Below, one piece after another: positions 1 to 64,000 of a DNA stretch of 64,000 nucleotides. Below the pieces are notes generated by a model. That model worked only from the letters and a program-made list of their open reading frames with translations. It searched no databases and had not been told where the DNA came from. The DNA is from Thioalkalivibrio sp. K90mix. GTDB lineage: Bacteria; Pseudomonadota; Gammaproteobacteria; Ectothiorhodospirales; Ectothiorhodospiraceae. Location: assembly GCF_000025545.1 (NCBI RefSeq), contig NC_013889.1, positions 1,109,501-1,173,500 on the forward strand, given 5' to 3'. The translations under genes and the position numbers were made by a program. How positions within the stretch are numbered: position 1 is the stretch's first letter; every line of letters starts with the position of its first letter.

Positions 1-362
1 CGCCGTGGTGCGCGTTCGATGCCGTAGCGGGCCAGCATCATGCTGTCCTTGCGGTCGGTCTTGTTGCGCACCCCCATGCCCTTGGCATGCGAACGCACCT
101 GGGCCGGGTTCAGCACGTGGACCTGCACCCCCTGATCATGAAGCCAGTACGCCAGCGGCTCGTGGTAGATGCCAGTGGCCTCCAGATACACATGGAGCCC
201 CTCGGGGGTCTCGCCGGTGTTGCGCTCGAGCCAGTGCAGCAGCTCCCGGTACTGGTCTTGGCGGTTCGGGAACACCTTGGGCTTCACCTTGCCCGCCTCC
301 AGATCCCGGACCCACATGCAGTCGAGCTTGTTCTTGCTAACATCAACGCCAATATGAGCCAT
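1..362 (-). CDS. IS110-family transposase, N-terminal part (cut by window edge)
   Basis: Reading from the ATG at 362 leftwards gives about 120 residues starting MAHIGVDVSKNKLD, open to the edge. This is the DEDD/RuvC-like catalytic N-terminus of IS110-family transposases. Visible acidic positions are the Asp of GVDVS, the Glu of YLEATGIYHE and the Asp pair of NKTDRKDSMML. The family excises and integrates DNA as a circular intermediate, without flanking inverted repeats of the DDE type. The reading frame looks intact as far as it is visible, unlike the second copy at 1758. The C-terminal Ser-containing domain lies outside the window, so activity cannot be judged. Confidence 0.9.
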   Translation of the reverse strand, partial: MAHIGVDVSKNKLDCMWVRDLEAGKVKPKVFPNRQDQYRELLHWLERNTGETPEGLHVYLEATGIYHEPLAYWLHDQGVQVHVLNPAQVRSHAKGMGVRNKTDRKDSMMLARYGIERAPR

Positions 363-551
363 CTCGTCCTCTCGCCTTGTCCGTACAGCCTCACCCGTCC
401 GTCACGGAGGGGGGTCTTGGATACCGTTCAAACTTCGAGATGAGAAAGGACTCGGGGCCAATCTACAGAACAGGTTCGTGACCTCAGGAGCCTGACGGGT
501 TACCCGAGCCCAATACGGTTCATGGTAGCGATCCGTGAACCGCAAGACACA
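363..551 (-). other. Non-coding end of the IS110-type element
   Basis: No gene is visible between the transposase start and the hairpin at 552. The stretch holds short inverted repeats, for example CGGTTCA (516-522) with TGAACCG (536-542). In IS110-group elements the non-coding segment upstream of the transposase is transcribed into a bridge RNA that pairs with donor and target DNA. That role here is inferred from position only. The outer end of the element is not determined. Confidence 0.35.
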
Positions 552-624
552 AGGAGCCTGCTTGCAGGCGAAGCTTCCGCCCGCGTCTGACTTTGGCAGG
601 GGCTTCGCCTGCAAGCAGGCTCCT
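552..624. repeat. REP-like hairpin, 23-bp perfect arms
   Basis: The arms 552-574 and 602-624 are perfect inverted copies (core GGAGCCTGCTTGCAGGCG) with a 27-base loop, followed by CTACGG. The TAGGAGCC-type end resembles the REP units near 55, 58 and 60 kb. It lies just past the aat stop, so it may also end aat transcription, though no T-run follows. Confidence 0.7.
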
Positions 625-645
625 ACGGGGGTGGTGCGAAAGGTA

Positions 646-1413
646 TTACGAGGGGTGTGATGGGGGGGTGTTCCAGTCGGGGTCGAGGGGGCTCTGGGTC
701 GGCGTGGTGCACCAGGGGCCCGGCTCGACGGGTTCGTTTGTGAGCTCGCGAATGCGTGCGATGAACTCGCGCCGGGGGAGGGTGATGGCGCCGAGGTTGC
801 GCAGGTGCTCAGTCTCCATCTGCACATCCACCAGGGGCCAGTCCCAGGCGACCAGGTGGCGGCAAAGCCAGGCCAGCGCGATCTTGGAGGCGTCGCGCTC
901 GCGCGAGAACATCGACTCGCCGCAGAACAGCCGCCCCACGGCCACGCCGTAGAGTCCGCCGATCAGACGCGGACCGTCCCAGACCTCCACCGAGTGCGCG
1001 TGCCCCGTGCGGTGCATCGCGATGTAGGCCTGCTGCATGCTTGCGGTAATCCAGGTGCCCTCGGCGTACTCGCGCGGCCCGGCGCAGGCTTCGATCACGG
1101 CCTCGAAGGCGCGATCGAAGCTGACCGTGTAGCCGCGATTGCGGATCGCCTTTTTCAGGCTGCGGTGCATCCGGAAGTGACCCGGTTCCAGCACCGCGCG
1201 CGGGTCCGGGCTCCACCACAGGATCGGCTGCCCGGCCTCGAACCAGGGGAACACACCGGAGCGATAGGCATTCAGCAGCCGTGGCACGGAGAGATCGCCG
1301 CCGGCGGCCAACAGGCCGTTCGGATCGGGCAGGGCATGCGCCGGGTCCGGGAATGGCGCGTCCGGGTGCTCCGGGTCGAGCCAGGGCAGGGTGATTTGCG
1401 GGCCACCGGTCAT
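646..1413 (-). CDS. aat: Leucyl/phenylalanyl-tRNA-protein transferase
   Basis: The product is 255 aa. It transfers Leu or Phe from aminoacyl-tRNA to the N-terminal Arg or Lys of proteins, creating a destabilising N-degron for ClpS/ClpAP in the cytoplasm. Family hallmarks are visible: FPDPAHALPDPNGLLAAGGDLS near the N-terminus, then YRSGVFPWF, ILWWSPDPRAVL, the GTWIT segment, HSVEVWD and the GES(M)FS motif followed by ASKIAL. The start at 1413 was chosen over an in-frame ATG at 1500 because GGAGAGG sits at the right distance and the protein then begins like family members. Length is slightly above the usual 230-245 aa because of a Pro-rich C-terminal tail. Confidence 0.95.
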   Translation of the reverse strand: MTGGPQITLPWLDPEHPDAPFPDPAHALPDPNGLLAAGGDLSVPRLLNAYRSGVFPWFEAGQPILWWSPDPRAVLEPGHFRMHRSLKKAIRNRGYTVSFDRAFEAVIEACAGPREYAEGTWITASMQQAYIAMHRTGHAHSVEVWDGPRLIGGLYGVAVGRLFCGESMFSRERDASKIALAWLCRHLVAWDWPLVDVQMETEHLRNLGAITLPRREFIARIRELTNEPVEPGPWCTTPTQSPLDPDWNTPPSHPS

Positions 1414-1757
1414 GGGGTGCCTCTCCGTGGAGGGCGGTGCATACCCGAGGTCATCCCGGACGCCGCTGCGCGGCGATCCGGGATCTTTGTCTTCGGCCAC
1501 AGGGCGGAGCGCAGGAGGCCCCGGCTTTTCGCTGCGCTGCAGCCGGGATTGCCTGTTGGAGATGCGAGATAACGGGGGTGGTTGGGAGCGAGCCTGGGGC
1601 TGGCCGCCCCCAGGCTCGCTCCTGCCCCCGCGACCGACCCGTGATGGGGCATTCGGCCCTCGACATCACGGCCCGGCGGCGGGCCGGCTTCTTTTGTTGT
1701 TGACTTGGTTGGGCCGCAGCGGCGCGCCCGCAGACAATCCGAAGTCGAGGTTTCATC
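1414..1757. other. Intergenic region between aat and the IS110 remnant
   Basis: No credible gene is seen. The only clear structure is the perfect hairpin at 1585-1622. The stretch just before 1758 is likely the decayed upstream end of the IS110 copy. Confidence 0.5.
1585..1622. repeat. Strong hairpin, 15-bp perfect arms
   Basis: GGAGCGAGCCTGGGG (1585-1599) is repeated in inverted form at 1608-1622 around an 8-base loop. It could be a REP-type unit or a structured terminator upstream of the IS110 remnant. No T-run follows on the plus strand. Confidence 0.6.
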
Positions 1758-2253
1758 ATGCCTGATACCGATTTGAATGCCTTTAATGGCACTCCGCGTT
1801 GCCTGGGGATCGATGTAGCCAGGGCCCATGTCGTGATCCACGATTTGCACGCGGGGCGTACCCTCAGTGTAGAAAACGCGTCCGACGCCCTCCATACGGC
1901 CCTTGCGACCTGCGTGGGCCATGATCAGGTCGTGTGCGAAACGACCGGGGGCGACGAACGCGCAGTGCTGGACGTCGCCCCCGACCTGAACCTTCCGATC
2001 CATTGTGCGGATGCGTGCCGGGTGAAAGCCTTTATCGCACCCCATGGCGGCCGAGCGGACGTCAAGCCTGTCGCGTTCATGGCCGCATTGTCCGTCGCCC
2101 TGGGGTATCGGGACCTCAGCACCAGCTATAAGCGGCTCCTCGCCAGGGGCAAACCCAAGCCCGTTGCCCCTGGCTGCCGTTGCACGCAAACAGGTCGTCA
2201 TCGCCCGCGCCAAAATCCGTGACTCTAAAACACAGATCATACTGATTCGATGA
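1758..2253 (+). pseudogene. IS110-family transposase remnant
   Basis: The 154-aa frame to 2222 begins like an IS110 transposase (GIDVARAHVVIHD, then VCETTGGDERAVL). From about residue 100 it jumps to a C-terminal segment (YKRLLARGKPKPVA). The middle of the protein, including the C-terminal-domain Ser region, is missing. The expected following segment (AAVARKQ) continues in another frame to 2253. The copy therefore carries a large internal deletion and a frameshift and should be inactive. It is not the same sequence as the transposase at the left edge. Confidence 0.85.
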
Positions 2254-2328
2254 AGGAGCTGAGGGAATGTGGCAGGGCTGGCTGAGGTTTGGCGGTTGCC
2301 GGCGGGGCGGCTGGAGTTTGTGGCGGCG

Positions 2329-4530
2329 TCAGGTTGAGCGGTTGGGGATGCGGCGCACGGACTGGACGCTGCCGAGGGATTGCAGGCGGTCGAAGAGGGT
2401 GCTGAGTTCGCCGAGGTCGGTGATCTCGGCTTCGAGTTCCATGTGGACGCTGCGGTCGTTGGGGTCGGTTCGGGTGTTCACGCGCAGCAGGTTGATGCCG
2501 CTGGCGGAGAAGGCATTGCCGACTTCGCCCAGCAGGCCGGCGCGGTCGTGCGCTTCGAGCTCGAGGGTGATGGGTTCGCGCTCGGGCTCGTCGCCCCAGG
2601 AGACGGGGATCAGGCGGCCGCGTTTTTCCTCCGGCATGCGCAGGATGTTGACGCAGTCGCTGCGGTGGACGGAGACGCCGGCCCCGCGCGTGATGAAGCC
2701 GACGATCGCGTCGCCCGGCTGCGGGTTGCAGCAGCGCGCGCGGGAGGTCAGCAGGCCACCGACGCCGCGGATGCGGATCTCGTCGTCCTGGATGCGTTCT
2801 TCCCGGCGTGGTTCCGCGGGTTGGGGCGGGGCGGCCTGTTTGGCGCGGGCCTTTTCCGCCTGGCGTTGTTCGCGCAGCTGGTGGGAGATGCGACCGGCGA
2901 TCTGGCTGGTGGTGATGTCGCCGGCACCGAGCGCGATCAGCAGCTCGTCGAAGGTCTGGAACTTCATGGCGTCGGCGAGCGCGTTGCGGTCCAGGTTCGA
3001 ACCACAGCCCAGGCGCTGGCATTCGCGGTCGAGCAGGTGCTTGCCGGTGGCCAGGTGTTCGTCCTGGTGCTGCTGGCGGAACCAGGTGCGCACCTTGGAG
3101 CGGGCGCGGGCGGTGTTCAGGTAGCCGAGATTGGGGTTGAGCCAGTCGCGGCTGGGGCCGCCCTCGCGGGTGGTGAGCACCTCGACGCGTTCGCCGGACT
3201 TCAGCTTGTAGGTCAGCGGGACGATGTGCCCGTCCACCTTGGCACCCCGGCAGCGGTGACCGACCTCGGTGTGCACGGCGTAGGCGAAGTCCAGCGGCGT
3301 GGCGCCCTGGGTCAGGTCCATCACCTCGCCCTGGGGCGTGAGCACGAATACGCGCTGATGCAGTGGCTCGCTCTGGATTTCGTCGAGCAGGTTCTGGTCG
3401 GAGTTGTCGGCGGCCTCCAGTAACTGGCGCAGGCTGCTGATCGCGCGGTTGAGTGCCTGATCCTCGCGTCCCCCCTCCTTGTAGCGCCAGTGCGCGGCGA
3501 CCCCGAGTTCGGCGAAGTCGTCCATTTCGCGGGTGCGGATCTGCACCTCGACGACCTTGCCCTCGGGGCCGACCACGGCGGTGTGCAGCGACTGGTAGCC
3601 GTTGTCCTTGGGGTTGGCGATGTAGTCGTCGAACTCGCTGGGCAGGTGGCGCCAGTCGTTATGCACGATGCCGAGCACGGTGTAGCAGGTGGCGAGTTCG
3701 TCAACGATTACCCGCGTGGCACGCAGGTCGTAGAGCTCGTCCAGCGAGGTCTGCTTGCGCTGCATCTTCTTCCAGATGCTGTAGATGTGCTTGGGCCGCC
3801 CGAACACACGCGCCTGGATGCCGGCTTCGGCCAGCCGGTCGTGGAGGGTATGGGCGAAGCGCTCGACATAGGCCTCGCGTTCGGTGCGGTTCTCCTCCAG
3901 TCCCTTGGCGATCTCGCGGTAGGTCTCGGGTTCGAGGATGCGCAGGGCGAGGTCTTCCATCTCCCATTTCAACTGGCCCACCCCCAGGCGGTTCGCCAGC
4001 GGGGCGATCACGTCCAGGGTCTCCTGTGCGAGCACGCGGGCGCCGTCGTCTGGTTCCTTCACGGCCAGGCGCAGATGCTGCACCCGGTAGGCGAGCTTGA
4101 TCAGTACCGCGCGAACGTCGTCGACCATCGCCATCAACATGCGGCGCAGGCGTTCGGCCTGTTCCGGGCGCCCGACCGGGGCCTCGAACCTGCGGCTGAC
4201 CAGGGCCGCGACGTTGACGGTCAGGCGCGCAATCGAGTCGCCGAAGCGTTCCTTGAGGGCGCGCTCGTCGATCTGTCGAGCCAGATAGGCGCTGACCAGG
4301 AGCGCGGCGGTGATGGTCTGCCGGTCGACGTTCAGGTGACGCAGGACCTCGGCCACGTCCAGCGGATGAGACTCCAGGCCGGAGGCATCCACCGAGGTGA
4401 GCGCCAGGTCCAGCGCATCCGCGAGCGCGGCTGCGGACGCGGCATCGCCGTTGGGCCCGGCAAAGCGCGCGACCAGCGGGTCGCGGTCCAGGCCCTGCAG
4501 CTCGGTGTTGGTGAGTAGCGAATGGCGCAT
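2329..4530 (-). CDS. relA: GTP pyrophosphokinase RelA
   Basis: The product is 733 aa. It is a ribosome-associated alarmone synthetase that makes (p)ppGpp from ATP and GTP/GDP during amino-acid starvation. The N-terminal HD region lacks the HD...ED metal ligands of SpoT, so hydrolysis is not expected. The synthetase core is intact (LYDLRATRVIV, then PSEFDDYIANPKDNGYQSLH). The EFDD motif is the ExDD signature of RelA, against RxKD in SpoT. A TGS domain (QRVFVLTPQGEVMDL) and a C-terminal ACT domain follow. The ATG at 4530 was chosen because the longer frame to 4629 would overlap the divergent hydrolase start. No strong Shine-Dalgarno is seen at either start. Confidence 0.95.
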   Translation of the reverse strand: MRHSLLTNTELQGLDRDPLVARFAGPNGDAASAAALADALDLALTSVDASGLESHPLDVAEVLRHLNVDRQTITAALLVSAYLARQIDERALKERFGDSIARLTVNVAALVSRRFEAPVGRPEQAERLRRMLMAMVDDVRAVLIKLAYRVQHLRLAVKEPDDGARVLAQETLDVIAPLANRLGVGQLKWEMEDLALRILEPETYREIAKGLEENRTEREAYVERFAHTLHDRLAEAGIQARVFGRPKHIYSIWKKMQRKQTSLDELYDLRATRVIVDELATCYTVLGIVHNDWRHLPSEFDDYIANPKDNGYQSLHTAVVGPEGKVVEVQIRTREMDDFAELGVAAHWRYKEGGREDQALNRAISSLRQLLEAADNSDQNLLDEIQSEPLHQRVFVLTPQGEVMDLTQGATPLDFAYAVHTEVGHRCRGAKVDGHIVPLTYKLKSGERVEVLTTREGGPSRDWLNPNLGYLNTARARSKVRTWFRQQHQDEHLATGKHLLDRECQRLGCGSNLDRNALADAMKFQTFDELLIALGAGDITTSQIAGRISHQLREQRQAEKARAKQAAPPQPAEPRREERIQDDEIRIRGVGGLLTSRARCCNPQPGDAIVGFITRGAGVSVHRSDCVNILRMPEEKRGRLIPVSWGDEPEREPITLELEAHDRAGLLGEVGNAFSASGINLLRVNTRTDPNDRSVHMELEAEITDLGELSTLFDRLQSLGSVQSVRRIPNRST

Positions 4531-4648
4531 GATCGCTTGGTATTGTACGTCAGCCGTCCGCCGGGCAAAGGCTCTGTCCGAAGGGGATTCATACGACGGT
4601 CGACCCGTTTGGCTTGCCATCGGACCCATGCCGGGTCACGATCGAATC

Positions 4649-5506
4649 ATGCTGAACCTGTTCAAACTGGCGCTGATTCTCGCGGTTGGGTACGCCCTGG
4701 TCGTAGGCCTGATCTACCTGACGCAGGATCGGCTGATCTACATGCCCAGTAGCAATGTGGTTGGCAGCCCCGCGAACATCGGGCTGGAATACGAGGACGT
4801 GGCGCTTGAGACCGAAGACGGCGTGCGGCTGCACGGGTGGTACCTGCCGGGTCCGGAGGATAATGCGCCGGTCTTGCTGTTTCTGCATGGCAACGCGGGG
4901 AACATCGGGCATCGCCTGGAGTCGCTCGAGCAGTTCCATCATCTGGGGCTTGCGGTGCTGATTATCGATTATCGCGGGTACGGCCAGAGCCAGGGGCGAC
5001 CTCACGAGGAGGGCACCTATGAGGACGCCCGTGCGGCGTGGAACTGGCTGCGCGAGCATCTCGAGTACGAACCCGAGGAAATCGTGCTGTTCGGACGCTC
5101 CCTGGGCGCAGCCGTGGCGGCGCGACTGGCCGAGACCAAGAGCCCTGCGGCCGTGATCCTGGAGGCGGCCTTTACCTCGGCTGCCGATCTGGGGGCGGAG
5201 GTCTACCCCTGGCTCCCGGTGCGGGCGCTGATCCGGCATGAATACGACGTGCTGGGACGGGTCGGGGCGATCGAGGCGCCGTTGCTGTTTGCCCATGCGC
5301 GCGAGGACGAGATCGTGCCGTTTGCGCATGCCGAGCGCCTGCTGGAGGCGAGCGGCGGCGAAGCACAGCTAATGGAGATGGACGGCGGGCACAATGATGC
5401 CTTTCGGGCGACCGGCTCGCGCTACATTGAGGGCCTGCGCGAGTTTCTGGAGGATGCCGGCCTGGAGCTGCGCCCGCAGGATGCGACGAATCGGGACGGG
5501 GAGTAG
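4649..5506 (+). CDS. Membrane-anchored alpha/beta hydrolase (YfhR/BEM46-like)
   Basis: The product is 285 aa. A single N-terminal hydrophobic helix (about residues 5-25) would anchor it to the inner membrane. The fold is marked by HGNAGN (oxyanion hole), GRSLGAAVA (GxSxG nucleophile Ser), the DEIVPF acid region and GGHND (catalytic His). The closest recognised group is the YfhR/BEM46/ABHD13 serine hydrolases, whose substrates are poorly known. An upstream in-frame ATG at 4628 is possible. The gene is divergent from relA with about 118 bp between starts. Confidence 0.85.
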   Translation: MLNLFKLALILAVGYALVVGLIYLTQDRLIYMPSSNVVGSPANIGLEYEDVALETEDGVRLHGWYLPGPEDNAPVLLFLHGNAGNIGHRLESLEQFHHLGLAVLIIDYRGYGQSQGRPHEEGTYEDARAAWNWLREHLEYEPEEIVLFGRSLGAAVAARLAETKSPAAVILEAAFTSAADLGAEVYPWLPVRALIRHEYDVLGRVGAIEAPLLFAHAREDEIVPFAHAERLLEASGGEAQLMEMDGGHNDAFRATGSRYIEGLREFLEDAGLELRPQDATNRDGE

Positions 5507-5562
5507 GTGGGGTGCTAAAATCGGCGCCTTTTGTGCCCGTCATGAACGGCATGGACGCATGA

Positions 5563-6564
5563 ATGCCTCAGCTTGAATTAGGCCCACCGGGGCTCGCGAT
5601 CAGCCGGCAGGAAGGCCGGGGCGACGCGCCGGTACTCACGCTGCGTTTCGGTCGCGTTACCGGGGCCACGCTGCGCCCGGACGGGATCGATATTGCCCTT
5701 GGGCTCGAGCCGCTGGAGATCCCGCAAGGGCGCGAGGCGGCACCCGAGCTCTGGTATGCGGCGGGCGCGGTGCGCACCGAAGAAATCGATGACCTGATGC
5801 TGGCGCATGCGGGGGATCGGCTCGTGGGCTGCTGGTATCGGCCGCATGGCGCCGACGAGGACCCCGAGGCGATCACCGAGCAGGCCTATCATGCGATCCT
5901 CGACGCCTGCCAGCAGCGGGGGTTCGGACACCTGGTGCGCGCCTGGAACTATTTCCCCGCGATCAACCAGGAACTGAACGGCCAGGAGCGCTACCGCAGT
6001 TTTTGTGCCGGGCGCGCCCGGGTGTTCGAGGCGCTGCCGGATTTCGAGCGGCACCTGCCGGCGGCGACGGCTATTGGTACGCATGTCGACGGCATGCTGA
6101 TCTACTTCATCGCCATGCGCGAGACCACGCTGCGTATCGAGAATCCGCGGCAGGTCAGCGCGTTTCGCTATCCGCGGCAGTACGGGCCGCGCAGCCCGTC
6201 GTTCGCGCGGGCGCGGATGAGCCAGGAGGCGTGCGGGGCCGCGGAATTGTTCATCTCCGGGACGGCCAGCATCGTGGGCCACGAAAGCCGGCACGCGGAC
6301 GACCTTGAGGCCCAGATCGACGAGAGCCTGCGCAACATCGGGGTGCTGCTGGCGGCGGCCTCCGAAGAGGGCACTGTGGCGTTGCGCGATCCCGGTGACC
6401 TGTCGATGCTGAAGGTCTATCTGCGCCACCGGGCGGACGGGCCTCGTGCGCAGCGGCATCTGCGCGAGTGCCTGGGCGAAGACGTGGATATCCTGCTGCT
6501 GCATGGCGATATCTGCCGCAGCGAGCTGTTAGTGGAGATCGAAGGGCTGTACCGCGAAGGCTAG
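5563..6564 (+). CDS. Chorismatase, FkbO/Hyg5/XanB2-like
   Basis: The product is 333 aa. It resembles the chorismatase family, cytoplasmic enzymes that hydrolyse chorismate to a dihydroxycyclohexadiene acid (FkbO) or to 3- and/or 4-hydroxybenzoate (Hyg5, XanB2). Characteristic segments are GHLVRAWNYFPAIN, the AFRYPRQYGPRSPSFARA loop and FISGTASIVGHES with the following H. The next gene, 72 bp downstream on the same strand, is a UbiE-like methyltransferase. This suggests a supply of 4-hydroxybenzoate for ubiquinone, as known for Xanthomonas XanB2. Family assignment is fairly secure; the product formed is not. The ATG at 5563 has no strong Shine-Dalgarno. Confidence 0.8.
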   Translation: MPQLELGPPGLAISRQEGRGDAPVLTLRFGRVTGATLRPDGIDIALGLEPLEIPQGREAAPELWYAAGAVRTEEIDDLMLAHAGDRLVGCWYRPHGADEDPEAITEQAYHAILDACQQRGFGHLVRAWNYFPAINQELNGQERYRSFCAGRARVFEALPDFERHLPAATAIGTHVDGMLIYFIAMRETTLRIENPRQVSAFRYPRQYGPRSPSFARARMSQEACGAAELFISGTASIVGHESRHADDLEAQIDESLRNIGVLLAAASEEGTVALRDPGDLSMLKVYLRHRADGPRAQRHLRECLGEDVDILLLHGDICRSELLVEIEGLYREG

Positions 6565-6636
6565 CCCGCAGGGCCCCGCCTCTCGCGGGCGTTGAAACGG
6601 TATTGGGCGCGCGCGGCGCGCAGAAGGGGGAAGTGG

Positions 6637-7383
6637 ATGAATGATCCGGGGTACAAGCCGCATCCGGTACTGAAGGACTACTACGGCGACGAGTCGGAAA
6701 AGCGGGCGTTTGTCGACGATCTGTTCGACCGGACGGCACCGCATTACGACCGCATCCTGCGCTGGGGCTTTCTCGGCACTGGTCAGGCGTATCGTCGCTA
6801 CGCGCTGAAGCAATCCGGCCTGCAGCCCGGCATGGATATCCTGGATGTCGCGACGGGCACGGGCCCAGTGGCGCGCGAGGTGCGCAAGGTGGTCGGTGAC
6901 GAGAACATCACCTGTGTCGATCCCAGCCGCGGCATGATCGATGTGGCCCGGCGCTCGATCAAGGCGCGCTTCATCGAGGGTCTGGGCGAGCAGCTGCCGC
7001 TGCCGGACAAGCAGTTCGACCGCGTCTACATGGGCTACGGCCTGCGCCATGTGCGCGACCTGCATGAGCTGTTTGGCGAGTACTTCCGTGTGCTCAAGCC
7101 GGGCGGTCGCTGCATGATCCTCGAGGTCTCGCGCCCCAGCACCGAGCGCCAGTTCAAGATGGCGCGGTTCTACTTTCGCGACTTCATCCCGTTTCTCAGC
7201 CGTCTGCTCACCCGTGACCCGGATGGGCATCTTCTGATGCGCTATTTCTGGGACACGATCAACGAGTGCGTGCCGCCGGAGAAGATCATGGGCGTACTGG
7301 AGGATGTCGGTTTCCGCGACGTCAAGCGCGATGTGCAGCTCGGCGTGTTCAGCGCCTACCTGGCGACCCGGCCGGCCGACTAG
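6637..7383 (+). CDS. UbiE/COQ5-like class I methyltransferase
   Basis: The product is 248 aa. The SAM-binding motif I is DVATGTGPVARE. FDRVYMGYGLRHVRDLHELFGEYFRVLKPGG matches the UbiE-type segment around motifs II-III, and an N-terminal FDRTAPHYD resembles the UbiE entry motif. UbiE C-methylates the benzoquinol ring in ubiquinone and menaquinone synthesis. The motif I differs from the classic D(V/L)AGGTGD and the family C-terminal GG..A.H..K end is absent, so it may be a divergent UbiE or a related methyltransferase. The ATG at 6637 follows a good GGGGA. The upstream chorismatase supports a quinone role. Confidence 0.7.
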   Translation: MNDPGYKPHPVLKDYYGDESEKRAFVDDLFDRTAPHYDRILRWGFLGTGQAYRRYALKQSGLQPGMDILDVATGTGPVAREVRKVVGDENITCVDPSRGMIDVARRSIKARFIEGLGEQLPLPDKQFDRVYMGYGLRHVRDLHELFGEYFRVLKPGGRCMILEVSRPSTERQFKMARFYFRDFIPFLSRLLTRDPDGHLLMRYFWDTINECVPPEKIMGVLEDVGFRDVKRDVQLGVFSAYLATRPAD

Positions 7384-7388
7384 GCGGT

Positions 7389-7646
7389 TTGGCTCGCCTT
7401 AGGGTCCGCGTGGCGCCGGGCAGCAAGCGCGATGCGATTGGCCCCTGGATGGGGGATATCCTCAAGCTTCGGGTGCAGGCCCCACCAGAGAAAGGCCGGG
7501 CAAACGAGGCCGTTTGTGCCCTGCTGGCGAAGGCGCTGGGTTGCCCGGCCCGTGACGTGAGCGTTGTGGCGGGTGCGACCGCGCGCGACAAGACCGTGGC
7601 GATCGAGGGTTACAGCGAGGCGGACCTGCGCCGCGCGTTATCCTGA
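7389..7646 (+). CDS. YggU/DUF167 family protein
   Basis: The product is about 85 aa and matches the small DUF167 (YggU) family: LRVRVAPGSKRDAIG, LKLRVQAPPEKGRANEAV, then VVAGATARDKTVAI. Function in the family is unknown. No ATG is available in the right place. The best start is TTG at 7389, six bases after the preceding stop and after a GGCGG-like sequence, which suggests translational coupling to the methyltransferase. Confidence 0.8.
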   Translation: MARLRVRVAPGSKRDAIGPWMGDILKLRVQAPPEKGRANEAVCALLAKALGCPARDVSVVAGATARDKTVAIEGYSEADLRRALS

Positions 7647-7654
7647 TCGCCGGA

Positions 7655-7674
7655 GATTATCAGCGTTTCCTTAA
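7655..7674 (+). repeat. Isolated end of the 20.4-kb MITE-like repeat
   Basis: GATTATCAGCGTTTCCTTAA closely matches the outer end of the right arm of the element at 20370-20658 (GATTAGTGTTTCCTTAA), with small differences. No second arm was found nearby, so it looks like a relic or solo end. Confidence 0.45.
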
Positions 7675-7712
7675 TGGAGCCGCCAGGGCTCCCGCGACCC
7701 TTCCAGGATCCC

Positions 7713-8750
7713 ATGAACCGTCTGACGATTACCCGACCCGACGACTGGCACCTGCACCTGCGCGATGGCGATGTACTGGGCAGCGTGCTGCCGGATACCG
7801 CAAGGCGTTTTCGCCGCGCGATCATCATGCCGAACCTGAAGCCACCGGTGACGACGGTGGAGGCAGCAGCCGAGTATCGCGAGCGCATCCTCGCGGCCCT
7901 TCCGGATGAGGCGGATTTCGAGCCGCTGATGACGCTTTATCTGACCGAGGCGACTACGCCCGGGATGATCGAGGCCGCCAAGGCCAGCGGGTTCATTCAC
8001 GGCGTGAAGCTGTATCCCGCGGGGGCGACGACCAACGCGGCCAGCGGGGTGTCGGATATCCGGCGATGCTACCCCGTGTTCGAGGCGATGCAGCGGGTCG
8101 ACCTGCCGCTCCTGGTGCATGGCGAGGTGACCGATCCGGAGGTCGACATCTTCGACCGCGAGGCGGTGTTTATCGAACGGCATCTGCAGCCGCTGATTCG
8201 CGAGTTCCCGGAACTGCGCGTGGTGCTGGAACACACGACCACGGAATCGGGCGTGGCGTTTGTCGAGTCGGGTCCGGATAACATCGCCGCGACCATCACC
8301 CCGCAGCACCTGCTGTACAACCGCAATGCGCTGTTCGTCGGCGGGATCCGTCCGCATCACTACTGCCTGCCGATCCTGAAGCGCGAAGGTCACCGTCAGG
8401 CCCTGTTGCGTGCGGCTACCAGCGGCCACCCGCGCTTCTTCCTCGGGACCGACAGCGCGCCGCACCCGCGACATGCGAAGGAGTCCGCTTGTGGCTGCGC
8501 GGGGATCTACTCGGCTCATGCGGCGATCGAATTCTATGCCGAGGCCTTCGCCTCGGTGGATGCGCTGGACAAGCTGGAGGGTTTCGCCAGCTTCCACGGC
8601 CCGGATTTCTACCGCCTGCCGCGCAACACCGACAGCATCACGCTGGAGCGGGTGGACTGGACTGTTCCGGAGGCGGTGCTGTTCGGCCACGATCCGGGCG
8701 TGCCGCTGCGCGCGGGCGAGACGGTCGCCTGGCAGCTGGCGCGCCACTGA
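7713..8750 (+). CDS. pyrC: Dihydroorotase (class II)
   Basis: The product is 345 aa, the usual length for E. coli-type PyrC. It cyclises carbamoyl-aspartate to dihydroorotate in pyrimidine synthesis. Metal and active-site features are visible: DDWHLHLRD (HxH), [13 protein letters not shown] (Lys that becomes carboxylated), HGEV, LEHTTT and [10 protein letters not shown] (catalytic Asp). The ATG at 7713 follows AGGATCCC. An in-frame ATG at 7674 overlaps the repeat relic and is less likely. Confidence 0.97.
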
Positions 8751-8873
8751 CCCCGCGGCGTGACGGAGCCGGCACCGACCGTGGCGGGGCCGAACCTCAA
8801 GCCGTCGCGGTGGTCCCCGGTAGTACAGGCATTGTTTGCACGGCGTATCCAATTCCGACCCCAGGGAGGGCAC

Positions 8874-9338
8874 ATGACCGAACCGGACGTACAACGCGGA
8901 ACCTTGTGGTTCTGGCTGCTGATCAGTGTGGGGGTGGGCCTGCTGATCATCGCATTGGGCGTGGGCCTGGAGCCGCATGGCGCGGCCATCCTGCGCGCGC
9001 CGCTGGAGTCGCCGGCCGCAGGCGCGCTGGCCTTTGGCATGGTGATGGTCTGGGCCGCCTATGGCTACGCGCTGACCGCGGGGCGTGCCGCCGGCTCGCA
9101 GGAACTGGGGGTGGTGTTCCTGAACCTGGCGCTGCCGGTGGCGCTGATCGTGCTATGGGGCAACGAGATCTTCGCACTGGCGTTCTTCGTCGCCTTTGGC
9201 TGGGCGTTGACGCTCATTGGGATGGCGTTTCGCCTGTTCCGGCGCGAGGCACTGGCCGGGGTGATGATGCTGCCGGTGATCGGCCTGAGCATGACGGCCA
9301 TCCTGCTGTCACTGACCCTCTGGATGGTGCCGGCCTAG
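8874..9338 (+). CDS. Hypothetical integral membrane protein
   Basis: The product is 154 aa and is not recognised. It is mostly hydrophobic, with four or five predicted membrane helices (about residues 12-31, 46-66, 77-97, 100-118, 127-150) and a short charged loop RLFRREA before the last. The ATG at 8874 was chosen because GGAGGG lies 4 bases upstream. The macrodomain gene follows after 7 bp, so the two are probably co-transcribed. Nothing in the sequence indicates a substrate. Confidence 0.7.
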
Positions 9339-9345
9339 GGCAGCC

Positions 9346-9837
9346 ATGATCTCGGTCGTACAGGGCGACATCACCACCCTGGAGGTGGATGCGATCGTCA
9401 ACGCCGCCAACGAGAGCCTGCTGGGCGGTGGCGGGGTTGACGGGGCCATTCATCGCGCCGCCGGCCCCGAGCTGCTGGAGGTGACCCGTGCCATTGGGGG
9501 CTGCCCGACCGGCGACGCGCGCATCACCCCCGGGTTTCGCCTCCCGGCCGAATACATCATCCACACCGTCGGTCCCGTGTGGCAGGGCGGCCAGGCGGAC
9601 GAGGACACGCTGCTGGCCTCCTGTTACCGCTCAAGCCTGGAACTGGCACAGGAGTACGGCCTGAGCGAGGTCGCCTTTCCCCTCATCAGCACGGGTGTCT
9701 ATCGCTTCCCCAAGGACCGCGCGGCGGATATCGCGCTGGAACAGCTGCGTGCGCAGGAGGGTCAGTTTCGTCGCCTGCTGGTCTGCGCATTCAGTGCGGC
9801 CGATGCGGACCTCTACCGGGTTCGGCTCGAGCGCTGA
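9346..9837 (+). CDS. Macrodomain protein, YmdB-like ADP-ribose hydrolase
   Basis: The product is 163 aa, a single macrodomain. The ligand-binding signature is clear: [20 protein letters not shown], then [24 protein letters not shown] and [15 protein letters not shown]. Members bind ADP-ribose and remove O-acetyl or protein-linked ADP-ribose. It follows the membrane protein by 7 bp. Physiological substrate unknown. Confidence 0.9.
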
Positions 9838-9860
9838 CGGATGCTGTCTTCTAGTGAAGC

Positions 9861-11015
9861 ATGGATCCACGCACGCGCTCGCGTTCGCGCTTGTACATGG
9901 ATCCGAATTTCCCTCGACGGTACGCTTCGATGAGCCAGGGCGATGGACCGGTTCGTGGCCGCGGTGCGACGATCCAGCCCCTGGCACGCTTCGAGACCAC
10001 GCACTGCGAGCCGTTCGACGATGGCTGGGTGGGCGATGACGAGGAGCCCCGGTCGCTGCGTACCGAAGTGACGCCGGAGCACCCGCGCACTGTCCTGTCC
10101 TGGAACCAGTCCCCGGATGTCCCGTTCGAGCTGTCCCTGAACCCCTATCGCGGCTGTGAACACGGGTGTGCCTACTGCTTCGCACGGCCGGCGCATGCCT
10201 ATGTCGGACTATCGCCAGGGCTGGATTTCGAGAGCCGGCTGTTCGCCAAAGTCGGCGCAGCGGATTGCCTGCGCCGCGAACTGGCCCGGCCCGCGCATCG
10301 CGTGACGCCGCTGGCGCTGGGCATCAACACGGACGCCTACCAGCCGGTGGAACGCGAGTGGCGCATCACGCGAGAGGTCCTGGAGGTGCTGGCCGAGGCG
10401 TGTCATCCCGTGTCCATCGTTACGAAGTCCGCGCTGGTGGAGCGCGACCTGGACCTGCTGGGGCCCATGGCCGAGCAGGGGCTGGTACAGGTGGCGATTT
10501 CCGTGACTACCCTGGACCGGGTGTTGTCCCGACACCTGGAACCCCGCGCGGCCGCCCCCCAGCGACGTCTGGAGACCATGCGTCGTCTGAGCGAGGCCGG
10601 AGTGTCGGTCGCGGTGCTGGTGGCACCCCTGATCCCGGTTCTGACCGATGGCGAACTGGAATCGCTGCTGGATGCGGCACGCGAGGCCGGTGCCACGAGC
10701 GCCGGGTACGTACTGCTGCGCCTGCCGCGGGAGGTGGCGCCGCTGTTCGAGGACTGGCTGCGCACGCATCACCCACTGAAAGCGGACCATGTGCTGCAGC
10801 GGCTGCGTGAGGCGCATGGGGGCCGACTGTATGACTCGACTTTCGGGCACCGCATGGTTGGCACGGGCCCGTATGCCGCATTGCTGCGTCAGCGCTTTCG
10901 GCTGGCCCGGCGCCGGGCGGGTCTGGCGGGGCGTCTTGCGGAGCTGGATACCACGCGCTTTCATCCGCCCGCCGCGCCGAAGGCCGAGCGCGACCCACAG
11001 CTGGATCTATTCTAG
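9861..11015 (+). CDS. Radical SAM protein, PA0069/SplB-like
   Basis: The product is up to 384 aa. The 4Fe-4S cluster motif is CEHGCAYCFARP (CxxxCxxC). The RGRGATIQP stretch and NPYRGCEHGCAYC place it with the PA0069-family SplB-related radical SAM proteins, whose substrate is unknown. In-frame ATGs at 9861, 9897 and 9930 are all possible and none has a good Shine-Dalgarno. The last starts just before the conserved RGRGA segment, so the first 23 residues may not be translated. Confidence 0.88.
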   Translation: MDPRTRSRSRLYMDPNFPRRYASMSQGDGPVRGRGATIQPLARFETTHCEPFDDGWVGDDEEPRSLRTEVTPEHPRTVLSWNQSPDVPFELSLNPYRGCEHGCAYCFARPAHAYVGLSPGLDFESRLFAKVGAADCLRRELARPAHRVTPLALGINTDAYQPVEREWRITREVLEVLAEACHPVSIVTKSALVERDLDLLGPMAEQGLVQVAISVTTLDRVLSRHLEPRAAAPQRRLETMRRLSEAGVSVAVLVAPLIPVLTDGELESLLDAAREAGATSAGYVLLRLPREVAPLFEDWLRTHHPLKADHVLQRLREAHGGRLYDSTFGHRMVGTGPYAALLRQRFRLARRRAGLAGRLAELDTTRFHPPAAPKAERDPQLDLF

Positions 11016-11081
11016 GAATAGGCTGGAGTGCGCTACAGTGGGCGCGAATACATCGGCAACGGACACAGGACACCCCCAGGG

Positions 11082-11888
11082 ATGACCGAGAAGGACAAGA
11101 CAGGGAAGCGACCGACCTGGTGGGGCCGCTGGTCGTTGCCGCGGGGACGTATCGGGCGCTGGTCCGTGGGACCGCTGGATATCTGGCTTGAGCATACCCA
11201 AGCGGAATGGCGCCTTGGGCTGGACCGGCCGCGAGACGCGGCCGATGCGACGCTGGATATCGAGGTACCAACCGATTCCGAGTGGCCCGAGTCGCTCTCG
11301 GAGCGCCTGCGCTTTGCCGGTGCCACCGGCGACACCCAGCCGGAATTGCGTATCGCGCTGGCTGACCGTCCGATGGTCAGTCGGCCGGAGAACCCGTTCT
11401 ATGTGCCGGCCCAGGGCCGGGTCACCCTGTTTCTCAGTTCGCCCGCCTGGGTGCAGTTCTATCTGGGCGATGCACGGGCCCACGAGTTCCCGGTTTACGC
11501 GCCCTCTGACACCTGGTTTGGACCCAACACCGTGGAAGGCGAGCTCTGCTATGCCACGCGCACCCAGGCGCGGCTGGCCCTGGAGGACGTCCCGGAGCGC
11601 CCGCATCGCGTGGTTACGCCGCTGACGATCCACAACAAGGCGGTGGATGCGCTGTTCCTGGAGCGCGTGAATCTGCCGGTGCCGCGTCTGCCGGTCTATG
11701 CCGATCGCCGCAACCGCCTGTGGACCCCGGCGGTCCGCATGGAGCGCGAGGATGACAAGGACATGGCGGCGATGAAGATCGACGCCGGGCCGCCCGCCGA
11801 GGCCGAGGGCGCTGAGCGGATTGCCGAGCCGCGCGAGGTGGGTGGGCGGCATGTGATGGTGCGGGCGTTCAGCGCCCTGTTTCAATAG
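11082..11888 (+). CDS. DUF432 domain protein, partner of MscS
   Basis: The product is 268 aa and matches DUF432: GPLDIWLEHTQAEWRL near the N-terminus, PVSRPENPFYVPAQ-like core (MVSRPENPFYVPAQG) and FPVYAPSDTWFGPNTVEGELCYAT. No membrane helix is seen, so it is probably cytoplasmic. It is 9 bp upstream of an MscS channel gene, a pairing that suggests it modulates the channel; this is inference. The ATG at 11082 is preferred over one at 11028 because the first 18 residues of the longer form look non-coding. Confidence 0.75.
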   Translation: MTEKDKTGKRPTWWGRWSLPRGRIGRWSVGPLDIWLEHTQAEWRLGLDRPRDAADATLDIEVPTDSEWPESLSERLRFAGATGDTQPELRIALADRPMVSRPENPFYVPAQGRVTLFLSSPAWVQFYLGDARAHEFPVYAPSDTWFGPNTVEGELCYATRTQARLALEDVPERPHRVVTPLTIHNKAVDALFLERVNLPVPRLPVYADRRNRLWTPAVRMEREDDKDMAAMKIDAGPPAEAEGAERIAEPREVGGRHVMVRAFSALFQ

Positions 11889-11897
11889 GAACGAAGG

Positions 11898-12830
11898 ATG
11901 GACGCCTGGATGCAAAGCACCATGGACTTCCTGACCAGCGACGCTTTCCTCGCCGCGCTGCGGGCCTCCCTGTACATCATCGTCGGGTTGATCCTGGCAC
12001 GACTGGTCTCGCGCAACCTGACCCGGGCCTTCGGCCGGCACATGGATGCCCAGCAGATCATGCTGATGCGTCGCATCAGCTTCTACGTGATTATCGTTCT
12101 GGCGGTGGTCTCCGGGCTGCGCGAACTGGGTTTCGATCTCACCGTGCTGCTGGGGGCGGCGGGCATCCTGACGGTCGCGCTGGGCTTTGCCTCGCAGACC
12201 TCGGCGTCCAACCTGATCTCGGGGCTGTTCCTGATTGGGGAGCGGCCCTTCTCGGTCGGCGACATCATCAAGGTGGGGGACGCGACCGGGGAGGTGCTGT
12301 CCATCGACCTGCTGTCGGTGAAGCTGCGCACCTTCGACAACCTGTTGGTGCGGGTACCCAACGAAAGCCTGGTGAAGTCGCAGATCACCAACATGACGCG
12401 CTTCCCGATTCGCCGCCTGGACATGCAGATCGGGGTCGCCTATCGCACCGATCTGAAGGCGCTGCGTGACATCCTGATGGACGTGGCGGACCGCAACCCG
12501 GTCTGTCTGGAGGAGCCCAAGCCGCTGTTCATCTTCCTTGAATACGGGGATTCCGCACTGAAGATTCAGCTGTCGGTCTGGGCGCGGCGGGAGAAGTTCC
12601 TGGACCTGCGCAACAGCATGCACATGCAGGTGAAGGCCGCGCTGGACGAGGCGGGCATCGAGATCCCGTTCCCGCAGCGCACGCTGAGCCATATCGATGG
12701 CGGGCCGATCCCGGTGCGCCTGATCCGGGACAACCTGAGCGAAGAGGAGACGGAGGCCGCCGAGAAGGCCGCTGCGCCCGAGGCCGACGGGGACACGCCC
12801 GAGTCCGAGCGACATTCGACGCGCGACTAG
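11898..12830 (+). CDS. Small-conductance mechanosensitive channel (MscS family)
   Basis: The product is 310 aa. Three membrane helices (about residues 17-38, 55-75, 82-110) precede the MscS beta domain (GERPFSVGDIIKVGDATGEV, then LVRVPNESLVKSQITN) and the C-terminal alpha/beta domain. TM3 carries the Gly/Ala-rich pore helix (GAAGILTVALGFASQ). It opens under membrane tension to release osmolytes. A 35-residue acidic tail is added at the C-terminus. Its stop overlaps that of the convergent nuclease gene (12827-12830). Confidence 0.93.
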   Translation: MDAWMQSTMDFLTSDAFLAALRASLYIIVGLILARLVSRNLTRAFGRHMDAQQIMLMRRISFYVIIVLAVVSGLRELGFDLTVLLGAAGILTVALGFASQTSASNLISGLFLIGERPFSVGDIIKVGDATGEVLSIDLLSVKLRTFDNLLVRVPNESLVKSQITNMTRFPIRRLDMQIGVAYRTDLKALRDILMDVADRNPVCLEEPKPLFIFLEYGDSALKIQLSVWARREKFLDLRNSMHMQVKAALDEAGIEIPFPQRTLSHIDGGPIPVRLIRDNLSEEETEAAEKAAAPEADGDTPESERHSTRD

Positions 12831-14491
12831 TCGCGCTGCAGGTCCAGCCAGACCGGGTCGTGGTCCGAGGCTCGCCAGGGCCCCTCGGCGGGCTGGCTTC
12901 CGTCGAAGCCCAGAAAGGCCGGTTCATCGGCGTTGATCGCCCACGAGCCCGCCTTGCCAACCCGTTCCTCCAGGTCTCGCGGGCCGAGTAGATAGTCCAG
13001 TTGACCGGACTGACCGCGAAAGACGTAGCTGTAGGCCTGGTCGGGTTCGGCATGGACCAGGTCGCGCTTGCCTGCCTCGCGCAGGAGGCGAAGCGGGTCC
13101 TCCGCGGCATAGGCGTTCAGGTCGCCGGCAATGATTACGGGCAGCCCGTCGCGACGCTCCTGTTCGATCCACTGCGCCAGGCGTTCGGCCTGCGCTGTGC
13201 GCCGCTCGTTCCAGCAGCCCTGACCGCGATCGATGTCGCCGCTGGAGGGGCATCCGGATTTGGCCTTGAAGTGCACCGCGACGATCCCGAACAGGGGCTC
13301 GCCGTCCAGGGTGCCGAACCATGCGAGCAACGGTGGGCGATGATGCACGCGGTCTCCGTCGGCGACGGCATCCAGTAGTTCCAGTCGATCGGGCCGGTAG
13401 CTCATGCCCACCTTGATCGCGTCCGTCCCCGGTGCGGGATGGCGGACGGCCTGGTAGGTGATATCGCCGTGCTGGTTCAGGCGTTCGATCAGGCGTTCGC
13501 GCGCGGCGGGCCGGTTTTCCAGTTCGATCGTCGTAATCACGTCCGCTTTCAGGGGGCGCAGGGCGGTATTCAGCTTGGCCTCCTGCCGCACGCGCTCGGC
13601 GCGACTGGACGCGCCGCGCTCGCCCAGCGTGACGAAGTCGTTCTCCAGGTTGGCGGTGGCGATGCGCAGTGCGCCGTCTGCCGCCCGCTCGGGCGCCTCG
13701 GGCCGGGCGCCACCTTCCCACTGTGGCGATTGGGTCGGGTGCAGGCGGTGGGCGTCGAAGGCATGCGTCAGGATACCGGTCAGGCCCGTGACCTGGCTGC
13801 CGACACGGCGTGTCCCCTGGTCGTCGAGATAGGGGACGGGGTCCGGGCGGGCACGGTAGCTGCCATCGTCCAGCACGATGCGGCGTTCCGCGTGGTCGTG
13901 GTCGTCGAATTCGCCGGTCTGGCCAGGGTGCCACAGGCGCCCGCCGGCGGAGAGCGTCAGGCTGCCGTAGCGCTCAAGCTCGTGGTGCCCGGTTACCGTC
14001 AGCGTCTGTTCAAAGCGCACGCGCACGTCTTCGAAGTCCGACAGGCGCTGGGCATCGCGCGGGAGCTCGAGCGTCACGGGCTCGGGCAGACGGCCGCTGC
14101 CACAGGTCTTGATCCCGTCGACGCGGGCGAGCTGGGGACGGCCGTGATGATGGCCAAACCGGCCCTGTACGCGCAGACGGTCACCCGGCGTAACTGGCTC
14201 CTGGCCCGGGGCATAGACGAACAGTCCGGTTGCCCTGTCGGATTCGTCGTTCTGCAGGTAAAAGCCGCCCAGTTGATCGTTGCCCATGAACACGCCGGTA
14301 ACGATGCCCTCCAGCACGACGGGTGTATCGTGCCCAGGCGGGTCGGCCAGCAGTTCGTTGGTGGTAAGGCTGGCGTTATCGGACGGGCAGGCGGGTGCCA
14401 GCGCAAGCGCAGGCGGTGCGACGAGCGTAAGGGCCGCAAGCAGCAGGGTTGCGGCCCATAGCGGTCGGCGGGAGGGCACGTGCCGTTCCAT
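12827..14491 (-). CDS. Secreted ExeM/NucH-like endonuclease
   Basis: The product is 554 aa. A signal peptide (about residues 1-31, ending ALALA) is followed by an OB-fold nucleic-acid-binding domain (about 40-150, VVLEGIVTGVFMGNDQLGGFYLQ) and an endonuclease/exonuclease/phosphatase domain (about 275-553). Catalytic elements are ATANLEN, the ELEN Glu, HFKAKSGCPS, AGDLNAY and ASDHDPV at the end. The Cys-containing KSGCPSSGD..RGQGCWN segment is typical of ExeM-like extracellular DNases used for biofilm turnover or phosphate scavenging. Confidence 0.9.
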   Translation of the reverse strand: MERHVPSRRPLWAATLLLAALTLVAPPALALAPACPSDNASLTTNELLADPPGHDTPVVLEGIVTGVFMGNDQLGGFYLQNDESDRATGLFVYAPGQEPVTPGDRLRVQGRFGHHHGRPQLARVDGIKTCGSGRLPEPVTLELPRDAQRLSDFEDVRVRFEQTLTVTGHHELERYGSLTLSAGGRLWHPGQTGEFDDHDHAERRIVLDDGSYRARPDPVPYLDDQGTRRVGSQVTGLTGILTHAFDAHRLHPTQSPQWEGGARPEAPERAADGALRIATANLENDFVTLGERGASSRAERVRQEAKLNTALRPLKADVITTIELENRPAARERLIERLNQHGDITYQAVRHPAPGTDAIKVGMSYRPDRLELLDAVADGDRVHHRPPLLAWFGTLDGEPLFGIVAVHFKAKSGCPSSGDIDRGQGCWNERRTAQAERLAQWIEQERRDGLPVIIAGDLNAYAAEDPLRLLREAGKRDLVHAEPDQAYSYVFRGQSGQLDYLLGPRDLEERVGKAGSWAINADEPAFLGFDGSQPAEGPWRASDHDPVWLDLQRD

Positions 14492-14514
14492 GGCGGCGTC
14501 CTCAGGTCTGCGGG

Positions 14515-14946
14515 TCAGGCGCTATAGCGTAGCAGGGACCGCAGGTGCTCGGGTGACTGGGTGACATCGCGCACGGTGTACTGATCGAGTACGGCGAGGA
14601 AGGCATCGCGGGCGTCGTCCAGTACCCCGCGCAGCTGGCAGCCGGGCAGGATTGGACACATCGGGCTCTCGCAATCGACGACCTTGAGGTTGGGCTCCAT
14701 GTCGCGTACGACGGCCCCGATATTGATCGACTCGGGGGCGCGCGCGAGCGAGATGCCGCCGCCCTTGCCGCGGCGGGTGATCAGATACCCCTTCTGGCCC
14801 AACTGGTGAACGATCTTGACCAGGTGGTTGCGCGGGATGCCGAAACGTTCGGAGATATCGGTGACGGTGACCCGCTGGTCGTCGGGCTGAACCGTGAGGT
14901 ACATCAGCACGCGCAGGGAGAAATCAGTAAAGCGAGTGAGTTGCAT
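14515..14946 (-). CDS. nsrR: Rrf2-family nitric-oxide sensor NsrR
   Basis: The product is 143 aa. An Rrf2 winged helix (about residues 2-60, MQLTRFTDFSLRVLMYL) is followed by three cysteines at 92, 97 and 103 (CESPMCPILPGC). This spacing matches the Fe-S ligands of E. coli NsrR (91, 96, 102), which loses DNA binding when the cluster is nitrosylated. Targets in other species include hmp and ytfE; none is adjacent here. It is divergent from the uppP-like gene, which could share the control region. Confidence 0.88.
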   Translation of the reverse strand: MQLTRFTDFSLRVLMYLTVQPDDQRVTVTDISERFGIPRNHLVKIVHQLGQKGYLITRRGKGGGISLARAPESINIGAVVRDMEPNLKVVDCESPMCPILPGCQLRGVLDDARDAFLAVLDQYTVRDVTQSPEHLRSLLRYSA

Positions 14947-15166
14947 GGGGTGACTCGTTGGCGGTTTGCAGGCCAGATCGGCGCTCGCCAGGTCCCGTAC
15001 GTTCTCGCGGGTCGCACGGGTTCGGTTGGTCGGCTGCCAAATATACGGCTATGTGAATGTATAGCAGTACGATAAGCGTGTGCTGGCGCAAAAACAAGTA
15101 CGTTGGGTATATGAAACCGAGTGCCGGGGCGCGAACCCGGTAACAACGTTTCCCGGGCCGTTTCCG

Positions 15167-15172
15167 TATACT
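15167..15172 (+). promoter_or_regulatory. Possible -10 element upstream of the uppP-like gene
   Basis: TATACT stands out in the 258-bp divergent region, about 33 bases before the ATG at 15205. No convincing -35 hexamer is seen at 16-18 bases. Confidence 0.3.
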
Positions 15173-15204
15173 GCGCCCGCCTTTGGGACAAAACCGGAAT
15201 CGGA

Positions 15205-16086
15205 ATGACAGTTTGGGTTGCCACCTTGCTCGGAGTCGTGCAGGGAATCTTCATGTTCTTGCCGGTCAGTTCGACTGCCCACCTGGTACTGACCCAGCAC
15301 TGGCTGATCCTCAGTGGCGAGCCGCTGCCGCCACCGGAAAGCCCGGAGATGATCCTGTTCGACCTGGTGGTGCATGTCGGCACGCTGGTATCGATCGTCT
15401 ATGTGTTCCGCCAGAGCCTGTGGCGCCTGAGTGGCGGGATTGCTCGAGAGAGCTGGCAATGGGCCTCGGCGGGCGGAAGCGCGGGTCGCGAGATGCTATT
15501 CCTGCGCCTGGCACTGCTTTGCGGCTTGTCGGTGTTCGCGACGGCCGTGATCGGCTTTACGCTGAAGGCGAGCTTCGAGCACGTGTTTGCCAACCCGACG
15601 CTGATCGCCGGTACGCTCACGCTCACGGGCATCCTGCTGTGGTGGACAGACCGTCTCAGTCGCCGCCCGTTGGGCCTGCGCAAGCTGGGGCCGAAGATCG
15701 CCACGATCATTGGTGTGGCCCAGGGCTTTGCGCTGGTGCCCGGCCTGAGCCGCAGCGGCATGACCATCACCTTCGCGCTGTTCTCGGGCCTCAAGCGGCG
15801 CTGGGCGGCGGAATACAGCTTCTTCCTCGCGATCCCGACCATCCTGGCGGCCACCGCCGTACAGTCGCTGGACGTCTGGATCAACGGCAACGGGTTGGGG
15901 GATCTGACCTGGACGCCGCTGATCGTGGGGTTCGTGGTCTCGGCTGTGGTCGGGGTCGTCTCCCTGAAGATGGTGCTGTTCTTCCTCTATCGCGCGCGCC
16001 TGAAGGTCTTTTCCTTCTATGTCTGGGCGCTGGCGGCCCTGGTCCTGTTCGGCTTCCTCGACGTGGACATCATGTACGGTCACTGA
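15205..16086 (+). CDS. UppP/BacA-like undecaprenyl-diphosphatase, variant active site
   Basis: The product is 293 aa with about eight membrane helices. Family motifs are FLPVSSTAHLV near the N-terminus and the GLSRSGMTITFAL loop (RSG with catalytic Arg), then FSFFLAIP-like YSFFLAIP. UppP dephosphorylates undecaprenyl diphosphate for lipid-carrier recycling. The usual EGxTEFLP is here QGIFMFLP: the two N-terminal glutamates important in E. coli UppP (E17, E21) are Gln13 and Met17, while the His (26) and Arg remain. It may be a distinct subfamily with altered chemistry or substrate. It is convergent with ybbP. Confidence 0.85.
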   Translation: MTVWVATLLGVVQGIFMFLPVSSTAHLVLTQHWLILSGEPLPPPESPEMILFDLVVHVGTLVSIVYVFRQSLWRLSGGIARESWQWASAGGSAGREMLFLRLALLCGLSVFATAVIGFTLKASFEHVFANPTLIAGTLTLTGILLWWTDRLSRRPLGLRKLGPKIATIIGVAQGFALVPGLSRSGMTITFALFSGLKRRWAAEYSFFLAIPTILAATAVQSLDVWINGNGLGDLTWTPLIVGFVVSAVVGVVSLKMVLFFLYRARLKVFSFYVWALAALVLFGFLDVDIMYGH

Positions 16087-16099
16087 TGGCCGTGGCGCA

Positions 16100-18622
16100 T
16101 CACTCGGGGCCGCGCAGGACCCCGAGTGGCGCCTGGCGCAGCACGCTACGCGTTCCCAGCCAGCCGGCCAGCGCAATGCCCAGGGTCCCGCCGACAATCC
16201 CGAACACGAAGGTCATCGGGTTGACGCGGTAGTCGAACTCGAATACCTGCCAGGCCAGCAGGCCTCCCACGGCGGTCGCGATGACGGCTGCCAGCAGACC
16301 CGCCAGAAAGCCCAGGCTGCCAAACTCGGCCAGCAACGCCCGCCGGATGTGGTGGCGTCGGGCCCCCAGGGTGCGCAGCAGGGCGGTCTCGCGGCGGCGC
16401 ACGTCGCGTGTGGCCTGCACAGCCGCAAACAGCACGGTCAGGCCCGCGAGCAGTGTAAACAGGAACACATACTCCACGGCGCGGGTGGCCTGATCCATCA
16501 CGTCACGAACCTGCTCGAGGATCGCGCCGACGTCGATCGCGGAGACGGCCGGGAATTCCCGCAGCCAGCGGTTCTGCTCGGCGCCCATCCCCTCCGGCAC
16601 ATGCAGTGCGGTGATGTAGGTGCGCGGCTGTTCGCCCAACAGAGCGGGTGGGCCGATCACAAAGAAATTGACCCGGAAGCTGTCCCAGTCGACCTCGCGC
16701 ACGTTGGCGATCATGCCGCGCACGGGTTGCCCGCCCACTCGGAAGGTCAGGCTGTCGCCAATCTCCAGACCGAAACGTTCCATCAAACCGGCCTCGACCG
16801 ACCATGCGCCGTCCGCATCCTCGCCGGTCGGCCCGTGGTGGAACCAGTGGCCTTCCACCACGCGGTTGTGCTCTGGCGGTTCTTCCGCGTAGGAAAGGTT
16901 GAACTCGCGATCCACCAGACGCCGGGTCTGGTCGTCGTCAAAATCATCGGGCTGGACCGGCTGGTCGTTGATCGCGATCAGGCGCCCGCGAATCATTGGG
17001 TCCAACTGCGGGCGTTCGAGCCCGGAGGCCTCGATTCGGTCGGCAAAGGCCTCTTCCTGCCCGGGCTGGATGTTGACGAAGAACTGGTTCGGTGCATCGG
17101 CGGGGATGCTCGCGTCCCAGGCGGAGAGCAGGTCCACGCGCACGATCGCCAGCAGCAATAGTGCAAGGATGCCGATGCTGAAGGCGACCAGTTGCACGGC
17201 GCTCAGTCCGCCACGGCGGGAAAGGTTGGCCAGACCAAAGCGCATGGCCATACCTCCATGATTGCGCAGCGGGCGCAGGGCCAGCACCAGCAGCAGGCCC
17301 AGTGCCCCGAGCACGATTAGCGCGCCCGCGGTCCCGAGCAGGACCCAGGCGGCCAGACGCGGGTCGGCCGCCTGCCAGTACAACAGCGCACCGAAGGCCA
17401 GCAGGGCCAGCAGTCCCGACAGCCAGACGGACGCGGGCGGGAGCCCCAGATCGCGGCGCAGCACGCGCAGGGGAGACACCTGGCCGATGCGCAGCAACGC
17501 GGGCAGGGCGAAGCCGACCGCGGTAATCAGTCCCACGCCGAGGCCCGCCGCCACCGGGCGGAGCCCCGGCGGCGGCAGGTCGCCCGCCAGCCATTCCCCG
17601 AGCAGCGCGGAGAGCACAAACTGCGCGGCAAATCCGATGGCCAGTCCGATCCCACTGGCGAGCAGGGCAATGATCAGGACATGGCCAAAATAAAGCCTGA
17701 GTACATGGCGCCCGCTGGCCCCCAGCGCCCGCATGACCGCGGCGGCATCCGCGCGGCGCTGGGCAAAATGATGGGCGGCCACCGCGATCGCCGCCCCGGC
17801 CAGCAGGACTGCCATCAGCGAGGCCAGCCCGAGAAAGCGCTCGGCCCGCTCGATGGCGACCTGCAGCTCCGGGTTGGCGTCATCAAGCTCGCGCAGGCGC
17901 TGACCCGGCTCCAGCCGCTCCTCGATCCAGTCGCGGTAGCTTTCGATCTGGGCCGCCGGGCCGGTCGCAAAGAGTTCGTAGCGCACGCGACTGCCGGGTC
18001 CGATCAGCCCGCTGACCTCGAGATCGTCATAGGCGAGCATCAGCCGGGGTGCGATATCCAGCAGGGCGCTGCCGCGGTCGGGTTCGCGGGCGATCTCGCC
18101 GGCCACTTCCAGCACCAGTTCGCCGACCTCGACCGTATCGCCAACCTCGAGCTCCAGGGCCTGCAGCAGAGCGCCTTCCAGCCAGGCCGTACCGGGTTCC
18201 GGACCCTGCGTGTGTACCTCGGGGTCGGCATCCGGGACGTCTCTTACGAGCGCCTCGCCCAGCAGAGGCCAGTCACGGTCCACCGCGCGCAGCGCGGACA
18301 GGCGGGAGTCGTCCTCGGGGGTAAACAGCACGCTGGGCAGCGCGGCGGTGCGGGCGGTCTGCAGGCCTCGGCGTTCGGCCTCCGCGAGCCAGTCCTCCGC
18401 GATCGGCTGGTCGCCGACCACGGCCATGTCACCGCCCAGCAGCAGGGTCGCCTGCTGCGCCATGCCCCGATCCACCCGGTCGGTGAAAAAACCCACCGCC
18501 GCGACCGCCGCCACCGCGACGACCAGCGCCGCGGCAAGCACGCGCAACTCGGCGCTGCGCCACTCGCGCCAGGTACCGCGAAGCCATTCGCGCGGACCAC
18601 CGCGCCCGGAAAGACGTGTCAT
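16100..18622 (-). CDS. ybbP: ABC transporter permease, YbbP-type
   Basis: The product is 840 aa with two FtsX-like permease units. An N-terminal helix (about residues 27-47) is followed by a large periplasmic domain, then helices near 265-290, 315-345 and 365-390. The second unit has central helices around 405-455, another periplasmic domain, and three C-terminal helices. It matches the YbbP family of MacB/LolC-like exporters. The start at 18622 overlaps the ybbA stop by 4 bases (ATGA), so the pair is translationally coupled. With ybbA and tesA next door the arrangement matches the E. coli ybbP-ybbA/tesA locus. Confidence 0.9.
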   Translation of the reverse strand: MTRLSGRGGPREWLRGTWREWRSAELRVLAAALVVAVAAVAAVGFFTDRVDRGMAQQATLLLGGDMAVVGDQPIAEDWLAEAERRGLQTARTAALPSVLFTPEDDSRLSALRAVDRDWPLLGEALVRDVPDADPEVHTQGPEPGTAWLEGALLQALELEVGDTVEVGELVLEVAGEIAREPDRGSALLDIAPRLMLAYDDLEVSGLIGPGSRVRYELFATGPAAQIESYRDWIEERLEPGQRLRELDDANPELQVAIERAERFLGLASLMAVLLAGAAIAVAAHHFAQRRADAAAVMRALGASGRHVLRLYFGHVLIIALLASGIGLAIGFAAQFVLSALLGEWLAGDLPPPGLRPVAAGLGVGLITAVGFALPALLRIGQVSPLRVLRRDLGLPPASVWLSGLLALLAFGALLYWQAADPRLAAWVLLGTAGALIVLGALGLLLVLALRPLRNHGGMAMRFGLANLSRRGGLSAVQLVAFSIGILALLLLAIVRVDLLSAWDASIPADAPNQFFVNIQPGQEEAFADRIEASGLERPQLDPMIRGRLIAINDQPVQPDDFDDDQTRRLVDREFNLSYAEEPPEHNRVVEGHWFHHGPTGEDADGAWSVEAGLMERFGLEIGDSLTFRVGGQPVRGMIANVREVDWDSFRVNFFVIGPPALLGEQPRTYITALHVPEGMGAEQNRWLREFPAVSAIDVGAILEQVRDVMDQATRAVEYVFLFTLLAGLTVLFAAVQATRDVRRRETALLRTLGARRHHIRRALLAEFGSLGFLAGLLAAVIATAVGGLLAWQVFEFDYRVNPMTFVFGIVGGTLGIALAGWLGTRSVLRQAPLGVLRGPE

Positions 18623-19329
18623 GCCAGCACGCCGTCCTGGATATGGAGGATGCGGTCGCATTGCTGCGCGAGATCGGCGTCGTGTGTCACCAGGATCAGC
18701 GCCGTGCGCTGACCGTGGTCATCCGGTTGTCGGGCCAGGCTGAACAGCAGTTCGATGATGCGGCTACCGGTCTGGCCGTCGAGATTGCCGGTGGGCTCGT
18801 CGGCGAACAACACGGCGGGGCGATCCACGATCGCGCGGGCAATGGCGACGCGCTGCTGCTCGCCGCCCGAGAGCTGGTGCGGGTAGTGGGCTTCGCGCTC
18901 GCTCAGCCCGACGCGTTTCAGCGCGTCGCGGGCCCAGGCGGAGATCTCGGTTTGCGAGCGCGCCTCGTGCTCGGGGTTCAGTTCAAGCGGGAGGAGCACG
19001 TTCTCGAAGGCCGTCAGTGCCGGGAGGAGCTGGAACGACTGGAAAACAAAGCCGACGCGCCCGGCGCGCAGGGCCGCCCGGCCATCCTCGTCCAGCTCAC
19101 TGATCGTTTGCCCCAGCAAGCGAACTTCTCCGGCACTTGGGGCGTCCAGACCTGCTAGAAGTCCCAGCAATGTGGACTTGCCAGAGCCGGAGGCGCCGAG
19201 GATGGCAACGGTCTCGCCGGTGTGAACCGAGAGCGAGACTCCGCGCAGAATATCCAGTACACCGCTGGGGCCGGCGATCCGCTGTTGCAGGTCGCGGGCT
19301 TCCAGAACCGAAGATGAGGATGCATCCAT
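18619..19329 (-). CDS. ybbA: ABC transporter ATP-binding protein YbbA
   Basis: The product is 236 aa. Walker A is GASGSGKST, the Q-loop is FVFQSF, the signature is LSGGEQQR and Walker B is [13 protein letters not shown], followed by the H-loop VTHD. It belongs to the LolD/MacB-type ATPases and powers YbbP. Its ATG (19329) shares the tetranucleotide CATG with the divergent tesA start, so promoter and ribosome-binding sequence must lie inside tesA. Confidence 0.93.
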
Positions 19330-20095
19330 GTGGCGTTATTCCCTGGTCATTATTGCGTGGCTCGCGTTGCTATGGAGTCCGCTTGGCCTTGCGAATTCCA
19401 TCAGCTCGGAAAATTCGGGGGAAGAACCCGCGAAGGTGCTGGTGTTCGGTGATTCCCTGAGCGCGGCATTCGGGATGAGCGATGCGGAAAGCTGGGTGGG
19501 GCTTCTGGAAGAGCGTCTGAGTGAGCGCAATCATCCCTGGCACGTGGCGAATGCCTCGATCAGTGGCGAAACGACGGCCGGGGGGCGCGAACGCCTGCCG
19601 GAGGTCCTCGAACGCGAGAGCCCCGACCTTGTGATCCTGGCCCTGGGGGGCAACGACGGCCTGCGCGGACTCTCGCCACGGGCCATGCGCGAGAACCTGG
19701 AGGCGATGCTGGAGGCGATCGACGCGGCGGGCGCCCAGACCCTGCTGCTCGGGATCCGCATTCCGCCCAACTACGGCCCCCAGTACAGTCAGCGGTTCGA
19801 GGCCGTCTTCGCCGATCTGGCGCGGGAACGCGGGCTGGTGTTCGAGCCGTTCTTCCTGCACGAGGTCGCCTTTCGCGACGGGATGATCATGGATGACGGG
19901 ATCCATCCGACGCCCGAGGCGCAGCCCTACATGCTGGATGCGGTATGGCCCCACCTGGAGCCCATGATGCGCGGGATAGAAGCCTGTCTGGACGATGCCG
20001 TTTCAGTTTCCGAGCGCCCGTCGCAGATCCGTCAAGACGTCCTCTGGGAGGAGCTGGCGCAGCACCGGATGGATGTCGCGTTCGACCTCGGATAG
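19328..20095 (+). CDS. tesA: TesA-type SGNH esterase/thioesterase/lysophospholipase
   Basis: The product is 255 aa. A signal peptide (about 1-22) precedes an SGNH hydrolase with block I FGDSLSAAFG (Ser), block II Gly in SISGETTAGG, block III LGGNDGLRG (Asn) and block V DDGIHPT (Asp, His). TesA is a periplasmic hydrolase of acyl-CoA, esters and lysophospholipids. The core ends near VWPHLEP. The remaining 40-odd residues are an unusual tail whose last 93 bases overlap the antisense gene at 20003. GAGG lies about 9 bases upstream of the ATG. Confidence 0.92.
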   Translation: MWRYSLVIIAWLALLWSPLGLANSISSENSGEEPAKVLVFGDSLSAAFGMSDAESWVGLLEERLSERNHPWHVANASISGETTAGGRERLPEVLERESPDLVILALGGNDGLRGLSPRAMRENLEAMLEAIDAAGAQTLLLGIRIPPNYGPQYSQRFEAVFADLARERGLVFEPFFLHEVAFRDGMIMDDGIHPTPEAQPYMLDAVWPHLEPMMRGIEACLDDAVSVSERPSQIRQDVLWEELAQHRMDVAFDLG

Positions 20096-20329
20096 CAGCG
20101 GCAGGGTGCGAACCAGCGAGTGCCGCGAAAGCGGGTCGCCGTACTGGTTGGCCTGAATCGGGCGGTCCAGGCCAGTCTCCATCAATGCGATACCCGGCTC
20201 GCCGCGGGGGCCTTCGTCGAGGACCTCGACCAGTTCCACCATGCGGCCGTCCACTTCTCCCTGCACCCCGATCAGTGGGGCCAGGAGGTCGACCAGCCGT
20301 TCGGCCTGTTCCGTGGTAAGCGTCGCCAT
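20003..20329 (-). CDS. Hypothetical protein, 108 aa
   Basis: Not recognised. The product is acidic and soluble, with an N-terminal helix-rich start (TTEQAERLVDLLAPLIGV) and a Leu-rich C-terminus (LLSEVERDIHPVLRQLLPEDVLTDLRRALG). Third-position GC looks coding. It overlaps the 3' end of tesA in antisense by 93 bp. An unusual tesA tail rather than this gene could be the artefact of that overlap. No weak homology can be claimed. Confidence 0.55.
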   Translation of the reverse strand: MATLTTEQAERLVDLLAPLIGVQGEVDGRMVELVEVLDEGPRGEPGIALMETGLDRPIQANQYGDPLSRHSLVRTLPLLSEVERDIHPVLRQLLPEDVLTDLRRALGN

Positions 20330-20369
20330 TGACGTACCTTACGGCGGATTTTCCGCCGACACCAGTTCG

Positions 20370-20658
20370 TTAAGGAAACACTGATCAACGTACACGCTCG
20401 CGTTGGCACCCCAGGTTTTCCGAGACAAGGCGCGGTGCGCAGCGGGTAGTGGTTCTACCAGCAAGTGCCGCAACGCAGGATCGGGGAACCTGGGGTGCCA
20501 ACCCCGAAGGGGCTCGGCCGCCCGTTGTTATCAGAAACGGGCATGCGCACGGCGTTGCGACTCCCTTGTGCAGAATGACTGCACGGCAGTCGCCGCGCCT
20601 TGTTCGCATGCAAGAGCGACTCGAGCGCGAGCGTGTACGTTGATTAGTGTTTCCTTAA
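20370..20658. mobile_element. MITE-like palindromic element, 289 bp
   Basis: The 33-bp terminal arms 20370-20402 and 20626-20658 are inverted copies with one mismatch (outer end TTAAGGAAACACT). Inside is a second perfect 15-bp inverted pair, TTGGCACCCCAGGTT (20403-20417) and its complement (20487-20501), and a third pair around GACAAGGCGCGG. It has no coding capacity. The right end lies 18 bp from the 3' end of tRNA-Arg. A transposase with matching ends is not in the window. Confidence 0.75.
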
Positions 20659-20669
20659 GGAAACACTAA
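20644..20669. repeat. Perfect 26-bp palindrome at the MITE edge
   Basis: The sequence centred on CCTTAAGG between 20644 and 20669 is an exact palindrome, formed by the right arm of the element meeting an inverted half-copy outside it. It ends 7 bp before the CCA end of tRNA-Arg. It may be the scar of a tandem or nested insertion, or act as a terminator of the tRNA transcript. Confidence 0.7.
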
Positions 20670-20676
20670 TGGAAGG

Positions 20677-20753
20677 TGGTGTCCCCGGCAGGATTCGAAC
20701 CTGCGACCTGCCCCTTAGGAGGGGGCTGCTCTATCCAGCTGAGCTACGGAGAC
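20677..20753 (-). tRNA. tRNA-Arg (anticodon CCT)
   Basis: The minus strand folds as a full cloverleaf of 77 nt. The acceptor GTCTCCG pairs with CGGGGAC (one G-T). The D arm is GCTCAGCTGGATAGAGC. The anticodon stem GCCCC/GGGGC holds loop CTCCTAA with anticodon CCT. The T arm is GCAGGTTCGAATCCTGC. CCA is encoded. It decodes AGG. Confidence 0.97.
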
Positions 20754-20828
20754 AGCCGCGCCGCGAGTATAAGCATGTGTCGGGATTCGCGCCAAAGGGG
20801 CCTGGCGGTGCCCAGGCTATGGTACTGG

Positions 20829-21734
20829 TCACCCTGGAGCGTCCAGGCGATGGTGTGCCCAGGCAACAAAGTCCGTCACGGAGCAGCGGCCTTCCTCGGG
20901 AACGCCCGCGCCGCTGATGACGCGATACGTGATCAGGTCGGCATCCCGCGCCAGGACCTTGCGCACGCTCCAGGCGTGGTCCTGGGCGCCGTTGCTGTAG
21001 CACTGTCCGGGTCGAATATCCGCAGGATTGATCGCGTCCGGGTGCTCATGGTGGCGTCGTGCCAGCAGATAGAGGCGGGCCAGGTCGTCCTCGGTCATGT
21101 CGAGATACAGATTGAGATCGCGCATCGCGTGCTCCAGGTCCGCCTGGCTCAAGCCCGCACGTTCCAGTGCACCGGATGGGCCGGCGGGTGAGGGCTCGTC
21201 CAGGCGCGCCAGGGCCGCCGGGTAGCGACGCCATGGAAAAGGGTAGTTGATCACTATGGCGACCATCAGCATGACGGCCACGCTGGACAGCACGGGGTGC
21301 AGGATGAACAGCAGGCCGAGTTCCTCGACCGACGCCCCGCCGACCACGGCATACAGCGCTGTGGCGCCCCCGGGTGGGTGCAGGCAGCGCAGGTAGTACA
21401 TCGCGTAGACGGTGAGGCCGACCGCGAGCGCGGCGGCCAACAGCGGGTGGTCTACCGCCTGCCGGACGGCGACTCCGACAATGGCGGCAATGGCATGCCC
21501 GCCAAGGACATTCCAGGGCTGCGACAGCGCGGCCCGAGGTGCGGCGAAGAGCAGCACGGCGGTAGCGCCCAGCGAGGCCAGGATGAGTCCGTTGATGCCG
21601 CTTTCGGTGACCGAGGCCGCGACCTCCAGTGACAGATACAGCCCGACCACGGCGCCGATCAGGGCGATCAGCTTGTCCTTGTGATTGGTGGTGTCGAGGA
21701 AGTCGCCGAGTAGGAGGCCGCGTCCTGTGCGCAT
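20829..21734 (-). CDS. HPP-family integral membrane protein
   Basis: The product is 301 aa. Four to five membrane helices (about residues 22-185) carry the family motif CLHPPGGATAL. A cytoplasmic C-terminal domain (about 200-300) follows, with a helical region DLNLYLDMTEDDLARLYLLARRHHEH and a DHAWSVRKVL segment. HPP proteins are implicated in nitrite transport in plants and cyanobacteria; the bacterial role here is not known. A GGCGGA sequence precedes the ATG. It is transcribed toward tRNA-Arg. Confidence 0.85.
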   Translation of the reverse strand: MRTGRGLLLGDFLDTTNHKDKLIALIGAVVGLYLSLEVAASVTESGINGLILASLGATAVLLFAAPRAALSQPWNVLGGHAIAAIVGVAVRQAVDHPLLAAALAVGLTVYAMYYLRCLHPPGGATALYAVVGGASVEELGLLFILHPVLSSVAVMLMVAIVINYPFPWRRYPAALARLDEPSPAGPSGALERAGLSQADLEHAMRDLNLYLDMTEDDLARLYLLARRHHEHPDAINPADIRPGQCYSNGAQDHAWSVRKVLARDADLITYRVISGAGVPEEGRCSVTDFVAWAHHRLDAPG

Positions 21735-21853
21735 GTCCGCCAGTTGCTCATAAGCTGAATAAGGTGCACAGCTTTATGGGCGGAGGGTCTGCGGTCAAGT
21801 GGTGGGTTGCGTGCTGCGGGATTCCCGGGGCAGGCATGGGAATCCCTCGACCG
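21735..21853. other. Intergenic, no feature seen
   Basis: These 119 bp hold the HPP gene leader and the sequence after the MotB-like stop. No hairpin or gene stands out. Confidence 0.4.
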
Positions 21854-22672
21854 TCATGGATGCGCGGCCGTTGGAGACTCGAGGATCAGCGCGACACGCC
21901 GGTTCTCGGAACGGCCGCGTGCGGTGTCGTTGCTGGCCACAGGCTGGGTGTCGGCCCGGCCCACGGCGCGCAGTCGCTCGGCCTCGAGCCCCTGGTCCAG
22001 CAGATAGCGGACCACGCCGCTGGCGCGGGCCGAGGAGAGCTCCCAGTTGGACGGAAAGCGCTCCGTCGCAATCGGGATGTTGTCGGTGTGTCCCTCGACG
22101 GTGATCAGGCCGTCGTGCTCGTCCAGCAGGGGCTCCAGTTGGGCCAGCAACATCCGGCCTTCCGGTTGCAGATCGGCCTGCCCGCTGGCGAACAGGATCT
22201 CGTCCTGGATGCGCAGCTCGGTGCGGCCGGGGTGCTCCACGACCTCGACGCCCTGAGGTGCCTGCTCGCGCATTCTGGATGCGGTCGTGGCCGTGCCCTC
22301 GAGATCGGGGTCGTCCACTTCCGGCAGCGGTTCATGGAGCCGCCCTTCGAGATCCCCGAGGTTTCCTGTTAGCGGCGCGACCAACGGGTCGAGGAGGGCC
22401 TGGCGATCGGGATGGGCGAGCTGGATCGGCTGGGCCGCGCTGGCCAGGGGACGGTCGTCGCGCGGGTCCATGAAGGTCAGCATGATTACGAATATGACGA
22501 TGACCAGGGTGAGGACGTCGAGGTAGGTGAGGATCCAGGCGTGCTCGTCATCGCGCTGGCGCTCGCCGGGATAGGAGCCGAGAAAGGCCTGTTCCGGTCG
22601 CGTCGCCGCCTGGGCGTCCATCTCGGCCTGCATGGCCGCGCGGTTGGAGGTGGAGTATCCGGGGCTGGGCAT
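21854..22672 (-). CDS. MotB-like OmpA-domain protein
   Basis: The product is 272 aa. One N-terminal membrane helix (about residues 46-66) contains the conserved proton-binding Asp of MotB (YLDVLTLV). A linker and a C-terminal OmpA/peptidoglycan-binding domain (about 150-265, ILFASGQADLQPEG, VEGHTDNIPI, SNWELSSARA, GRSENRRVALIL) follow. It lies 2 bp downstream of the MotA-like gene. No flagellar genes are near, so it may drive flagella encoded elsewhere or another ion-powered machine. Confidence 0.88.
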   Translation of the reverse strand: MPSPGYSTSNRAAMQAEMDAQAATRPEQAFLGSYPGERQRDDEHAWILTYLDVLTLVIVIFVIMLTFMDPRDDRPLASAAQPIQLAHPDRQALLDPLVAPLTGNLGDLEGRLHEPLPEVDDPDLEGTATTASRMREQAPQGVEVVEHPGRTELRIQDEILFASGQADLQPEGRMLLAQLEPLLDEHDGLITVEGHTDNIPIATERFPSNWELSSARASGVVRYLLDQGLEAERLRAVGRADTQPVASNDTARGRSENRRVALILESPTAAHP

Positions 22673-22674
22673 GC

Positions 22675-23499
22675 TCAGGTGCGTTCCTGGCGTTCGGCTT
22701 CATCCGGATCGGGTTCGCCGTTTGGCTCGGTCTGGCGGATCTCGTCGCGGTGGTTCTCCATGAACGAACGCAGGGTCTCGCGGATGTACCCCGGGCTGCG
22801 GCCCTTGCGCATCAGCATGATGCCTTCGAGCACCATGGTCATCAGCACGACGCGGCCCTCGGTGCGCCGTTCCAGCTTGATCGCGATCGGGCGGAACACG
22901 AGGTTTGCCAGCAGGATGCCGTAGAACGTGGTGATCAGGGCGATCCCGAGGTTGACCGCGATGATGGTGAAGTCATCGGTCTCGGTGGTCAGCAGCAGAT
23001 TGATCAGGCCAATCAGTGTCCCCAGCATGCCGAAGGCCGGGGCATAGGTGGCCATGGTGCGAAACATCTGCGCATCGGCCTGTTCGCGGGCGCGCAGGCG
23101 GGCCATGCGCCAGTTGAGCAGGTCCTGGATGTCGTCCATCGGGGTGTCATCGATCACCAGCTGGATGCCGGTGCGCAGGAACGGATTCTGGACCTGCTCC
23201 AGGCGCTGCTGGACGCCGCGCAGGTTCTGCGAGTACCAGTAGCGCGAGACCTGAACGATCTCTTCCAGGTCGCGGGCGATGTCGTAGCGCTCCTCGCGGA
23301 TGGCGTGCGCCCCCGCACGGAAGACGCGCACCACCTCGTGAAAGGGGTAGCTCATCAGGGTCGCGGCGATCGTACCGCCGAGCACGATGCCCAGCCCCGG
23401 CAGGTTCAGGAAGGCATGCAGGTCCTGCGAGGAAAAGGCGATCACGCTGCCGAAAACCAGCAGGCTGCCGATAATGCCGAGAAGGGTCGAGAGATTCAT
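22675..23499 (-). CDS. MotA-like proton-channel protein
   Basis: The product is 274 aa with four membrane helices (about residues 5-22, 34-52, 150-170, 185-205). The large cytoplasmic loop between helices 2 and 3 and the AYAPAFGMLGTLIGLINLL motif in helix 3 are typical of MotA/PomA. The C-terminal 30 residues are unusually acidic (NGEPDPDEAERQE). Together with the MotB-like partner it should form a 5:2 ion-driven stator. Confidence 0.88.
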   Translation of the reverse strand: MNLSTLLGIIGSLLVFGSVIAFSSQDLHAFLNLPGLGIVLGGTIAATLMSYPFHEVVRVFRAGAHAIREERYDIARDLEEIVQVSRYWYSQNLRGVQQRLEQVQNPFLRTGIQLVIDDTPMDDIQDLLNWRMARLRAREQADAQMFRTMATYAPAFGMLGTLIGLINLLLTTETDDFTIIAVNLGIALITTFYGILLANLVFRPIAIKLERRTEGRVVLMTMVLEGIMLMRKGRSPGYIRETLRSFMENHRDEIRQTEPNGEPDPDEAERQERT

Positions 23500-23639
23500 T
23501 CAGGAATCCGTAAGGCTCCGGGGGTTGATGGGGGTCAGGGTATAGCACGGCTGCGCCGGGTTCACGCAGGCCCCTGCGTTCGCCGGCGGCGTCGTTCCTG
23601 CGTACACTCGGGGCTTTGTTCGCTGAGGGAGAGGCCGGC

Positions 23640-24224
23640 ATGGAATGGGTGCTGATCGCGATTGTGGTGCTGCTCGTGGTCTGGGCGGTCTGGACATACA
23701 ACCGGCTGGTGACGGCGCGCAACCGCTACAAGAACGCGTTTGCCCAGATCGACGTCCAGCTGACCCGGCGCTACGACCTGATCCCCAACCTGGTGAAAGT
23801 CGCGGAACGCTACATGAGCCATGAGCGCGACACGCTGGAAGCAGTGATCCAGGCGCGCAATCAGGCCATGGATCGGCTGAAGCAGGTGGGCGGGGACCCC
23901 ACGAACAGCGAGGCCGTGCGCCAGCTGTCCGGGGCCGAGCAGGGGCTGTCCGGCGCCCTGGGACGCTTGTTCGCGCTGTCCGAGAACTATCCGGACCTGA
24001 AGGCCAACGAGAACATGATGCAGCTCTCCGAGGAGCTGACCAGCACCGAGAACCGCGTGGCCTTCGCGCGTCAGGGCTACAACGACGCGGTGATGCAGTA
24101 CAACATCCTGCGCGAGATGTTTCCGAACACGCTGATCGCGAACAACTTCGGCTTCCGCCCGGCACAATTGCTGGAGATCGAGGATCCGCAAAAGCGCGAG
24201 CCGGTCGAGGTCAACTTCTCATAG
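23640..24224 (+). CDS. lemA: LemA family protein
   Basis: The product is 194 aa. An N-terminal membrane helix (about residues 3-20) is followed by a long helical domain with the LemA signatures YNRLVTARNRYKNAFAQIDVQL, RRYDLIPNLVKVAERYM and ENRVAFARQGYNDAVMQYN. The C-terminus has the FGFRPAQLLEI end. The start at 23640 follows GGGAGAGG. The downstream M48 protease (10 bp away) is a common partner of LemA. Confidence 0.93.
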   Translation: MEWVLIAIVVLLVVWAVWTYNRLVTARNRYKNAFAQIDVQLTRRYDLIPNLVKVAERYMSHERDTLEAVIQARNQAMDRLKQVGGDPTNSEAVRQLSGAEQGLSGALGRLFALSENYPDLKANENMMQLSEELTSTENRVAFARQGYNDAVMQYNILREMFPNTLIANNFGFRPAQLLEIEDPQKREPVEVNFS

Positions 24225-24233
24225 GGACAGGGC

Positions 24234-26207
24234 ATGGATTTCTTTGAGCATCAGGACCGTGCCCAGCGGCGCACGCGCTGGCTGCTGGGCCTGTTCATGC
24301 TGGCCGTGCTGGCGATTGTGGTGGTGATGAACCTGATCGCGCTGGTGCTGTTCGGCCAGGCGCAGGCGACCGCACCGGGCGAACCCTGGCTCACCCGGGA
24401 GTTTCTTCGCGACAACCTGGACGTGGTCGGCTGGACCAGTGCGTTCACCGTGGGGCTGATTGGCCTGGGCAGTCTCTATCGCATGCTGAGCCTGCGCGAC
24501 GGCGGTGGCGCGGTGGCGCGCGAGCTCGGGGGTACGCGAATCGAGGGGGATACCCGGGACCCGTTGCGTCGACGCCTGATGAACGTGGTGGAAGAGGTCG
24601 CGATTGCCTCGGGCGTGCCGGTGCCCGAGGTCTACGTGCTGGAGCAGGAGCCGGGGATCAATGCCTTCGCAGCCGGGTATTCGCCTTCGGATGCGGCGGT
24701 TGCGGTGACGCGCGGTGCGCTGGAACACCTGAACCGAGACGAGTTGCAGGGCGTGGTCGCCCACGAGTTCGGACACATCCTCAATGGCGACATGCGCATG
24801 AACATCCGCCTGGTCGGGATGCTGTTCGGGATTCTGGTGATGGCGCTGATCGGGCAGCGCGTGCTTTTGGCCATGCGCTTTTCACGTAACAACCGCAACG
24901 CCGGCGGGATCGTAGTCGCCGGCCTGGTGCTGATGATCGTCGGTTACATCGGCCTGTTCTTCGGGCGCTGGATTCGGGCGTCGGTATCACGTCAGCGCGA
25001 ATACCTGGCGGACGCCTCGGCCGTGCAGTTCACGCGCCAGCCGGAGGGCATTGCAGGGGCACTGAAGAAGATCGGGGCCAGCTATTCCGGCCTCAACGCG
25101 GACAGCGAAGAGGTCGGCCACATGCTGTTCGTCAATGGCGGGCTGGGGCGGATGTTCGCGACGCATCCGCCACTGGAGGATCGCATCCGCAAGATCGAGC
25201 CGGGTTTCGACCCCTCGGAGCTCGAGGCCGTGCAAAAACGGATGCAGGAAGATGCGCGGCGCCGGCGCGAGGAGCAGGAGGCCGAAGCCGCGCGCGAACA
25301 GGCCGAGCCGAAGGCCGGGGGTGGGCTGGGGCTACACCCGGAGGCCCTGCTCGAGGCGATTGGCGACCCTGGCCTTGCGCATATCCTCGGGGCGGGATTC
25401 TTGGTCGCCGCGGTGCCCAGCGCCCTGGAACGCTCGGTGCATTCCGACCGCTGGGCCGCCGAGGCCATGCTGTATCTGCTTATTTCGTCCGATTCCGAAG
25501 TGCGCGATGCCCAGCTGATGCGCATCCTCGAGACGCGCGGCGAAGACAGCGAAAAGCGGGTACGTGAACTGCTTCAGGAAGTGCCGGAACTCAGCCCGGA
25601 TCTGCGCATCCCGCTGCTGGAGATGGCCTTCCCCGTGCTGCGCCGACACCCGCCACAGGAACGTGAAGTCCTGTCGCGTCTGGTCGACGAGTTGATTCAG
25701 GCCGATGAACGGGTATCGGCCTTCGAGTATGCGCTCGGGCGGCTCGTCCGGCGCCAGCTGCAGGATATCGAACGGCCCTCGCAGGCCCGTTCGGGAGGGC
25801 GCCGTCGGCTGGCCGACAACGGCGGGCAGGCGCGCTACGTGCTCGCGGTTCTGGCCCATCACGGCCATCCGGATGATCCCGATGCGGCGGTTACAGCGTT
25901 CAATGCCGGTGTGGCGGCGCTCACGGGCATCATGCCGCTGGAGTCGGAAGCCCCGCCGGAGCTCGAGCAGGCTACTGCCGGCACTGCCTGGGCATCCGTG
26001 CTGGACAAGGCCCTGGAGCGGCTCGACCAGCTGCGGGTCAAGGACAAGCGGACACTGGTGGAGGCGATGCTGGCGACGGTTCAGCGCGGCGGTGGTGTTC
26101 AGGTGGCCGAGATCGAGCTGTTGCGCGCCATGGCCGCTGCATTGCACATCCCGCTGCCCATCGCCGAGATGGCGGACGGCTCGCAGGGGAGCGAGTCGCA
26201 CGACTGA
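24234..26207 (+). CDS. M48-family membrane metalloprotease, HtpX-like with long C-terminus
   Basis: The product is 657 aa. Two N-terminal helices (about 17-42 and 65-87) precede the peptidase domain with zinc motif VVAHEFGHILNGD (near residue 177), two more helices and the third ligand region QREYLADASAVQF. An extra C-terminal half (about 345-657) is rich in Ala, Leu and Glu helices and absent from HtpX. Family members degrade misfolded membrane proteins. Coupling to lemA is common. The role of the C-terminal part is unknown. Confidence 0.88.
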   Translation: MDFFEHQDRAQRRTRWLLGLFMLAVLAIVVVMNLIALVLFGQAQATAPGEPWLTREFLRDNLDVVGWTSAFTVGLIGLGSLYRMLSLRDGGGAVARELGGTRIEGDTRDPLRRRLMNVVEEVAIASGVPVPEVYVLEQEPGINAFAAGYSPSDAAVAVTRGALEHLNRDELQGVVAHEFGHILNGDMRMNIRLVGMLFGILVMALIGQRVLLAMRFSRNNRNAGGIVVAGLVLMIVGYIGLFFGRWIRASVSRQREYLADASAVQFTRQPEGIAGALKKIGASYSGLNADSEEVGHMLFVNGGLGRMFATHPPLEDRIRKIEPGFDPSELEAVQKRMQEDARRRREEQEAEAAREQAEPKAGGGLGLHPEALLEAIGDPGLAHILGAGFLVAAVPSALERSVHSDRWAAEAMLYLLISSDSEVRDAQLMRILETRGEDSEKRVRELLQEVPELSPDLRIPLLEMAFPVLRRHPPQEREVLSRLVDELIQADERVSAFEYALGRLVRRQLQDIERPSQARSGGRRRLADNGGQARYVLAVLAHHGHPDDPDAAVTAFNAGVAALTGIMPLESEAPPELEQATAGTAWASVLDKALERLDQLRVKDKRTLVEAMLATVQRGGGVQVAEIELLRAMAAALHIPLPIAEMADGSQGSESHD

Positions 26208-26250
26208 CACTCCACACGGGGCTTGCGCAGCCGGTATGATGCGAGTCCCC

Positions 26251-26337
26251 GGGGGCGTGGCGAAACGGGTAGACGCAAGGCACTTAAAATGCCTCGGCCG
26301 CAAGGCTGTGCCGGTTCGAGTCCGGCCGCCCCCACCA
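26251..26337 (+). tRNA. tRNA-Leu (anticodon TAA)
   Basis: This is an 87-nt class II tRNA. Acceptor GGGGGCG pairs with CGCCCCC. Anticodon stem AGGCA/TGCCT holds loop CTTAAAA (anticodon TAA). A variable arm CGGCCGCAAGGCTGT and T arm GCCGGTTCGAGTCCGGC follow. CCA is encoded. It decodes UUA. Confidence 0.97.
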
Positions 26338-26483
26338 TACCGTTCCTTCCGCCCGTGTTATCTGGACCTTTCATGCCTCGCGGAAGCATGTTTCTGGGCC
26401 TTTGCCGAGCAGCGATCTCACCGTTCACAGGGGGGCGTTTTGGGCGCATAGTGGGTATTCCGCTGGTAGTGACAGGTCTGGGC

Positions 26484-28760
26484 ATGGATGACAGTACCCA
26501 CACGCGCACGGAAGCCCCTGACGACGCGCCTCGGCACGAGGGCCGGGATTCGCACTCCACGGCGGGTCCCTTTGTTCTGGGCCTGGCGGCCGCTCTCGTG
26601 TTCCTCGGGCTGTTTCTGCTGATTGACCGCGCCTGGAAGATCGAGCTGGAAGATCGCCAGAGTGCCGCGGTGGCGGGCGAGCTCGCCAGTCTGCGCACTC
26701 AGGTGGAAAGCCTGATCAATGGGCTGGTGCATTCGACCATCGGCCTGGCGGCCTACGCCTATGTGCATCCGGACCTGGAAAGCGACGAGTTCGAGCGCGT
26801 AGCCGAGCGCATCTACCGCGGGCATGAAGACCTGGTGATCTCCCTGACGCTGGCACGGGGGCCAATCATCGAATTCGTCTATCCCCTCGAGGGGAACGAG
26901 GACGTGGTCGGGCTCAATCTCGCGACTCATCCCGAACAGGCGGATTCCTTTCGCCGAGTCCTGAACGAACGAGAGGTGGTCGTAGCGGGCCCCTGGCCGC
27001 TGGTTCAGGGTGGCTATGGGCTCTTGGTGCGCGCCCCGGTGGACACGGATCCCGCTCCAGATGGGCCTTCTCACCTAGTCATTGACGAGCATGCAAACCA
27101 GCTGAGCATCAGCAGCATAGCGCTCGATTTTGAGGCCTTGCTGGAGCGTGCGGGCATCGGTGAACAACGGGGGACGCTGTTGCTGGCCCTGCGCGGCCGG
27201 GATGGTGTGGGCGAGGCCGGCCCGTTGTTCTACAACCCGCATGGCCTCGACGAAGAGGCGTCGTACCGGCATCGGATTCGTTTCCCGGGGGGCGAATGGC
27301 AGCTGCTGGCCGATGTTGACCCGACGCACAGGGGTACGGATCGCCCGATGGCCTGGTGGGCATTGGGGTTCGTGGGCGCACTTGCGGTGGGCGGCTACAC
27401 CTATCGTGTCGGGACGGGTCTGCAGGCACGTCGTCGCGACCTTGATCGCTACCGGGGTCTGGTGAATCGGCTGGAAGACCCGACGCTGGTGGTGTCGGGG
27501 CGACGCATCCTCTGGGCAAACCCGGCGTTTGTTCGGATGCTGGGGCAACAACCGCCTGTGAATACGGTGCTGGCCCAGTTGGATCTTGTGCATCCGGATG
27601 ATCTCGATCGGCTTCCACCCAACCTCGATTTCACCGATACGCCGGCCGAGACGCATGGGCGCGAGGTTCGCATATGCGTGTCTCAAGGGGGCTGTCGATT
27701 TTTCCTGTTGCGCTGGGTGCCTGTGGACTGGGAGCAAGGCCGTGCATGGCTGTTGACGTTCGTCGACGTCAATGAAAACCGGTTGTTGTTCGACGCACTG
27801 ACGGCGGCGCGGGATCTACAGGACGCGATGTTCGAGGCCATTCCGGGGTATGCCTTTGTGGTCGATTCGGAGGGAACGGTTCGACACGTGTTCGGGGAGG
27901 CTTGCCATCGACAGGAGATGGCCCCGGCCCTCCTTGGCGACACCCTGGATCAGTTGTTTCCCTCGGACGTGGCGGCGAACTTCCTGGAAATGGTGAACCG
28001 GGCGATCGACGAAGGGACACTGCAAACGAACGAATACCGTCTGGACGTGGATCTGCTGAAGCGCCTGGGGATCCCCGAGCATGAAACCGGTGCGCGCTGG
28101 TTCGAGGCACGGATCCGGCCTCTTGCGCGCGCAATCAACGGCCTTCCCGCCGTTGTCTGGCACGCGCTTGATGTCACGGATCGGCGGGAACTCGAAGTCA
28201 AGTTGAAGACCATGGCCTGGGAAGACCCCCTGACCGGGATGGCCAACCGGGCGGCAATGGATCGTGCGTTCCCGCGGTTAGCGGCGCGCGCCGAGCGTCA
28301 GGGGGGGCGCCTCGCGCTGCTCTTCATCGATCTGGATCATTTCAAGCCGGTGAATGACCGCTATGGTCATGCCGTGGGCGATCAGCTCTTGCGCCGGGTC
28401 GCGGAAAGGCTGAAATCGCACCTGCGCCCGGACGACGTCCTCGTCCGTCTGGGTGGGGACGAGTTCATCGTCCTGACCGCGCCGCTGGATGAGCGTGAAG
28501 AGGGCCTTCATCTGGCCCAGCGGGTTCAGCAGGACCTCAATAATACGTTCGAGGTCCACACCGGTCCTGGCGAATTCGTGGAGCTGAAAATCACATCCAG
28601 TATTGGTGTGGCCTTCTATCCGGATGTAGGCCGGCATCTGTCGGACCTGATGGTTGCGGCCGATCGTGCGATGTATCAGGTCAAGGCGCAGGGGCACAAT
28701 GATGTCGGCCTGGCGGGTGATGCACCCCATAACGATGGACGCTCCACGCCGCGGGCGTAA
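26484..28760 (+). CDS. CHASE-PAS-GGDEF diguanylate cyclase
   Basis: The product is 758 aa. A helix (about 30-50) and a second near 290-305 enclose a periplasmic CHASE domain (LTLARGPIIEFVYPLEGNEDVVGLNL). Two PAS-like regions (about 330-430 and 440-570) follow, then a GGDEF domain ending the protein. The active site RLGGDEFIVL is intact, with a product-inhibition I-site RPDD five residues before it. It should make c-di-GMP in response to an external ligand. The ATG at 26484 was chosen because the longer frame runs back through tRNA-Leu. Confidence 0.92.
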   Translation: MDDSTHTRTEAPDDAPRHEGRDSHSTAGPFVLGLAAALVFLGLFLLIDRAWKIELEDRQSAAVAGELASLRTQVESLINGLVHSTIGLAAYAYVHPDLESDEFERVAERIYRGHEDLVISLTLARGPIIEFVYPLEGNEDVVGLNLATHPEQADSFRRVLNEREVVVAGPWPLVQGGYGLLVRAPVDTDPAPDGPSHLVIDEHANQLSISSIALDFEALLERAGIGEQRGTLLLALRGRDGVGEAGPLFYNPHGLDEEASYRHRIRFPGGEWQLLADVDPTHRGTDRPMAWWALGFVGALAVGGYTYRVGTGLQARRRDLDRYRGLVNRLEDPTLVVSGRRILWANPAFVRMLGQQPPVNTVLAQLDLVHPDDLDRLPPNLDFTDTPAETHGREVRICVSQGGCRFFLLRWVPVDWEQGRAWLLTFVDVNENRLLFDALTAARDLQDAMFEAIPGYAFVVDSEGTVRHVFGEACHRQEMAPALLGDTLDQLFPSDVAANFLEMVNRAIDEGTLQTNEYRLDVDLLKRLGIPEHETGARWFEARIRPLARAINGLPAVVWHALDVTDRRELEVKLKTMAWEDPLTGMANRAAMDRAFPRLAARAERQGGRLALLFIDLDHFKPVNDRYGHAVGDQLLRRVAERLKSHLRPDDVLVRLGGDEFIVLTAPLDEREEGLHLAQRVQQDLNNTFEVHTGPGEFVELKITSSIGVAFYPDVGRHLSDLMVAADRAMYQVKAQGHNDVGLAGDAPHNDGRSTPRA

Positions 28761-28798
28761 GTCGCCAACACTCCGCTAGTGGGGCGTGTTCTTCGCGA

Positions 28799-30676
28799 CT
28801 AGGAGAGGGGGCGTTGCGGGTCGAGGCGGCCAGAGGTGCTGTCCAGCAGCGGTTCCGGAAGACCCAGCAGGCGGTCAGCCAGCAATTCCGCGGCCAGGGG
28901 CGCGTACAGCAGCCCGCGCGAGCCGTGGGCCACATTCAGCCAGATCCGGCGGCGGGGGTCGCGGAGGCTCGCACCGGCCAGAGGCAAGCGATCGCGTACC
29001 ACGGCACGGGTCCCCGCCCAGCGTTCCAGCGTCTCGACCTGTGCGGGGTCGCCGAGTCCGGGAACCCAGCTCAGGTGTTCGAGGTTGAGCTGGTCGTCCT
29101 CGGCGCGGGGAGTGGTGTCGGGTGCGGCGTCCGCTGCATCCGGCATCTGTGTCCGCCGATACGTAGCCCCAATCCAGGCCTCGCCCGGACCGAGCGGGAT
29201 GCAGTACCCCTGTCCCGTCGCGACCTGTCCGCCCCAGTCCGGGAGCGGGGCACGGACCCGCGTCATTTGCCCGGAAACGGTCGATACCTGTTCCAGCTCC
29301 GGGCACAGGGTGTGCAACCCGGAAGCCGCCGTTGCGACGATCACGTGATCCCATGGGAGAGGATCGGCGTTGGATTCGGCCGGTTCGGCTTCCAGTATCA
29401 GGCCCTCGTCGGTGAGGCGCAGACCGGTGATCAGGCGGGTCTCCACAGGCGGGAGCGACTGCGCGAGGGCCGTACAAAGCCGGGCGAGATTAAGGCCGCA
29501 CCCCCCGGGATAGTACAGACGTGGCTCCGGACCCGAATCCGGCCCGCCCTCGGGCTCGAACAACGCCCCGGTGTGCTCCCGCCCTGCGCGCAGCAGGCGC
29601 TGCACCCGCTTGCGGCCATGGGCGCTGACGCCATGAAAGGAGACGCCTTCCGCCAGCACGGGGTCAATGCCGGTTTGTGCGGTAATTTCGCCGAGCAGGG
29701 CACGGGTCGAGCGCATGCCGGCGAGGGCCAGATGATTCAGCTCCGTGTCTTTGGGGTGAGGGTTGGGCAACAGGACCGCGGCCGGGTTTCCGGACGCGCC
29801 GCCCCCGGCGCCGGCAGGGTCGAATACCCCGACTTCGCAGCCTCTGTTGTGCAATGCAAATGCAGAGGCGAGCCCGGCAACGCCGGCACCGATGACCGCA
29901 ACCCGGGGCCGCTTGTGCGCGTCCGGTACGGTTCCGCGATAGCAGCCTTGCAGGCGTTCACGCTTCTGGCCATGTCCCGGGGCGCGTTTGACTGCAAATC
30001 CCACGGCCTCCAGATCCCGGCGTACCTGACCGGCCGCGGTATAGGTGCCAAAGGTGGCACCCGGGTGGGAAAGCCGCGCGATCTGGCGAAAGACCGCCGT
30101 ATTCCACAGGCCCGGGTTCGAACGCGGCGCGAAACCGTCCAGGAACCAGGCATCGATACCGCCGCGGATCTGCGCCAGCAGGGGGGCGGCATCGCCCAGA
30201 CCGAGCGTCAGGATGGCCCGGGCTCCGGGGAACACAATTCGGTGCAGGCCGCTGATCGGCGGCGGATACTGCGCGCACAGGGCCTGGCTGTCTGCGTCGT
30301 CCAGGTCCAGGTGCCGATGGACCTCCCGCAGATCGTCGAGCGACAATGGGTGGGCTTCCAGGCTCAGTATCGACAGGAAGGCACCGGGCGGCGCGTGTTG
30401 CCGCCACTGTTGCAGCGTCAGCAGGACGTTGAGGCCTGTACCAAAACCGGTTTCTCCGATGGCAACCGTTCCGCCGGCGGCAAATCGGCGCGGGAGGTCG
30501 TTGGCCTGGATGAAGACCTCGAAGGCCTCGGCGCTGGGATCGTCCGAACCAAAATAGGCGTCCTGGTATTCGGGTGCGTACGGGCGCCCGTCGCGCCAGA
30601 CGAGGTGCGCCTGCGTCAGTGGTTCACACGGGATAGCAGGAGAATGTACGGGGGTCACAATCGAAGCGCGCCCCAC
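28799..30676 (-). CDS. mnmC: tRNA 5-methylaminomethyl-2-thiouridine biosynthesis bifunctional protein
   Basis: The product is 625 aa. It has an N-terminal SAM methyltransferase (about 1-245, IGETGFGTGLNVL, then DAWFLDGFAPRSNPGLW) and a C-terminal FAD oxidoreductase (about 260-620, VAVIGAGVAGLASAFAL with GxGxxG, SGNPAAVLLPNPH). It removes the carboxymethyl group from cmnm5s2U34 and methylates the product to mnm5s2U34 in tRNAs. Length is close to E. coli MnmC. It is convergent with the diguanylate cyclase. Confidence 0.95.
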   Translation of the reverse strand: MGRASIVTPVHSPAIPCEPLTQAHLVWRDGRPYAPEYQDAYFGSDDPSAEAFEVFIQANDLPRRFAAGGTVAIGETGFGTGLNVLLTLQQWRQHAPPGAFLSILSLEAHPLSLDDLREVHRHLDLDDADSQALCAQYPPPISGLHRIVFPGARAILTLGLGDAAPLLAQIRGGIDAWFLDGFAPRSNPGLWNTAVFRQIARLSHPGATFGTYTAAGQVRRDLEAVGFAVKRAPGHGQKRERLQGCYRGTVPDAHKRPRVAVIGAGVAGLASAFALHNRGCEVGVFDPAGAGGGASGNPAAVLLPNPHPKDTELNHLALAGMRSTRALLGEITAQTGIDPVLAEGVSFHGVSAHGRKRVQRLLRAGREHTGALFEPEGGPDSGPEPRLYYPGGCGLNLARLCTALAQSLPPVETRLITGLRLTDEGLILEAEPAESNADPLPWDHVIVATAASGLHTLCPELEQVSTVSGQMTRVRAPLPDWGGQVATGQGYCIPLGPGEAWIGATYRRTQMPDAADAAPDTTPRAEDDQLNLEHLSWVPGLGDPAQVETLERWAGTRAVVRDRLPLAGASLRDPRRRIWLNVAHGSRGLLYAPLAAELLADRLLGLPEPLLDSTSGRLDPQRPLS

Positions 30677-30718
30677 CTGTAACGAGGTGAGGTGCCAACC
30701 TGTAGCAAAGGCTATGCG

Positions 30719-32242
30719 TTACTGGCTCAGCAACTCGTCGTAGGGTGTGAATGCGACCTGCGTGTTGCGTTCGCTGTTGTCGAGCTGCGCCAGCAGGGTC
30801 TGGCTCAGGCTCTTGAACTTCTCCAGTTCCTCGCCCGCGAGCGACTCGCTTTCGGGGAGTTCGACGCGCATCGGGTCGCGCGGCTGGTTGTTCACGTGGA
30901 TCTCGTAATGCAGATGCGGCCCGGTTGAGCGGCCGGTATTGCCGGATAGCGCGATACGGTCCCCGCGTTTCACGGTGTCTCCGACGCTGACCAGTTGCCG
31001 GTGCAGGTGGAGATAGCGAGTGGAGTATCCCTGTCCGTGTTCGATGACGATGAAACGCCCGGCATAGGGGTGGTTCTCGACTCGGGTGACGCGTCCGTCG
31101 GCGGGGGCGTTCACGGGCGTACCAATCGGCATCGCGAAGTCGGTGCCGGAGTGTGGGGCCACACGACCCGTCACCGGATGCCGCCGACGCGGGTCAAAGT
31201 TGGAGCTGATGCGGTAATTGCCCGAGAACGGGCGGCGGTCGAATGGTGGCAAAAGGCTCTCGCCGTCCGGCGTGTAGAAGCGGCCGTTGGTATTACGCGC
31301 GGCGCGCACCGAAATGCGCTGACCTTCGTAGTCAAACGCCAGCAGGCGCAGGTTGTGCGGGGTGTCGTCACCGACCAGGGTTTCCATCTCCAGCAGCAGG
31401 GTGAACTCGTCACCGCTGCGGGCGTGGGTGCGCACCGGAAGGTAGCGATCCAGCAATACGGCAATGGCACCGGCCGCGCGTGGCGAAAGATCGGTGCGTT
31501 CGGCCAACGCGGCGGAGATATTGCCCTCGATCTCGGCGCTGATCACCATATGGCTGACTTCGCGACCGTTTTCGACTTCGCCCCGTTCAAAATCCCAACC
31601 GTCGTCTTCGCGGACCCACTCGTAGCCGCTGGCGCGGTCGGTCCACAGGCGCAGATGGGTCAGGTAGCCTTCCTCGTCGACCTGCCACTCGATCTCCTGA
31701 CCCGGGCGGATGCGATTGAGGATGGAGGCGTTCTCGTCGTCGTCCAGCAGGCGGTACAGGGTCGCCAGCGGCAGATCCCAGTCGCGTTGCCAGAGGCTGG
31801 TCAGGCGTTCGCCCTGGTCTAGCGTATGGGTGTTCCAGTCCGAGCGGTCGTCTTCCACCACGCGGTCGTCGCCTTCGTCGAGGTCGAAGGTTTCGTAGGA
31901 GGTGGGGTAGTCGGTCTCGTCGTCAAAGCCGGAATCATTAATCAAATCGGTCGCGTAGGCCACCTTGGTGGCTTCGGCATCGAAGTGCGAACCGGTGTGT
32001 TCGGCTGGAGCCGTATGGCGCGACTGCGAGAGACGCTCGGCCTGACCATTCCGGCCATTGGAAGAAATGCTGGGGACCATCGGCGACATCTTGCCGTTGG
32101 ACCCGGCCTGCAGCGCTGCAATGTCCAGCGGTTGCGAGGTTTCTGCGGGTTGTGAAGCGAGAAGGAGACTGGCGCTGATTGCTACAGCGAGCCCGGCCGC
32201 GCCGAGAAGAAAGACGGGTGGAATCTTTCGTTTGACGCCCAT
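30719..32242 (-). CDS. M23 peptidoglycan DD-metalloendopeptidase, MepM-like
   Basis: The product is 507 aa. An N-terminal hydrophobic anchor (about 9-28) is followed by an acidic linker, a LysM/OapA-like domain (HTLDQGERLTSLWQRDWDLPL, about 155-245), and the LytM peptidase domain (about 360-460). Zinc ligands are visible in HSGTDFAMP and HLHYEIHV. It resembles MepM/YebA, which cleaves D-Ala-mDAP crosslinks for cell-wall growth. The ATG at 32242 follows TAGAGGCC. Confidence 0.92.
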   Translation of the reverse strand: MGVKRKIPPVFLLGAAGLAVAISASLLLASQPAETSQPLDIAALQAGSNGKMSPMVPSISSNGRNGQAERLSQSRHTAPAEHTGSHFDAEATKVAYATDLINDSGFDDETDYPTSYETFDLDEGDDRVVEDDRSDWNTHTLDQGERLTSLWQRDWDLPLATLYRLLDDDENASILNRIRPGQEIEWQVDEEGYLTHLRLWTDRASGYEWVREDDGWDFERGEVENGREVSHMVISAEIEGNISAALAERTDLSPRAAGAIAVLLDRYLPVRTHARSGDEFTLLLEMETLVGDDTPHNLRLLAFDYEGQRISVRAARNTNGRFYTPDGESLLPPFDRRPFSGNYRISSNFDPRRRHPVTGRVAPHSGTDFAMPIGTPVNAPADGRVTRVENHPYAGRFIVIEHGQGYSTRYLHLHRQLVSVGDTVKRGDRIALSGNTGRSTGPHLHYEIHVNNQPRDPMRVELPESESLAGEELEKFKSLSQTLLAQLDNSERNTQVAFTPYDELLSQ

Positions 32243-32353
32243 ATGGCCTCTACCCGGAAAAGTTTCCGCTTTATACCACGTTTTTTCCGGTAATAAACCC
32301 CCTCTTGCCCACGTTGCGCGGAGTCGCGGGCAGGGTGGCATTGTCGTGATGCA

Positions 32354-33136
32354 TCAGGACCGGATCCCGATCCCCTTGTTCAACAGTATCAGGGCCGCCG
32401 TGTACAAGACCGCGATGAAGGCCACAATTACGGCAAACGAGACCATGATCGGGAAGTCACTGGACCCAAGACTGCCGTAGCGGAATCCGTCCACCATGTA
32501 GAGGATCGGGTTGAGCATCGACACGCCCTGCCAGAACTCGGGGAGCAGGCTGACCGAATAGAACACGCCGCCGAGATAGGTCAGGGGCGTGAGCACGAAA
32601 GTGGGCACGATCGCGATGTCGTCGAAGGTGCGGGCGAATACGCCGTTGATCAGTCCAGCCAGCGCGAACAGGATTGAGGTGAGCAGGACGACGACCAGCA
32701 TCACGCCGATGTTGTGGATGCTCAGAGGGCTGAAGAACAGGGAAACAAGCAGGACCGCCACGCCGACGCTGAGCCCGCGGGCCACCCCCCCGAACACAAA
32801 ACCCAGGATGATTACGCTGTTCGGGATTGGCGAGACCAGCATCTCCTCAATATGGCGCTGGAACTTTGAGCCGAAAAAGGACGATACGACGTTCGAGTAG
32901 CTGTTGGTGATCACCGCCAGCATGATCAGCCCGGGGACGATGAAGTCCATGTAGCGAAAGCCGTCCATGTCGCCGATGCGCTCGCCGATCAGCCCCCCGA
33001 AGATAATGAAGTACAGGGCGGTGGTGATCACCGGTGGCAGGATGGTCTGCACCCAGATACGCGCGAAGCGCAGCACCTCCTTGGTCACAATGGTGCGAAA
33101 GGCGACCCAGTAGTCGTGCAGGTGGCGAGCGCTCAT
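32354..33136 (-). CDS. yadH: ABC-2 type permease, YadH-like
   Basis: The product is 260 aa with six membrane helices. Family signatures are FIVPGLIMLAVITNSYSNVVSSFFGSK and LTYLGGVFYSVSLLPEFWQ. Its start overlaps the ATPase stop by 4 bases (ATGA). YadG/YadH-type exporters have no established substrate. Confidence 0.9.
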   Translation of the reverse strand: MSARHLHDYWVAFRTIVTKEVLRFARIWVQTILPPVITTALYFIIFGGLIGERIGDMDGFRYMDFIVPGLIMLAVITNSYSNVVSSFFGSKFQRHIEEMLVSPIPNSVIILGFVFGGVARGLSVGVAVLLVSLFFSPLSIHNIGVMLVVVLLTSILFALAGLINGVFARTFDDIAIVPTFVLTPLTYLGGVFYSVSLLPEFWQGVSMLNPILYMVDGFRYGSLGSSDFPIMVSFAVIVAFIAVLYTAALILLNKGIGIRS

Positions 33137-34110
33137 TGCGGGTTCTCCGGCTGTTCGGCGGCGCCCTCGGCCCCCTGAGTCAGGTGGCTCGGGGCGGCGT
33201 CGCTACGGGTCATGCGGAGAAACAGCTCTTCCAGTCGGTTCGACTTGTTGCGCATGCTCTGAACCCGCAGCCCTGCATGGTCCAGCACACGGAAGAGGTC
33301 GTTCAGGTGCTGCCCGCGCTGGATGTCGGCCTCCAGGGTGAGTTCGTCGATCTGGCGCAGCGGGATTTCGGAGTCGTGGGGCAGCTGCCGGACGGGCTCG
33401 CTGAGGTCCAGGACCATGGTTTCGGTCTCGAGCTTCGCGAGCAGCTGCTTCATCGTCGTGTTCTCGACGATCTGGCCGTCATCGATGATCGCGATGTTGC
33501 GACAGAGGGACTCCGCCTCTTCCAGGTAGTGCGTGGTCAGGATGATGCTGCGGCCATCGGTATTGATGCGCCGCAGAAAATCCCACATCGAGCGGCGCAG
33601 CTCGATGTCCACGCCGGCGGTCGGCTCGTCCAGGATCAGCAGACGGGGCTCGTGCACCAGGGCGCGGGCAATCATCAGGCGCCGTTTCATCCCGCCGGAC
33701 AGGGTCCGCGCCATGTCCTTGCGCTTCTCCCACAGCCCCAGCTCGCGCAGGTAGTGCTCGGTGCGTCGCCAGGCTTCGTGGCGCGGGATGCCGTAGTAGC
33801 CCGCCTGGTTCACCACGATCTCGCCGATCGGCTCGAAGTTGTTGAAGTTGAACTCCTGCGGGACCAGACCGATCGAGCGCTTCACGGCCTGCTGATCGCG
33901 GTCGAGGTCGTGCCCGAACACGCGCACCTCGCCGGCCGTCTTGTTGATCAGCGAGGTGATAATGCCAATGGTGGTCGACTTGCCGGCGCCATTGGGACCC
34001 AGCAGGGCGAAGAAACTCCCGGGCGCCACCTCGAGATCGATGCCCTTGAGGGCCTCGAATCCGTTCTTGTAGATCTTGCGCAGGCCGCGAATTTCCAGCG
34101 CTGGTGTCAT
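33133..34110 (-). CDS. yadG: ABC exporter ATP-binding protein, YadG-like
   Basis: The product is 325 aa. Walker A is GPNGAGKST, the signature is LSGGMKRR, and Walker B is LLILDEPTAGVD with H-loop TTHYLEEAE. The roughly 85-residue C-terminal extension after the ATPase core (LETETMVLDLSEPVRQLP onward) is common in YadG. The ATG at 34110 was chosen because upstream sequence is non-coding in character and belongs to the divergent control region of the aminopeptidase gene. Confidence 0.9.
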   Translation of the reverse strand: MTPALEIRGLRKIYKNGFEALKGIDLEVAPGSFFALLGPNGAGKSTTIGIITSLINKTAGEVRVFGHDLDRDQQAVKRSIGLVPQEFNFNNFEPIGEIVVNQAGYYGIPRHEAWRRTEHYLRELGLWEKRKDMARTLSGGMKRRLMIARALVHEPRLLILDEPTAGVDIELRRSMWDFLRRINTDGRSIILTTHYLEEAESLCRNIAIIDDGQIVENTTMKQLLAKLETETMVLDLSEPVRQLPHDSEIPLRQIDELTLEADIQRGQHLNDLFRVLDHAGLRVQSMRNKSNRLEELFLRMTRSDAAPSHLTQGAEGAAEQPENPQ

Positions 34111-34198
34111 GCTCACATCCTGTGGCGGTGGGTGTACCGGCCGGGGCGGCCGACGGACGTTATTATGGCCGTTTTGGCCGAACCGGGAGGAAAGCCGC

Positions 34199-35590
34199 GT
34201 GGATTCTGTCTTTGTTGACGCCGCCGACGATGCCATCGATCTGGTACCCGTTACCACCGACACCCTGGAAGCCCATCTCGAGGCGGCACCGCCGACCTGG
34301 CGCGCGTGGGCCGAGGCGGCCCGCTTCGAGGGCAAGGACGGTCAGGTTCTGCGCGTGCCGGGCGAACAGGGACGGGTGGCCGCGGTCCTGGTGGGGTTCG
34401 ATGCCGGGACGCCGCTGTGGATGCTGGCCGCAGCCGCCGAGACCCTGGCCACCGGGCTCTATCGTCTTGAGACGGACGGGCTGGAGCCGGCGACCCAGGA
34501 GCAGGCGGCGATCGGCTGGGGCCTGGGGTGTTACCGCTTCGACCGCTACCGCGCGGCCGAGGATCGGCCGGCGCCGCGGCTGGTCTGGCCCGAAGCAGTG
34601 GACCGCAAGCGGGTGCAGGCCTATATCGAGTCCATTGCCATGACCCGGGACCTGATCAACACGCCGGCCGCCGACATGATGCCGGCCAATCTGGCCCTGA
34701 CCGCGCGCGAGCTGGCCGAAACCTTTGGCTGCAGCCTGCACGTAGTCAGCGACAGTGATGCGCTGGAGAAGTCGTACCCCTGCGTGTATGCGGTGGGCGA
34801 GGCGAGCGCGCATGGCCCGCGCGTGATTGAACTGACCTGGGGCCCGGCGGGTGCCCCGTCCGTGGTGCTGGTGGGCAAGGGCGTCTGTTTCGATTCCGGA
34901 GGCCTGAACCTGAAGCCGGGTAACTCCATGCGCCAGATGAAAAAGGACATGGGCGGGGCCGCGATCGTCCTGGGCCTCGCGCGCCTGATTATGGCGACGG
35001 AACTGCCGGTGCGGCTGACGGTACTGATCGGCGCGGTGGAGAACGCGGTGGGTTCGCGTGCGTTCCGCCCCGGCGATGTGCTGACCGCGCGCAACGGCAA
35101 GACGATCGAGGTGGACAATACCGACGCGGAAGGACGGCTGGTACTCGCGGACCTGCTGGACCGGGCCGGGAGCTTCCACCCGGACCTGCTGGTGGACTTC
35201 GCCACCCTGACCGGCGCGGCCCGCGTCGCAGTCGGCACGGAGATCAGCGCCGTCTTTGCCAGCGATGATGCCTGGGCGAAGTCACTGGAAGCCCCGGCCA
35301 GGGCCTGGGACGACCCGGTCTGCCCGCTGCCGCTGCATGCCCCGTACCGCTACATGCTGGACAGCGATGTGGCCGATATCGTGAACAGCTCGACCGGCGG
35401 CTATGCCGGCGCGATCACGGCGGGGCTGTTCCTGAAGGAGTTCGTGCCGGAAGACGTGCCCTGGCTGCATTTCGACATCATGGCGTTCAACGTCCGCGCC
35501 CGGCCGGGCCGCCCCAAGGGCGGCGAGGCGATGGGGCTGCGCGCGCTGTATGGGGCACTGGAAGAGCGTTACGCCCGCCAGAAAGCGTAA
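34199..35590 (+). CDS. M17 leucyl aminopeptidase-family protein
   Basis: The product is 463 aa with a GTG start at 34199, 9 bases after GGGAGG. Two-metal site motifs of M17 are present: GKGVCFDSGGLNLKPGNSM (Lys and Asp ligands), KDMGGAA, and NTDAEGRLVLADLL (Asp, Glu and the Arg that binds bicarbonate). It is a cytoplasmic exopeptidase. The N-terminal domain is divergent from PepA, so substrate preference is open. Confidence 0.92.
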   Translation: MDSVFVDAADDAIDLVPVTTDTLEAHLEAAPPTWRAWAEAARFEGKDGQVLRVPGEQGRVAAVLVGFDAGTPLWMLAAAAETLATGLYRLETDGLEPATQEQAAIGWGLGCYRFDRYRAAEDRPAPRLVWPEAVDRKRVQAYIESIAMTRDLINTPAADMMPANLALTARELAETFGCSLHVVSDSDALEKSYPCVYAVGEASAHGPRVIELTWGPAGAPSVVLVGKGVCFDSGGLNLKPGNSMRQMKKDMGGAAIVLGLARLIMATELPVRLTVLIGAVENAVGSRAFRPGDVLTARNGKTIEVDNTDAEGRLVLADLLDRAGSFHPDLLVDFATLTGAARVAVGTEISAVFASDDAWAKSLEAPARAWDDPVCPLPLHAPYRYMLDSDVADIVNSSTGGYAGAITAGLFLKEFVPEDVPWLHFDIMAFNVRARPGRPKGGEAMGLRALYGALEERYARQKA

Positions 35591-35599
35591 GTGGGGTCG

Positions 35600-36403
35600 T
35601 CAGCGGGCCAGACGTTCGATCGGGAAGGCGGCGGTATCGGTGATCGCCTGGGCCAGCCCCTTGGCGTAGTGGTCGATCAGCACCTGACCCAGCTCGGGAG
35701 TGGCGCGATCCGCGGCTCCCACCACGCCGCCGGGGTTGAGGTCGTCCGCCATCCAGGCGAATGCGGTTTCGCCGGTGGGGCCCAGGCGCCGGGTCGTGTC
35801 CTCGAGGTCCTCGCCCAACGAACGGGCGTCTTGCGCGCGATCCATCTGGACGAGTGTCGGTGCCAGCATGCGCATCATTGCCGTCTCGATCAGGCCGCCG
35901 TGCAGGCCATGTCGACGCTCGCGCTCGGGGATGTCGAGAGTGTCCGGCAGGTATTGCAGGAAGTAATGGTGCTTGCTGACCAGCAGTCCATAGTCCCGGC
36001 GCAGGTCCAGCGCGGCGAGCTCCATAATCGCGGTATTGCCCCCGTGACTGTTGGCCAGCACCAGGCGGCGAAAGCCGGCATGGGCGACGGCGGCCCCGAT
36101 CTCGCGCAACAGGGCCAGCGCCGTCTCCGGTGTGAGGCTCAGCGTCCCGGCGAAATGGGTGTGTTCGGCGCTGGTGGCGATCGCCATCGGCGGCAGTACC
36201 AGCGGCTCGAGGTCACTCGGGAGGAGTGGCGCCGCCGCATCCAGCAGGCCCAGGCCGATGCGCAGGTCCGTGTCCAGTGGCAGGTGGGCGCCATGCTGCT
36301 CGATCGCGGCCATGGGCAGCACTACGACCGCGTCGCGACGGGCATGGTCGGCAACGGCCTCGGTGGTCAGGTCCTGCCAGCGGATCAGGTTGCGGGTGTC
36401 CAT
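35600..36403 (-). CDS. Creatininase-family amidohydrolase
   Basis: The product is 267 aa. Metal ligands and motif are seen in PMAAIEQHGAHLPLDTD and ANSHGGNTAIM, with EHTHFAGTLSL between. The superfamily includes creatinine amidohydrolase, MftE and riboflavin-pathway ArfB; substrate here is unknown. It is convergent with the aminopeptidase gene (9 bp). Confidence 0.88.
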   Translation of the reverse strand: MDTRNLIRWQDLTTEAVADHARRDAVVVLPMAAIEQHGAHLPLDTDLRIGLGLLDAAAPLLPSDLEPLVLPPMAIATSAEHTHFAGTLSLTPETALALLREIGAAVAHAGFRRLVLANSHGGNTAIMELAALDLRRDYGLLVSKHHYFLQYLPDTLDIPERERRHGLHGGLIETAMMRMLAPTLVQMDRAQDARSLGEDLEDTTRRLGPTGETAFAWMADDLNPGGVVGAADRATPELGQVLIDHYAKGLAQAITDTAAFPIERLAR

Positions 36404-36435
36404 TCAGGCAGCGTTGTCCGCGAGCGTCGCCCGGG

Positions 36436-37224
36436 TCAAGCCCCGCGCAGTCGGGCGTAGATGTCGCCGGAACCGATGCGCTCCACATGCTGCTCCAGCC
36501 AGGAGCGGATGGCCCCCGCGTCCTGCCAGGTGTCGAACCGGAAGCGGCGCTGTTCACCCACGATCAGGTTGTACTCGTAGTCCCCCAGGGCGATCAGTTG
36601 CGCAAGACAGTCCTCGGTGACCTCCTCGGCGCCGGCCACAAACTCGAACGACAGGGCGGGGATCGGCTGGCTAAGGCCGCGCAGGACCTCGGCCTCCAGT
36701 CCCTCGACGTCGATCTTGCAGAAGGCTGGCAGGCCATGATCGACGATGAGCTGGTCCAGCGTGACCATTGGGACCGCAATCTGTTCGTCCCAGCTCACAT
36801 TGCGAAAGCTGCGGTTGCGTTGGGCAATCTCGCGCGTAAAACGCCGCGAGACGGAGGAGACGGTGGGGTGGCTGCGACTGACCTCCAGTTGCGCGGTACC
36901 ATTTTCAGGGCCTGCGGCCTCGCGGCGAATCCGCACATCGGAAAGCCTCGTGGTGGCCTTGCGCAGCAGCAGGAGGATCTGGGGCTGTGGCTCGAGCGCG
37001 ACCACGCGCGCCCCGAGCGCGGCGAAGGCCCGCGTGCGATCACCGATGTGGGCCCCGATATCGAACACAAGATCGCCGGGCTGGACGAATACCGAATAGA
37101 GCCGGCGCAGGCCGGCCTGGCGCCCGGGACGCCAGTAGATCGCCATTGAGCGCAGCGTGCCCAGCCATGCCTGCAGGCGCTGGGGGAGCCGGTTGCGCGT
37201 GGTGGTGTCCTCGGACGTGTCCAT
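36436..37224 (-). CDS. FkbM-family methyltransferase
   Basis: The product is 262 aa. The SAM site is LVFDIGAHIGDRTRAFAALGARVVALEP, and FCKIDVEGLEAEVLRGL is the FkbM signature. O-methylates sugars or other small molecules in characterised cases. It lies 32 bp upstream of the creatininase-like gene on the same strand; a shared role is not evident. Confidence 0.88.
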   Translation of the reverse strand: MDTSEDTTTRNRLPQRLQAWLGTLRSMAIYWRPGRQAGLRRLYSVFVQPGDLVFDIGAHIGDRTRAFAALGARVVALEPQPQILLLLRKATTRLSDVRIRREAAGPENGTAQLEVSRSHPTVSSVSRRFTREIAQRNRSFRNVSWDEQIAVPMVTLDQLIVDHGLPAFCKIDVEGLEAEVLRGLSQPIPALSFEFVAGAEEVTEDCLAQLIALGDYEYNLIVGEQRRFRFDTWQDAGAIRSWLEQHVERIGSGDIYARLRGA

Positions 37225-37313
37225 AATGGCAGGCTACCGGACGCGGAACGTGGCAGCCATCACGGGGTCGGAGAGTAGGGTCGGGACCGGGCCGGTCCCC
37301 AGAGGAGAATGGC

Positions 37314-38474
37314 ATGCAAAGCAGAGGAATCCGATGGCGGGGTCCTGGCGTAATAATCGCCGCCCTGCTGGTCGGGCCGATGTTGTCTGGCGTGGCGGGC
37401 GCGGCCTGTCCGGCCCCGGGCCAGTGGGCGACCCCTGCGGGCGAGGAGCTGGACCGGACGGAGCTGTTTACCGAACTGGCGCAGGCGGATGCGGTACTCC
37501 TGGGCGAGCGCCACGATCGTATGGACCATCACCGCTGGCAGCTGGGCACGCTGGCGGCCCTGCACGGGCAGCGTCCGGATATGGTGATCGGGCTCGAGAT
37601 GCTGCCGCGCTCGGTGCAGCCGGTGCTGGATCAGTGGGTGGCCGGCGAGCTGGATGCGGAGGCGTTCCTGCGCGACAGCGACTGGTACACCCACTGGGGA
37701 TTCGACCCGGAGCTGTACTGGCCGATTCTGCATTTCGCCCGCGTCCATGATGTGCCGCTGGTGGCGCTGAACGCCGAACGCACGTTGGTACAGCGCCTTG
37801 GGCAAGAGGGCTGGGAGGCGGTACCGGAGGATGAGCGTTACGGGGTCAGTCAGCCAGCTGATCCGCCGGAGGCATACCGTGAGCATCTGTTGGGGGTGAT
37901 GGAGCGCCATCCGGCGGGCATGGAGCGCGACTCCGATCGGTTCATCGGCTCACAGTTGGCCTGGGACCGCATGATGGCCGCCGGCATCGCCGAGATCCTG
38001 GAGGCTTCCGACGAGCCGCCGCTGGTGGTCGGGATTATCGGTTCCGGCCACCTGCAGTATGGCCATGGCGTACCGCATCAGCTGGCGGATCTGGGCTTTG
38101 AGCAGGCCCCGGTCCTGCTGCCCCGCGAATACCGTGAGGACTGCTCGGCGGCCGATCCGGACCTGGCGCGTGCGGTGTTCGGGATTGCCGATGGCGATCG
38201 CTTCGACCGCACCTCGCCCGTCCTCGGAGTGCAGCTACGCGGCGACGAGGACAGCGGCGTAATTATCCAGGGTGTCCAGTCCGGTTCGGTGGGCGAGGCG
38301 GCCGGGCTGGAAGGGGGCGACCGAGTCCTTCGCGCCGGCGACCAGCCAGTGGAGCGTCCGTCGGATCTGCAACGGATCGTGCAGCGCGTGACCCCGGGGA
38401 CGTGGCTGCCGCTGGAGATCGAGCGCAACGGCCAGCCGGAAGAGCGCGTAGCCCGATTCCCGTACGCCGAGTAA
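37314..38474 (+). CDS. ChaN-like lipoprotein with C-terminal PDZ domain
   Basis: The product is 386 aa. A signal peptide (about 1-31) ends GVAGAAC, a possible lipobox. The ChaN/Tiki-like domain (about 55-285) shows LLGERHDRMDHHRWQL, VIGLEMLPRS and IIGSGHLQYGHGVP. ChaN binds haem in Campylobacter. A PDZ domain occupies about 300-382 (LGVQLRGDEDSGVIIQGVQSG, DRVLRAGDQPV). The M1-like peptidase gene follows by 13 bp. Confidence 0.87.
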   Translation: MQSRGIRWRGPGVIIAALLVGPMLSGVAGAACPAPGQWATPAGEELDRTELFTELAQADAVLLGERHDRMDHHRWQLGTLAALHGQRPDMVIGLEMLPRSVQPVLDQWVAGELDAEAFLRDSDWYTHWGFDPELYWPILHFARVHDVPLVALNAERTLVQRLGQEGWEAVPEDERYGVSQPADPPEAYREHLLGVMERHPAGMERDSDRFIGSQLAWDRMMAAGIAEILEASDEPPLVVGIIGSGHLQYGHGVPHQLADLGFEQAPVLLPREYREDCSAADPDLARAVFGIADGDRFDRTSPVLGVQLRGDEDSGVIIQGVQSGSVGEAAGLEGGDRVLRAGDQPVERPSDLQRIVQRVTPGTWLPLEIERNGQPEERVARFPYAE

Positions 38475-38487
38475 ACGAGGGGGCAAT

Positions 38488-40464
38488 ATGCGCGCGGCAT
38501 GGTGGATCTCGATTGGCCTTCTGGCGTCGCTGGGCTTCGTGGTCGCTTCGGCGGCCGGTAACGACTACGCCGAACTCGATTCCGACTTCCCGATCGGCCT
38601 GAACGTGCACCTGCACCCGGGCGAATCGAGCTTCGACGGGCGTCTGGTGCTGGACCTGGAGCTCCTGGACCGGAGCCCGCCGAGCCGATTGCGCCTTGAT
38701 CCCGCCATGGGGATCGACGCCGTAACGCTGGATGGCGATTCCATCGAATACGAGTTGACCGAGTCGGGGTGGCTGGAGCTGGGCGATGCCCTGACGAAGC
38801 GGGGTACCGGCCTCCTGGTCGTCGAGTATGGCGCGCGGTTGTCGCAGCCTGACCAGGCGCGGCCGGGATCGGGATTCCTGGGCGAGGAGGCCGGGTTCCT
38901 GCCGGCTGGAGCCGGCTGGTATCCCGCGCTGGAGGACGAGCCCGTTCCCATGCGGATTCAACTGACGGTGGACGGTGGCCAGAAGGCCGTGGTCTCCGGC
39001 TCGCTGATCGATGACACGCGCGTGGGCGAGCGCTATCAAGCCCTTTACGAACACCCCGCTGCGCGCCATTTGGCGCTCGCCTCCGGCATTTGGGAGTTGG
39101 GCGTGATCGAGGGCGATGGGTGGCAGGTGCGTACCCTGTTCCCGCAGTCGCTGCACGAGGCCTTTGGCGAGGCCTACCGCGAGAAGACCGCCGAGTACAT
39201 CGAGCGCTTCGAATCCGAGATCGGGCCGTATCCGTTCAAGAGCCTGACCGTTGCGGCCTCGCCGCAACCGGTCGGACTGGCGTTCTCCGGCTTTACCCTG
39301 CTGGGCGAACAGGTGATCCCGCTCCCGTTCATCCCGCATACCTCGCTGGGGCACGAGGTCCTGCACATGTGGTGGGGTACGGGGGTCTACGTCGACCGTT
39401 CGGGCGGGAACTGGTCGGAAGGCCTGACCACCTACATGGCGGATTACCAGTTCAAGCGGGAGGCAGGCGAGGGCCGCGAGGAGCGGGGGCAGTGGCTGCG
39501 CGACTATGCGGCGCTCCCGGCGGACGAAGATCGCGCACATGGCGAGTACCAGGGCGGCAACCAGGGCGCGCTGCGCATCGCCGGCTATCACCGTGGTGCG
39601 ATGATCTGGCGGATGCTGGAAGACTGGGTCGGGCGTGACGCGTTTCTGGAGGGTGCTCGCACGCTCTACAGCGACTGGAAAGGGCGCGAGGCAGACTGGA
39701 ATGCGCTGATCGCGGCCTTCGATTCCGCTACCGACGAGGATCTGGAGCCGTTCTTCCGCCAGTGGATCGAGCGGCGCGGCGCGCCGGGGCTCGAGCTGGC
39801 CGATCTCGCCGTCGACCAGGACGAGAACGGGTGGACGCTGTCGGGCACGTTGCGTCAGTCCGGCGATGACAAACCCTGGGATCTGCGGGTACCGCTTGTG
39901 GTCGAGAGCGAACAGGGGTCGGAGACGTTCTGGCTGGCACTGGCCGAGAGCGAAAAGTCGTTCGTGGTGGAGCTGGATGCCGAGCCGTTGCGCGTCGCCG
40001 CGGACCCGGACTGGCGGCTGTTTCGCCATCTGGCCGAAGACGAATCCCCGGCGATCCTGCGCCGCGCCGCACTGGACCCGGACACGCAGGTGATCGCGCT
40101 GGGTTCGGCGCGGCCGGTCGAGGTCGCGCCCTGGCTGGGGCGCGCAGCCGAACAGAGCCAGAACGTGGAAGGGACCCGCATCGTACTGGGCGAACCCAAA
40201 TCGGTGCGCGACTGGCTCCGCGCCCGCGACTGGCCGGAATCGCCGGCGGCGATCGACAGCGATCTGCCCGAGTCCCCGGACGCCGCCGCCTGGGCCGTGC
40301 CCGGCGAGGATGTGGTCGTGATTGCGGGTCCCGATGCGCAGCAACGCCGCGCACTGGCGGGCGAGCTGCGCCACCGGGCGCACTACAGCTATGTCCTGCT
40401 GGAAGGGGACCAGCGCAGCACCGGGCACTGGGCCACGCCGGGGATCTGGAAGGAACTGCAATGA
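38488..40464 (+). CDS. M1-like gluzincin metallopeptidase, secreted
   Basis: The product is 658 aa. A signal peptide (about 1-23) is followed by an M1-type beta domain, and the zinc motif HEVLHMWWG near residue 289 with third ligand in NWSEGLTTYM. The exopeptidase GAMEN motif is not seen; the equivalent stretch reads VGLAFSGF. It may be an atypical peptidase. The C-terminal third (about 430-658) has no recognised domain. The stop overlaps the HIT gene start (ATGA). Confidence 0.82.
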   Translation: MRAAWWISIGLLASLGFVVASAAGNDYAELDSDFPIGLNVHLHPGESSFDGRLVLDLELLDRSPPSRLRLDPAMGIDAVTLDGDSIEYELTESGWLELGDALTKRGTGLLVVEYGARLSQPDQARPGSGFLGEEAGFLPAGAGWYPALEDEPVPMRIQLTVDGGQKAVVSGSLIDDTRVGERYQALYEHPAARHLALASGIWELGVIEGDGWQVRTLFPQSLHEAFGEAYREKTAEYIERFESEIGPYPFKSLTVAASPQPVGLAFSGFTLLGEQVIPLPFIPHTSLGHEVLHMWWGTGVYVDRSGGNWSEGLTTYMADYQFKREAGEGREERGQWLRDYAALPADEDRAHGEYQGGNQGALRIAGYHRGAMIWRMLEDWVGRDAFLEGARTLYSDWKGREADWNALIAAFDSATDEDLEPFFRQWIERRGAPGLELADLAVDQDENGWTLSGTLRQSGDDKPWDLRVPLVVESEQGSETFWLALAESEKSFVVELDAEPLRVAADPDWRLFRHLAEDESPAILRRAALDPDTQVIALGSARPVEVAPWLGRAAEQSQNVEGTRIVLGEPKSVRDWLRARDWPESPAAIDSDLPESPDAAAWAVPGEDVVVIAGPDAQQRRALAGELRHRAHYSYVLLEGDQRSTGHWATPGIWKELQ

Positions 40465-40880
40465 AGGAGGCGTTCGCGCTGGATGCGCGCCTGCGCGCGG
40501 ACACCTGGTTCGTCGCGGACTGGCCCCTGTCGACGCTGCTGCTGATGGATCACGCGGCAATCCCGTGGTTCATCCTGGTCCCGCGTCGTGCAGGCCTGCG
40601 CGAGCTGCATGAGCTTGATTCCGACGATGCGGCTGTTCTGGCGCGCGAGTCCACGGCGCTGGCGAGGGCGATGCAGGCGGCCTTCGAGCCGCAGACCCTG
40701 AATGTGGCCAAGCTGGGCAATATTGTCGGGCAGCTGCACCTGCACCATGTCGCGCGTCAGCCGGGCGATCCGGCCTGGCCGGGCCCGGTCTGGGGTGTCC
40801 CCGCCGAGCGGGGCCTGCAAAAGAACGAGGCCGAGGACCGCATGCAGCGGGTCCTCGGCCTCGTGGCAGGGCTCGGCTAG
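40461..40880 (+). CDS. HIT domain protein
   Basis: The product is 139 aa. The histidine triad is QLHLHHVARQ (HxHxH), preceded by LNVAKLGNIVGQ. HIT proteins hydrolyse or transfer nucleotides; the substrate here is unknown. It is coupled to the M1-like gene by a 4-base overlap. Its 3' end carries the 15-bp hairpin at 40825-40864. Confidence 0.92.
   Translation: MKEAFALDARLRADTWFVADWPLSTLLLMDHAAIPWFILVPRRAGLRELHELDSDDAAVLARESTALARAMQAAFEPQTLNVAKLGNIVGQLHLHHVARQPGDPAWPGPVWGVPAERGLQKNEAEDRMQRVLGLVAGLG
40825..40864. terminator. Perfect 15-bp hairpin inside the 3' end of the HIT gene
   Basis: ACGAGGCCGAGGACC (40825-40839) and its exact complement (40850-40864) flank a 10-base loop, still inside the HIT reading frame. 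It sits between two convergent genes, so it may slow or end transcription from both sides. No T-run. Confidence 0.45.
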
Positions 40881-40886
40881 GTCGGT

Positions 40887-41537
40887 TCAGAAGCGGTAGC
40901 CGACGTTCATCCCGAAGGTCCACGGGTCGACCTCGACCGTGCCGATACGCTGGCCGTTCAGGCGGGCCGTGCTCTCGATGTCGATCCAGCGCACCTCGGT
41001 GTTCAGGAACCAGTTGTCGTCCAGCGCGATGTCGATGCCGGCCTGGAGGGCGACACCCCAGGAATCGTCGAGGCGCAGGCGGCTGTCGGATAGTGCACCG
41101 CGAGTGGTCGTGTCAAAGAAGTGGGTGTAGTTCACGCCGGCCCCCAGGTACGGGCGGAACGCCGATCCGGTGTTGAAGTGGTACTGCAGGCTCAGGGTCG
41201 GCGGCAGGTGGCGGGTGTAGCCGACGTTGCCCAGACCTTCCAGTGCGATGTCGTGCTTGAACGGGATCCCGACCAGCAATTCCAGGCCCAGGTTGTCGGT
41301 GAACATGTAGGTCACGGTGCCGGTCGGGCGTGTGCTGGAACCGACGTCCACGCTCAGATCGGCCGGGGTCAGTTCGCCGTTGTCGGACTTGGGCGAGATG
41401 TAGATCAGGCCGCCGCGCAGCAGCCAGTCGCCGGCGGAGACATCCGCGCTGGAGGCGGTCGCATGGGCCGGGATCAGGGCCGCCGGGGCCAGCAGGCCGG
41501 CCAGGGCAAGGGCACGAAAGGTCAGGGTACGGCGCAT
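40887..41537 (-). CDS. ompW: OmpW-family outer-membrane protein
   Basis: The product is 216 aa. A signal peptide (about 1-29) is followed by an 8-strand barrel ending in YRF. Typical OmpW segments are LLRGGLIYISPKSDNG, GLELLVGIPFKHDI, HLPPTLSLQYHF and PYLGAGVNYTHFF. OmpW forms a narrow hydrophobic channel. A strong GGAGG lies 9 bases before the ATG. An FNR-like site and promoter lie upstream. Confidence 0.95.
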   Translation of the reverse strand: MRRTLTFRALALAGLLAPAALIPAHATASSADVSAGDWLLRGGLIYISPKSDNGELTPADLSVDVGSSTRPTGTVTYMFTDNLGLELLVGIPFKHDIALEGLGNVGYTRHLPPTLSLQYHFNTGSAFRPYLGAGVNYTHFFDTTTRGALSDSRLRLDDSWGVALQAGIDIALDDNWFLNTEVRWIDIESTARLNGQRIGTVEVDPWTFGMNVGYRF

Positions 41538-41600
41538 GTTCGGTTCCTCCGACAATGTGAATGTTCGGAGGTACTATTGCCCGCCTCGCATTAGCGCTTG

Positions 41601-41614
41601 TTGATGCAGATCAT
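41601..41614. promoter_or_regulatory. FNR/Anr-like operator upstream of ompW
   Basis: TTGATGCAGATCAT matches the FNR consensus TTGAT-N4-ATCAA with one mismatch. A minus-strand -10-like AATAGT at 41577-41572 places the start near 41565, so the operator centre is about -42. That is the spacing of class II FNR activation. FNR control of ompW is known in E. coli. Confidence 0.6.
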
Positions 41615-41629
41615 GCGCGGCATCGGTTT

Positions 41630-42334
41630 CTAGAACGGCAGCTGCTGACCCTCGAAGTCGTAGAATTCCCCGGAGTTCGACGCGTCCAGACGATCCAGTA
41701 CCTTCAGGAGTTCGCCGGTTGCGTATTCCGGCGCGAGCACCTCGGGGGCACGGGCCCGATAGGGCTCCGACAGGCGGGTTGCACAGGTCCCGGGCTGCAG
41801 GGCGATCACCGTGGCCTGGCGATGGCTGAACCGCAGCTCCAGCGCCGTCGTGCGGACGATCTGGTTGAGCGCGGCCTTGGAGGCGCGGTAGCTCACCCAT
41901 CCGCCCAACTGATTGTCCTCGATGGAGCCGACTCGGGCCGATAGAGTGGCCAGGATGCCCTTGCGCTGACGCGGCACCAAAGGTGCCAGGTGCTTGAACA
42001 GCAGGGCCGGGCCGATGGCGTTGATGGCGAATGAGCGCGCCATAATCGCCGGGTCCAGGTCGCGCAAGCGCTTCTCCGGCCCGTGGCCGTTGAGGGTCAG
42101 GATGCCGGTGGCGTCCAGAATCAGGTCCCACTCGGGCGCCTGCTCGCGCAGCCAGCCGGCGGCGTGTTCGATGCTGGCTTCGTCGAGGAGATCCACGGGC
42201 GGCTCGCTGTGGCGGCCAAGTCCCACTACCCGTTCGCAGTTCGGGTCGTTTTCGAGGTGTTCGACGAACGCGGCGCCGAGCCCGCCCGTGGCACCGATGA
42301 CCACGGCGCGATAGGGTATCTGCAGGGATTCCAT
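41630..42334 (-). CDS. Short-chain dehydrogenase/reductase
   Basis: The product is 234 aa. The cofactor motif is VVIGATGGLGAAFVEHL (GxxxGxG-type), with NAIGPALLFKHLAPL, the catalytic Ser region TLSARVGSIEDN and YRASKAALNQ (YxxxK). It resembles CsgA/C-factor-like SDRs. Substrate unknown. The start at 42334 was chosen to begin just before the cofactor fold. Confidence 0.88.
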   Translation of the reverse strand: MESLQIPYRAVVIGATGGLGAAFVEHLENDPNCERVVGLGRHSEPPVDLLDEASIEHAAGWLREQAPEWDLILDATGILTLNGHGPEKRLRDLDPAIMARSFAINAIGPALLFKHLAPLVPRQRKGILATLSARVGSIEDNQLGGWVSYRASKAALNQIVRTTALELRFSHRQATVIALQPGTCATRLSEPYRARAPEVLAPEYATGELLKVLDRLDASNSGEFYDFEGQQLPF

Positions 42335-42394
42335 ACTGCCTGCGACCGCCGCGCGGGGAATTGATTCCGGGGCCATGCCTCGGCAAGGGAGCGC

Positions 42395-43915
42395 ATGAAC
42401 TTTCTCCACACGCTGGGCCATGCGGCGCGCAATCTGGCGCCCATCGTGATCGTGGTCGCGGTGTTCCAGGCGCTGGTGCTGCGCACGGTGCCGGAAGGGC
42501 TGCTGCCCATGGTGGTCGGGCTGACCATCGTGGTCTTTGGCGTGGCGCTGTTCCTGCAGGGCCTGGAGATGGGGATCTTCCCCATCGGGAAGAACCTTTC
42601 GAATGCCCTGGCCCGGCGCGGCTCGTTGCTGTTGCTGATGGCGTTCGGCTTCACCCTCGGCTTCGCCACGGTGATCGCGGAACCGGCCCTGATCGCGGTG
42701 GCCGAGCAGGCGGAGCTGATCAGCGAGGGGCGCATCAAGGGCCTCGTTCTGCGCCTGATCGTCGCGCTGTCGGTGGGTGCCGTGGTGGCGCTGGGCATCC
42801 TGCGCACCGTCATGGGACACCCGCTGCACTGGTACATTCTGACGGGCTACGTGCTGGTGGTGCTGGTCACCTTTTTTGCCCCCGAAGAGATCGTCGGGCT
42901 GGCCTACGACTCGGGCGGGGTGACCACCAATATCGTCACCGTGCCGCTGGTGGCGGCGCTGGGCCTGGGCCTGGCGGCCTCGATCAGCGGGCGAAACCCG
43001 CTGCGCGATGGCTTTGGCCTGGTGGCACTGGCGGTGATGGTGCCGATGATCACGGTGCAGCTGTACGGGATCATCGTGTTTGCCGGGGCGGAGGTCGATG
43101 CCCCGGGCAATGGCGAGACCGCGGCCATGGATGCGGACACGGATCTGCCGGGCGCGGGCGAGGAACACTGGCTGTCCGCGATGGGCATGGACCTCTTGCT
43201 GATGCTGCGCGATGTGGCACCGATCATCGCGGTGATCGTGGTGTTCCAGTACTTCGTGCTGCGCAAGCGCATCCCGTATCTGCCCCGGGTCATTTTCGGG
43301 TTCGTGCTGGTGGTGCTGGGCCTGTACGCCTTCGTGGTGGGGCTCAAGCTGGGCCTGTTCCCGATCGGCGAGAGCATGGCCGAGCAGCTGATCACGAACG
43401 AACTGTTCCTGTGGGTCTATCTGTTCGCGTTCTCCATCGGCTTCGCGACCACGATGGCGGAGCCGGCATTGATCGCGATTGGCCAGAAGGCCGAGGAAGC
43501 CGCGCGCGGTTCATTGCGCGGCAATGTAATCCGCATCCTGGTCGCGCTGGGCGTGGCCATCGGCATCACCATCGGTGTCCACCGCATCCTGGCCGGGGAT
43601 TCGATCCATCACTACATCATGGGTGGTTACCTGCTGGTGATCGTGCTGACGGTTCTCGCGCCCAAGCAGATCGTGGCGCTGGCCTTCGACCTGGGTGGGG
43701 TCACAACCTCCGAGGTGACCGTGCCCCTGGTGACGGCCCTCGGCATCGGCCTGGCTACCCACCTGGAAGACCGCAATGTCCTGATCGACGGCTTCGGCCT
43801 GATTGCCTTTGCCTCGATCTTCCCCATCGTCACCGTGATGGTCTACGCCATCGTGGTGGATATCTACGAGCGCTGGACCGGCAGGGGCCGCGCGCAACAG
43901 GAGGATTCGCCATGA
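42395..43915 (+). CDS. DUF1538 integral membrane protein (duplicated)
   Basis: The product is 506 aa with about a dozen helices. It consists of two DUF1538 halves. FPIGKNLSNAL...FGFTLGFATVIAEPALIAVAEQAE in the first half is repeated as FPIGESMAEQL...FSIGFATTMAEPALIAIGQKAE in the second. LAYDSGGVTTNIVTVPLV is echoed by LAFDLGGVTTSEVTVPLV. An acidic loop (about 235-255) joins them. The fold and repeats look like a transporter, but none is characterised to my knowledge. It is the first gene of a tightly spaced operon with a PII-like and a CBS protein. Confidence 0.85.
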   Translation: MNFLHTLGHAARNLAPIVIVVAVFQALVLRTVPEGLLPMVVGLTIVVFGVALFLQGLEMGIFPIGKNLSNALARRGSLLLLMAFGFTLGFATVIAEPALIAVAEQAELISEGRIKGLVLRLIVALSVGAVVALGILRTVMGHPLHWYILTGYVLVVLVTFFAPEEIVGLAYDSGGVTTNIVTVPLVAALGLGLAASISGRNPLRDGFGLVALAVMVPMITVQLYGIIVFAGAEVDAPGNGETAAMDADTDLPGAGEEHWLSAMGMDLLLMLRDVAPIIAVIVVFQYFVLRKRIPYLPRVIFGFVLVVLGLYAFVVGLKLGLFPIGESMAEQLITNELFLWVYLFAFSIGFATTMAEPALIAIGQKAEEAARGSLRGNVIRILVALGVAIGITIGVHRILAGDSIHHYIMGGYLLVIVLTVLAPKQIVALAFDLGGVTTSEVTVPLVTALGIGLATHLEDRNVLIDGFGLIAFASIFPIVTVMVYAIVVDIYERWTGRGRAQQEDSP

Positions 43916-44259
43916 GATTTTCGGCACTGATCGCCGTGCTTCCGGACGATCTGGAACAGCGCGCCATCGAAACTGCGAAGGTCGCGGGTGCCGGTGGTGT
44001 GACCATCATGGATGCCCGCGGCATCGGAGCGGAGGCGCGCAAGACGTTTCTGGGGATGACCTATGAGGGCAGCCAGTCCGTATTGATGTGGGTGCTGGAG
44101 AAGAAGGTCGCGCTGAACGTGCTCAAGGCCGTCAGCCAGGACCTGGAACTCGAGGGCGACCCGCGCGGCGTTGCATTCACCGTGGATATTGCCCACTTGG
44201 CCGGGATCGGACGCAAGCAGATCGAGCAGTTCCAGGAACACGTTAAGGAAGAAATCTGA
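43912..44259 (+). CDS. PII-like signalling protein
   Basis: The product is 115 aa with a PII-like ferredoxin fold: FSALIAVLPDDLEQRAIETAK, AGAGGVTIMDARGIG, then VALNVLKAVSQDLE and GVAFTVDIAHLAGI. The uridylylated T-loop Tyr region of GlnB/GlnK (RGAEY) is absent. It overlaps the DUF1538 stop by 4 bases (ATGA), with GGAGG upstream. It probably binds a nucleotide and contacts the membrane partner, as GlnK and SbtB do; this is inference. Confidence 0.78.
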   Translation: MRFSALIAVLPDDLEQRAIETAKVAGAGGVTIMDARGIGAEARKTFLGMTYEGSQSVLMWVLEKKVALNVLKAVSQDLELEGDPRGVAFTVDIAHLAGIGRKQIEQFQEHVKEEI

Positions 44260-44272
44260 GGAGGACTCGAGC

Positions 44273-44665
44273 ATGCTGGTAAGCGACATCCTGAAGTCCA
44301 ATGTGATTACCGTGTCGCCGCTCGCGCCCTTGCGCGAGGCGATGCAGTTGATGCGGCGGCACAACGTCAAGTCCCTGGTGGTGGACAAGCAGCACGAGCA
44401 CGACGCCTACGGCATCATCACCTACACGACAATCCTGAAGACCATCGTCGCGGAGGAGGGCGATATCGACCTCTCCAATGTCTATGATGTCTGTGCGAAG
44501 CCGGTGATCACCGTACCGGCCGAGATGGATGTGAAGTACGTGGCCCGGCTGATGGTCAATCAGGGCATCCGGCGCCTGGTCGTGCTGCGGGGCAATACCC
44601 TGGAAGGAATCGTCACCACCAGCGATATCGTGGGATCGATTCTCGAAATGGCGGATATGGAATGA
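44273..44665 (+). CDS. CBS-pair protein
   Basis: The product is 130 aa and consists only of two CBS domains (about 1-60 and 70-128: VSDILKSNVITVSPLAPLREAMQLM and VCAKPVITVPAEMDVKYVARLM). Such pairs bind adenine nucleotides. GGAGG lies 8 bases before the ATG, 13 bp after the PII-like stop. Confidence 0.9.
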   Translation: MLVSDILKSNVITVSPLAPLREAMQLMRRHNVKSLVVDKQHEHDAYGIITYTTILKTIVAEEGDIDLSNVYDVCAKPVITVPAEMDVKYVARLMVNQGIRRLVVLRGNTLEGIVTTSDIVGSILEMADME

Positions 44666-44733
44666 ACCTCCACGCCGCGGGACACTCGGACCGGTAGTAC
44701 CGGTCCCAGGCTAATCCACTTCAAAGGAGTCCC

Positions 44734-46008
44734 GTGGCCACTGTCGCGTACATCGAGGGGTTCGAGAAACTCCGGCTGCTGGATGCAGCCATCGACCAGT
44801 CGCGCCACTCCGTCCTGATCACGGACGCGGACCTCGACGACGGGCCGCGCATTGTCTACGTGAATGCTGGATTCGAGCAGATGACGGGATACGCGGCGGA
44901 CGAGGTGCTGGGCGAGACCCCGCGCCTGCTGCAGGGCCCGCGGACATCACGGGTAATCCTCGACCGCCTGCGCGCTGCACTCAGTGCAGGCGAGACCTTC
45001 GATGGCGAGGTCATCAACTATCGCAAGGATGGCAGCACGTACGTGGTGCGCTCGTATATCTCCCCCGTGTATGCCGAGGAGGCGCCCGAGCGGGTCACCC
45101 ACTATGTGTCCCTGCAACAGGACGTGACGGACGAACGGGCACGCGATGAGCAGCTAAGGCTGTTGTCGACGGCGGTTGAAGTGTCCGGGGACCCGGTGCT
45201 GATTACTGATCCTGAAGGCACGATCACCTACGTCAATGCCGCGTTCGAGGAGCTGATGGGCTACTCGCGCAGCGAGGTGCTGGGCGAGAATCCCCGGCGC
45301 TTCAAGTCGGGCCGCCAGGATGACGCGTTCTATCAAGGGATGTGGCGGGCACTGGAGCGCGGCGAGAGCTTCCGGGGCGAATTCCTGAATCGGCGCCGCG
45401 ATGGTTCCCTGATCCACCTGGAGCAGACCATCACCCCGGTGCTCGATGACCACGGCAAAATCTCGCATTACGTCGCCCTGGGCAAGGATGTGACCGACCG
45501 GCTGCGCATGGAAGACGAGATTCGCCGGGTGGCGCATACCGACTGGCTGACCGGCGTCGCGAATCGGCTAAGCCTCGGGAACACGCTGGAGGCGGAGATC
45601 GAGCGCAGCCAGCGCTATGGTCGTCCGCTGAGCCTGATCATGTTCGATCTGGATCACTTCAAGGCCGTAAATGATCAGTACGGGCACGAGGCGGGTGACG
45701 AGGTCCTCAAGGCGCTGGCGCAAACGGTGAGCGCGGAGCTGCGCGACGCGGACACCCTGGGTCGCTGGGGTGGCGAGGAGTTCATCATCGTGGTGCCCGA
45801 GACGCGACTGGTCGGGGCGACGGCCCTGGCCGAGAAACTGCGCCAGGCCGTCTCCACCATGAGCGTGCCCGGGGTGCCCGGTGTGACGGCGAGCTTCGGG
45901 GTCGCCGAACTCGCCTCCGGCGACAGCGCGAAGCTCCTCGCGCGGCGCGCGGACGAGGCCATGTACCAGGCGAAGCAGGCAGGGCGTGATCGGGTCGTGG
46001 CCCTGTAG
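44734..46008 (+). CDS. PAS-PAS-GGDEF diguanylate cyclase
   Basis: The product is 424 aa and soluble, with a GTG start after AAAGGAG. The first PAS (about 12-135) resembles a LOV domain (ETPRLLQGPRTSRVI) but has Pro where LOV has the flavin-adduct Cys of NCRFLQ. The second PAS spans about 140-260. The GGDEF domain has RWGGEEFIIV (active GGEEF) with an I-site RDAD five residues upstream. A bidirectional terminator follows the gene. Confidence 0.93.
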   Translation: MATVAYIEGFEKLRLLDAAIDQSRHSVLITDADLDDGPRIVYVNAGFEQMTGYAADEVLGETPRLLQGPRTSRVILDRLRAALSAGETFDGEVINYRKDGSTYVVRSYISPVYAEEAPERVTHYVSLQQDVTDERARDEQLRLLSTAVEVSGDPVLITDPEGTITYVNAAFEELMGYSRSEVLGENPRRFKSGRQDDAFYQGMWRALERGESFRGEFLNRRRDGSLIHLEQTITPVLDDHGKISHYVALGKDVTDRLRMEDEIRRVAHTDWLTGVANRLSLGNTLEAEIERSQRYGRPLSLIMFDLDHFKAVNDQYGHEAGDEVLKALAQTVSAELRDADTLGRWGGEEFIIVVPETRLVGATALAEKLRQAVSTMSVPGVPGVTASFGVAELASGDSAKLLARRADEAMYQAKQAGRDRVVAL

Positions 46009-46030
46009 GGCAGCCGATTCTTCAGACACA

Positions 46031-46058
46031 AAAAAGGCCGGCAGACGCCGGCCTTTTT
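46031..46058. terminator. Bidirectional intrinsic terminator
   Basis: AAAAAGGCCGGC (46031-46042), AGAC loop, GCCGGCCTTTTT (46047-46058). GC stem with A- and T-runs on both sides serves the convergent GGDEF and methyltransferase genes. Confidence 0.92.
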
Positions 46059-46087
46059 CATGCGTGCGCGGACGCGCCGGAAACGGC

Positions 46088-46849
46088 TTATCCGCGGCGA
46101 CGCAGCACCCAGATTTCCAGCAGGGCCCAGTCTTCGCCGGGGTAGTTTTCCTGCTCCAGCGGGGAAAGACGACGGTGACGGGTCGCGGTACTGCCGACAA
46201 AGTCCAGACGATTCAGCAACAAACGCTTGGTGGCGTCCGCTTTTTCTAGTGCGAAGGGGTTGAGAAAATTCACCAGCATGTAGCCTTCGCCCTTGCCGCG
46301 TGCGAAGGCGTCCACCAGGCTTTCGATGGCCGGCGGGTCCAGATAAACCAGCGACGCGGTGGAGATGACGATGTCCGCCTCTTCCATCGACTGCTCGATC
46401 GCGTTGCGCGTCTCGGCGTCGGCCTGGTTCAAGTCGGCCTCGAAGGTCTGGTCGAACAGACCCGCGCTCTTGCCGTAGGCCAGGGCGTTGCCGGAGATGT
46501 CGATCCCGGTGGTCCTGATGGGCAGGCGGCGCGGGGCGGCGACCATCTTGCAGGCCTGCTCATCGGCCCAGTTGGCGCGGATTGCCTCGACATCCATACC
46601 GTGCACGGCCGCCATGGTGGTGTTGCCAAAGCAGCAGCACAGGTCGACGTAGTTCAGGGTCTTGCCTGCTTCCGCCTGCTGCTGCGCCCAGGGGAGAATC
46701 AGCCGGTCGAAGGTTTGCCGGTTGAAGTCGTCGGAGATGTAATCGAGCGCGTCGATGATGCGCTCCTTGAACGGCACAGGGGTCTCGGCGACGTAGATAT
46801 CGTCGAAATGCTGCTTCTTCTCCTCGGTCTTCACTTGCGGCTCACTCAT
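46088..46849 (-). CDS. Class I SAM-dependent methyltransferase
   Basis: The product is 253 aa. The SAM region is unusual: NYVDLCCCFGNTTMAAVHGMD in place of GxGxG, then TTGIDISGNALAYGKSAGLFD (acidic motif) and ADIVISTASLVYLDPPAIESL. An uncertain substrate methyltransferase, preceded by AGGAG. The Cys-rich DLCCCFGN is odd and may bind a metal or simply replace the glycines. Confidence 0.75.
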   Translation of the reverse strand: MSEPQVKTEEKKQHFDDIYVAETPVPFKERIIDALDYISDDFNRQTFDRLILPWAQQQAEAGKTLNYVDLCCCFGNTTMAAVHGMDVEAIRANWADEQACKMVAAPRRLPIRTTGIDISGNALAYGKSAGLFDQTFEADLNQADAETRNAIEQSMEEADIVISTASLVYLDPPAIESLVDAFARGKGEGYMLVNFLNPFALEKADATKRLLLNRLDFVGSTATRHRRLSPLEQENYPGEDWALLEIWVLRRRG

Positions 46850-47032
46850 CGGCTTCTCCTCGTTTGATAAACCCACCATGGTCGGGGGTATGACGCTTGA
46901 TCGTCAAGTAACGGCACTCGGCTCGTTGTAATGCCCGTCGCATCATGCCGCGGCTCTGCTATGTATCATGAGGAGAAAGGATTGCGCGCTGCCGGCGGGG
47001 CCGGGAGTCGGAGGGGGCCGGAAGGGAACTGC
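46850..47032. other. Divergent control region
   Basis: Between the methyltransferase and phosphomannomutase starts. GGAAGGGA upstream of 47033 is the ribosome-binding site. No operator is recognised. Confidence 0.4.
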
Positions 47033-48379
47033 ATGAAGATCGATTGTTTCAAGGCGTATGACGTACGCGGCCGCGTGCCGGATCAACTCAACCCCGAGGT
47101 GGTATACGCCATCGGACGCGCCTTTGCCGAAGAGGTCCGTCCTGGCCGCACGGTAGTGGGGCACGATATCCGCCTGTCCAGCCCGGCACTGGCCCAGGCC
47201 CTGACCGAAGGACTGACCGCTGGCGGCAGCGATGTGGCCGACATCGGCCTGTGCGGGACCGAAGAGGTCTACTTTGCGACTGCGCACTACGGGGCCGGCG
47301 GCGGGGTGATGGTTACCGCCAGCCACAATCCGCTGGATTACAACGGACTCAAGCTCGTGCGCAGCGAGGCACGTCCGATCAGTGGCGACTCCGGGCTGCA
47401 GGCGATCCGGGCATGCGCGGAGCGCGGCGACTTCCGCCCCATGCCGCAGGGCCAGGTGCATCCGCTGGACCACCGGCCGGACTACATTGCCAGACTGCTC
47501 GCATCGGTCGACCGCGAGGCCCTGCCGAAGCTGCGCGTAGTCGTGAACCCGGGCAATGGTGGTGCGGGCCCGGTGCTGGAGGCACTGGAACCGCATCTGC
47601 CGTTCGAGCTGATCCACGTGAATTTCGAGCCGGACGGACATTTCCCCAATGGCATCCCCAACCCGCTGTTGCCGCAGAACCGCGCGGCGACGGCGGATGC
47701 CGTGCGCCGGCATGGGGCGGATCTGGGGGTGGCCTGGGATGGCGATTTCGACCGCTGCTTCTTCTTCGATGCGGCGGGGAATTTCATCGAGGGTTACTAC
47801 ATCGTGGGGCTTCTGGCGCAGGCCTGTCTGGAAGCCGGACAACCCGGCGAGCGGATCGTCCACGATCCACGCCTGACCTGGAACACCATCGAGATGGTGC
47901 GAGCCGCGGGTGGCGAGCCGATACAGTCGAAAACCGGGCATGCGTTCATGAAGGAGCGGCTGCGTCATGAGGATGCCATCTACGGCGGCGAGATGAGTGC
48001 CCACCACTACTTCCGCGACTTCTACTACTGCGACAGCGGGATGCTGCCCTGGCTGCGAGTGGCCGAACTGATGGGGCGGCGTGGCCAGCCGCTGGGCGAC
48101 ATGGTGGCGGAGCGCATGGCCCGCTACCCCTGCAGCGGCGAGCTGAACTTCGAGGTCGCGGATGTTGCGATGGCCACCGACCGCGTACTGAAGGCCTTTG
48201 CCGGGCAGGGCGGGGTGGAGGATCGGACCGATGGGGTCAGCCTCGAATTCTCGGACTGGCGCTTTAACCTGCGCAGCTCCAATACCGAGCCGCTGCTGCG
48301 GCTGAACGTCGAGACCCGTGCCGATCCAGCCCTGCTGGAGCGCCGCGTGGAAGAGCTTTCCCGCCTGATACGGGGATAA
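47033..48379 (+). CDS. cpsG: Phosphomannomutase/phosphoglucomutase
   Basis: The product is 448 aa. It interconverts mannose-6-phosphate and mannose-1-phosphate for GDP-mannose. Motifs are KAYDVRGRVP at the N-terminus, VMVTASHNPLDYNG (phospho-Ser loop), WDGDFDRCFFFD (metal loop), GGEMSAHHYFRDFYYCDSG (sugar loop) and RSSNTEPLLRLN (phosphate loop). The start at 47033 follows GGAAGGGA. Confidence 0.93.
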   Translation: MKIDCFKAYDVRGRVPDQLNPEVVYAIGRAFAEEVRPGRTVVGHDIRLSSPALAQALTEGLTAGGSDVADIGLCGTEEVYFATAHYGAGGGVMVTASHNPLDYNGLKLVRSEARPISGDSGLQAIRACAERGDFRPMPQGQVHPLDHRPDYIARLLASVDREALPKLRVVVNPGNGGAGPVLEALEPHLPFELIHVNFEPDGHFPNGIPNPLLPQNRAATADAVRRHGADLGVAWDGDFDRCFFFDAAGNFIEGYYIVGLLAQACLEAGQPGERIVHDPRLTWNTIEMVRAAGGEPIQSKTGHAFMKERLRHEDAIYGGEMSAHHYFRDFYYCDSGMLPWLRVAELMGRRGQPLGDMVAERMARYPCSGELNFEVADVAMATDRVLKAFAGQGGVEDRTDGVSLEFSDWRFNLRSSNTEPLLRLNVETRADPALLERRVEELSRLIRG

Positions 48380-48384
48380 CAACG

Positions 48385-49815
48385 ATGGCGCCTGCCGATA
48401 TCCAGAACCAACTGCAGCCGGTGATCCTGGCGGGCGGGACCGGCACGCGGCTGTGGCCGGTGTCGCGCAGCCACTACCCCAAGCAGTTCCTGCCCCTGAC
48501 CGGCGACCAGACACTGCTGCAGCAGACCGTCACCCGACTGGAGGGCCTGCACACGGCGCCACCGCTGGTGCTGGCCAACGTCGAGCATCGCTTTCTGGCC
48601 GCCGAACAACTGCGGGCGATTGGTGTCGAGCAGGCGCGCATCCTGCTGGAGCCGGAGGGGCGCAACACGGCCCCGGCAATTGCCCTGGCGGCACTGCAGG
48701 CCCGGGCAGAGGGGCGTGACCCTTTGCTGCTGGTCCTGGCCGCCGATCACCACATCGGCGATGGCGATGCCTTCCAGGCTGCCGTGGGCCGCACCGTGGC
48801 GCTGGCGGAGGCCGGCTATCTGGTCACCTTCGGGATCGTGCCCGTGACGCCCGAGACCGGCTACGGCTATATCCAGCAGGGCGAGTCGCTGGGCGAGGCC
48901 GGTGCGCGGGTCGCGCGTTTTGTCGAAAAGCCCGATGCCGCCACCGCAAGCGAGTACCTGAGCCAGGGGGGCTATCTCTGGAACAGCGGCATGTTCGTGT
49001 TCCGCGCCTCGCAGTATCTGCAGGAGCTGGAGCGCTTCGAGCCCGAGATCGTGACGGCCTGTCAGTCCGCGCTGGAGGGCGCGCGCGAGGACCTCGATTT
49101 CCTGCGCGTGGACCCGGAGTCGTTTGCCCGGGCCCCGAACATCTCGGTGGACTATGCCGTAATGGAGCGCACCGACCGCGCGGCGGTTACGCCCCTGGCT
49201 GCGGGCTGGAGTGACATTGGCTCCTGGTCCGCGCTGGCCGGGGTACGCGGCACCGACGAGCAGGGCAATACCCTGCGCGGCGATTGCCTGCTGGAGGACA
49301 GCGAGGGCTGTGTGGTCGATGCCGATGGCCTGCTGGTCGCGGGGATCGGCTTGCGCAACCTCGCGGTGGTCGCCACGCGTGATGCGGTACTGGTGGCGGA
49401 CCGTGATCGCGTGCAGGACGTCAAGCGCATCGTCGAGCGGCTGAAATCGGACAACCGCAGCGAGCATGTGGACCACCCGGCGGTGTATCGCCCCTGGGGC
49501 TGCTACGAGTGTGTGGACGTCGGGCGGCGCTATCAGGTCAAGCGCATTACCGTGAAACCCGGGGCGAAGCTCTCGCTGCAGATGCATCACCACCGCGCGG
49601 AGCACTGGGTGGTCGTCAGCGGCACCGCGCGAGTGCGCAACGGCGAAGAGACCTATCTGGTAACGGAGAACCAGTCCACCTATGTGCCGATCGGGCAGAT
49701 CCACTCGCTGGAAAACCCGGGCGCGATCCCGCTGGAGCTGATCGAGATCCAGTCCGGCAGCTATCTGGGCGAGGACGACATCGTGCGGCTGGAGGACCTC
49801 TACGGCCGCGTCTGA
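48385..49815 (+). CDS. manC: Mannose-1-phosphate guanylyltransferase/mannose-6-phosphate isomerase
   Basis: The product is 476 aa. The nucleotidyltransferase domain (about 1-285) has LAGGTGTRLWPVSRSHYPKQFL, and FVEKPD is the second signature. The C-terminal cupin isomerase (about 370-475) shows KRITVKPGAKLSLQMHHHRAEHW. It lies 5 bp after cpsG, making a GDP-mannose unit for exopolysaccharide or LPS. Further glycan genes are not in the window. Confidence 0.95.
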   Translation: MAPADIQNQLQPVILAGGTGTRLWPVSRSHYPKQFLPLTGDQTLLQQTVTRLEGLHTAPPLVLANVEHRFLAAEQLRAIGVEQARILLEPEGRNTAPAIALAALQARAEGRDPLLLVLAADHHIGDGDAFQAAVGRTVALAEAGYLVTFGIVPVTPETGYGYIQQGESLGEAGARVARFVEKPDAATASEYLSQGGYLWNSGMFVFRASQYLQELERFEPEIVTACQSALEGAREDLDFLRVDPESFARAPNISVDYAVMERTDRAAVTPLAAGWSDIGSWSALAGVRGTDEQGNTLRGDCLLEDSEGCVVDADGLLVAGIGLRNLAVVATRDAVLVADRDRVQDVKRIVERLKSDNRSEHVDHPAVYRPWGCYECVDVGRRYQVKRITVKPGAKLSLQMHHHRAEHWVVVSGTARVRNGEETYLVTENQSTYVPIGQIHSLENPGAIPLELIEIQSGSYLGEDDIVRLEDLYGRV

Positions 49816-49842
49816 ATACCGCCCGAGAGGCGATCCCTCGAG

Positions 49843-52800
49843 CTAGCCGAAGTCGCGGGAGCGGGTGGTCAGCTCGCCCAGCCAGTCGCTGCGGTCGATC
49901 AGGCGCTGCACGATCAAGTGGCCGACCCCCTCGCTGTACTGCCACTCGCCGTGGGCCTCCAGCAGGCGGCCGTGCAGGACCTCGGCGCGAAAGCGCTCCA
50001 CCCGGTCCGGCCAGACGATCAGGTTCAGCGTGCCGCTTTCGTCCTCCAGTGTCAGGAATACCGTGCCATGGGCCGAGCCGGGCCGCTGGCGGGTGATCAC
50101 GAGGCCGGCATAGCGGGCGCCGGGGTGCCCGGGGCGTTCCAGTAGCCGGGCGGCGGTGGGTAAACGTCTTTGCTCCAGGAACGGGCGCATCAGCGCCAGC
50201 GGGTGCGGGCCCAGGCTCAGGCCCTGGGTGGCATAGTCCTGCACCAGGTCGTCCACCGCATCCGGGCCCGGCAGCAGCGGGGTTACGTCGGCCTCGCGCA
50301 CCGTCTCGGCCGGGGCGTCGGCGAACAGGGGCAGGGGTTCCTCCACCGCCTCGGTCGCCCAGCGCGCCTGGTGGCGGTTGCCGGCCAGCCCCTTCAGGGC
50401 GTCGGCGCGGGCCAGGCGGTTGGCCTGGGCGCGGGTGAGTGCAGCGCGGGCGACCAGATCCGGTACGTCCGCGAACGGGCGTTCGGCGCGCGCGGCGACG
50501 ACACGCTCGGCCACGGCCTGCGCGAGCCCGCCGACCCGGTTCAGGCCCAGGCGCAGGGCCAGCGCGTCGCTTCCGGCTACGGGCTCCACCGTGCAGTCCC
50601 AGTCACTGCAGCGCACATCCACCGGGCGCACCTCCACGCCGTGGCGGCGCGCATCGGCGACGATCTGCGCCGGGGCGTAGAAGCCCATCGGCTGGCTGTT
50701 CAGCAGGGCGCAGGCGAAGATCGCCGGTTCATGGCACTTGAGCCAGGACGAGACCCAGGTGATCAGCGCAAAGCTGGCCGAGTGGGACTCGGGAAAGCCG
50801 TACTCGCCAAAGCCGAGGATCTGCTTGTACAGCTGCTCGGCGAATTTCTCCGGATAGCCGCGTTGCCGCATCCCGTCCATCAAGCGTTCGCGGTAGCGCG
50901 CGAGCTGGCCGGTGCGGCGCCAGGCCCCGATCGCGCGGCGCAGCCCGTCCGCCTCGCCAGCGGAGAAGCCGGCCGCGACCATCGCCAGCTCGATCACCTG
51001 TTCCTGGAAGATCGGCACGCCCAGGGTGCGCCCGAGTACGCGCTTCACCTCTGCGTTCGGGTAGCTTACCCGCTCCGGGTGGGCGCGGCGCTTCAGGTAC
51101 GGGTGCACCATCTCGCCCTGGATCGGGCCGGGGCGCACGATGGCGATCTCGATCACCAGGTCGTAGAAGTTTGCCGGTTTCAGGCGGGGCAGCATGCTCA
51201 TCTGCGCGCGCGACTCGATCTGGAATATGCCCAGGGTGTCGGCCTTCTGCAGCATGCGATAGACCGCCGGGTCCTCGGCGGGGACGTCGGCCAGGCCCCA
51301 GTCGCGGCCCCGGTGCTGGGCCATTAGCTCCAGCGCGCGGCGCACGCAGGAGAGCATGCCCAGTGCCAGCACGTCGATCTTCAACAGGCCCACGGCATCC
51401 AGGTCGTCCTTGTCCCACTGGATCACCGAGCGCTCCGGCATTGCCGCGTTCTCGATCGGCACCAGCTCGTCCAGCCGGCCCTCGGCGATCACGAAGCCGC
51501 CGGTGTGCTGCGACAGGTGGCGGGGAAAGCCCAGCAGCTCGGCGGTCAGGGCCTGCCACTGCCGGGCCAGGGCGCCATCCGGGTCCAGCCCGACCTCGCG
51601 CAGCCGCTCGGCGGGGATGCCGTCGTCCCACCAGGCGAGGTTGGCGGTCAGCGCATCCAGTCGTGCGCGCGAGATGCCCAGGGCGCGGCCGACGTCGCGC
51701 AGGGCGCTGCGGCGGCGGTAGCGGATCACGGTACAGGCCAGCGCCGCGCGCTCGCGGCCGTAGCGCTGGTAGATGTACTGGATGACCTCCTCGCGGCGCT
51801 CGTGCTCGAAGTCGACGTCGATATCCGGTGGCTCGCCGCGCTCGGCGGAGATGAAGCGCTCGAACAGCATGCTGGAGCGCGAGGGGTCCACCGCCGTAAT
51901 GCCGAGGGCATAGCACACGGCAGAATTCGCCGCCGAGCCGCGCCCCTGGCACAGGATCCCGCGGCCGCGGGCAAAGCGCACGATGTCGTAGACCGTCAGA
52001 AAGTAGGGCTCGTAGCCAAGCTGCGCGATGATCCCGAGCTCGCGCTCGATCTGCTCCGTCACCTTCGGCGGGATGCCGTCGGGCCAGCGCCCCCGTGCCC
52101 CCTTGAGGGTTTCCTCGCGCAGGTAGGCGGCCGGGCTCGTGTCCCGGGGCAGGGGATCGGTCGGGTAGCGGTAGGTGACCGCATCCAGCGAAAAGTCGCA
52201 GTCCCGCGCGATCCGCACACTGGCCGCGAGCCAGGGGGCGGGATACAACGTGGCCAGGTCGTCGCGCGGGCGCAGGCAGCGCTCGCCGTTGGGGAAGCGC
52301 GCCGGGGCCGCCTCGGCGACCGTGGTGCGCTGGCGCAGAGCGGTGAGCACGTCCTGCAACGCACGCCGGCCCCGGCTGTGCATGTGCACGTCGCCGCAGG
52401 CGACGATCGGGAGTCTCGTCGCCTCGGCGAGCTGTCGTGCGCGGGTTGCGAGCGTGGCATCCTCCGGCGTACGCAACTGGCTGACCGCCAGATGGGCCTG
52501 ACCCGGCGTGGCCCATCCGGCCAGCCAGCGGACGGCTTCGGCGAGCGCCGGTTCTGCGGGCTCGGGTTCGATACGCAGCAGGACGTGCCAGCCAGCCCGC
52601 GCCTCGGCGGGCAGGACGTCGAGGTCCGCCCGGGTCAGGTGGTAATGCCCCTTGTCCGCTGCCCCGCGCGCCTGAGTGATCAGGCGGCACAGCGCGGCGT
52701 AGCCCGCCGCATTGCGTACCAGCAGGGTCAGAGCGGGGCCGTCCGCGAGCTGGAAGGTCGCCCCCAGGATCAGGTGCAAGCCACATTCCTTCGCCGCCGC

Positions 52801-52977
52801 GTGCGCGCGCACCACGCCGGCCAGCGAGGCGATATCGGTCAGCGCCAGCGCGCGATAGCCCAGCGCCCGGGCCCGCTCCACCAGCTCCTCCGGGTGCGAA
52901 GCCCCGCGCAGGAACGAGAAGTTGCTGACCGCCATAAGCTCGGCGTACTCCGGCGGTTCGGGGGTAGTGGGATCCAT
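49843..52977 (-). CDS. dnaE2: Error-prone DNA polymerase DnaE2 (ImuC)
   Basis: The product is 1044 aa. The N-terminal PHP domain (ELMAVSNFSFLRGASHPEEL, LTDIASLAG) is followed by the C-family polymerase core with catalytic GEPPDIDVDFEHERREEVIQY (near residue 390) and a C-terminal OB domain. It performs translesion synthesis in the SOS response, usually with ImuA and ImuB. No imuA-imuB genes lie next to it. A LexA box ends 1 base before the ATG at 52977. Confidence 0.95.
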   Translation of the reverse strand: MDPTTPEPPEYAELMAVSNFSFLRGASHPEELVERARALGYRALALTDIASLAGVVRAHAAAKECGLHLILGATFQLADGPALTLLVRNAAGYAALCRLITQARGAADKGHYHLTRADLDVLPAEARAGWHVLLRIEPEPAEPALAEAVRWLAGWATPGQAHLAVSQLRTPEDATLATRARQLAEATRLPIVACGDVHMHSRGRRALQDVLTALRQRTTVAEAAPARFPNGERCLRPRDDLATLYPAPWLAASVRIARDCDFSLDAVTYRYPTDPLPRDTSPAAYLREETLKGARGRWPDGIPPKVTEQIERELGIIAQLGYEPYFLTVYDIVRFARGRGILCQGRGSAANSAVCYALGITAVDPSRSSMLFERFISAERGEPPDIDVDFEHERREEVIQYIYQRYGRERAALACTVIRYRRRSALRDVGRALGISRARLDALTANLAWWDDGIPAERLREVGLDPDGALARQWQALTAELLGFPRHLSQHTGGFVIAEGRLDELVPIENAAMPERSVIQWDKDDLDAVGLLKIDVLALGMLSCVRRALELMAQHRGRDWGLADVPAEDPAVYRMLQKADTLGIFQIESRAQMSMLPRLKPANFYDLVIEIAIVRPGPIQGEMVHPYLKRRAHPERVSYPNAEVKRVLGRTLGVPIFQEQVIELAMVAAGFSAGEADGLRRAIGAWRRTGQLARYRERLMDGMRQRGYPEKFAEQLYKQILGFGEYGFPESHSASFALITWVSSWLKCHEPAIFACALLNSQPMGFYAPAQIVADARRHGVEVRPVDVRCSDWDCTVEPVAGSDALALRLGLNRVGGLAQAVAERVVAARAERPFADVPDLVARAALTRAQANRLARADALKGLAGNRHQARWATEAVEEPLPLFADAPAETVREADVTPLLPGPDAVDDLVQDYATQGLSLGPHPLALMRPFLEQRRLPTAARLLERPGHPGARYAGLVITRQRPGSAHGTVFLTLEDESGTLNLIVWPDRVERFRAEVLHGRLLEAHGEWQYSEGVGHLIVQRLIDRSDWLGELTTRSRDFG

Positions 52978-52978
52978 A

Positions 52979-52998
52979 TACTGTTTATATAAACAGTA
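52979..52998. promoter_or_regulatory. LexA (SOS) box
   Basis: CTGTTTATATAAACAG with flanking TA on both sides is a perfect 20-bp palindrome of the CTGT-N8-ACAG LexA type. It lies directly before the dnaE2 ATG on the minus strand and 92 bp upstream of the plus-strand methyltransferase start, so it may control both. Confidence 0.9.
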
Positions 52999-53090
52999 TT
53001 CCGGGCTGGCAAGAAACCCTGGCTTCGAGCCGGTGCGCCGGCTCCGGTATGGTAGGCCCGCTACCGGCCGATCCCAGTGACGAATCTCCT

Positions 53091-53702
53091 ATGCGCAGCG
53101 CTATCTACAACCTGCTGATCCTGCGCCTGACCTCGCAGTGGTATGCCGAGGTCATGCGGCGGCTGCCGGAAGGGGCGGCCCTGCTGGACGTGGGCATCGG
53201 CACCGCCGGCGCGCTGCTCGCCAATGCCGAGACGGCGCGCGCGAAGGGGCTCGTCATCACGGGGATCGATATCGATGCCGACTACATCAAGCACGCCCGG
53301 CAAGCCCTGCGCGACTCGCCCCTGGCCGATTGCGCCGAGGCCTGCCTCGAGTCCATCTACGACCACACGGGCGGCCCGTACGACGCGATCTATTTCTCCG
53401 CCAGCTTCATGCTCCTGCCGGACCCCGACGGCGCGCTGCGCCACTGCCGCGGCTTGCTGAAGCCGGAGGGGAAGGTGTTTTTCACCCAGACCTTCCAGAC
53501 TCGCCCCTCCCGCTGGATGGAACGCTTCAAACCCCTGCTCAGACGCATCACGACCATCGACTTCGGCCGCGTGACCTACGAAGAATCGTTTCGGGAGCAG
53601 GTGGCGAGGGCGGGGTTTGTGATCGACGAGTTCACCACGCTCGCGAGTCACGGGACGCGTGCATCCGTCCTTGCCATTGCCCGACCCGCCAGCTCCGCCT
53701 GA
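53091..53702 (+). CDS. Class I SAM-dependent methyltransferase
   Basis: The product is 203 aa. The SAM motif is ALLDVGIGTAGALLANAE, with ITGIDIDADYIKHARQAL, YDAIYFSASFMLLPDPDGALRHC, then LLKPEGKVFFTQTF. Substrate unknown. It is divergent from dnaE2, so it may be SOS-responsive. The start at 53091 has no strong Shine-Dalgarno; in-frame 53049 is an alternative. Confidence 0.85.
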   Translation: MRSAIYNLLILRLTSQWYAEVMRRLPEGAALLDVGIGTAGALLANAETARAKGLVITGIDIDADYIKHARQALRDSPLADCAEACLESIYDHTGGPYDAIYFSASFMLLPDPDGALRHCRGLLKPEGKVFFTQTFQTRPSRWMERFKPLLRRITTIDFGRVTYEESFREQVARAGFVIDEFTTLASHGTRASVLAIARPASSA

Positions 53703-53734
53703 AAGCACGCCGGCTCGCCGCCGACGTGTAGTGG

Positions 53735-54930
<1,196 letters not shown>

Positions 54931-54984
54931 TCATTCCACCGATCGAGGTGTCCACCAACATTAGACCAGCACAACGCTGGACCC

Positions 54985-55375
54985 TACCCACTGTAGGAGG
55001 CGAGCCCTCTCGCCGATCGGGCATATCCAGCGCCCCATCGCCCAGGGGGCTGGGCTCCTACCGGAGAAGGGGGCTTGTGCAGCATGCGGCACGCCGGTTC
55101 ATTGGCGAGGCCGCGCTCTATCCACTGTAGGAGGCGAGCCCTCTCGCCGATCGGGCATATCCAGCGCCCCGTCGCCCAGGGGGCTGGGCTCCTACCGGAG
55201 AAGGGGGCTTGTGCGGCATGCGGCACGCCGGTTCATTGGCGAGGCGGGGCTCTATCCACTGTAGAAGGCGAGCCCTCTCGCCGATCGGGCATGTCCTGCG
55301 TCCCATCGCCCAGGGGGCTGGGCTCCTACAAGAAAAAGGGGTTGTGGCGGTATGTGAACAGGATGGGGTGACCTC
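54985..55375. repeat. Three tandem REP-containing units, 134-bp period
   Basis: CTGTAG starts recur at 54991, 55125 and 55259, exactly 134 bp apart. Each unit has GGAGGCGAGCCCTCTCGCC and an inverted partner near GGGGGCTGGGCTCCTAC, so every unit contains a REP-like hairpin. Copy 3 diverges and is cut short near 55375. No spacer variation as in CRISPR and no gene. Confidence 0.88.
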
Positions 55376-55455
55376 TTCGGGTACCGCTCCGGCCTGCTTA
55401 ATCCGAAGGTAGGCCCCGGGCCCTCCTGCGACTGAAGGCACCACCGCACCGTCCG
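55376..55455. other. Intergenic, no feature seen
   Basis: This 80-bp stretch joins the repeat array to the stop of the FimX-like gene. Confidence 0.4.
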
Positions 55456-57843
55456 CTAGAACTCGATGTCGTAGCGCAGCTCTTCATCGGGCTGGCGCAG
55501 GAAGTTGCCCTGGACCAGATCGACCTGGGATTGCCAGAGCAGGGCGAGGCCATCCACGTCCTCGACATAAGCCGCCATGGTGCGGGCGCCGCTGGCGCGG
55601 GCAATGTTCAGCAGTGGCTCCAGGCGTGCGAGCTTGTCGGCGGCATCGTGCAGGCCGTGGGTCAGAGGACGGGCGACCTTCACGTAGTCCGGTCGCAGGC
55701 TGCGCAGGAGTTGGGTCGGTTGGTCGCTGGCAAGACCGAAGTGTTCCACGGCCACTCCCACCTGGATATCGCGCAACGCCCCGGTGACCCGTTCGGCCTG
55801 CTCCGGATCCGCCACGATGTCTTCCTCCGCCAGTTGCAGCACCAGTGCCCGAGGCGGCAGGGCCGCATCAGCCAGGATGCGACCCAGCCAGCCGACCAGT
55901 TCCGGATCGCGCAGTGATCCCCGCGAGAGTTTGACGAAGAACACCGAATCGGGATGGGTGCGCAGTCGGGCCGCCAGGATGTCCACCGCGTTGGTCAGTA
56001 CCCAGCGGTCCAGCGCTCGATCGAGGTCCAGATGCGCGGCCATGTTCACGAACGGGCCGGGGAGCTGGACATGCCCTTCCGGATCGCGAATCCGGAGCAG
56101 GACCTCGTAACGCTCGGCGTTATCAGAGCCGGCGATATTGGCGATGGGCTGATACACCAGAAAGAGGCGCTGCTCGTGAATCGCCCGGGTGATCACCTGG
56201 CGCCAGTGCTGCTGCTGTGCGGCACCGCACTCCGGTGTGACCAGCGCCGGATCCAGCTGGATACGGTTGCCGCCCTCTCGGCGGGCCTGCGCGCAAAGCG
56301 CCAAAGACTGATCCACCGCATCCGCCGCGGGAAGGTCGGCCAGTGCCGTGATACCGATGCTCAAACCCGGGGACGGCGCGTGGCTCGGGGCACCATGCGG
56401 CGCCGGGACCTTCGCATAAAGGGCATCACCCCAGTCCGACAGGGCTTCCGCGTCGACGCGGTTGAGCAGCACCAGGATTGCGTTCTCGCTGAATCGGGTG
56501 ACGCGCTCGCCCGCGGCCAGGCCCGACGAGATTCGTCCCAGCAGACGCCGCTGAAGCAGCGAGAAACCGGCTACCCCCTGTTCCCGGATCAGACTCGAGG
56601 CCTCGTCCCATTCGATACAGGCGAGGGCGACCATCCCGGGCTGAGTCGCCAGCCCCGCGCGCCAGTGGGCGAGCAGAGGTGCCAGATCGCCGGAGCGCAG
56701 GGTGCCGGGGGCGCGCCCGGCCCGACGACGTCGGCGGCAGAGGCGCGCCTCTGCACGGACACGCGCGGGCGCCGCCTCCGGCGGTATGTGCGCAAGCCGA
56801 GGGCTCGGCTCGGCTCCAGGGCCTTCTGGTGGCGTCAGCAGAACACGCGGGATGTCGAACAGCGACGGATCCTGATCCAGGGAGCGGGACAGGGCCGCGG
56901 CCTGGTCGGCCGCGATGTCCACGTCGATCACAATGGCCTCGGGCAGGCTCTCCAGCGCTTGGCCAGGCACGTCGTCCACCGGCGAGAGACGCTGGATGTC
57001 GAGCGCCGGGGACTCCTGCAGGGCGCGGGTCGGGGAGACCGACTGCCCGGTGGTGACGAGCATGATCCGCAGCGGGTCCCACGGGCTGGAGTCCACCAGG
57101 CCCTCCAGTGTCGCGGCCATTTCGGAGGGAATCGTGGGCATGGTCAGGACCGCGTCCCAGTCGTCCAGCGTCTTCGGCTGTTCTCCACTTTGGGCTCCGT
57201 GCAGAACCAGGATGTTGGGCAGGTGGGTCTCATCGTCCGGTGTCGGCGGACCCGGTGGCGCTGACAGGACGACGCGTGCATGAGGCGTTGCCGTCGATTC
57301 GACATGAGCCGCCTCTTGCAGGTTGGCAAAGGCGTCCACGCGGAAGCCGCAGGCCACCAGTTGCAATGCCAGTTCGTCCCGCGGCGCGCCTGCGGGCCCG
57401 AGTAACTGGACCCGCAGCCGGTCGGGAACCGGAGTCGGCACACTGTCGGCCTCCGGAGCCGCCGGGTGCCCCTCCGACGCGGCGAGATCATCCGGAAGCG
57501 TCCCCTGCAGGCGCAGGATCAGAGCGCCAATGGTCTCCTGTTCGTTGGAGCTGGGAGGCAGCGGGCTCTGCAGGTGCTGGGCCACGCGCTCGTCAATGCG
57601 CCGCGCCGTGTTCAGCGCCTCCTTCAGCGCCGTCCCGGCCAGCCCTCCGGCGATCACCCGGGTCAGCGCGCGGATCTCCCCCAGGTCCACATGGCGGCAG
57701 CCCCGCTGCCGGATCATGTACCACCGGTCGGCCAGGTCGGCGACCATCCGTGGCAGGCCCCGGACAAACTCCCGGCTGGTGGTGTTATCGGATGGAGTTG
57801 GAGAGGACTTCGCCTGCGGGGTGCTGCCGGAAGCATCGGCCAT
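55456..57843 (-). CDS. FimX-like degenerate GGDEF-EAL protein
   Basis: The product is 795 aa, soluble. The N-terminal part (about 1-370) has receiver-like and linker regions. A degenerate GGDEF (about 400-540) reads RFSENAILVLL in place of GGDEF. The C-terminal EAL domain (about 545-795) has EVLLR in place of EALLR, QLAEEDIV, VEHFGLAS in place of DDFG, VKVA for the metal Asp, and an AAYVEDVDG loop lacking the catalytic Glu. It ends YDIEF. These features match FimX, a c-di-GMP-binding regulator of type IV pilus assembly. It should bind rather than make or break c-di-GMP. Confidence 0.8.
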   Translation of the reverse strand: MADASGSTPQAKSSPTPSDNTTSREFVRGLPRMVADLADRWYMIRQRGCRHVDLGEIRALTRVIAGGLAGTALKEALNTARRIDERVAQHLQSPLPPSSNEQETIGALILRLQGTLPDDLAASEGHPAAPEADSVPTPVPDRLRVQLLGPAGAPRDELALQLVACGFRVDAFANLQEAAHVESTATPHARVVLSAPPGPPTPDDETHLPNILVLHGAQSGEQPKTLDDWDAVLTMPTIPSEMAATLEGLVDSSPWDPLRIMLVTTGQSVSPTRALQESPALDIQRLSPVDDVPGQALESLPEAIVIDVDIAADQAAALSRSLDQDPSLFDIPRVLLTPPEGPGAEPSPRLAHIPPEAAPARVRAEARLCRRRRRAGRAPGTLRSGDLAPLLAHWRAGLATQPGMVALACIEWDEASSLIREQGVAGFSLLQRRLLGRISSGLAAGERVTRFSENAILVLLNRVDAEALSDWGDALYAKVPAPHGAPSHAPSPGLSIGITALADLPAADAVDQSLALCAQARREGGNRIQLDPALVTPECGAAQQQHWRQVITRAIHEQRLFLVYQPIANIAGSDNAERYEVLLRIRDPEGHVQLPGPFVNMAAHLDLDRALDRWVLTNAVDILAARLRTHPDSVFFVKLSRGSLRDPELVGWLGRILADAALPPRALVLQLAEEDIVADPEQAERVTGALRDIQVGVAVEHFGLASDQPTQLLRSLRPDYVKVARPLTHGLHDAADKLARLEPLLNIARASGARTMAAYVEDVDGLALLWQSQVDLVQGNFLRQPDEELRYDIEF

Positions 57844-58276
57844 GTGATTCGAAGTCCTCTTGGAATGTGTCTTGTGAACTATAGACAACCCTTCCACGCA
57901 TGGTTGAGTTTTTTGGTACTGCCTCGATCCATTAGCGATCTGCGCCGGAATCCAGCCCTCAGCGAAACGGCGATACCGCCCCAAAGCGCTTGCGCCTGTG
58001 CGTCACCGAGGCTGGAGCTTACCCACTGTAGGAGGCGAGCCCTCTCGCCGATCGAGCGTATTCAGGGCCCCGTCGCCCGAAGGGCTGGGCTCCTACGGGA
58101 GGAGGGGCTGCTGCGGCATGTAAACAAGATGGATGTCCTCTTCCGATAACGCTCTTGAGCGAATCGTGCGTGTGCGCGCCCAGGGAACCGAGAAGGGCCC
58201 ATTTCGGGTGTGAAATGTTTCGTTTAAGGCTCAGAAACCGCCCTTGAAAGCAAGAAAGTCCTGTTCCTACAGAGGG
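57844..58276. other. Intergenic region with REP unit and a 160-bp repeat
   Basis: Apart from the REP-like unit at 58026-58140 and the left copy of the 160-bp direct repeat, nothing gene-like is seen. Confidence 0.6.
58026..58140. repeat. REP-like unit (single copy)
   Basis: Matches the 54985 array through GTAGGAGGCGAGCCCTCTCG and the GGGCTGGGCTCCTAC partner. Its right half (CTGCTGCGGCATGTAAACAA onward) recurs at 60012. Confidence 0.8.
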
Positions 58277-58300
58277 TTACCGTGGTCCGACCCCGTTATG
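58141..58300. repeat. 160-bp direct repeat, left copy
   Basis: TTCCGATAACG to CCCCGTTATG. It is nearly identical and equal in length to 59848-60007. Its right end overlaps the last codons and stop of the membrane gene at 58277. Confidence 0.88.
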
Positions 58301-59440
58301 AGAACTCACCTCCAGCCGCACCCAGGGAAAGCCGAGTAGGCCGGGGTATTCCTTGAGCAGCAGCTGGCCGCCCTTGTTGGCCTCGTTGTACAAGCTCCTG
58401 CCAACGCGGATTCTGTTGCGGTCCACGGCTCCATCCCAGCCTTCGAGCCACAGGTAGTAGCTGGTGTGACGGTATCCCGGCGAATAGGACTTATCCAACA
58501 CTTCTACCACGTGCAGTTCCGGAGGCGAGAAGTCCAGCGTCATGTTGGCTTCCCGAGCCAGGGTGAAACTGGTGATGGACGCACCGATGAATCCCACCAG
58601 AACCAGTTCCAGCACCACCAGGTGGGTTCGGGACGTGCGCCCCATCCATGCGATGGTAAGGGCGATCAGTGCCCCCACAATCACCGCGCCGGATACCAAT
58701 GCCAGTGGCACCATGGTTCCCGGCGCGACCAGACCGGGGAGCGGTACGTAGATCCGTCCCGCAAAGTGAACGACGCCGGTGATCAACAATGCCGTACTGA
58801 TTCCGGTCATCAACGCCGCCTTCCACGCGAAGCGATCACCGCGTCCACGTGCAGCTTCCGGAATTTCGGCGTCCAGCGCGGCCGACAATTCGCGCAGCGT
58901 TGGCAAGAACGTCCGCATCAGCTCCGGCGCCGGGAGACTGTCGTGACCCCATAGCGAAACCACCTCCACCCAGACCTGCTGGTCGCAGACACGCAGCTGT
59001 CGGAACCGATAGCCATGAATCCGACAGAGCTCCAGGATCTGAAGCATCAAGCTCTGCGTCTTTTCACACCCCTTCAGCGCACGGCAGATGGAATCCTGAT
59101 CGCTGACCAGATGAAAGGCCCGGTCAAACGCGCGGTTCCCCGTCCGGCACGCAACCGACAGGCCGATCGCCGTGAACACCACGTCCCACCACCGTCGCCG
59201 CTTGGCGCGAAACCCCACGTCCGGTGCGCGGTGGAACCCCACGCGTTCGAACGGCGCCAGGTGGCGACGGTCCCTGGAGTTATACAGCGCGTCCTCCGGC
59301 GGCCGCTCCCGGCGCTGCCCCGTCATCGGGTCCACCGGTGACAACCGAACCGGCTTCCAGCGATCCTCCAGCCGCTGTCGGTAAAACAAAATCGCCATGC
59401 CAATCAGCGTGACGATCCCCACCATCATCCACATGCGCAC
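58277..59440 (-). CDS. Hypothetical membrane protein between direct repeats
   Basis: The product is 387 aa and not recognised. One N-terminal helix (about 5-20) is followed by a basic soluble region with CRIHGYRFRQLRVCDQQVW, then helices at about 208-228, 236-266 and 272-292 and a C-terminal domain. The last 8 residues and stop (VGPR then TAA) lie in the 160-bp repeat, so the present C-terminus was probably created by insertion of the repeat. Start is ATG at 59440. Confidence 0.7.
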   Translation of the reverse strand: MRMWMMVGIVTLIGMAILFYRQRLEDRWKPVRLSPVDPMTGQRRERPPEDALYNSRDRRHLAPFERVGFHRAPDVGFRAKRRRWWDVVFTAIGLSVACRTGNRAFDRAFHLVSDQDSICRALKGCEKTQSLMLQILELCRIHGYRFRQLRVCDQQVWVEVVSLWGHDSLPAPELMRTFLPTLRELSAALDAEIPEAARGRGDRFAWKAALMTGISTALLITGVVHFAGRIYVPLPGLVAPGTMVPLALVSGAVIVGALIALTIAWMGRTSRTHLVVLELVLVGFIGASITSFTLAREANMTLDFSPPELHVVEVLDKSYSPGYRHTSYYLWLEGWDGAVDRNRIRVGRSLYNEANKGGQLLLKEYPGLLGFPWVRLEVSSHNGVGPR

Positions 59441-59646
59441 CTCCCCTGTGCCTGCGTTTCGCCCTGTGCTCCGCGAATTTGTGCCCGGAATCTACCGTTT
59501 AAACGATCAAGCCTTGTACCACTTGCGATCGGTGGCCATCACGACACGTTGTGATCCGAACGGCCTTCCCCTCTGATCGGACCTCATCGGCAGAAGGCAA
59601 GGTCTAATCCAGACGCCACTGGGACTGCCCAAAGTGCCGTACAAGC

Positions 59647-59770
59647 CCCATTTCGGGAGCGGACAATACCTCGTTTCTCGCTCACACATGGCCCTTCAAG
59701 ACCTGAAAGTACCATTCCCACAGCCAGTCACCTTGGACCAAAAGTGAGTTACCGTGGTCCGACCCCGATA
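59647..59770. repeat. Diverged copy of the 160-bp repeat
   Basis: Shares CCCATTTCGGG at its start and GTTACCGTGGTCCGACCCCG near its end with the two better copies, but has many changes between. Confidence 0.65.
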
Positions 59771-59847
59771 TACCGATCTACAACGCGGCGCGCGTTCAAA
59801 AGCTCAGGCCGGTCCAAAGGGCGAGGGCGCCTGGAAGAAGATGGGTG

Positions 59848-60007
59848 TTCCGATAACGATCTTGAGCGAATCGCGGGTGTGTGCGCCCAAGGGACCGAGA
59901 AGGGCCCATTTCGGGTCTGAAATGCTTCGTTTAAGGCTCAGAAACCGCCCTTGAAAGCAAGAAAGTCCTGTTCCTACAGTGGGTTACCGTGGTCCGACCC
60001 CGTTATG
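59848..60007. repeat. 160-bp direct repeat, right copy
   Basis: Same orientation and length as 58141-58300, with scattered substitutions. The two copies enclose the membrane gene, as in a composite cassette. Confidence 0.88.
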
Positions 60008-60011
60008 CGCA

Positions 60012-60089
60012 AAGCATCGCCCGAGGGGCTGGGCTCCTGTGGGAGGAGGGGCTGCTGCGGCATGTAAACAAGATGGATGTCCCCTTCCG
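60012..60089. repeat. Partial REP-like unit
   Basis: CATCGCCCGAGGGGCTGGGC to CCTTCCG matches the right half of the unit at 58060-58145. The left hairpin arm is missing. Confidence 0.7.
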
Positions 60090-60220
60090 CCCGACTGAGC
60101 ACCACCTTGACATAGTAGTCCGCGTCCTCAGGCCCTCCCTCGAAATTCCCATATTCAAGGCCTTACGAGGCATCTGAAGTCATCCCAGATCCCCTGTTGG
60201 GCTCAAAACGTCTCTAATTG

Positions 60221-60288
60221 TGTCTCAAGACAAGATCCCTAGTCTGTGCCGATGTGGCACTCTAGAGTGAACACCACTCAGCACAGAC
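60221..60288. promoter_or_regulatory. Nested palindromes upstream of the ParB-like gene
   Basis: GTCTGTGC (60242-60249) and its inverse GCACAGAC (60281-60288) enclose the perfect 12-bp palindrome CACTCTAGAGTG (60258-60269). TGTCT and AGACA (60221-60232) form a smaller pair to the left. The block ends 6 bp before the ATG at 60295. Could be an operator for the operon or a recombination core site. Confidence 0.65.
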
Positions 60289-60294
60289 CACCCC

Positions 60295-60792
60295 ATGCCA
60301 CCAAGACGCAAGCCTGAATGGAAACAGGTGCCCTTCGGCAGCATCGTTGTTCCACCGAATAGCCCTCAAGCGCGACTCCCAGAAGCATCCATCAGGGTCG
60401 CGATCCAGAAGCTTTCGCCACACCTTTCGACGCTCGAGTTACTCCATCCGATAGTCGTTGACCAGACGGATATGAGCCTTTGTGGTGGTCATCGAACCTA
60501 CCGAATTATCCGCGCATTGGCAGACGATCCAGGGCGTCTTACGTGGGTCGTATCGACGTCGTTCCAGAACACCGAGATGGTCGCGGTATTGGACGAATTG
60601 GTGTGTCCGCTCTTGGGCTCACCAACTGACGAAGAGACGATTTCCCGATACCTAAAGGCTGCGGATCAGAACGAGAAATGGCTGCGTTTTATGTGGGTTG
60701 ATCCCACACGGGAGGGGATCGCGGATTTCTTGGGGGTAAGCAGACAGACGGTGCAGCGGGTGGTCAAAAAAGGGGGCGAAGCAGGTGGCTGA
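60295..60792 (+). CDS. ParB/Srx-like DNA-binding protein
   Basis: The product is 165 aa. The N-terminal part has a ParB-like fold (VPFGSIVVPPNSPQARLP, LLHPIVVDQTDMSLCGGHRTYRII), with GGHRTYR in place of ParB GxRR. A C-terminal helix-turn-helix is seen in ADFLGVSRQTVQRVVKKGG. Without a CTP-binding or full ParB C-terminus it is probably an accessory DNA-binding factor of the following recombinase. It overlaps the next gene by 8 bases. Base composition is lower in GC than the core genome. Confidence 0.78.
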   Translation: MPPRRKPEWKQVPFGSIVVPPNSPQARLPEASIRVAIQKLSPHLSTLELLHPIVVDQTDMSLCGGHRTYRIIRALADDPGRLTWVVSTSFQNTEMVAVLDELVCPLLGSPTDEETISRYLKAADQNEKWLRFMWVDPTREGIADFLGVSRQTVQRVVKKGGEAGG

Positions 60793-63451
60793 GGCCTCAA
60801 TCTATTCATCGGTCTGCAAACTCCTAGGTCCCGATCTGTGCCGCTTGCAGGAGAGTTTTAAGGAAGATCTGCAATTGCCCGAAGGTTGTGAAGGGCTATT
60901 GCTGATTGCTGAAAATCTCGTCGATCTTGAGCCCAAGCTGTCCGTATTGGAGGAGGGCTGGGGACACCGAACAGAGCAGATTGTTCGATGGGCTAGAGAG
61001 GTGGACAACCTCAAAAATAACGAAATTCTCCGGGTCGGTTTCTCGGAACTCTTCTACGGGCATGTTGAGCGCGATCGTATCCGCCCACCCTTGCACGGCG
61101 TGTATACGAAACATGGTATTTGGGCCGCGATGTGGTTTCGTTTTTGGGATCCGCATTCGCGAACTGATCGGGGGGATACGTATGGTTGGTTGCAAGCTCA
61201 AGCCCTCATCGCATCGATATTAGTTCGACGGCGATTCGACCTTCCAAAAAAACTGTTGGATGATCGCCGTTGCCAGGCGGGTCGGTTGATCAGGAACCTT
61301 CATGATCAGCGTACTGAGTGGCTTCTAGACCGCTTGAAGGAGTCTTGTCAGCATCCTCGGGAGTTGATGGAATCGCTGAAATACCAAGGCGAGCAAATTG
61401 GTCCGGATTGGCAGGATCCAAGGGCAATGGAGCCGGTAAAGGGGAAACGGCGCGGTCAGTATCGATCATTGCCGGCGGATCTGAAAGCGTTCGGCGATCT
61501 GCTTTCGATTGCGTACAGATTTACGGACGATCGATCTGACGGGGACTCGAAGGCGCCTCAGAAGCGAACGCAAAATGGGCGCCTTCCAGCCCAGTTTCTG
61601 TACTCCCACCATGCGATGTACTGGTCCATCCTCAAGCGCATAGAGGATGTGCAACTGTGGAAAGAATCAGGGATCGAGCTGGGGTTCTACGTTCCGAGTG
61701 GCGAAGCTCGAAAGGAACTGCTCGATGCGGACATAGATCCTGCGGAGTTCGGGGATCCGGAAGGCGCCGCGATTGCGATTGAAGATGTACTGGGGTTCGA
61801 CCCGGACATGTCGGATCTGGGTGCATTGCCCCACCTTTCGACAGTGTTCGCCAAGGCGGCGCACAGAGGCCGCCATATCGCGGTCCAAAATCAGCGACTC
61901 CGAATCGCTCGGTCGCGACCTAGGCTCCAGGAGATCAAGCGCCTCGTTAGCGGTCTGAACGATGTTTACAGGATGGCGAGCTCCAGCCGACTGCCCGACG
62001 AAATTTCCGCGTCTGAGCGCGAAAAGCTTTGTCGCACGGTGGAGTTCGCCGCGGCGTGCCTGGTCACAGGCACGCCGGCCCAGGCTGTGAGGAATGCGCG
62101 AATTCTCGTGGAGGCTGATATAGGGCAACCGCCGAGCGAACTCAATATCGACCTGGCGTCTGGAGTATGGGTTCGTAGCTACGAAGGACCGGAACGCAGG
62201 AAGGTTCGAGAGGACGTCGCGAGTGAGATGATTCCGAGCACACAAAAGGTTTTGATCCCGGATGTCTGGGGCCTTCTTCGATGGAAGAACGGGACGGCGA
62301 TTGGCGAAAAGCCGTTCGCCATGCACCAACTGGATACGTACACCGACGTATGGGATCGCCGGGTTCGTCCTCTGCTCAAGCGGATGGGTGTGTCGGACCG
62401 TCACCAGACATTCGACGGTATTGCGGCAGTGTTGCCGGCCTGGTTCAGAGGCCTGGAAGAGGGAGAGCACATCAGCGCCTCGATGTTGTTCGGACAGAAT
62501 GACCCGCTCGCGGCTACGCACCAGTTCTACACCGCCGTTAACCGGGAGAAGCTCGCGCAGAGGTTTCAAGAGGTCCTGGATGACCTGGGTGCCGCTATCG
62601 CACTTCCAACGGTCGATCAACGGAATGACGCTGTTCTGGCTCGATGCCCGGCGGCTTCATGTACAAAGGCGACGATTGACCCTAAAAAGAAAACCTGGGT
62701 TGGGGATGATCGGACGCCACGCATCAAGCCGATGGCCGATTTTCTGCAGGAAGTCCGCGACCGGATCGTGGCCGCGCACGTTGGATCTGCGTATACGCTC
62801 CATAACCGGCTCGCCCTTTATACGGCATTGGCGTTGGTTCTTGTAACGGGGGCCCGCGCCATCCGTACCCCCATCCCAGATCTCACTGCGATCCATGGGC
62901 CAACCCGAACGCTCTGCCTGCAAGAGAAGGACCGTGGTGACGGTTTGCACGCTCGTCTCGCTCTGATGCCGCAACGGGTGTACGACCAGGTGCAGAGTTA
63001 TCTCACCTGGCTGCAACGGAGCTTTCTTTCGGGTTCGTTGGACATGCCAACGGTGCTTCAACTCAAGGCGACCAAAAGCCGGGATCGGAGCCGCTACGGG
63101 GCGGAAGGCTTTCTGCTGGACCTTAGGAAATCCCTCTATTTCTGGGAGGAGGTAGCGAGGGACGAGTGGCGTCCGGTGGAGATGACCGGGAAAAGCCTGC
63201 AACAGCAGTGCGAGCAAGTGAGCAAGAATTCGTGGCCTATTGAGAACCAGGCGCGCCATTTTCATCGGACCTATCTGACGTGGTTGGATGTGCCCTCGAC
63301 GGTCATTAACACGATGATGGGGCATTGGCACTACGGCGAGGAGCCCTGGACCGCCTACTCGGCAATGGATCCGGTGCGGTTACGGAATGAAGTTGAACCG
63401 ATTTTGGACCAGATGCTGGACCACCTGAAATTCGAGGTTGTCCGGATCTGA
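60785..63451 (+). CDS. Large tyrosine recombinase-like protein, 888 aa
   Basis: GTG start. The first 600 or so residues have no recognised domain. The C-terminal region (about 665-888) carries tyrosine-recombinase motifs: ALVLVTGARAIRTPIPDL (box I Arg near 690), ARHFHRTYLTW (HxxR near 822) and MMGHWHYGEEPWTAY, with a candidate nucleophile Tyr858. The GEEPW element replaces the usual GHxxxxTTxxY sequence. A Cys pair RCPAASC may bind a metal. Four times larger than XerC. Probably catalyses site-specific integration of an island. It overlaps the next ATG by one base (TGATG). Confidence 0.72.
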   Translation: MAEASIYSSVCKLLGPDLCRLQESFKEDLQLPEGCEGLLLIAENLVDLEPKLSVLEEGWGHRTEQIVRWAREVDNLKNNEILRVGFSELFYGHVERDRIRPPLHGVYTKHGIWAAMWFRFWDPHSRTDRGDTYGWLQAQALIASILVRRRFDLPKKLLDDRRCQAGRLIRNLHDQRTEWLLDRLKESCQHPRELMESLKYQGEQIGPDWQDPRAMEPVKGKRRGQYRSLPADLKAFGDLLSIAYRFTDDRSDGDSKAPQKRTQNGRLPAQFLYSHHAMYWSILKRIEDVQLWKESGIELGFYVPSGEARKELLDADIDPAEFGDPEGAAIAIEDVLGFDPDMSDLGALPHLSTVFAKAAHRGRHIAVQNQRLRIARSRPRLQEIKRLVSGLNDVYRMASSSRLPDEISASEREKLCRTVEFAAACLVTGTPAQAVRNARILVEADIGQPPSELNIDLASGVWVRSYEGPERRKVREDVASEMIPSTQKVLIPDVWGLLRWKNGTAIGEKPFAMHQLDTYTDVWDRRVRPLLKRMGVSDRHQTFDGIAAVLPAWFRGLEEGEHISASMLFGQNDPLAATHQFYTAVNREKLAQRFQEVLDDLGAAIALPTVDQRNDAVLARCPAASCTKATIDPKKKTWVGDDRTPRIKPMADFLQEVRDRIVAAHVGSAYTLHNRLALYTALALVLVTGARAIRTPIPDLTAIHGPTRTLCLQEKDRGDGLHARLALMPQRVYDQVQSYLTWLQRSFLSGSLDMPTVLQLKATKSRDRSRYGAEGFLLDLRKSLYFWEEVARDEWRPVEMTGKSLQQQCEQVSKNSWPIENQARHFHRTYLTWLDVPSTVINTMMGHWHYGEEPWTAYSAMDPVRLRNEVEPILDQMLDHLKFEVVRI

Positions 63452-64000
63452 TGTCTGACGCCCCGGAAACCCAGCAGGTCTGTTCGCTCTGGCGTCACCT
63501 TGTGGAGCCGATGGAAGACCTGTTAGCCCACAGGGATCATCTCTGGTGCGTTCGCGACGATCTTTCGCGGGATACCGGTTCGGAGCTTGGCAGAGTCATT
63601 TCGGCCATCGAAAAGCATCACCCGGAGGTCCTTAGGCGAGACCGGATTCTCAAGTCGGTCTGGTCCCGTGAACAGTTTGTGGCCCTGATGGACACGGTCC
63701 GTCGAGCGGCCCCGCGGGGGTCCTCTTTTCGGGCACGCTGGCGGGTAGCCGAAGTGCTCGATGCTGGTAATCGATTGGGTGTGTGGAAGATCCCACTGTA
63801 TGACATTCCAGCTCCGCTCCCACCGCCCGGGAGACCGATTTTTCGCCCTGACAGCTTCGAGCGCATGGTTCAGTACGAGCCGTTGTATGCGCGTTTCGTG
63901 GATGAGGTGAGCGCTGATCTTGAGCACCTAGATGACGGGCAGCTTGGATGGGGACAGATTCTCGGCTCCCTCCTGCTGTTTGGTGGTCTGGTGCAGCCAG
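63451..64000 (+). CDS. Third gene of the recombinase operon (cut by window edge)
   Basis: The ATG at 63451 overlaps the preceding stop by one base. At least 183 residues are open to the edge: MSDAPETQQVCSLWRHLVEP, basic stretches RRDRILKSVW and SFRARWRVAEVLD, then LPPPGRPIFRPDSFERMV. No domain is recognised in the visible part. The tight coupling suggests a subunit of the same system, possibly a second recombinase. Confidence 0.75.
   Translation, partial: MSDAPETQQVCSLWRHLVEPMEDLLAHRDHLWCVRDDLSRDTGSELGRVISAIEKHHPEVLRRDRILKSVWSREQFVALMDTVRRAAPRGSSFRARWRVAEVLDAGNRLGVWKIPLYDIPAPLPPPGRPIFRPDSFERMVQYEPLYARFVDEVSADLEHLDDGQLGWGQILGSLLLFGGLVQP

Follow-up and report, generated by a model that had tools for sequence, protein, structure and literature searches.

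A UmpAB-like DUF1538 membrane protein of Thioalkalivibrio sp. K90mix as a candidate target of a dedicated PII-like protein

The DUF1538 locus and the family of its membrane protein

The window analyzed here is a stretch of 64,000 nucleotides of the Thioalkalivibrio sp. K90mix genome (NC_013889.1, positions 1,109,501 to 1,173,500), and window coordinates are counted from its first letter; numbers with L and G are our own handles for loci and genomes. Three adjoining genes are encoded as follows:

42395..43915, + strand: fused UmpA-UmpB-like DUF1538 membrane protein, 506 aa (ORF, Pfam, NCBIfam)
43912..44259, + strand: PII-like regulatory protein, 115 aa (ORF, Pfam, profiles, own model)
44273..44665, + strand: CBS-pair protein, 130 aa (ORF, Pfam, motif)

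The ATG of the PII-like gene lies inside the TGA stop of the DUF1538 gene (ATGA, a 4 bp overlap), and the CBS ORF begins 13 bp downstream of the PII-like stop, with GAGGAGG just 5' of its start. In Pfam searches, two DUF1538 domains are found in the membrane protein (PF07556, 444.9 bits, above the cut-off of 22.6 bits) and two CBS domains in the third protein (87.9 bits), and the PII-like protein matches P-II with 25.6 bits, barely above the cut-off of 25. The gene set of the preliminary description, with its ORFs, ATGA coupling, 13 bp gap and domains, is thus fully borne out. The DUF1538 gene is the single one in its genome (2.99 Mb, two contigs searched), and, among the matches listed, its closest named relatives come from Thioalkalivibrio strains and show 99% identity across the C-terminal half, so that a soda-lake origin is very probable.

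A PAS-PAS-GGDEF gene (named by eye; window 44734-46008) lies 68 bp beyond the CBS gene. Among the 57 loci checked, it has close matches (E 2.9e-190 or better) only at L093-L096 and L053, and weaker ones (cut-off 1e-20) only at L117 and L039. As a genus-only neighbor, it was rejected as a part of the system.

Residues 3-227 of the membrane protein are UmpA-like (NCBIfam NF041627, 445.4 bits, below the equivalog cut-off of 490), and residues 270-490 are UmpB-like (NF041628, 409.3 bits, below the equivalog cut-off of 500). The UmpA cut-off is narrow: nothing scores above 490 bits in 299 genomes of the phylum or in 151 genomes of the Halomonas gemina family. Judged by these profiles, the window protein is a homolog of UmpA and UmpB, filed here without equivalog status, and because it falls below both equivalog cut-offs, ion specificity is transferred to it at the family level.

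According to the parts of PMC5484666 that were available, UmpAB of Halomonas zhaodongensis is a two-subunit DUF1538 Na+(Li+,K+)/H+ antiporter that originated from a salt-tolerance screen, requires both subunits for its full effect and functions in a pH-dependent manner with an optimum at pH 9. The same parts describe a cloned 4.2-kb insert with four ORFs, of which umpB is the last, and constructs containing just umpA and umpB that were active in E. coli. The terms P-II, nitrogen regulatory, CBS and antiparallel have zero occurrences in the main text of PMC5484666. Furthermore, the available parts of two papers on cable bacteria name UmpAB homologs as salinity adaptations (PMC12093952, PMC10030654), and those of a machine-learning study place DUF1538 among the key features of pH adaptation (PMC13255231). 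The initial impression that the substrate and the system appear uncharacterized was therefore wrong as far as the membrane family is concerned, given the published antiport activity of UmpAB (PMC5484666, in part). The halves of the window protein and the two subunits of UmpAB are homologous and come in the same order, with NF041627 on the N-terminal and NF041628 on the C-terminal half, but the subunits are separate in H. zhaodongensis and form a single polypeptide in the window.

Co-occurrence and gene order of DUF1538, PII-like and CBS genes

In a sample of 274 genomes of the class, drawn evenly, DUF1538 is present in 90 and the PII-like subfamily in 89. The PII-like genes were identified with a profile (A1, E up to 1e-6) that was built from genes beside DUF1538 and so is biased towards agreement and can understate PII-only genomes; on this basis, both families are found in 87 genomes, DUF1538 alone in 3, PII-like alone in 2 and neither in 182 (Fisher p 3.7e-65, with shared ancestry ignored). 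The A1 profile omits three of 58 PII rows (L036, L077 and L092). The genome profile search gave no PII match in the DUF1538-containing genomes G144, G195 and G235. As for the genomes with PII and no DUF1538 match, the PII gene of G098 is located 120 bp from a contig end, with its upstream neighbor outside the contig, and G191 retains PII and CBS, preceded by no more of UmpB than roughly its final 40 residues and, further upstream, by 1.2 kb of other sequence; the locus of G191 may be broken or wrongly assembled.

The gene neighborhoods give a similar distribution in several samples. Sixty regions, taken from among the matches listed, were read in 59 of the 90 DUF1538-containing class genomes; 58 contain PII and 58 contain CBS. 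The partner genes at L067 are located about 1.4 kb further downstream of DUF1538, L085 is a lone umpA with umpB-PII-CBS near a contig end elsewhere in the same genome (L086), and at L091 the contig ends directly after umpB. Among 80 named loci, which are the best 80 of at least 586 relatives and come from Gammaproteobacteria, Campylobacterota and Arthrobacter/Citricoccus, PII is present in 78, as a separate gene in 71 and as a fused domain in 7, and CBS in 69. The fused proteins are single UmpA-UmpB-PII chains of 649-686 aa in seven Campylobacterota loci (L162, L164, L166, L168, L169, L170 and L171), none of which has a CBS match; the other four CBS-less loci, of which two also lack PII, are truncated by contig ends (L109, L111, L159 and L161). 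In the phylum, 115 of 299 genomes have a match; of 20 further regions chosen from these (8 from the same class, 12 from outside it), 18 contain PII and 14 CBS, and two of the 6 regions without CBS, L211 and L215, carry umpA-umpB with no PII-like gene although the contig continues. Finally, PII follows umpB in all 12 Halomonas gemina family regions whose UmpA is nearest to the profile of the experimentally tested UmpA, with CBS in 7; these 12 were picked from the 151 family genomes at UmpA scores of 401-449 bits, the H. zhaodongensis locus itself being outside the sample.

The adjacency goes beyond chance. Across 172 loci (L033-L172, L199-L218, L239-L250), the DUF1538 end lies within 700 bp of PII for 162 PII genes; in 147 of these the distance is at most 30 bp, overlaps included, and in 76 the overlap is exactly 4 bp. 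The PII-CBS spacing is at most 30 bp in 132 of the 148 cases measured, a count that favors short gaps because, among candidate CBS starts, a script chose the one closest to an overlap of 4 bp.

From the presence counts over the class, named, phylum and Halomonas-family loci, PII emerges as a near-constant partner of DUF1538 and CBS as an optional one. Conservation of gene order, the check proposed in the preliminary description, is thus confirmed for the DUF1538-PII pairing, which recurs in Gammaproteobacteria, Campylobacterota and Arthrobacter/Citricoccus; co-occurrence of all three genes holds for PII and less constantly for CBS, which is absent from the fusions, from 6 of the 20 phylum regions and from 5 of the 12 Halomonas-family regions.

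Several variant arrangements were observed. A divergent DUF1538 group (L183-L188, of which five have ORFs of 585-608 aa) adjoins divergent PII-like genes, with a second weak PII match at L184, L187 and L188; no CBS match is found in the stretches of L183-L188 that were read, although those of L184 and L185 extend only a short way beyond PII. At L190, the gene order is PII-CBS-DUF1538. A second PII-like match (57-70 bits) is located directly upstream of fused DUF1538 at L098:3807-4175, L101:3779-4147, L107:3813-4181 and L134:3733-4182. In Nitrincola (L119, L123), two sets lie in tandem, PII-umpA-umpB-PII-CBS and a further DUF1538-PII-CBS; in the ORF list of L119, the DUF1538 of the latter set is split into pieces.

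Fusions, topology and properties of the PII-like and CBS-pair proteins

The most telling indication of an action of PII on the membrane protein comes from the seven fusions. One of them (L168) was modeled from an alignment of 81 rows, in which the PII-only rows are 17-33% identical to L168. The membrane part is modeled with a pLDDT of mostly over 90 and the PII core with 72-88, and the linker (513-530) and the T-loop region (566-580) fall below 50; with the linker at this level, the model gives no membrane-PII interface. In the model and the alignments, each half contains two helix pairs that are interrupted where the conserved AEP and GGVTT stretches lie, and these may line the ion path. The Foldseek and VIA lists for the L168 fusion are filled by the PII domain; MATE, EAAT3 and CLC were rejected as the DUF1538 fold at TM values of 0.11-0.17, too weak to name a fold.

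In the 80 loci L033-L092 and L199-L218, umpA and umpB are separate in 67 and fused in 12, and in all 67 split pairs the second gene scores higher against the UmpB profile. The Lys+Arg counts of 57 fused proteins, with loop borders set by hand and no control family, differ between the N-terminal and C-terminal halves as follows: 1.18 vs 0.09 at the N-terminus, 0.44 vs 3.46 in H1-H2, 2.65 vs 0.72 in H2-H3, 0.12 vs 0.95 in H6-H7, 2.00 vs 1.02 in H8-H9 and 0.47 vs 3.30 in the C-terminal part; the H4-H5 and H5-H6 loops do not discriminate between the halves. The split pairs agree (n=67), with 0.54 vs 3.57 in H1-H2 and 0.10 vs 3.63 in the last 15 residues. The window protein likewise has opposite loop charges in its two halves. 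These counts suggest that UmpA is N-in/C-out and UmpB N-out/C-in, that is, that the two are oppositely oriented. By the loop charges and the positive-inside rule, the C-terminus of UmpB, to which PII is attached in the fusions, would be in the cytoplasm.

It could be argued that the PII-like and CBS proteins are only encoded in the same operon as the transporter and function elsewhere, as the CBS gene is missing from several lineages, umpAB lacks a PII gene at L211 and L215 and the L168 model contains no interface evidence. This explanation is at odds with the single-chain UmpA-UmpB-PII proteins of seven loci, with the 87/3/2/182 distribution in the 274 class genomes (ancestry ignored) and with the PII copies on both sides of DUF1538 at L098, L101, L107, L134, L119 and L123, and we regard it as very unlikely.

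The window PII-like protein was modeled as a single chain from a 63-row alignment (pLDDT 82). The PII fold is recovered by Foldseek (E 1.5e-7 to GlnK1, probability 1.00) and by profile comparison (best E 4.1e-05); the best structural Z is 12.3, to SbtB, over 81 residues at 2.1 A rmsd, with SbtB and GlnK unseparated by the fold ranking (ties within 1 Z). The fold is also shared with TTHA0516 (PDB 2cz4), a putative PII-like signaling protein, at 25-28% identity in the Foldseek rows.

The residues expected of a classical PII site are largely replaced. K90, R101, R103 and K58 are taken here to be the canonical phosphate-binding positions of PII, and PS00638 (C-terminal) and PS00496 (T-loop) to be the GlnB/GlnK signatures. 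K90 is replaced by I or V in 54 of 56 aligned members, R101 by G in 56/56, and K58 has no counterpart in any of the 56. The T-loop is short. Of the 158 members above 60 bits, 133 carry the motif [KR][TS]F[FLMVY]G (KTFLG in the window) and none carries either GlnB/GlnK signature; these motif counts exclude matches below 60 bits, which drops most of the seven fused PII domains. Both signatures are kept in the GlnB/GlnK proteins of the same genome, used as controls (L219, L220). Since the classical site residues are gone, the signal is probably other than the ATP/2-oxoglutarate pair, and sensing of these ligands in the usual way by the PII-like protein appears unlikely from its sequence. For the CBS pair, the ribose-phosphate motif is G-h-x-S/T-x-x-D/N; it occurs once in the window protein, in the second repeat (GIVTTSD), and 126 of 141 relatives have one copy or more, 52 of them two. 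The notion of two nucleotide sensors is accordingly weakened for the PII-like protein, with K90, R101 and K58 lost, and the CBS protein appears to be the better candidate.

The loss of classical ligand residues, together with the seven loci in which PII is fused to the membrane part, would also be compatible with a PII-like protein that has lost sensing and is a permanent component of the antiporter, needed for its structure or assembly. However, umpA and umpB alone are active in E. coli (PMC5484666, in part), the T-loop motif is kept in 133/158 members, as expected of a working contact, and of the 78 named loci with PII, 71 encode it apart from the membrane protein. This alternative is unlikely, if slightly less so than the others considered here.

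Two more PII-superfamily proteins are encoded in the same genome (L221:1483-1809, minus strand; L222:1486-1776), and by eye they resemble SbtB/CPII types. In addition, an orphan tandem pair of divergent PII-like genes of the same subfamily as the window protein is found in this genome (L179:4844-5532; C1:1944343-1945019) and in a congener (L182:4603-5368), with no DUF1538 match within the 10-11 kb read around them. The former adjoins a K+/H+ antiporter-like gene (L179:5748-7544, minus strand) and the latter a BCCT-type transporter gene (L182:3051-4595), both named by eye.

The proximity of solved SbtB and carboxysome-associated CPII folds to the PII-like protein raises the alternative that DUF1538 moves another substrate, such as the bicarbonate transported by SbtA under SbtB control, with Na+ coupling explaining the cation effects; the available descriptions of Thioalkalivibrio species as chemolithoautotrophs would fit this explanation. 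Against it, antiport by UmpAB is pH-dependent with Na+, Li+ and K+ (PMC5484666, in part). SbtB is not separated from GlnK in the fold ranking, where the two tie within 1 Z, and L221 and L222 of the same genome could, as a guess from sequence, serve carbon uptake. The gene set also occurs in Halomonas, Marinobacter and Arthrobacter, which are heterotrophs. A bicarbonate transporter is therefore quite improbable in our view, slightly more so than a structural PII subunit.

A possible PII-controlled antiporter

The reading that we consider probable is a monovalent cation/proton antiporter of the UmpAB kind under the control of a dedicated PII-like protein. UmpA and UmpB, fused in the window, would form an antiparallel two-fold transport unit for the exchange of Na+ (Li+, K+) against H+. 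The PII-like protein is presumed to be trimeric and would bind from the cytoplasmic side, at the C-terminus of UmpB. Its short, conserved KTF[FL]G T-loop would open or close the antiporter in the way that AmtB is gated by GlnK and SbtA by SbtB; docked, the trimer would keep the antiporter shut until a signal frees the transporter. The CBS-pair protein, dispensable in several lineages, probably adds an adenine-nucleotide or ionic-strength input. Direct contact and gating between PII and UmpAB are inferred here from gene context and the fusions.

The effect of PII on the antiporter is most likely inhibition. Inhibition is preferred over activation because umpA and umpB alone functioned in E. coli, which also points to a regulatory rather than an essential role of the PII-like protein, and because the PII-controlled transporters in the available table rows of PMC10710835 are blocked or inhibited by PII. 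The sodium-motive force of Thioalkalivibrio versutus has been reported to reach -270 mV (PMC8874543, in part), and an unrestrained antiporter that drained the proton/sodium gradient would be a real cost for this organism.

In common with SbtA-SbtB and AmtB-GlnK, the proposed system combines a membrane transporter with a PII-fold partner, a pairing deduced here from gene context and natural fusions. In contrast to them, the window transporter belongs to a different family and is accompanied by an extra CBS-pair protein, and its PII-like protein, unlike SbtB and GlnK, has neither the classical nucleotide residues nor the T-loop signature. The suggestion that the transporter has a dedicated PII-like partner has held up: the pairing recurs across lineages and is fixed in a single chain in the seven fusions. 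The rows under PII in a 2023 review list AmtB, Amt1, NrtABCD, UrtABCDE and SbtA, with no antiporter among those rows (PMC10710835, in part). No PII-UmpAB link was found in the openly accessible literature searched, partly in the form of abstracts and passages; the antiporter family and the PII fold are already known, and it is their combination that is new within this literature. The single biochemical study of UmpAB antiport found there, on the Halomonas pair, used umpA and umpB alone, so natural regulation was probably missed.

Tentatively, and with somewhat less confidence than in PII control as such, we propose that the antiparallel UmpA/UmpB antiporter is an unrecognized PII target, gated from the cytoplasm by the PII-like protein with CBS as a second input, and that this PII-like protein, having no ATP/2-oxoglutarate site, responds to another signal (pH, an ion or an unknown nucleotide). 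If this is true, ion and pH homeostasis would join nitrogen and carbon uptake among the processes controlled by PII proteins, and pH and salt homeostasis would be tied to PII signaling in about one third of the class sampled.
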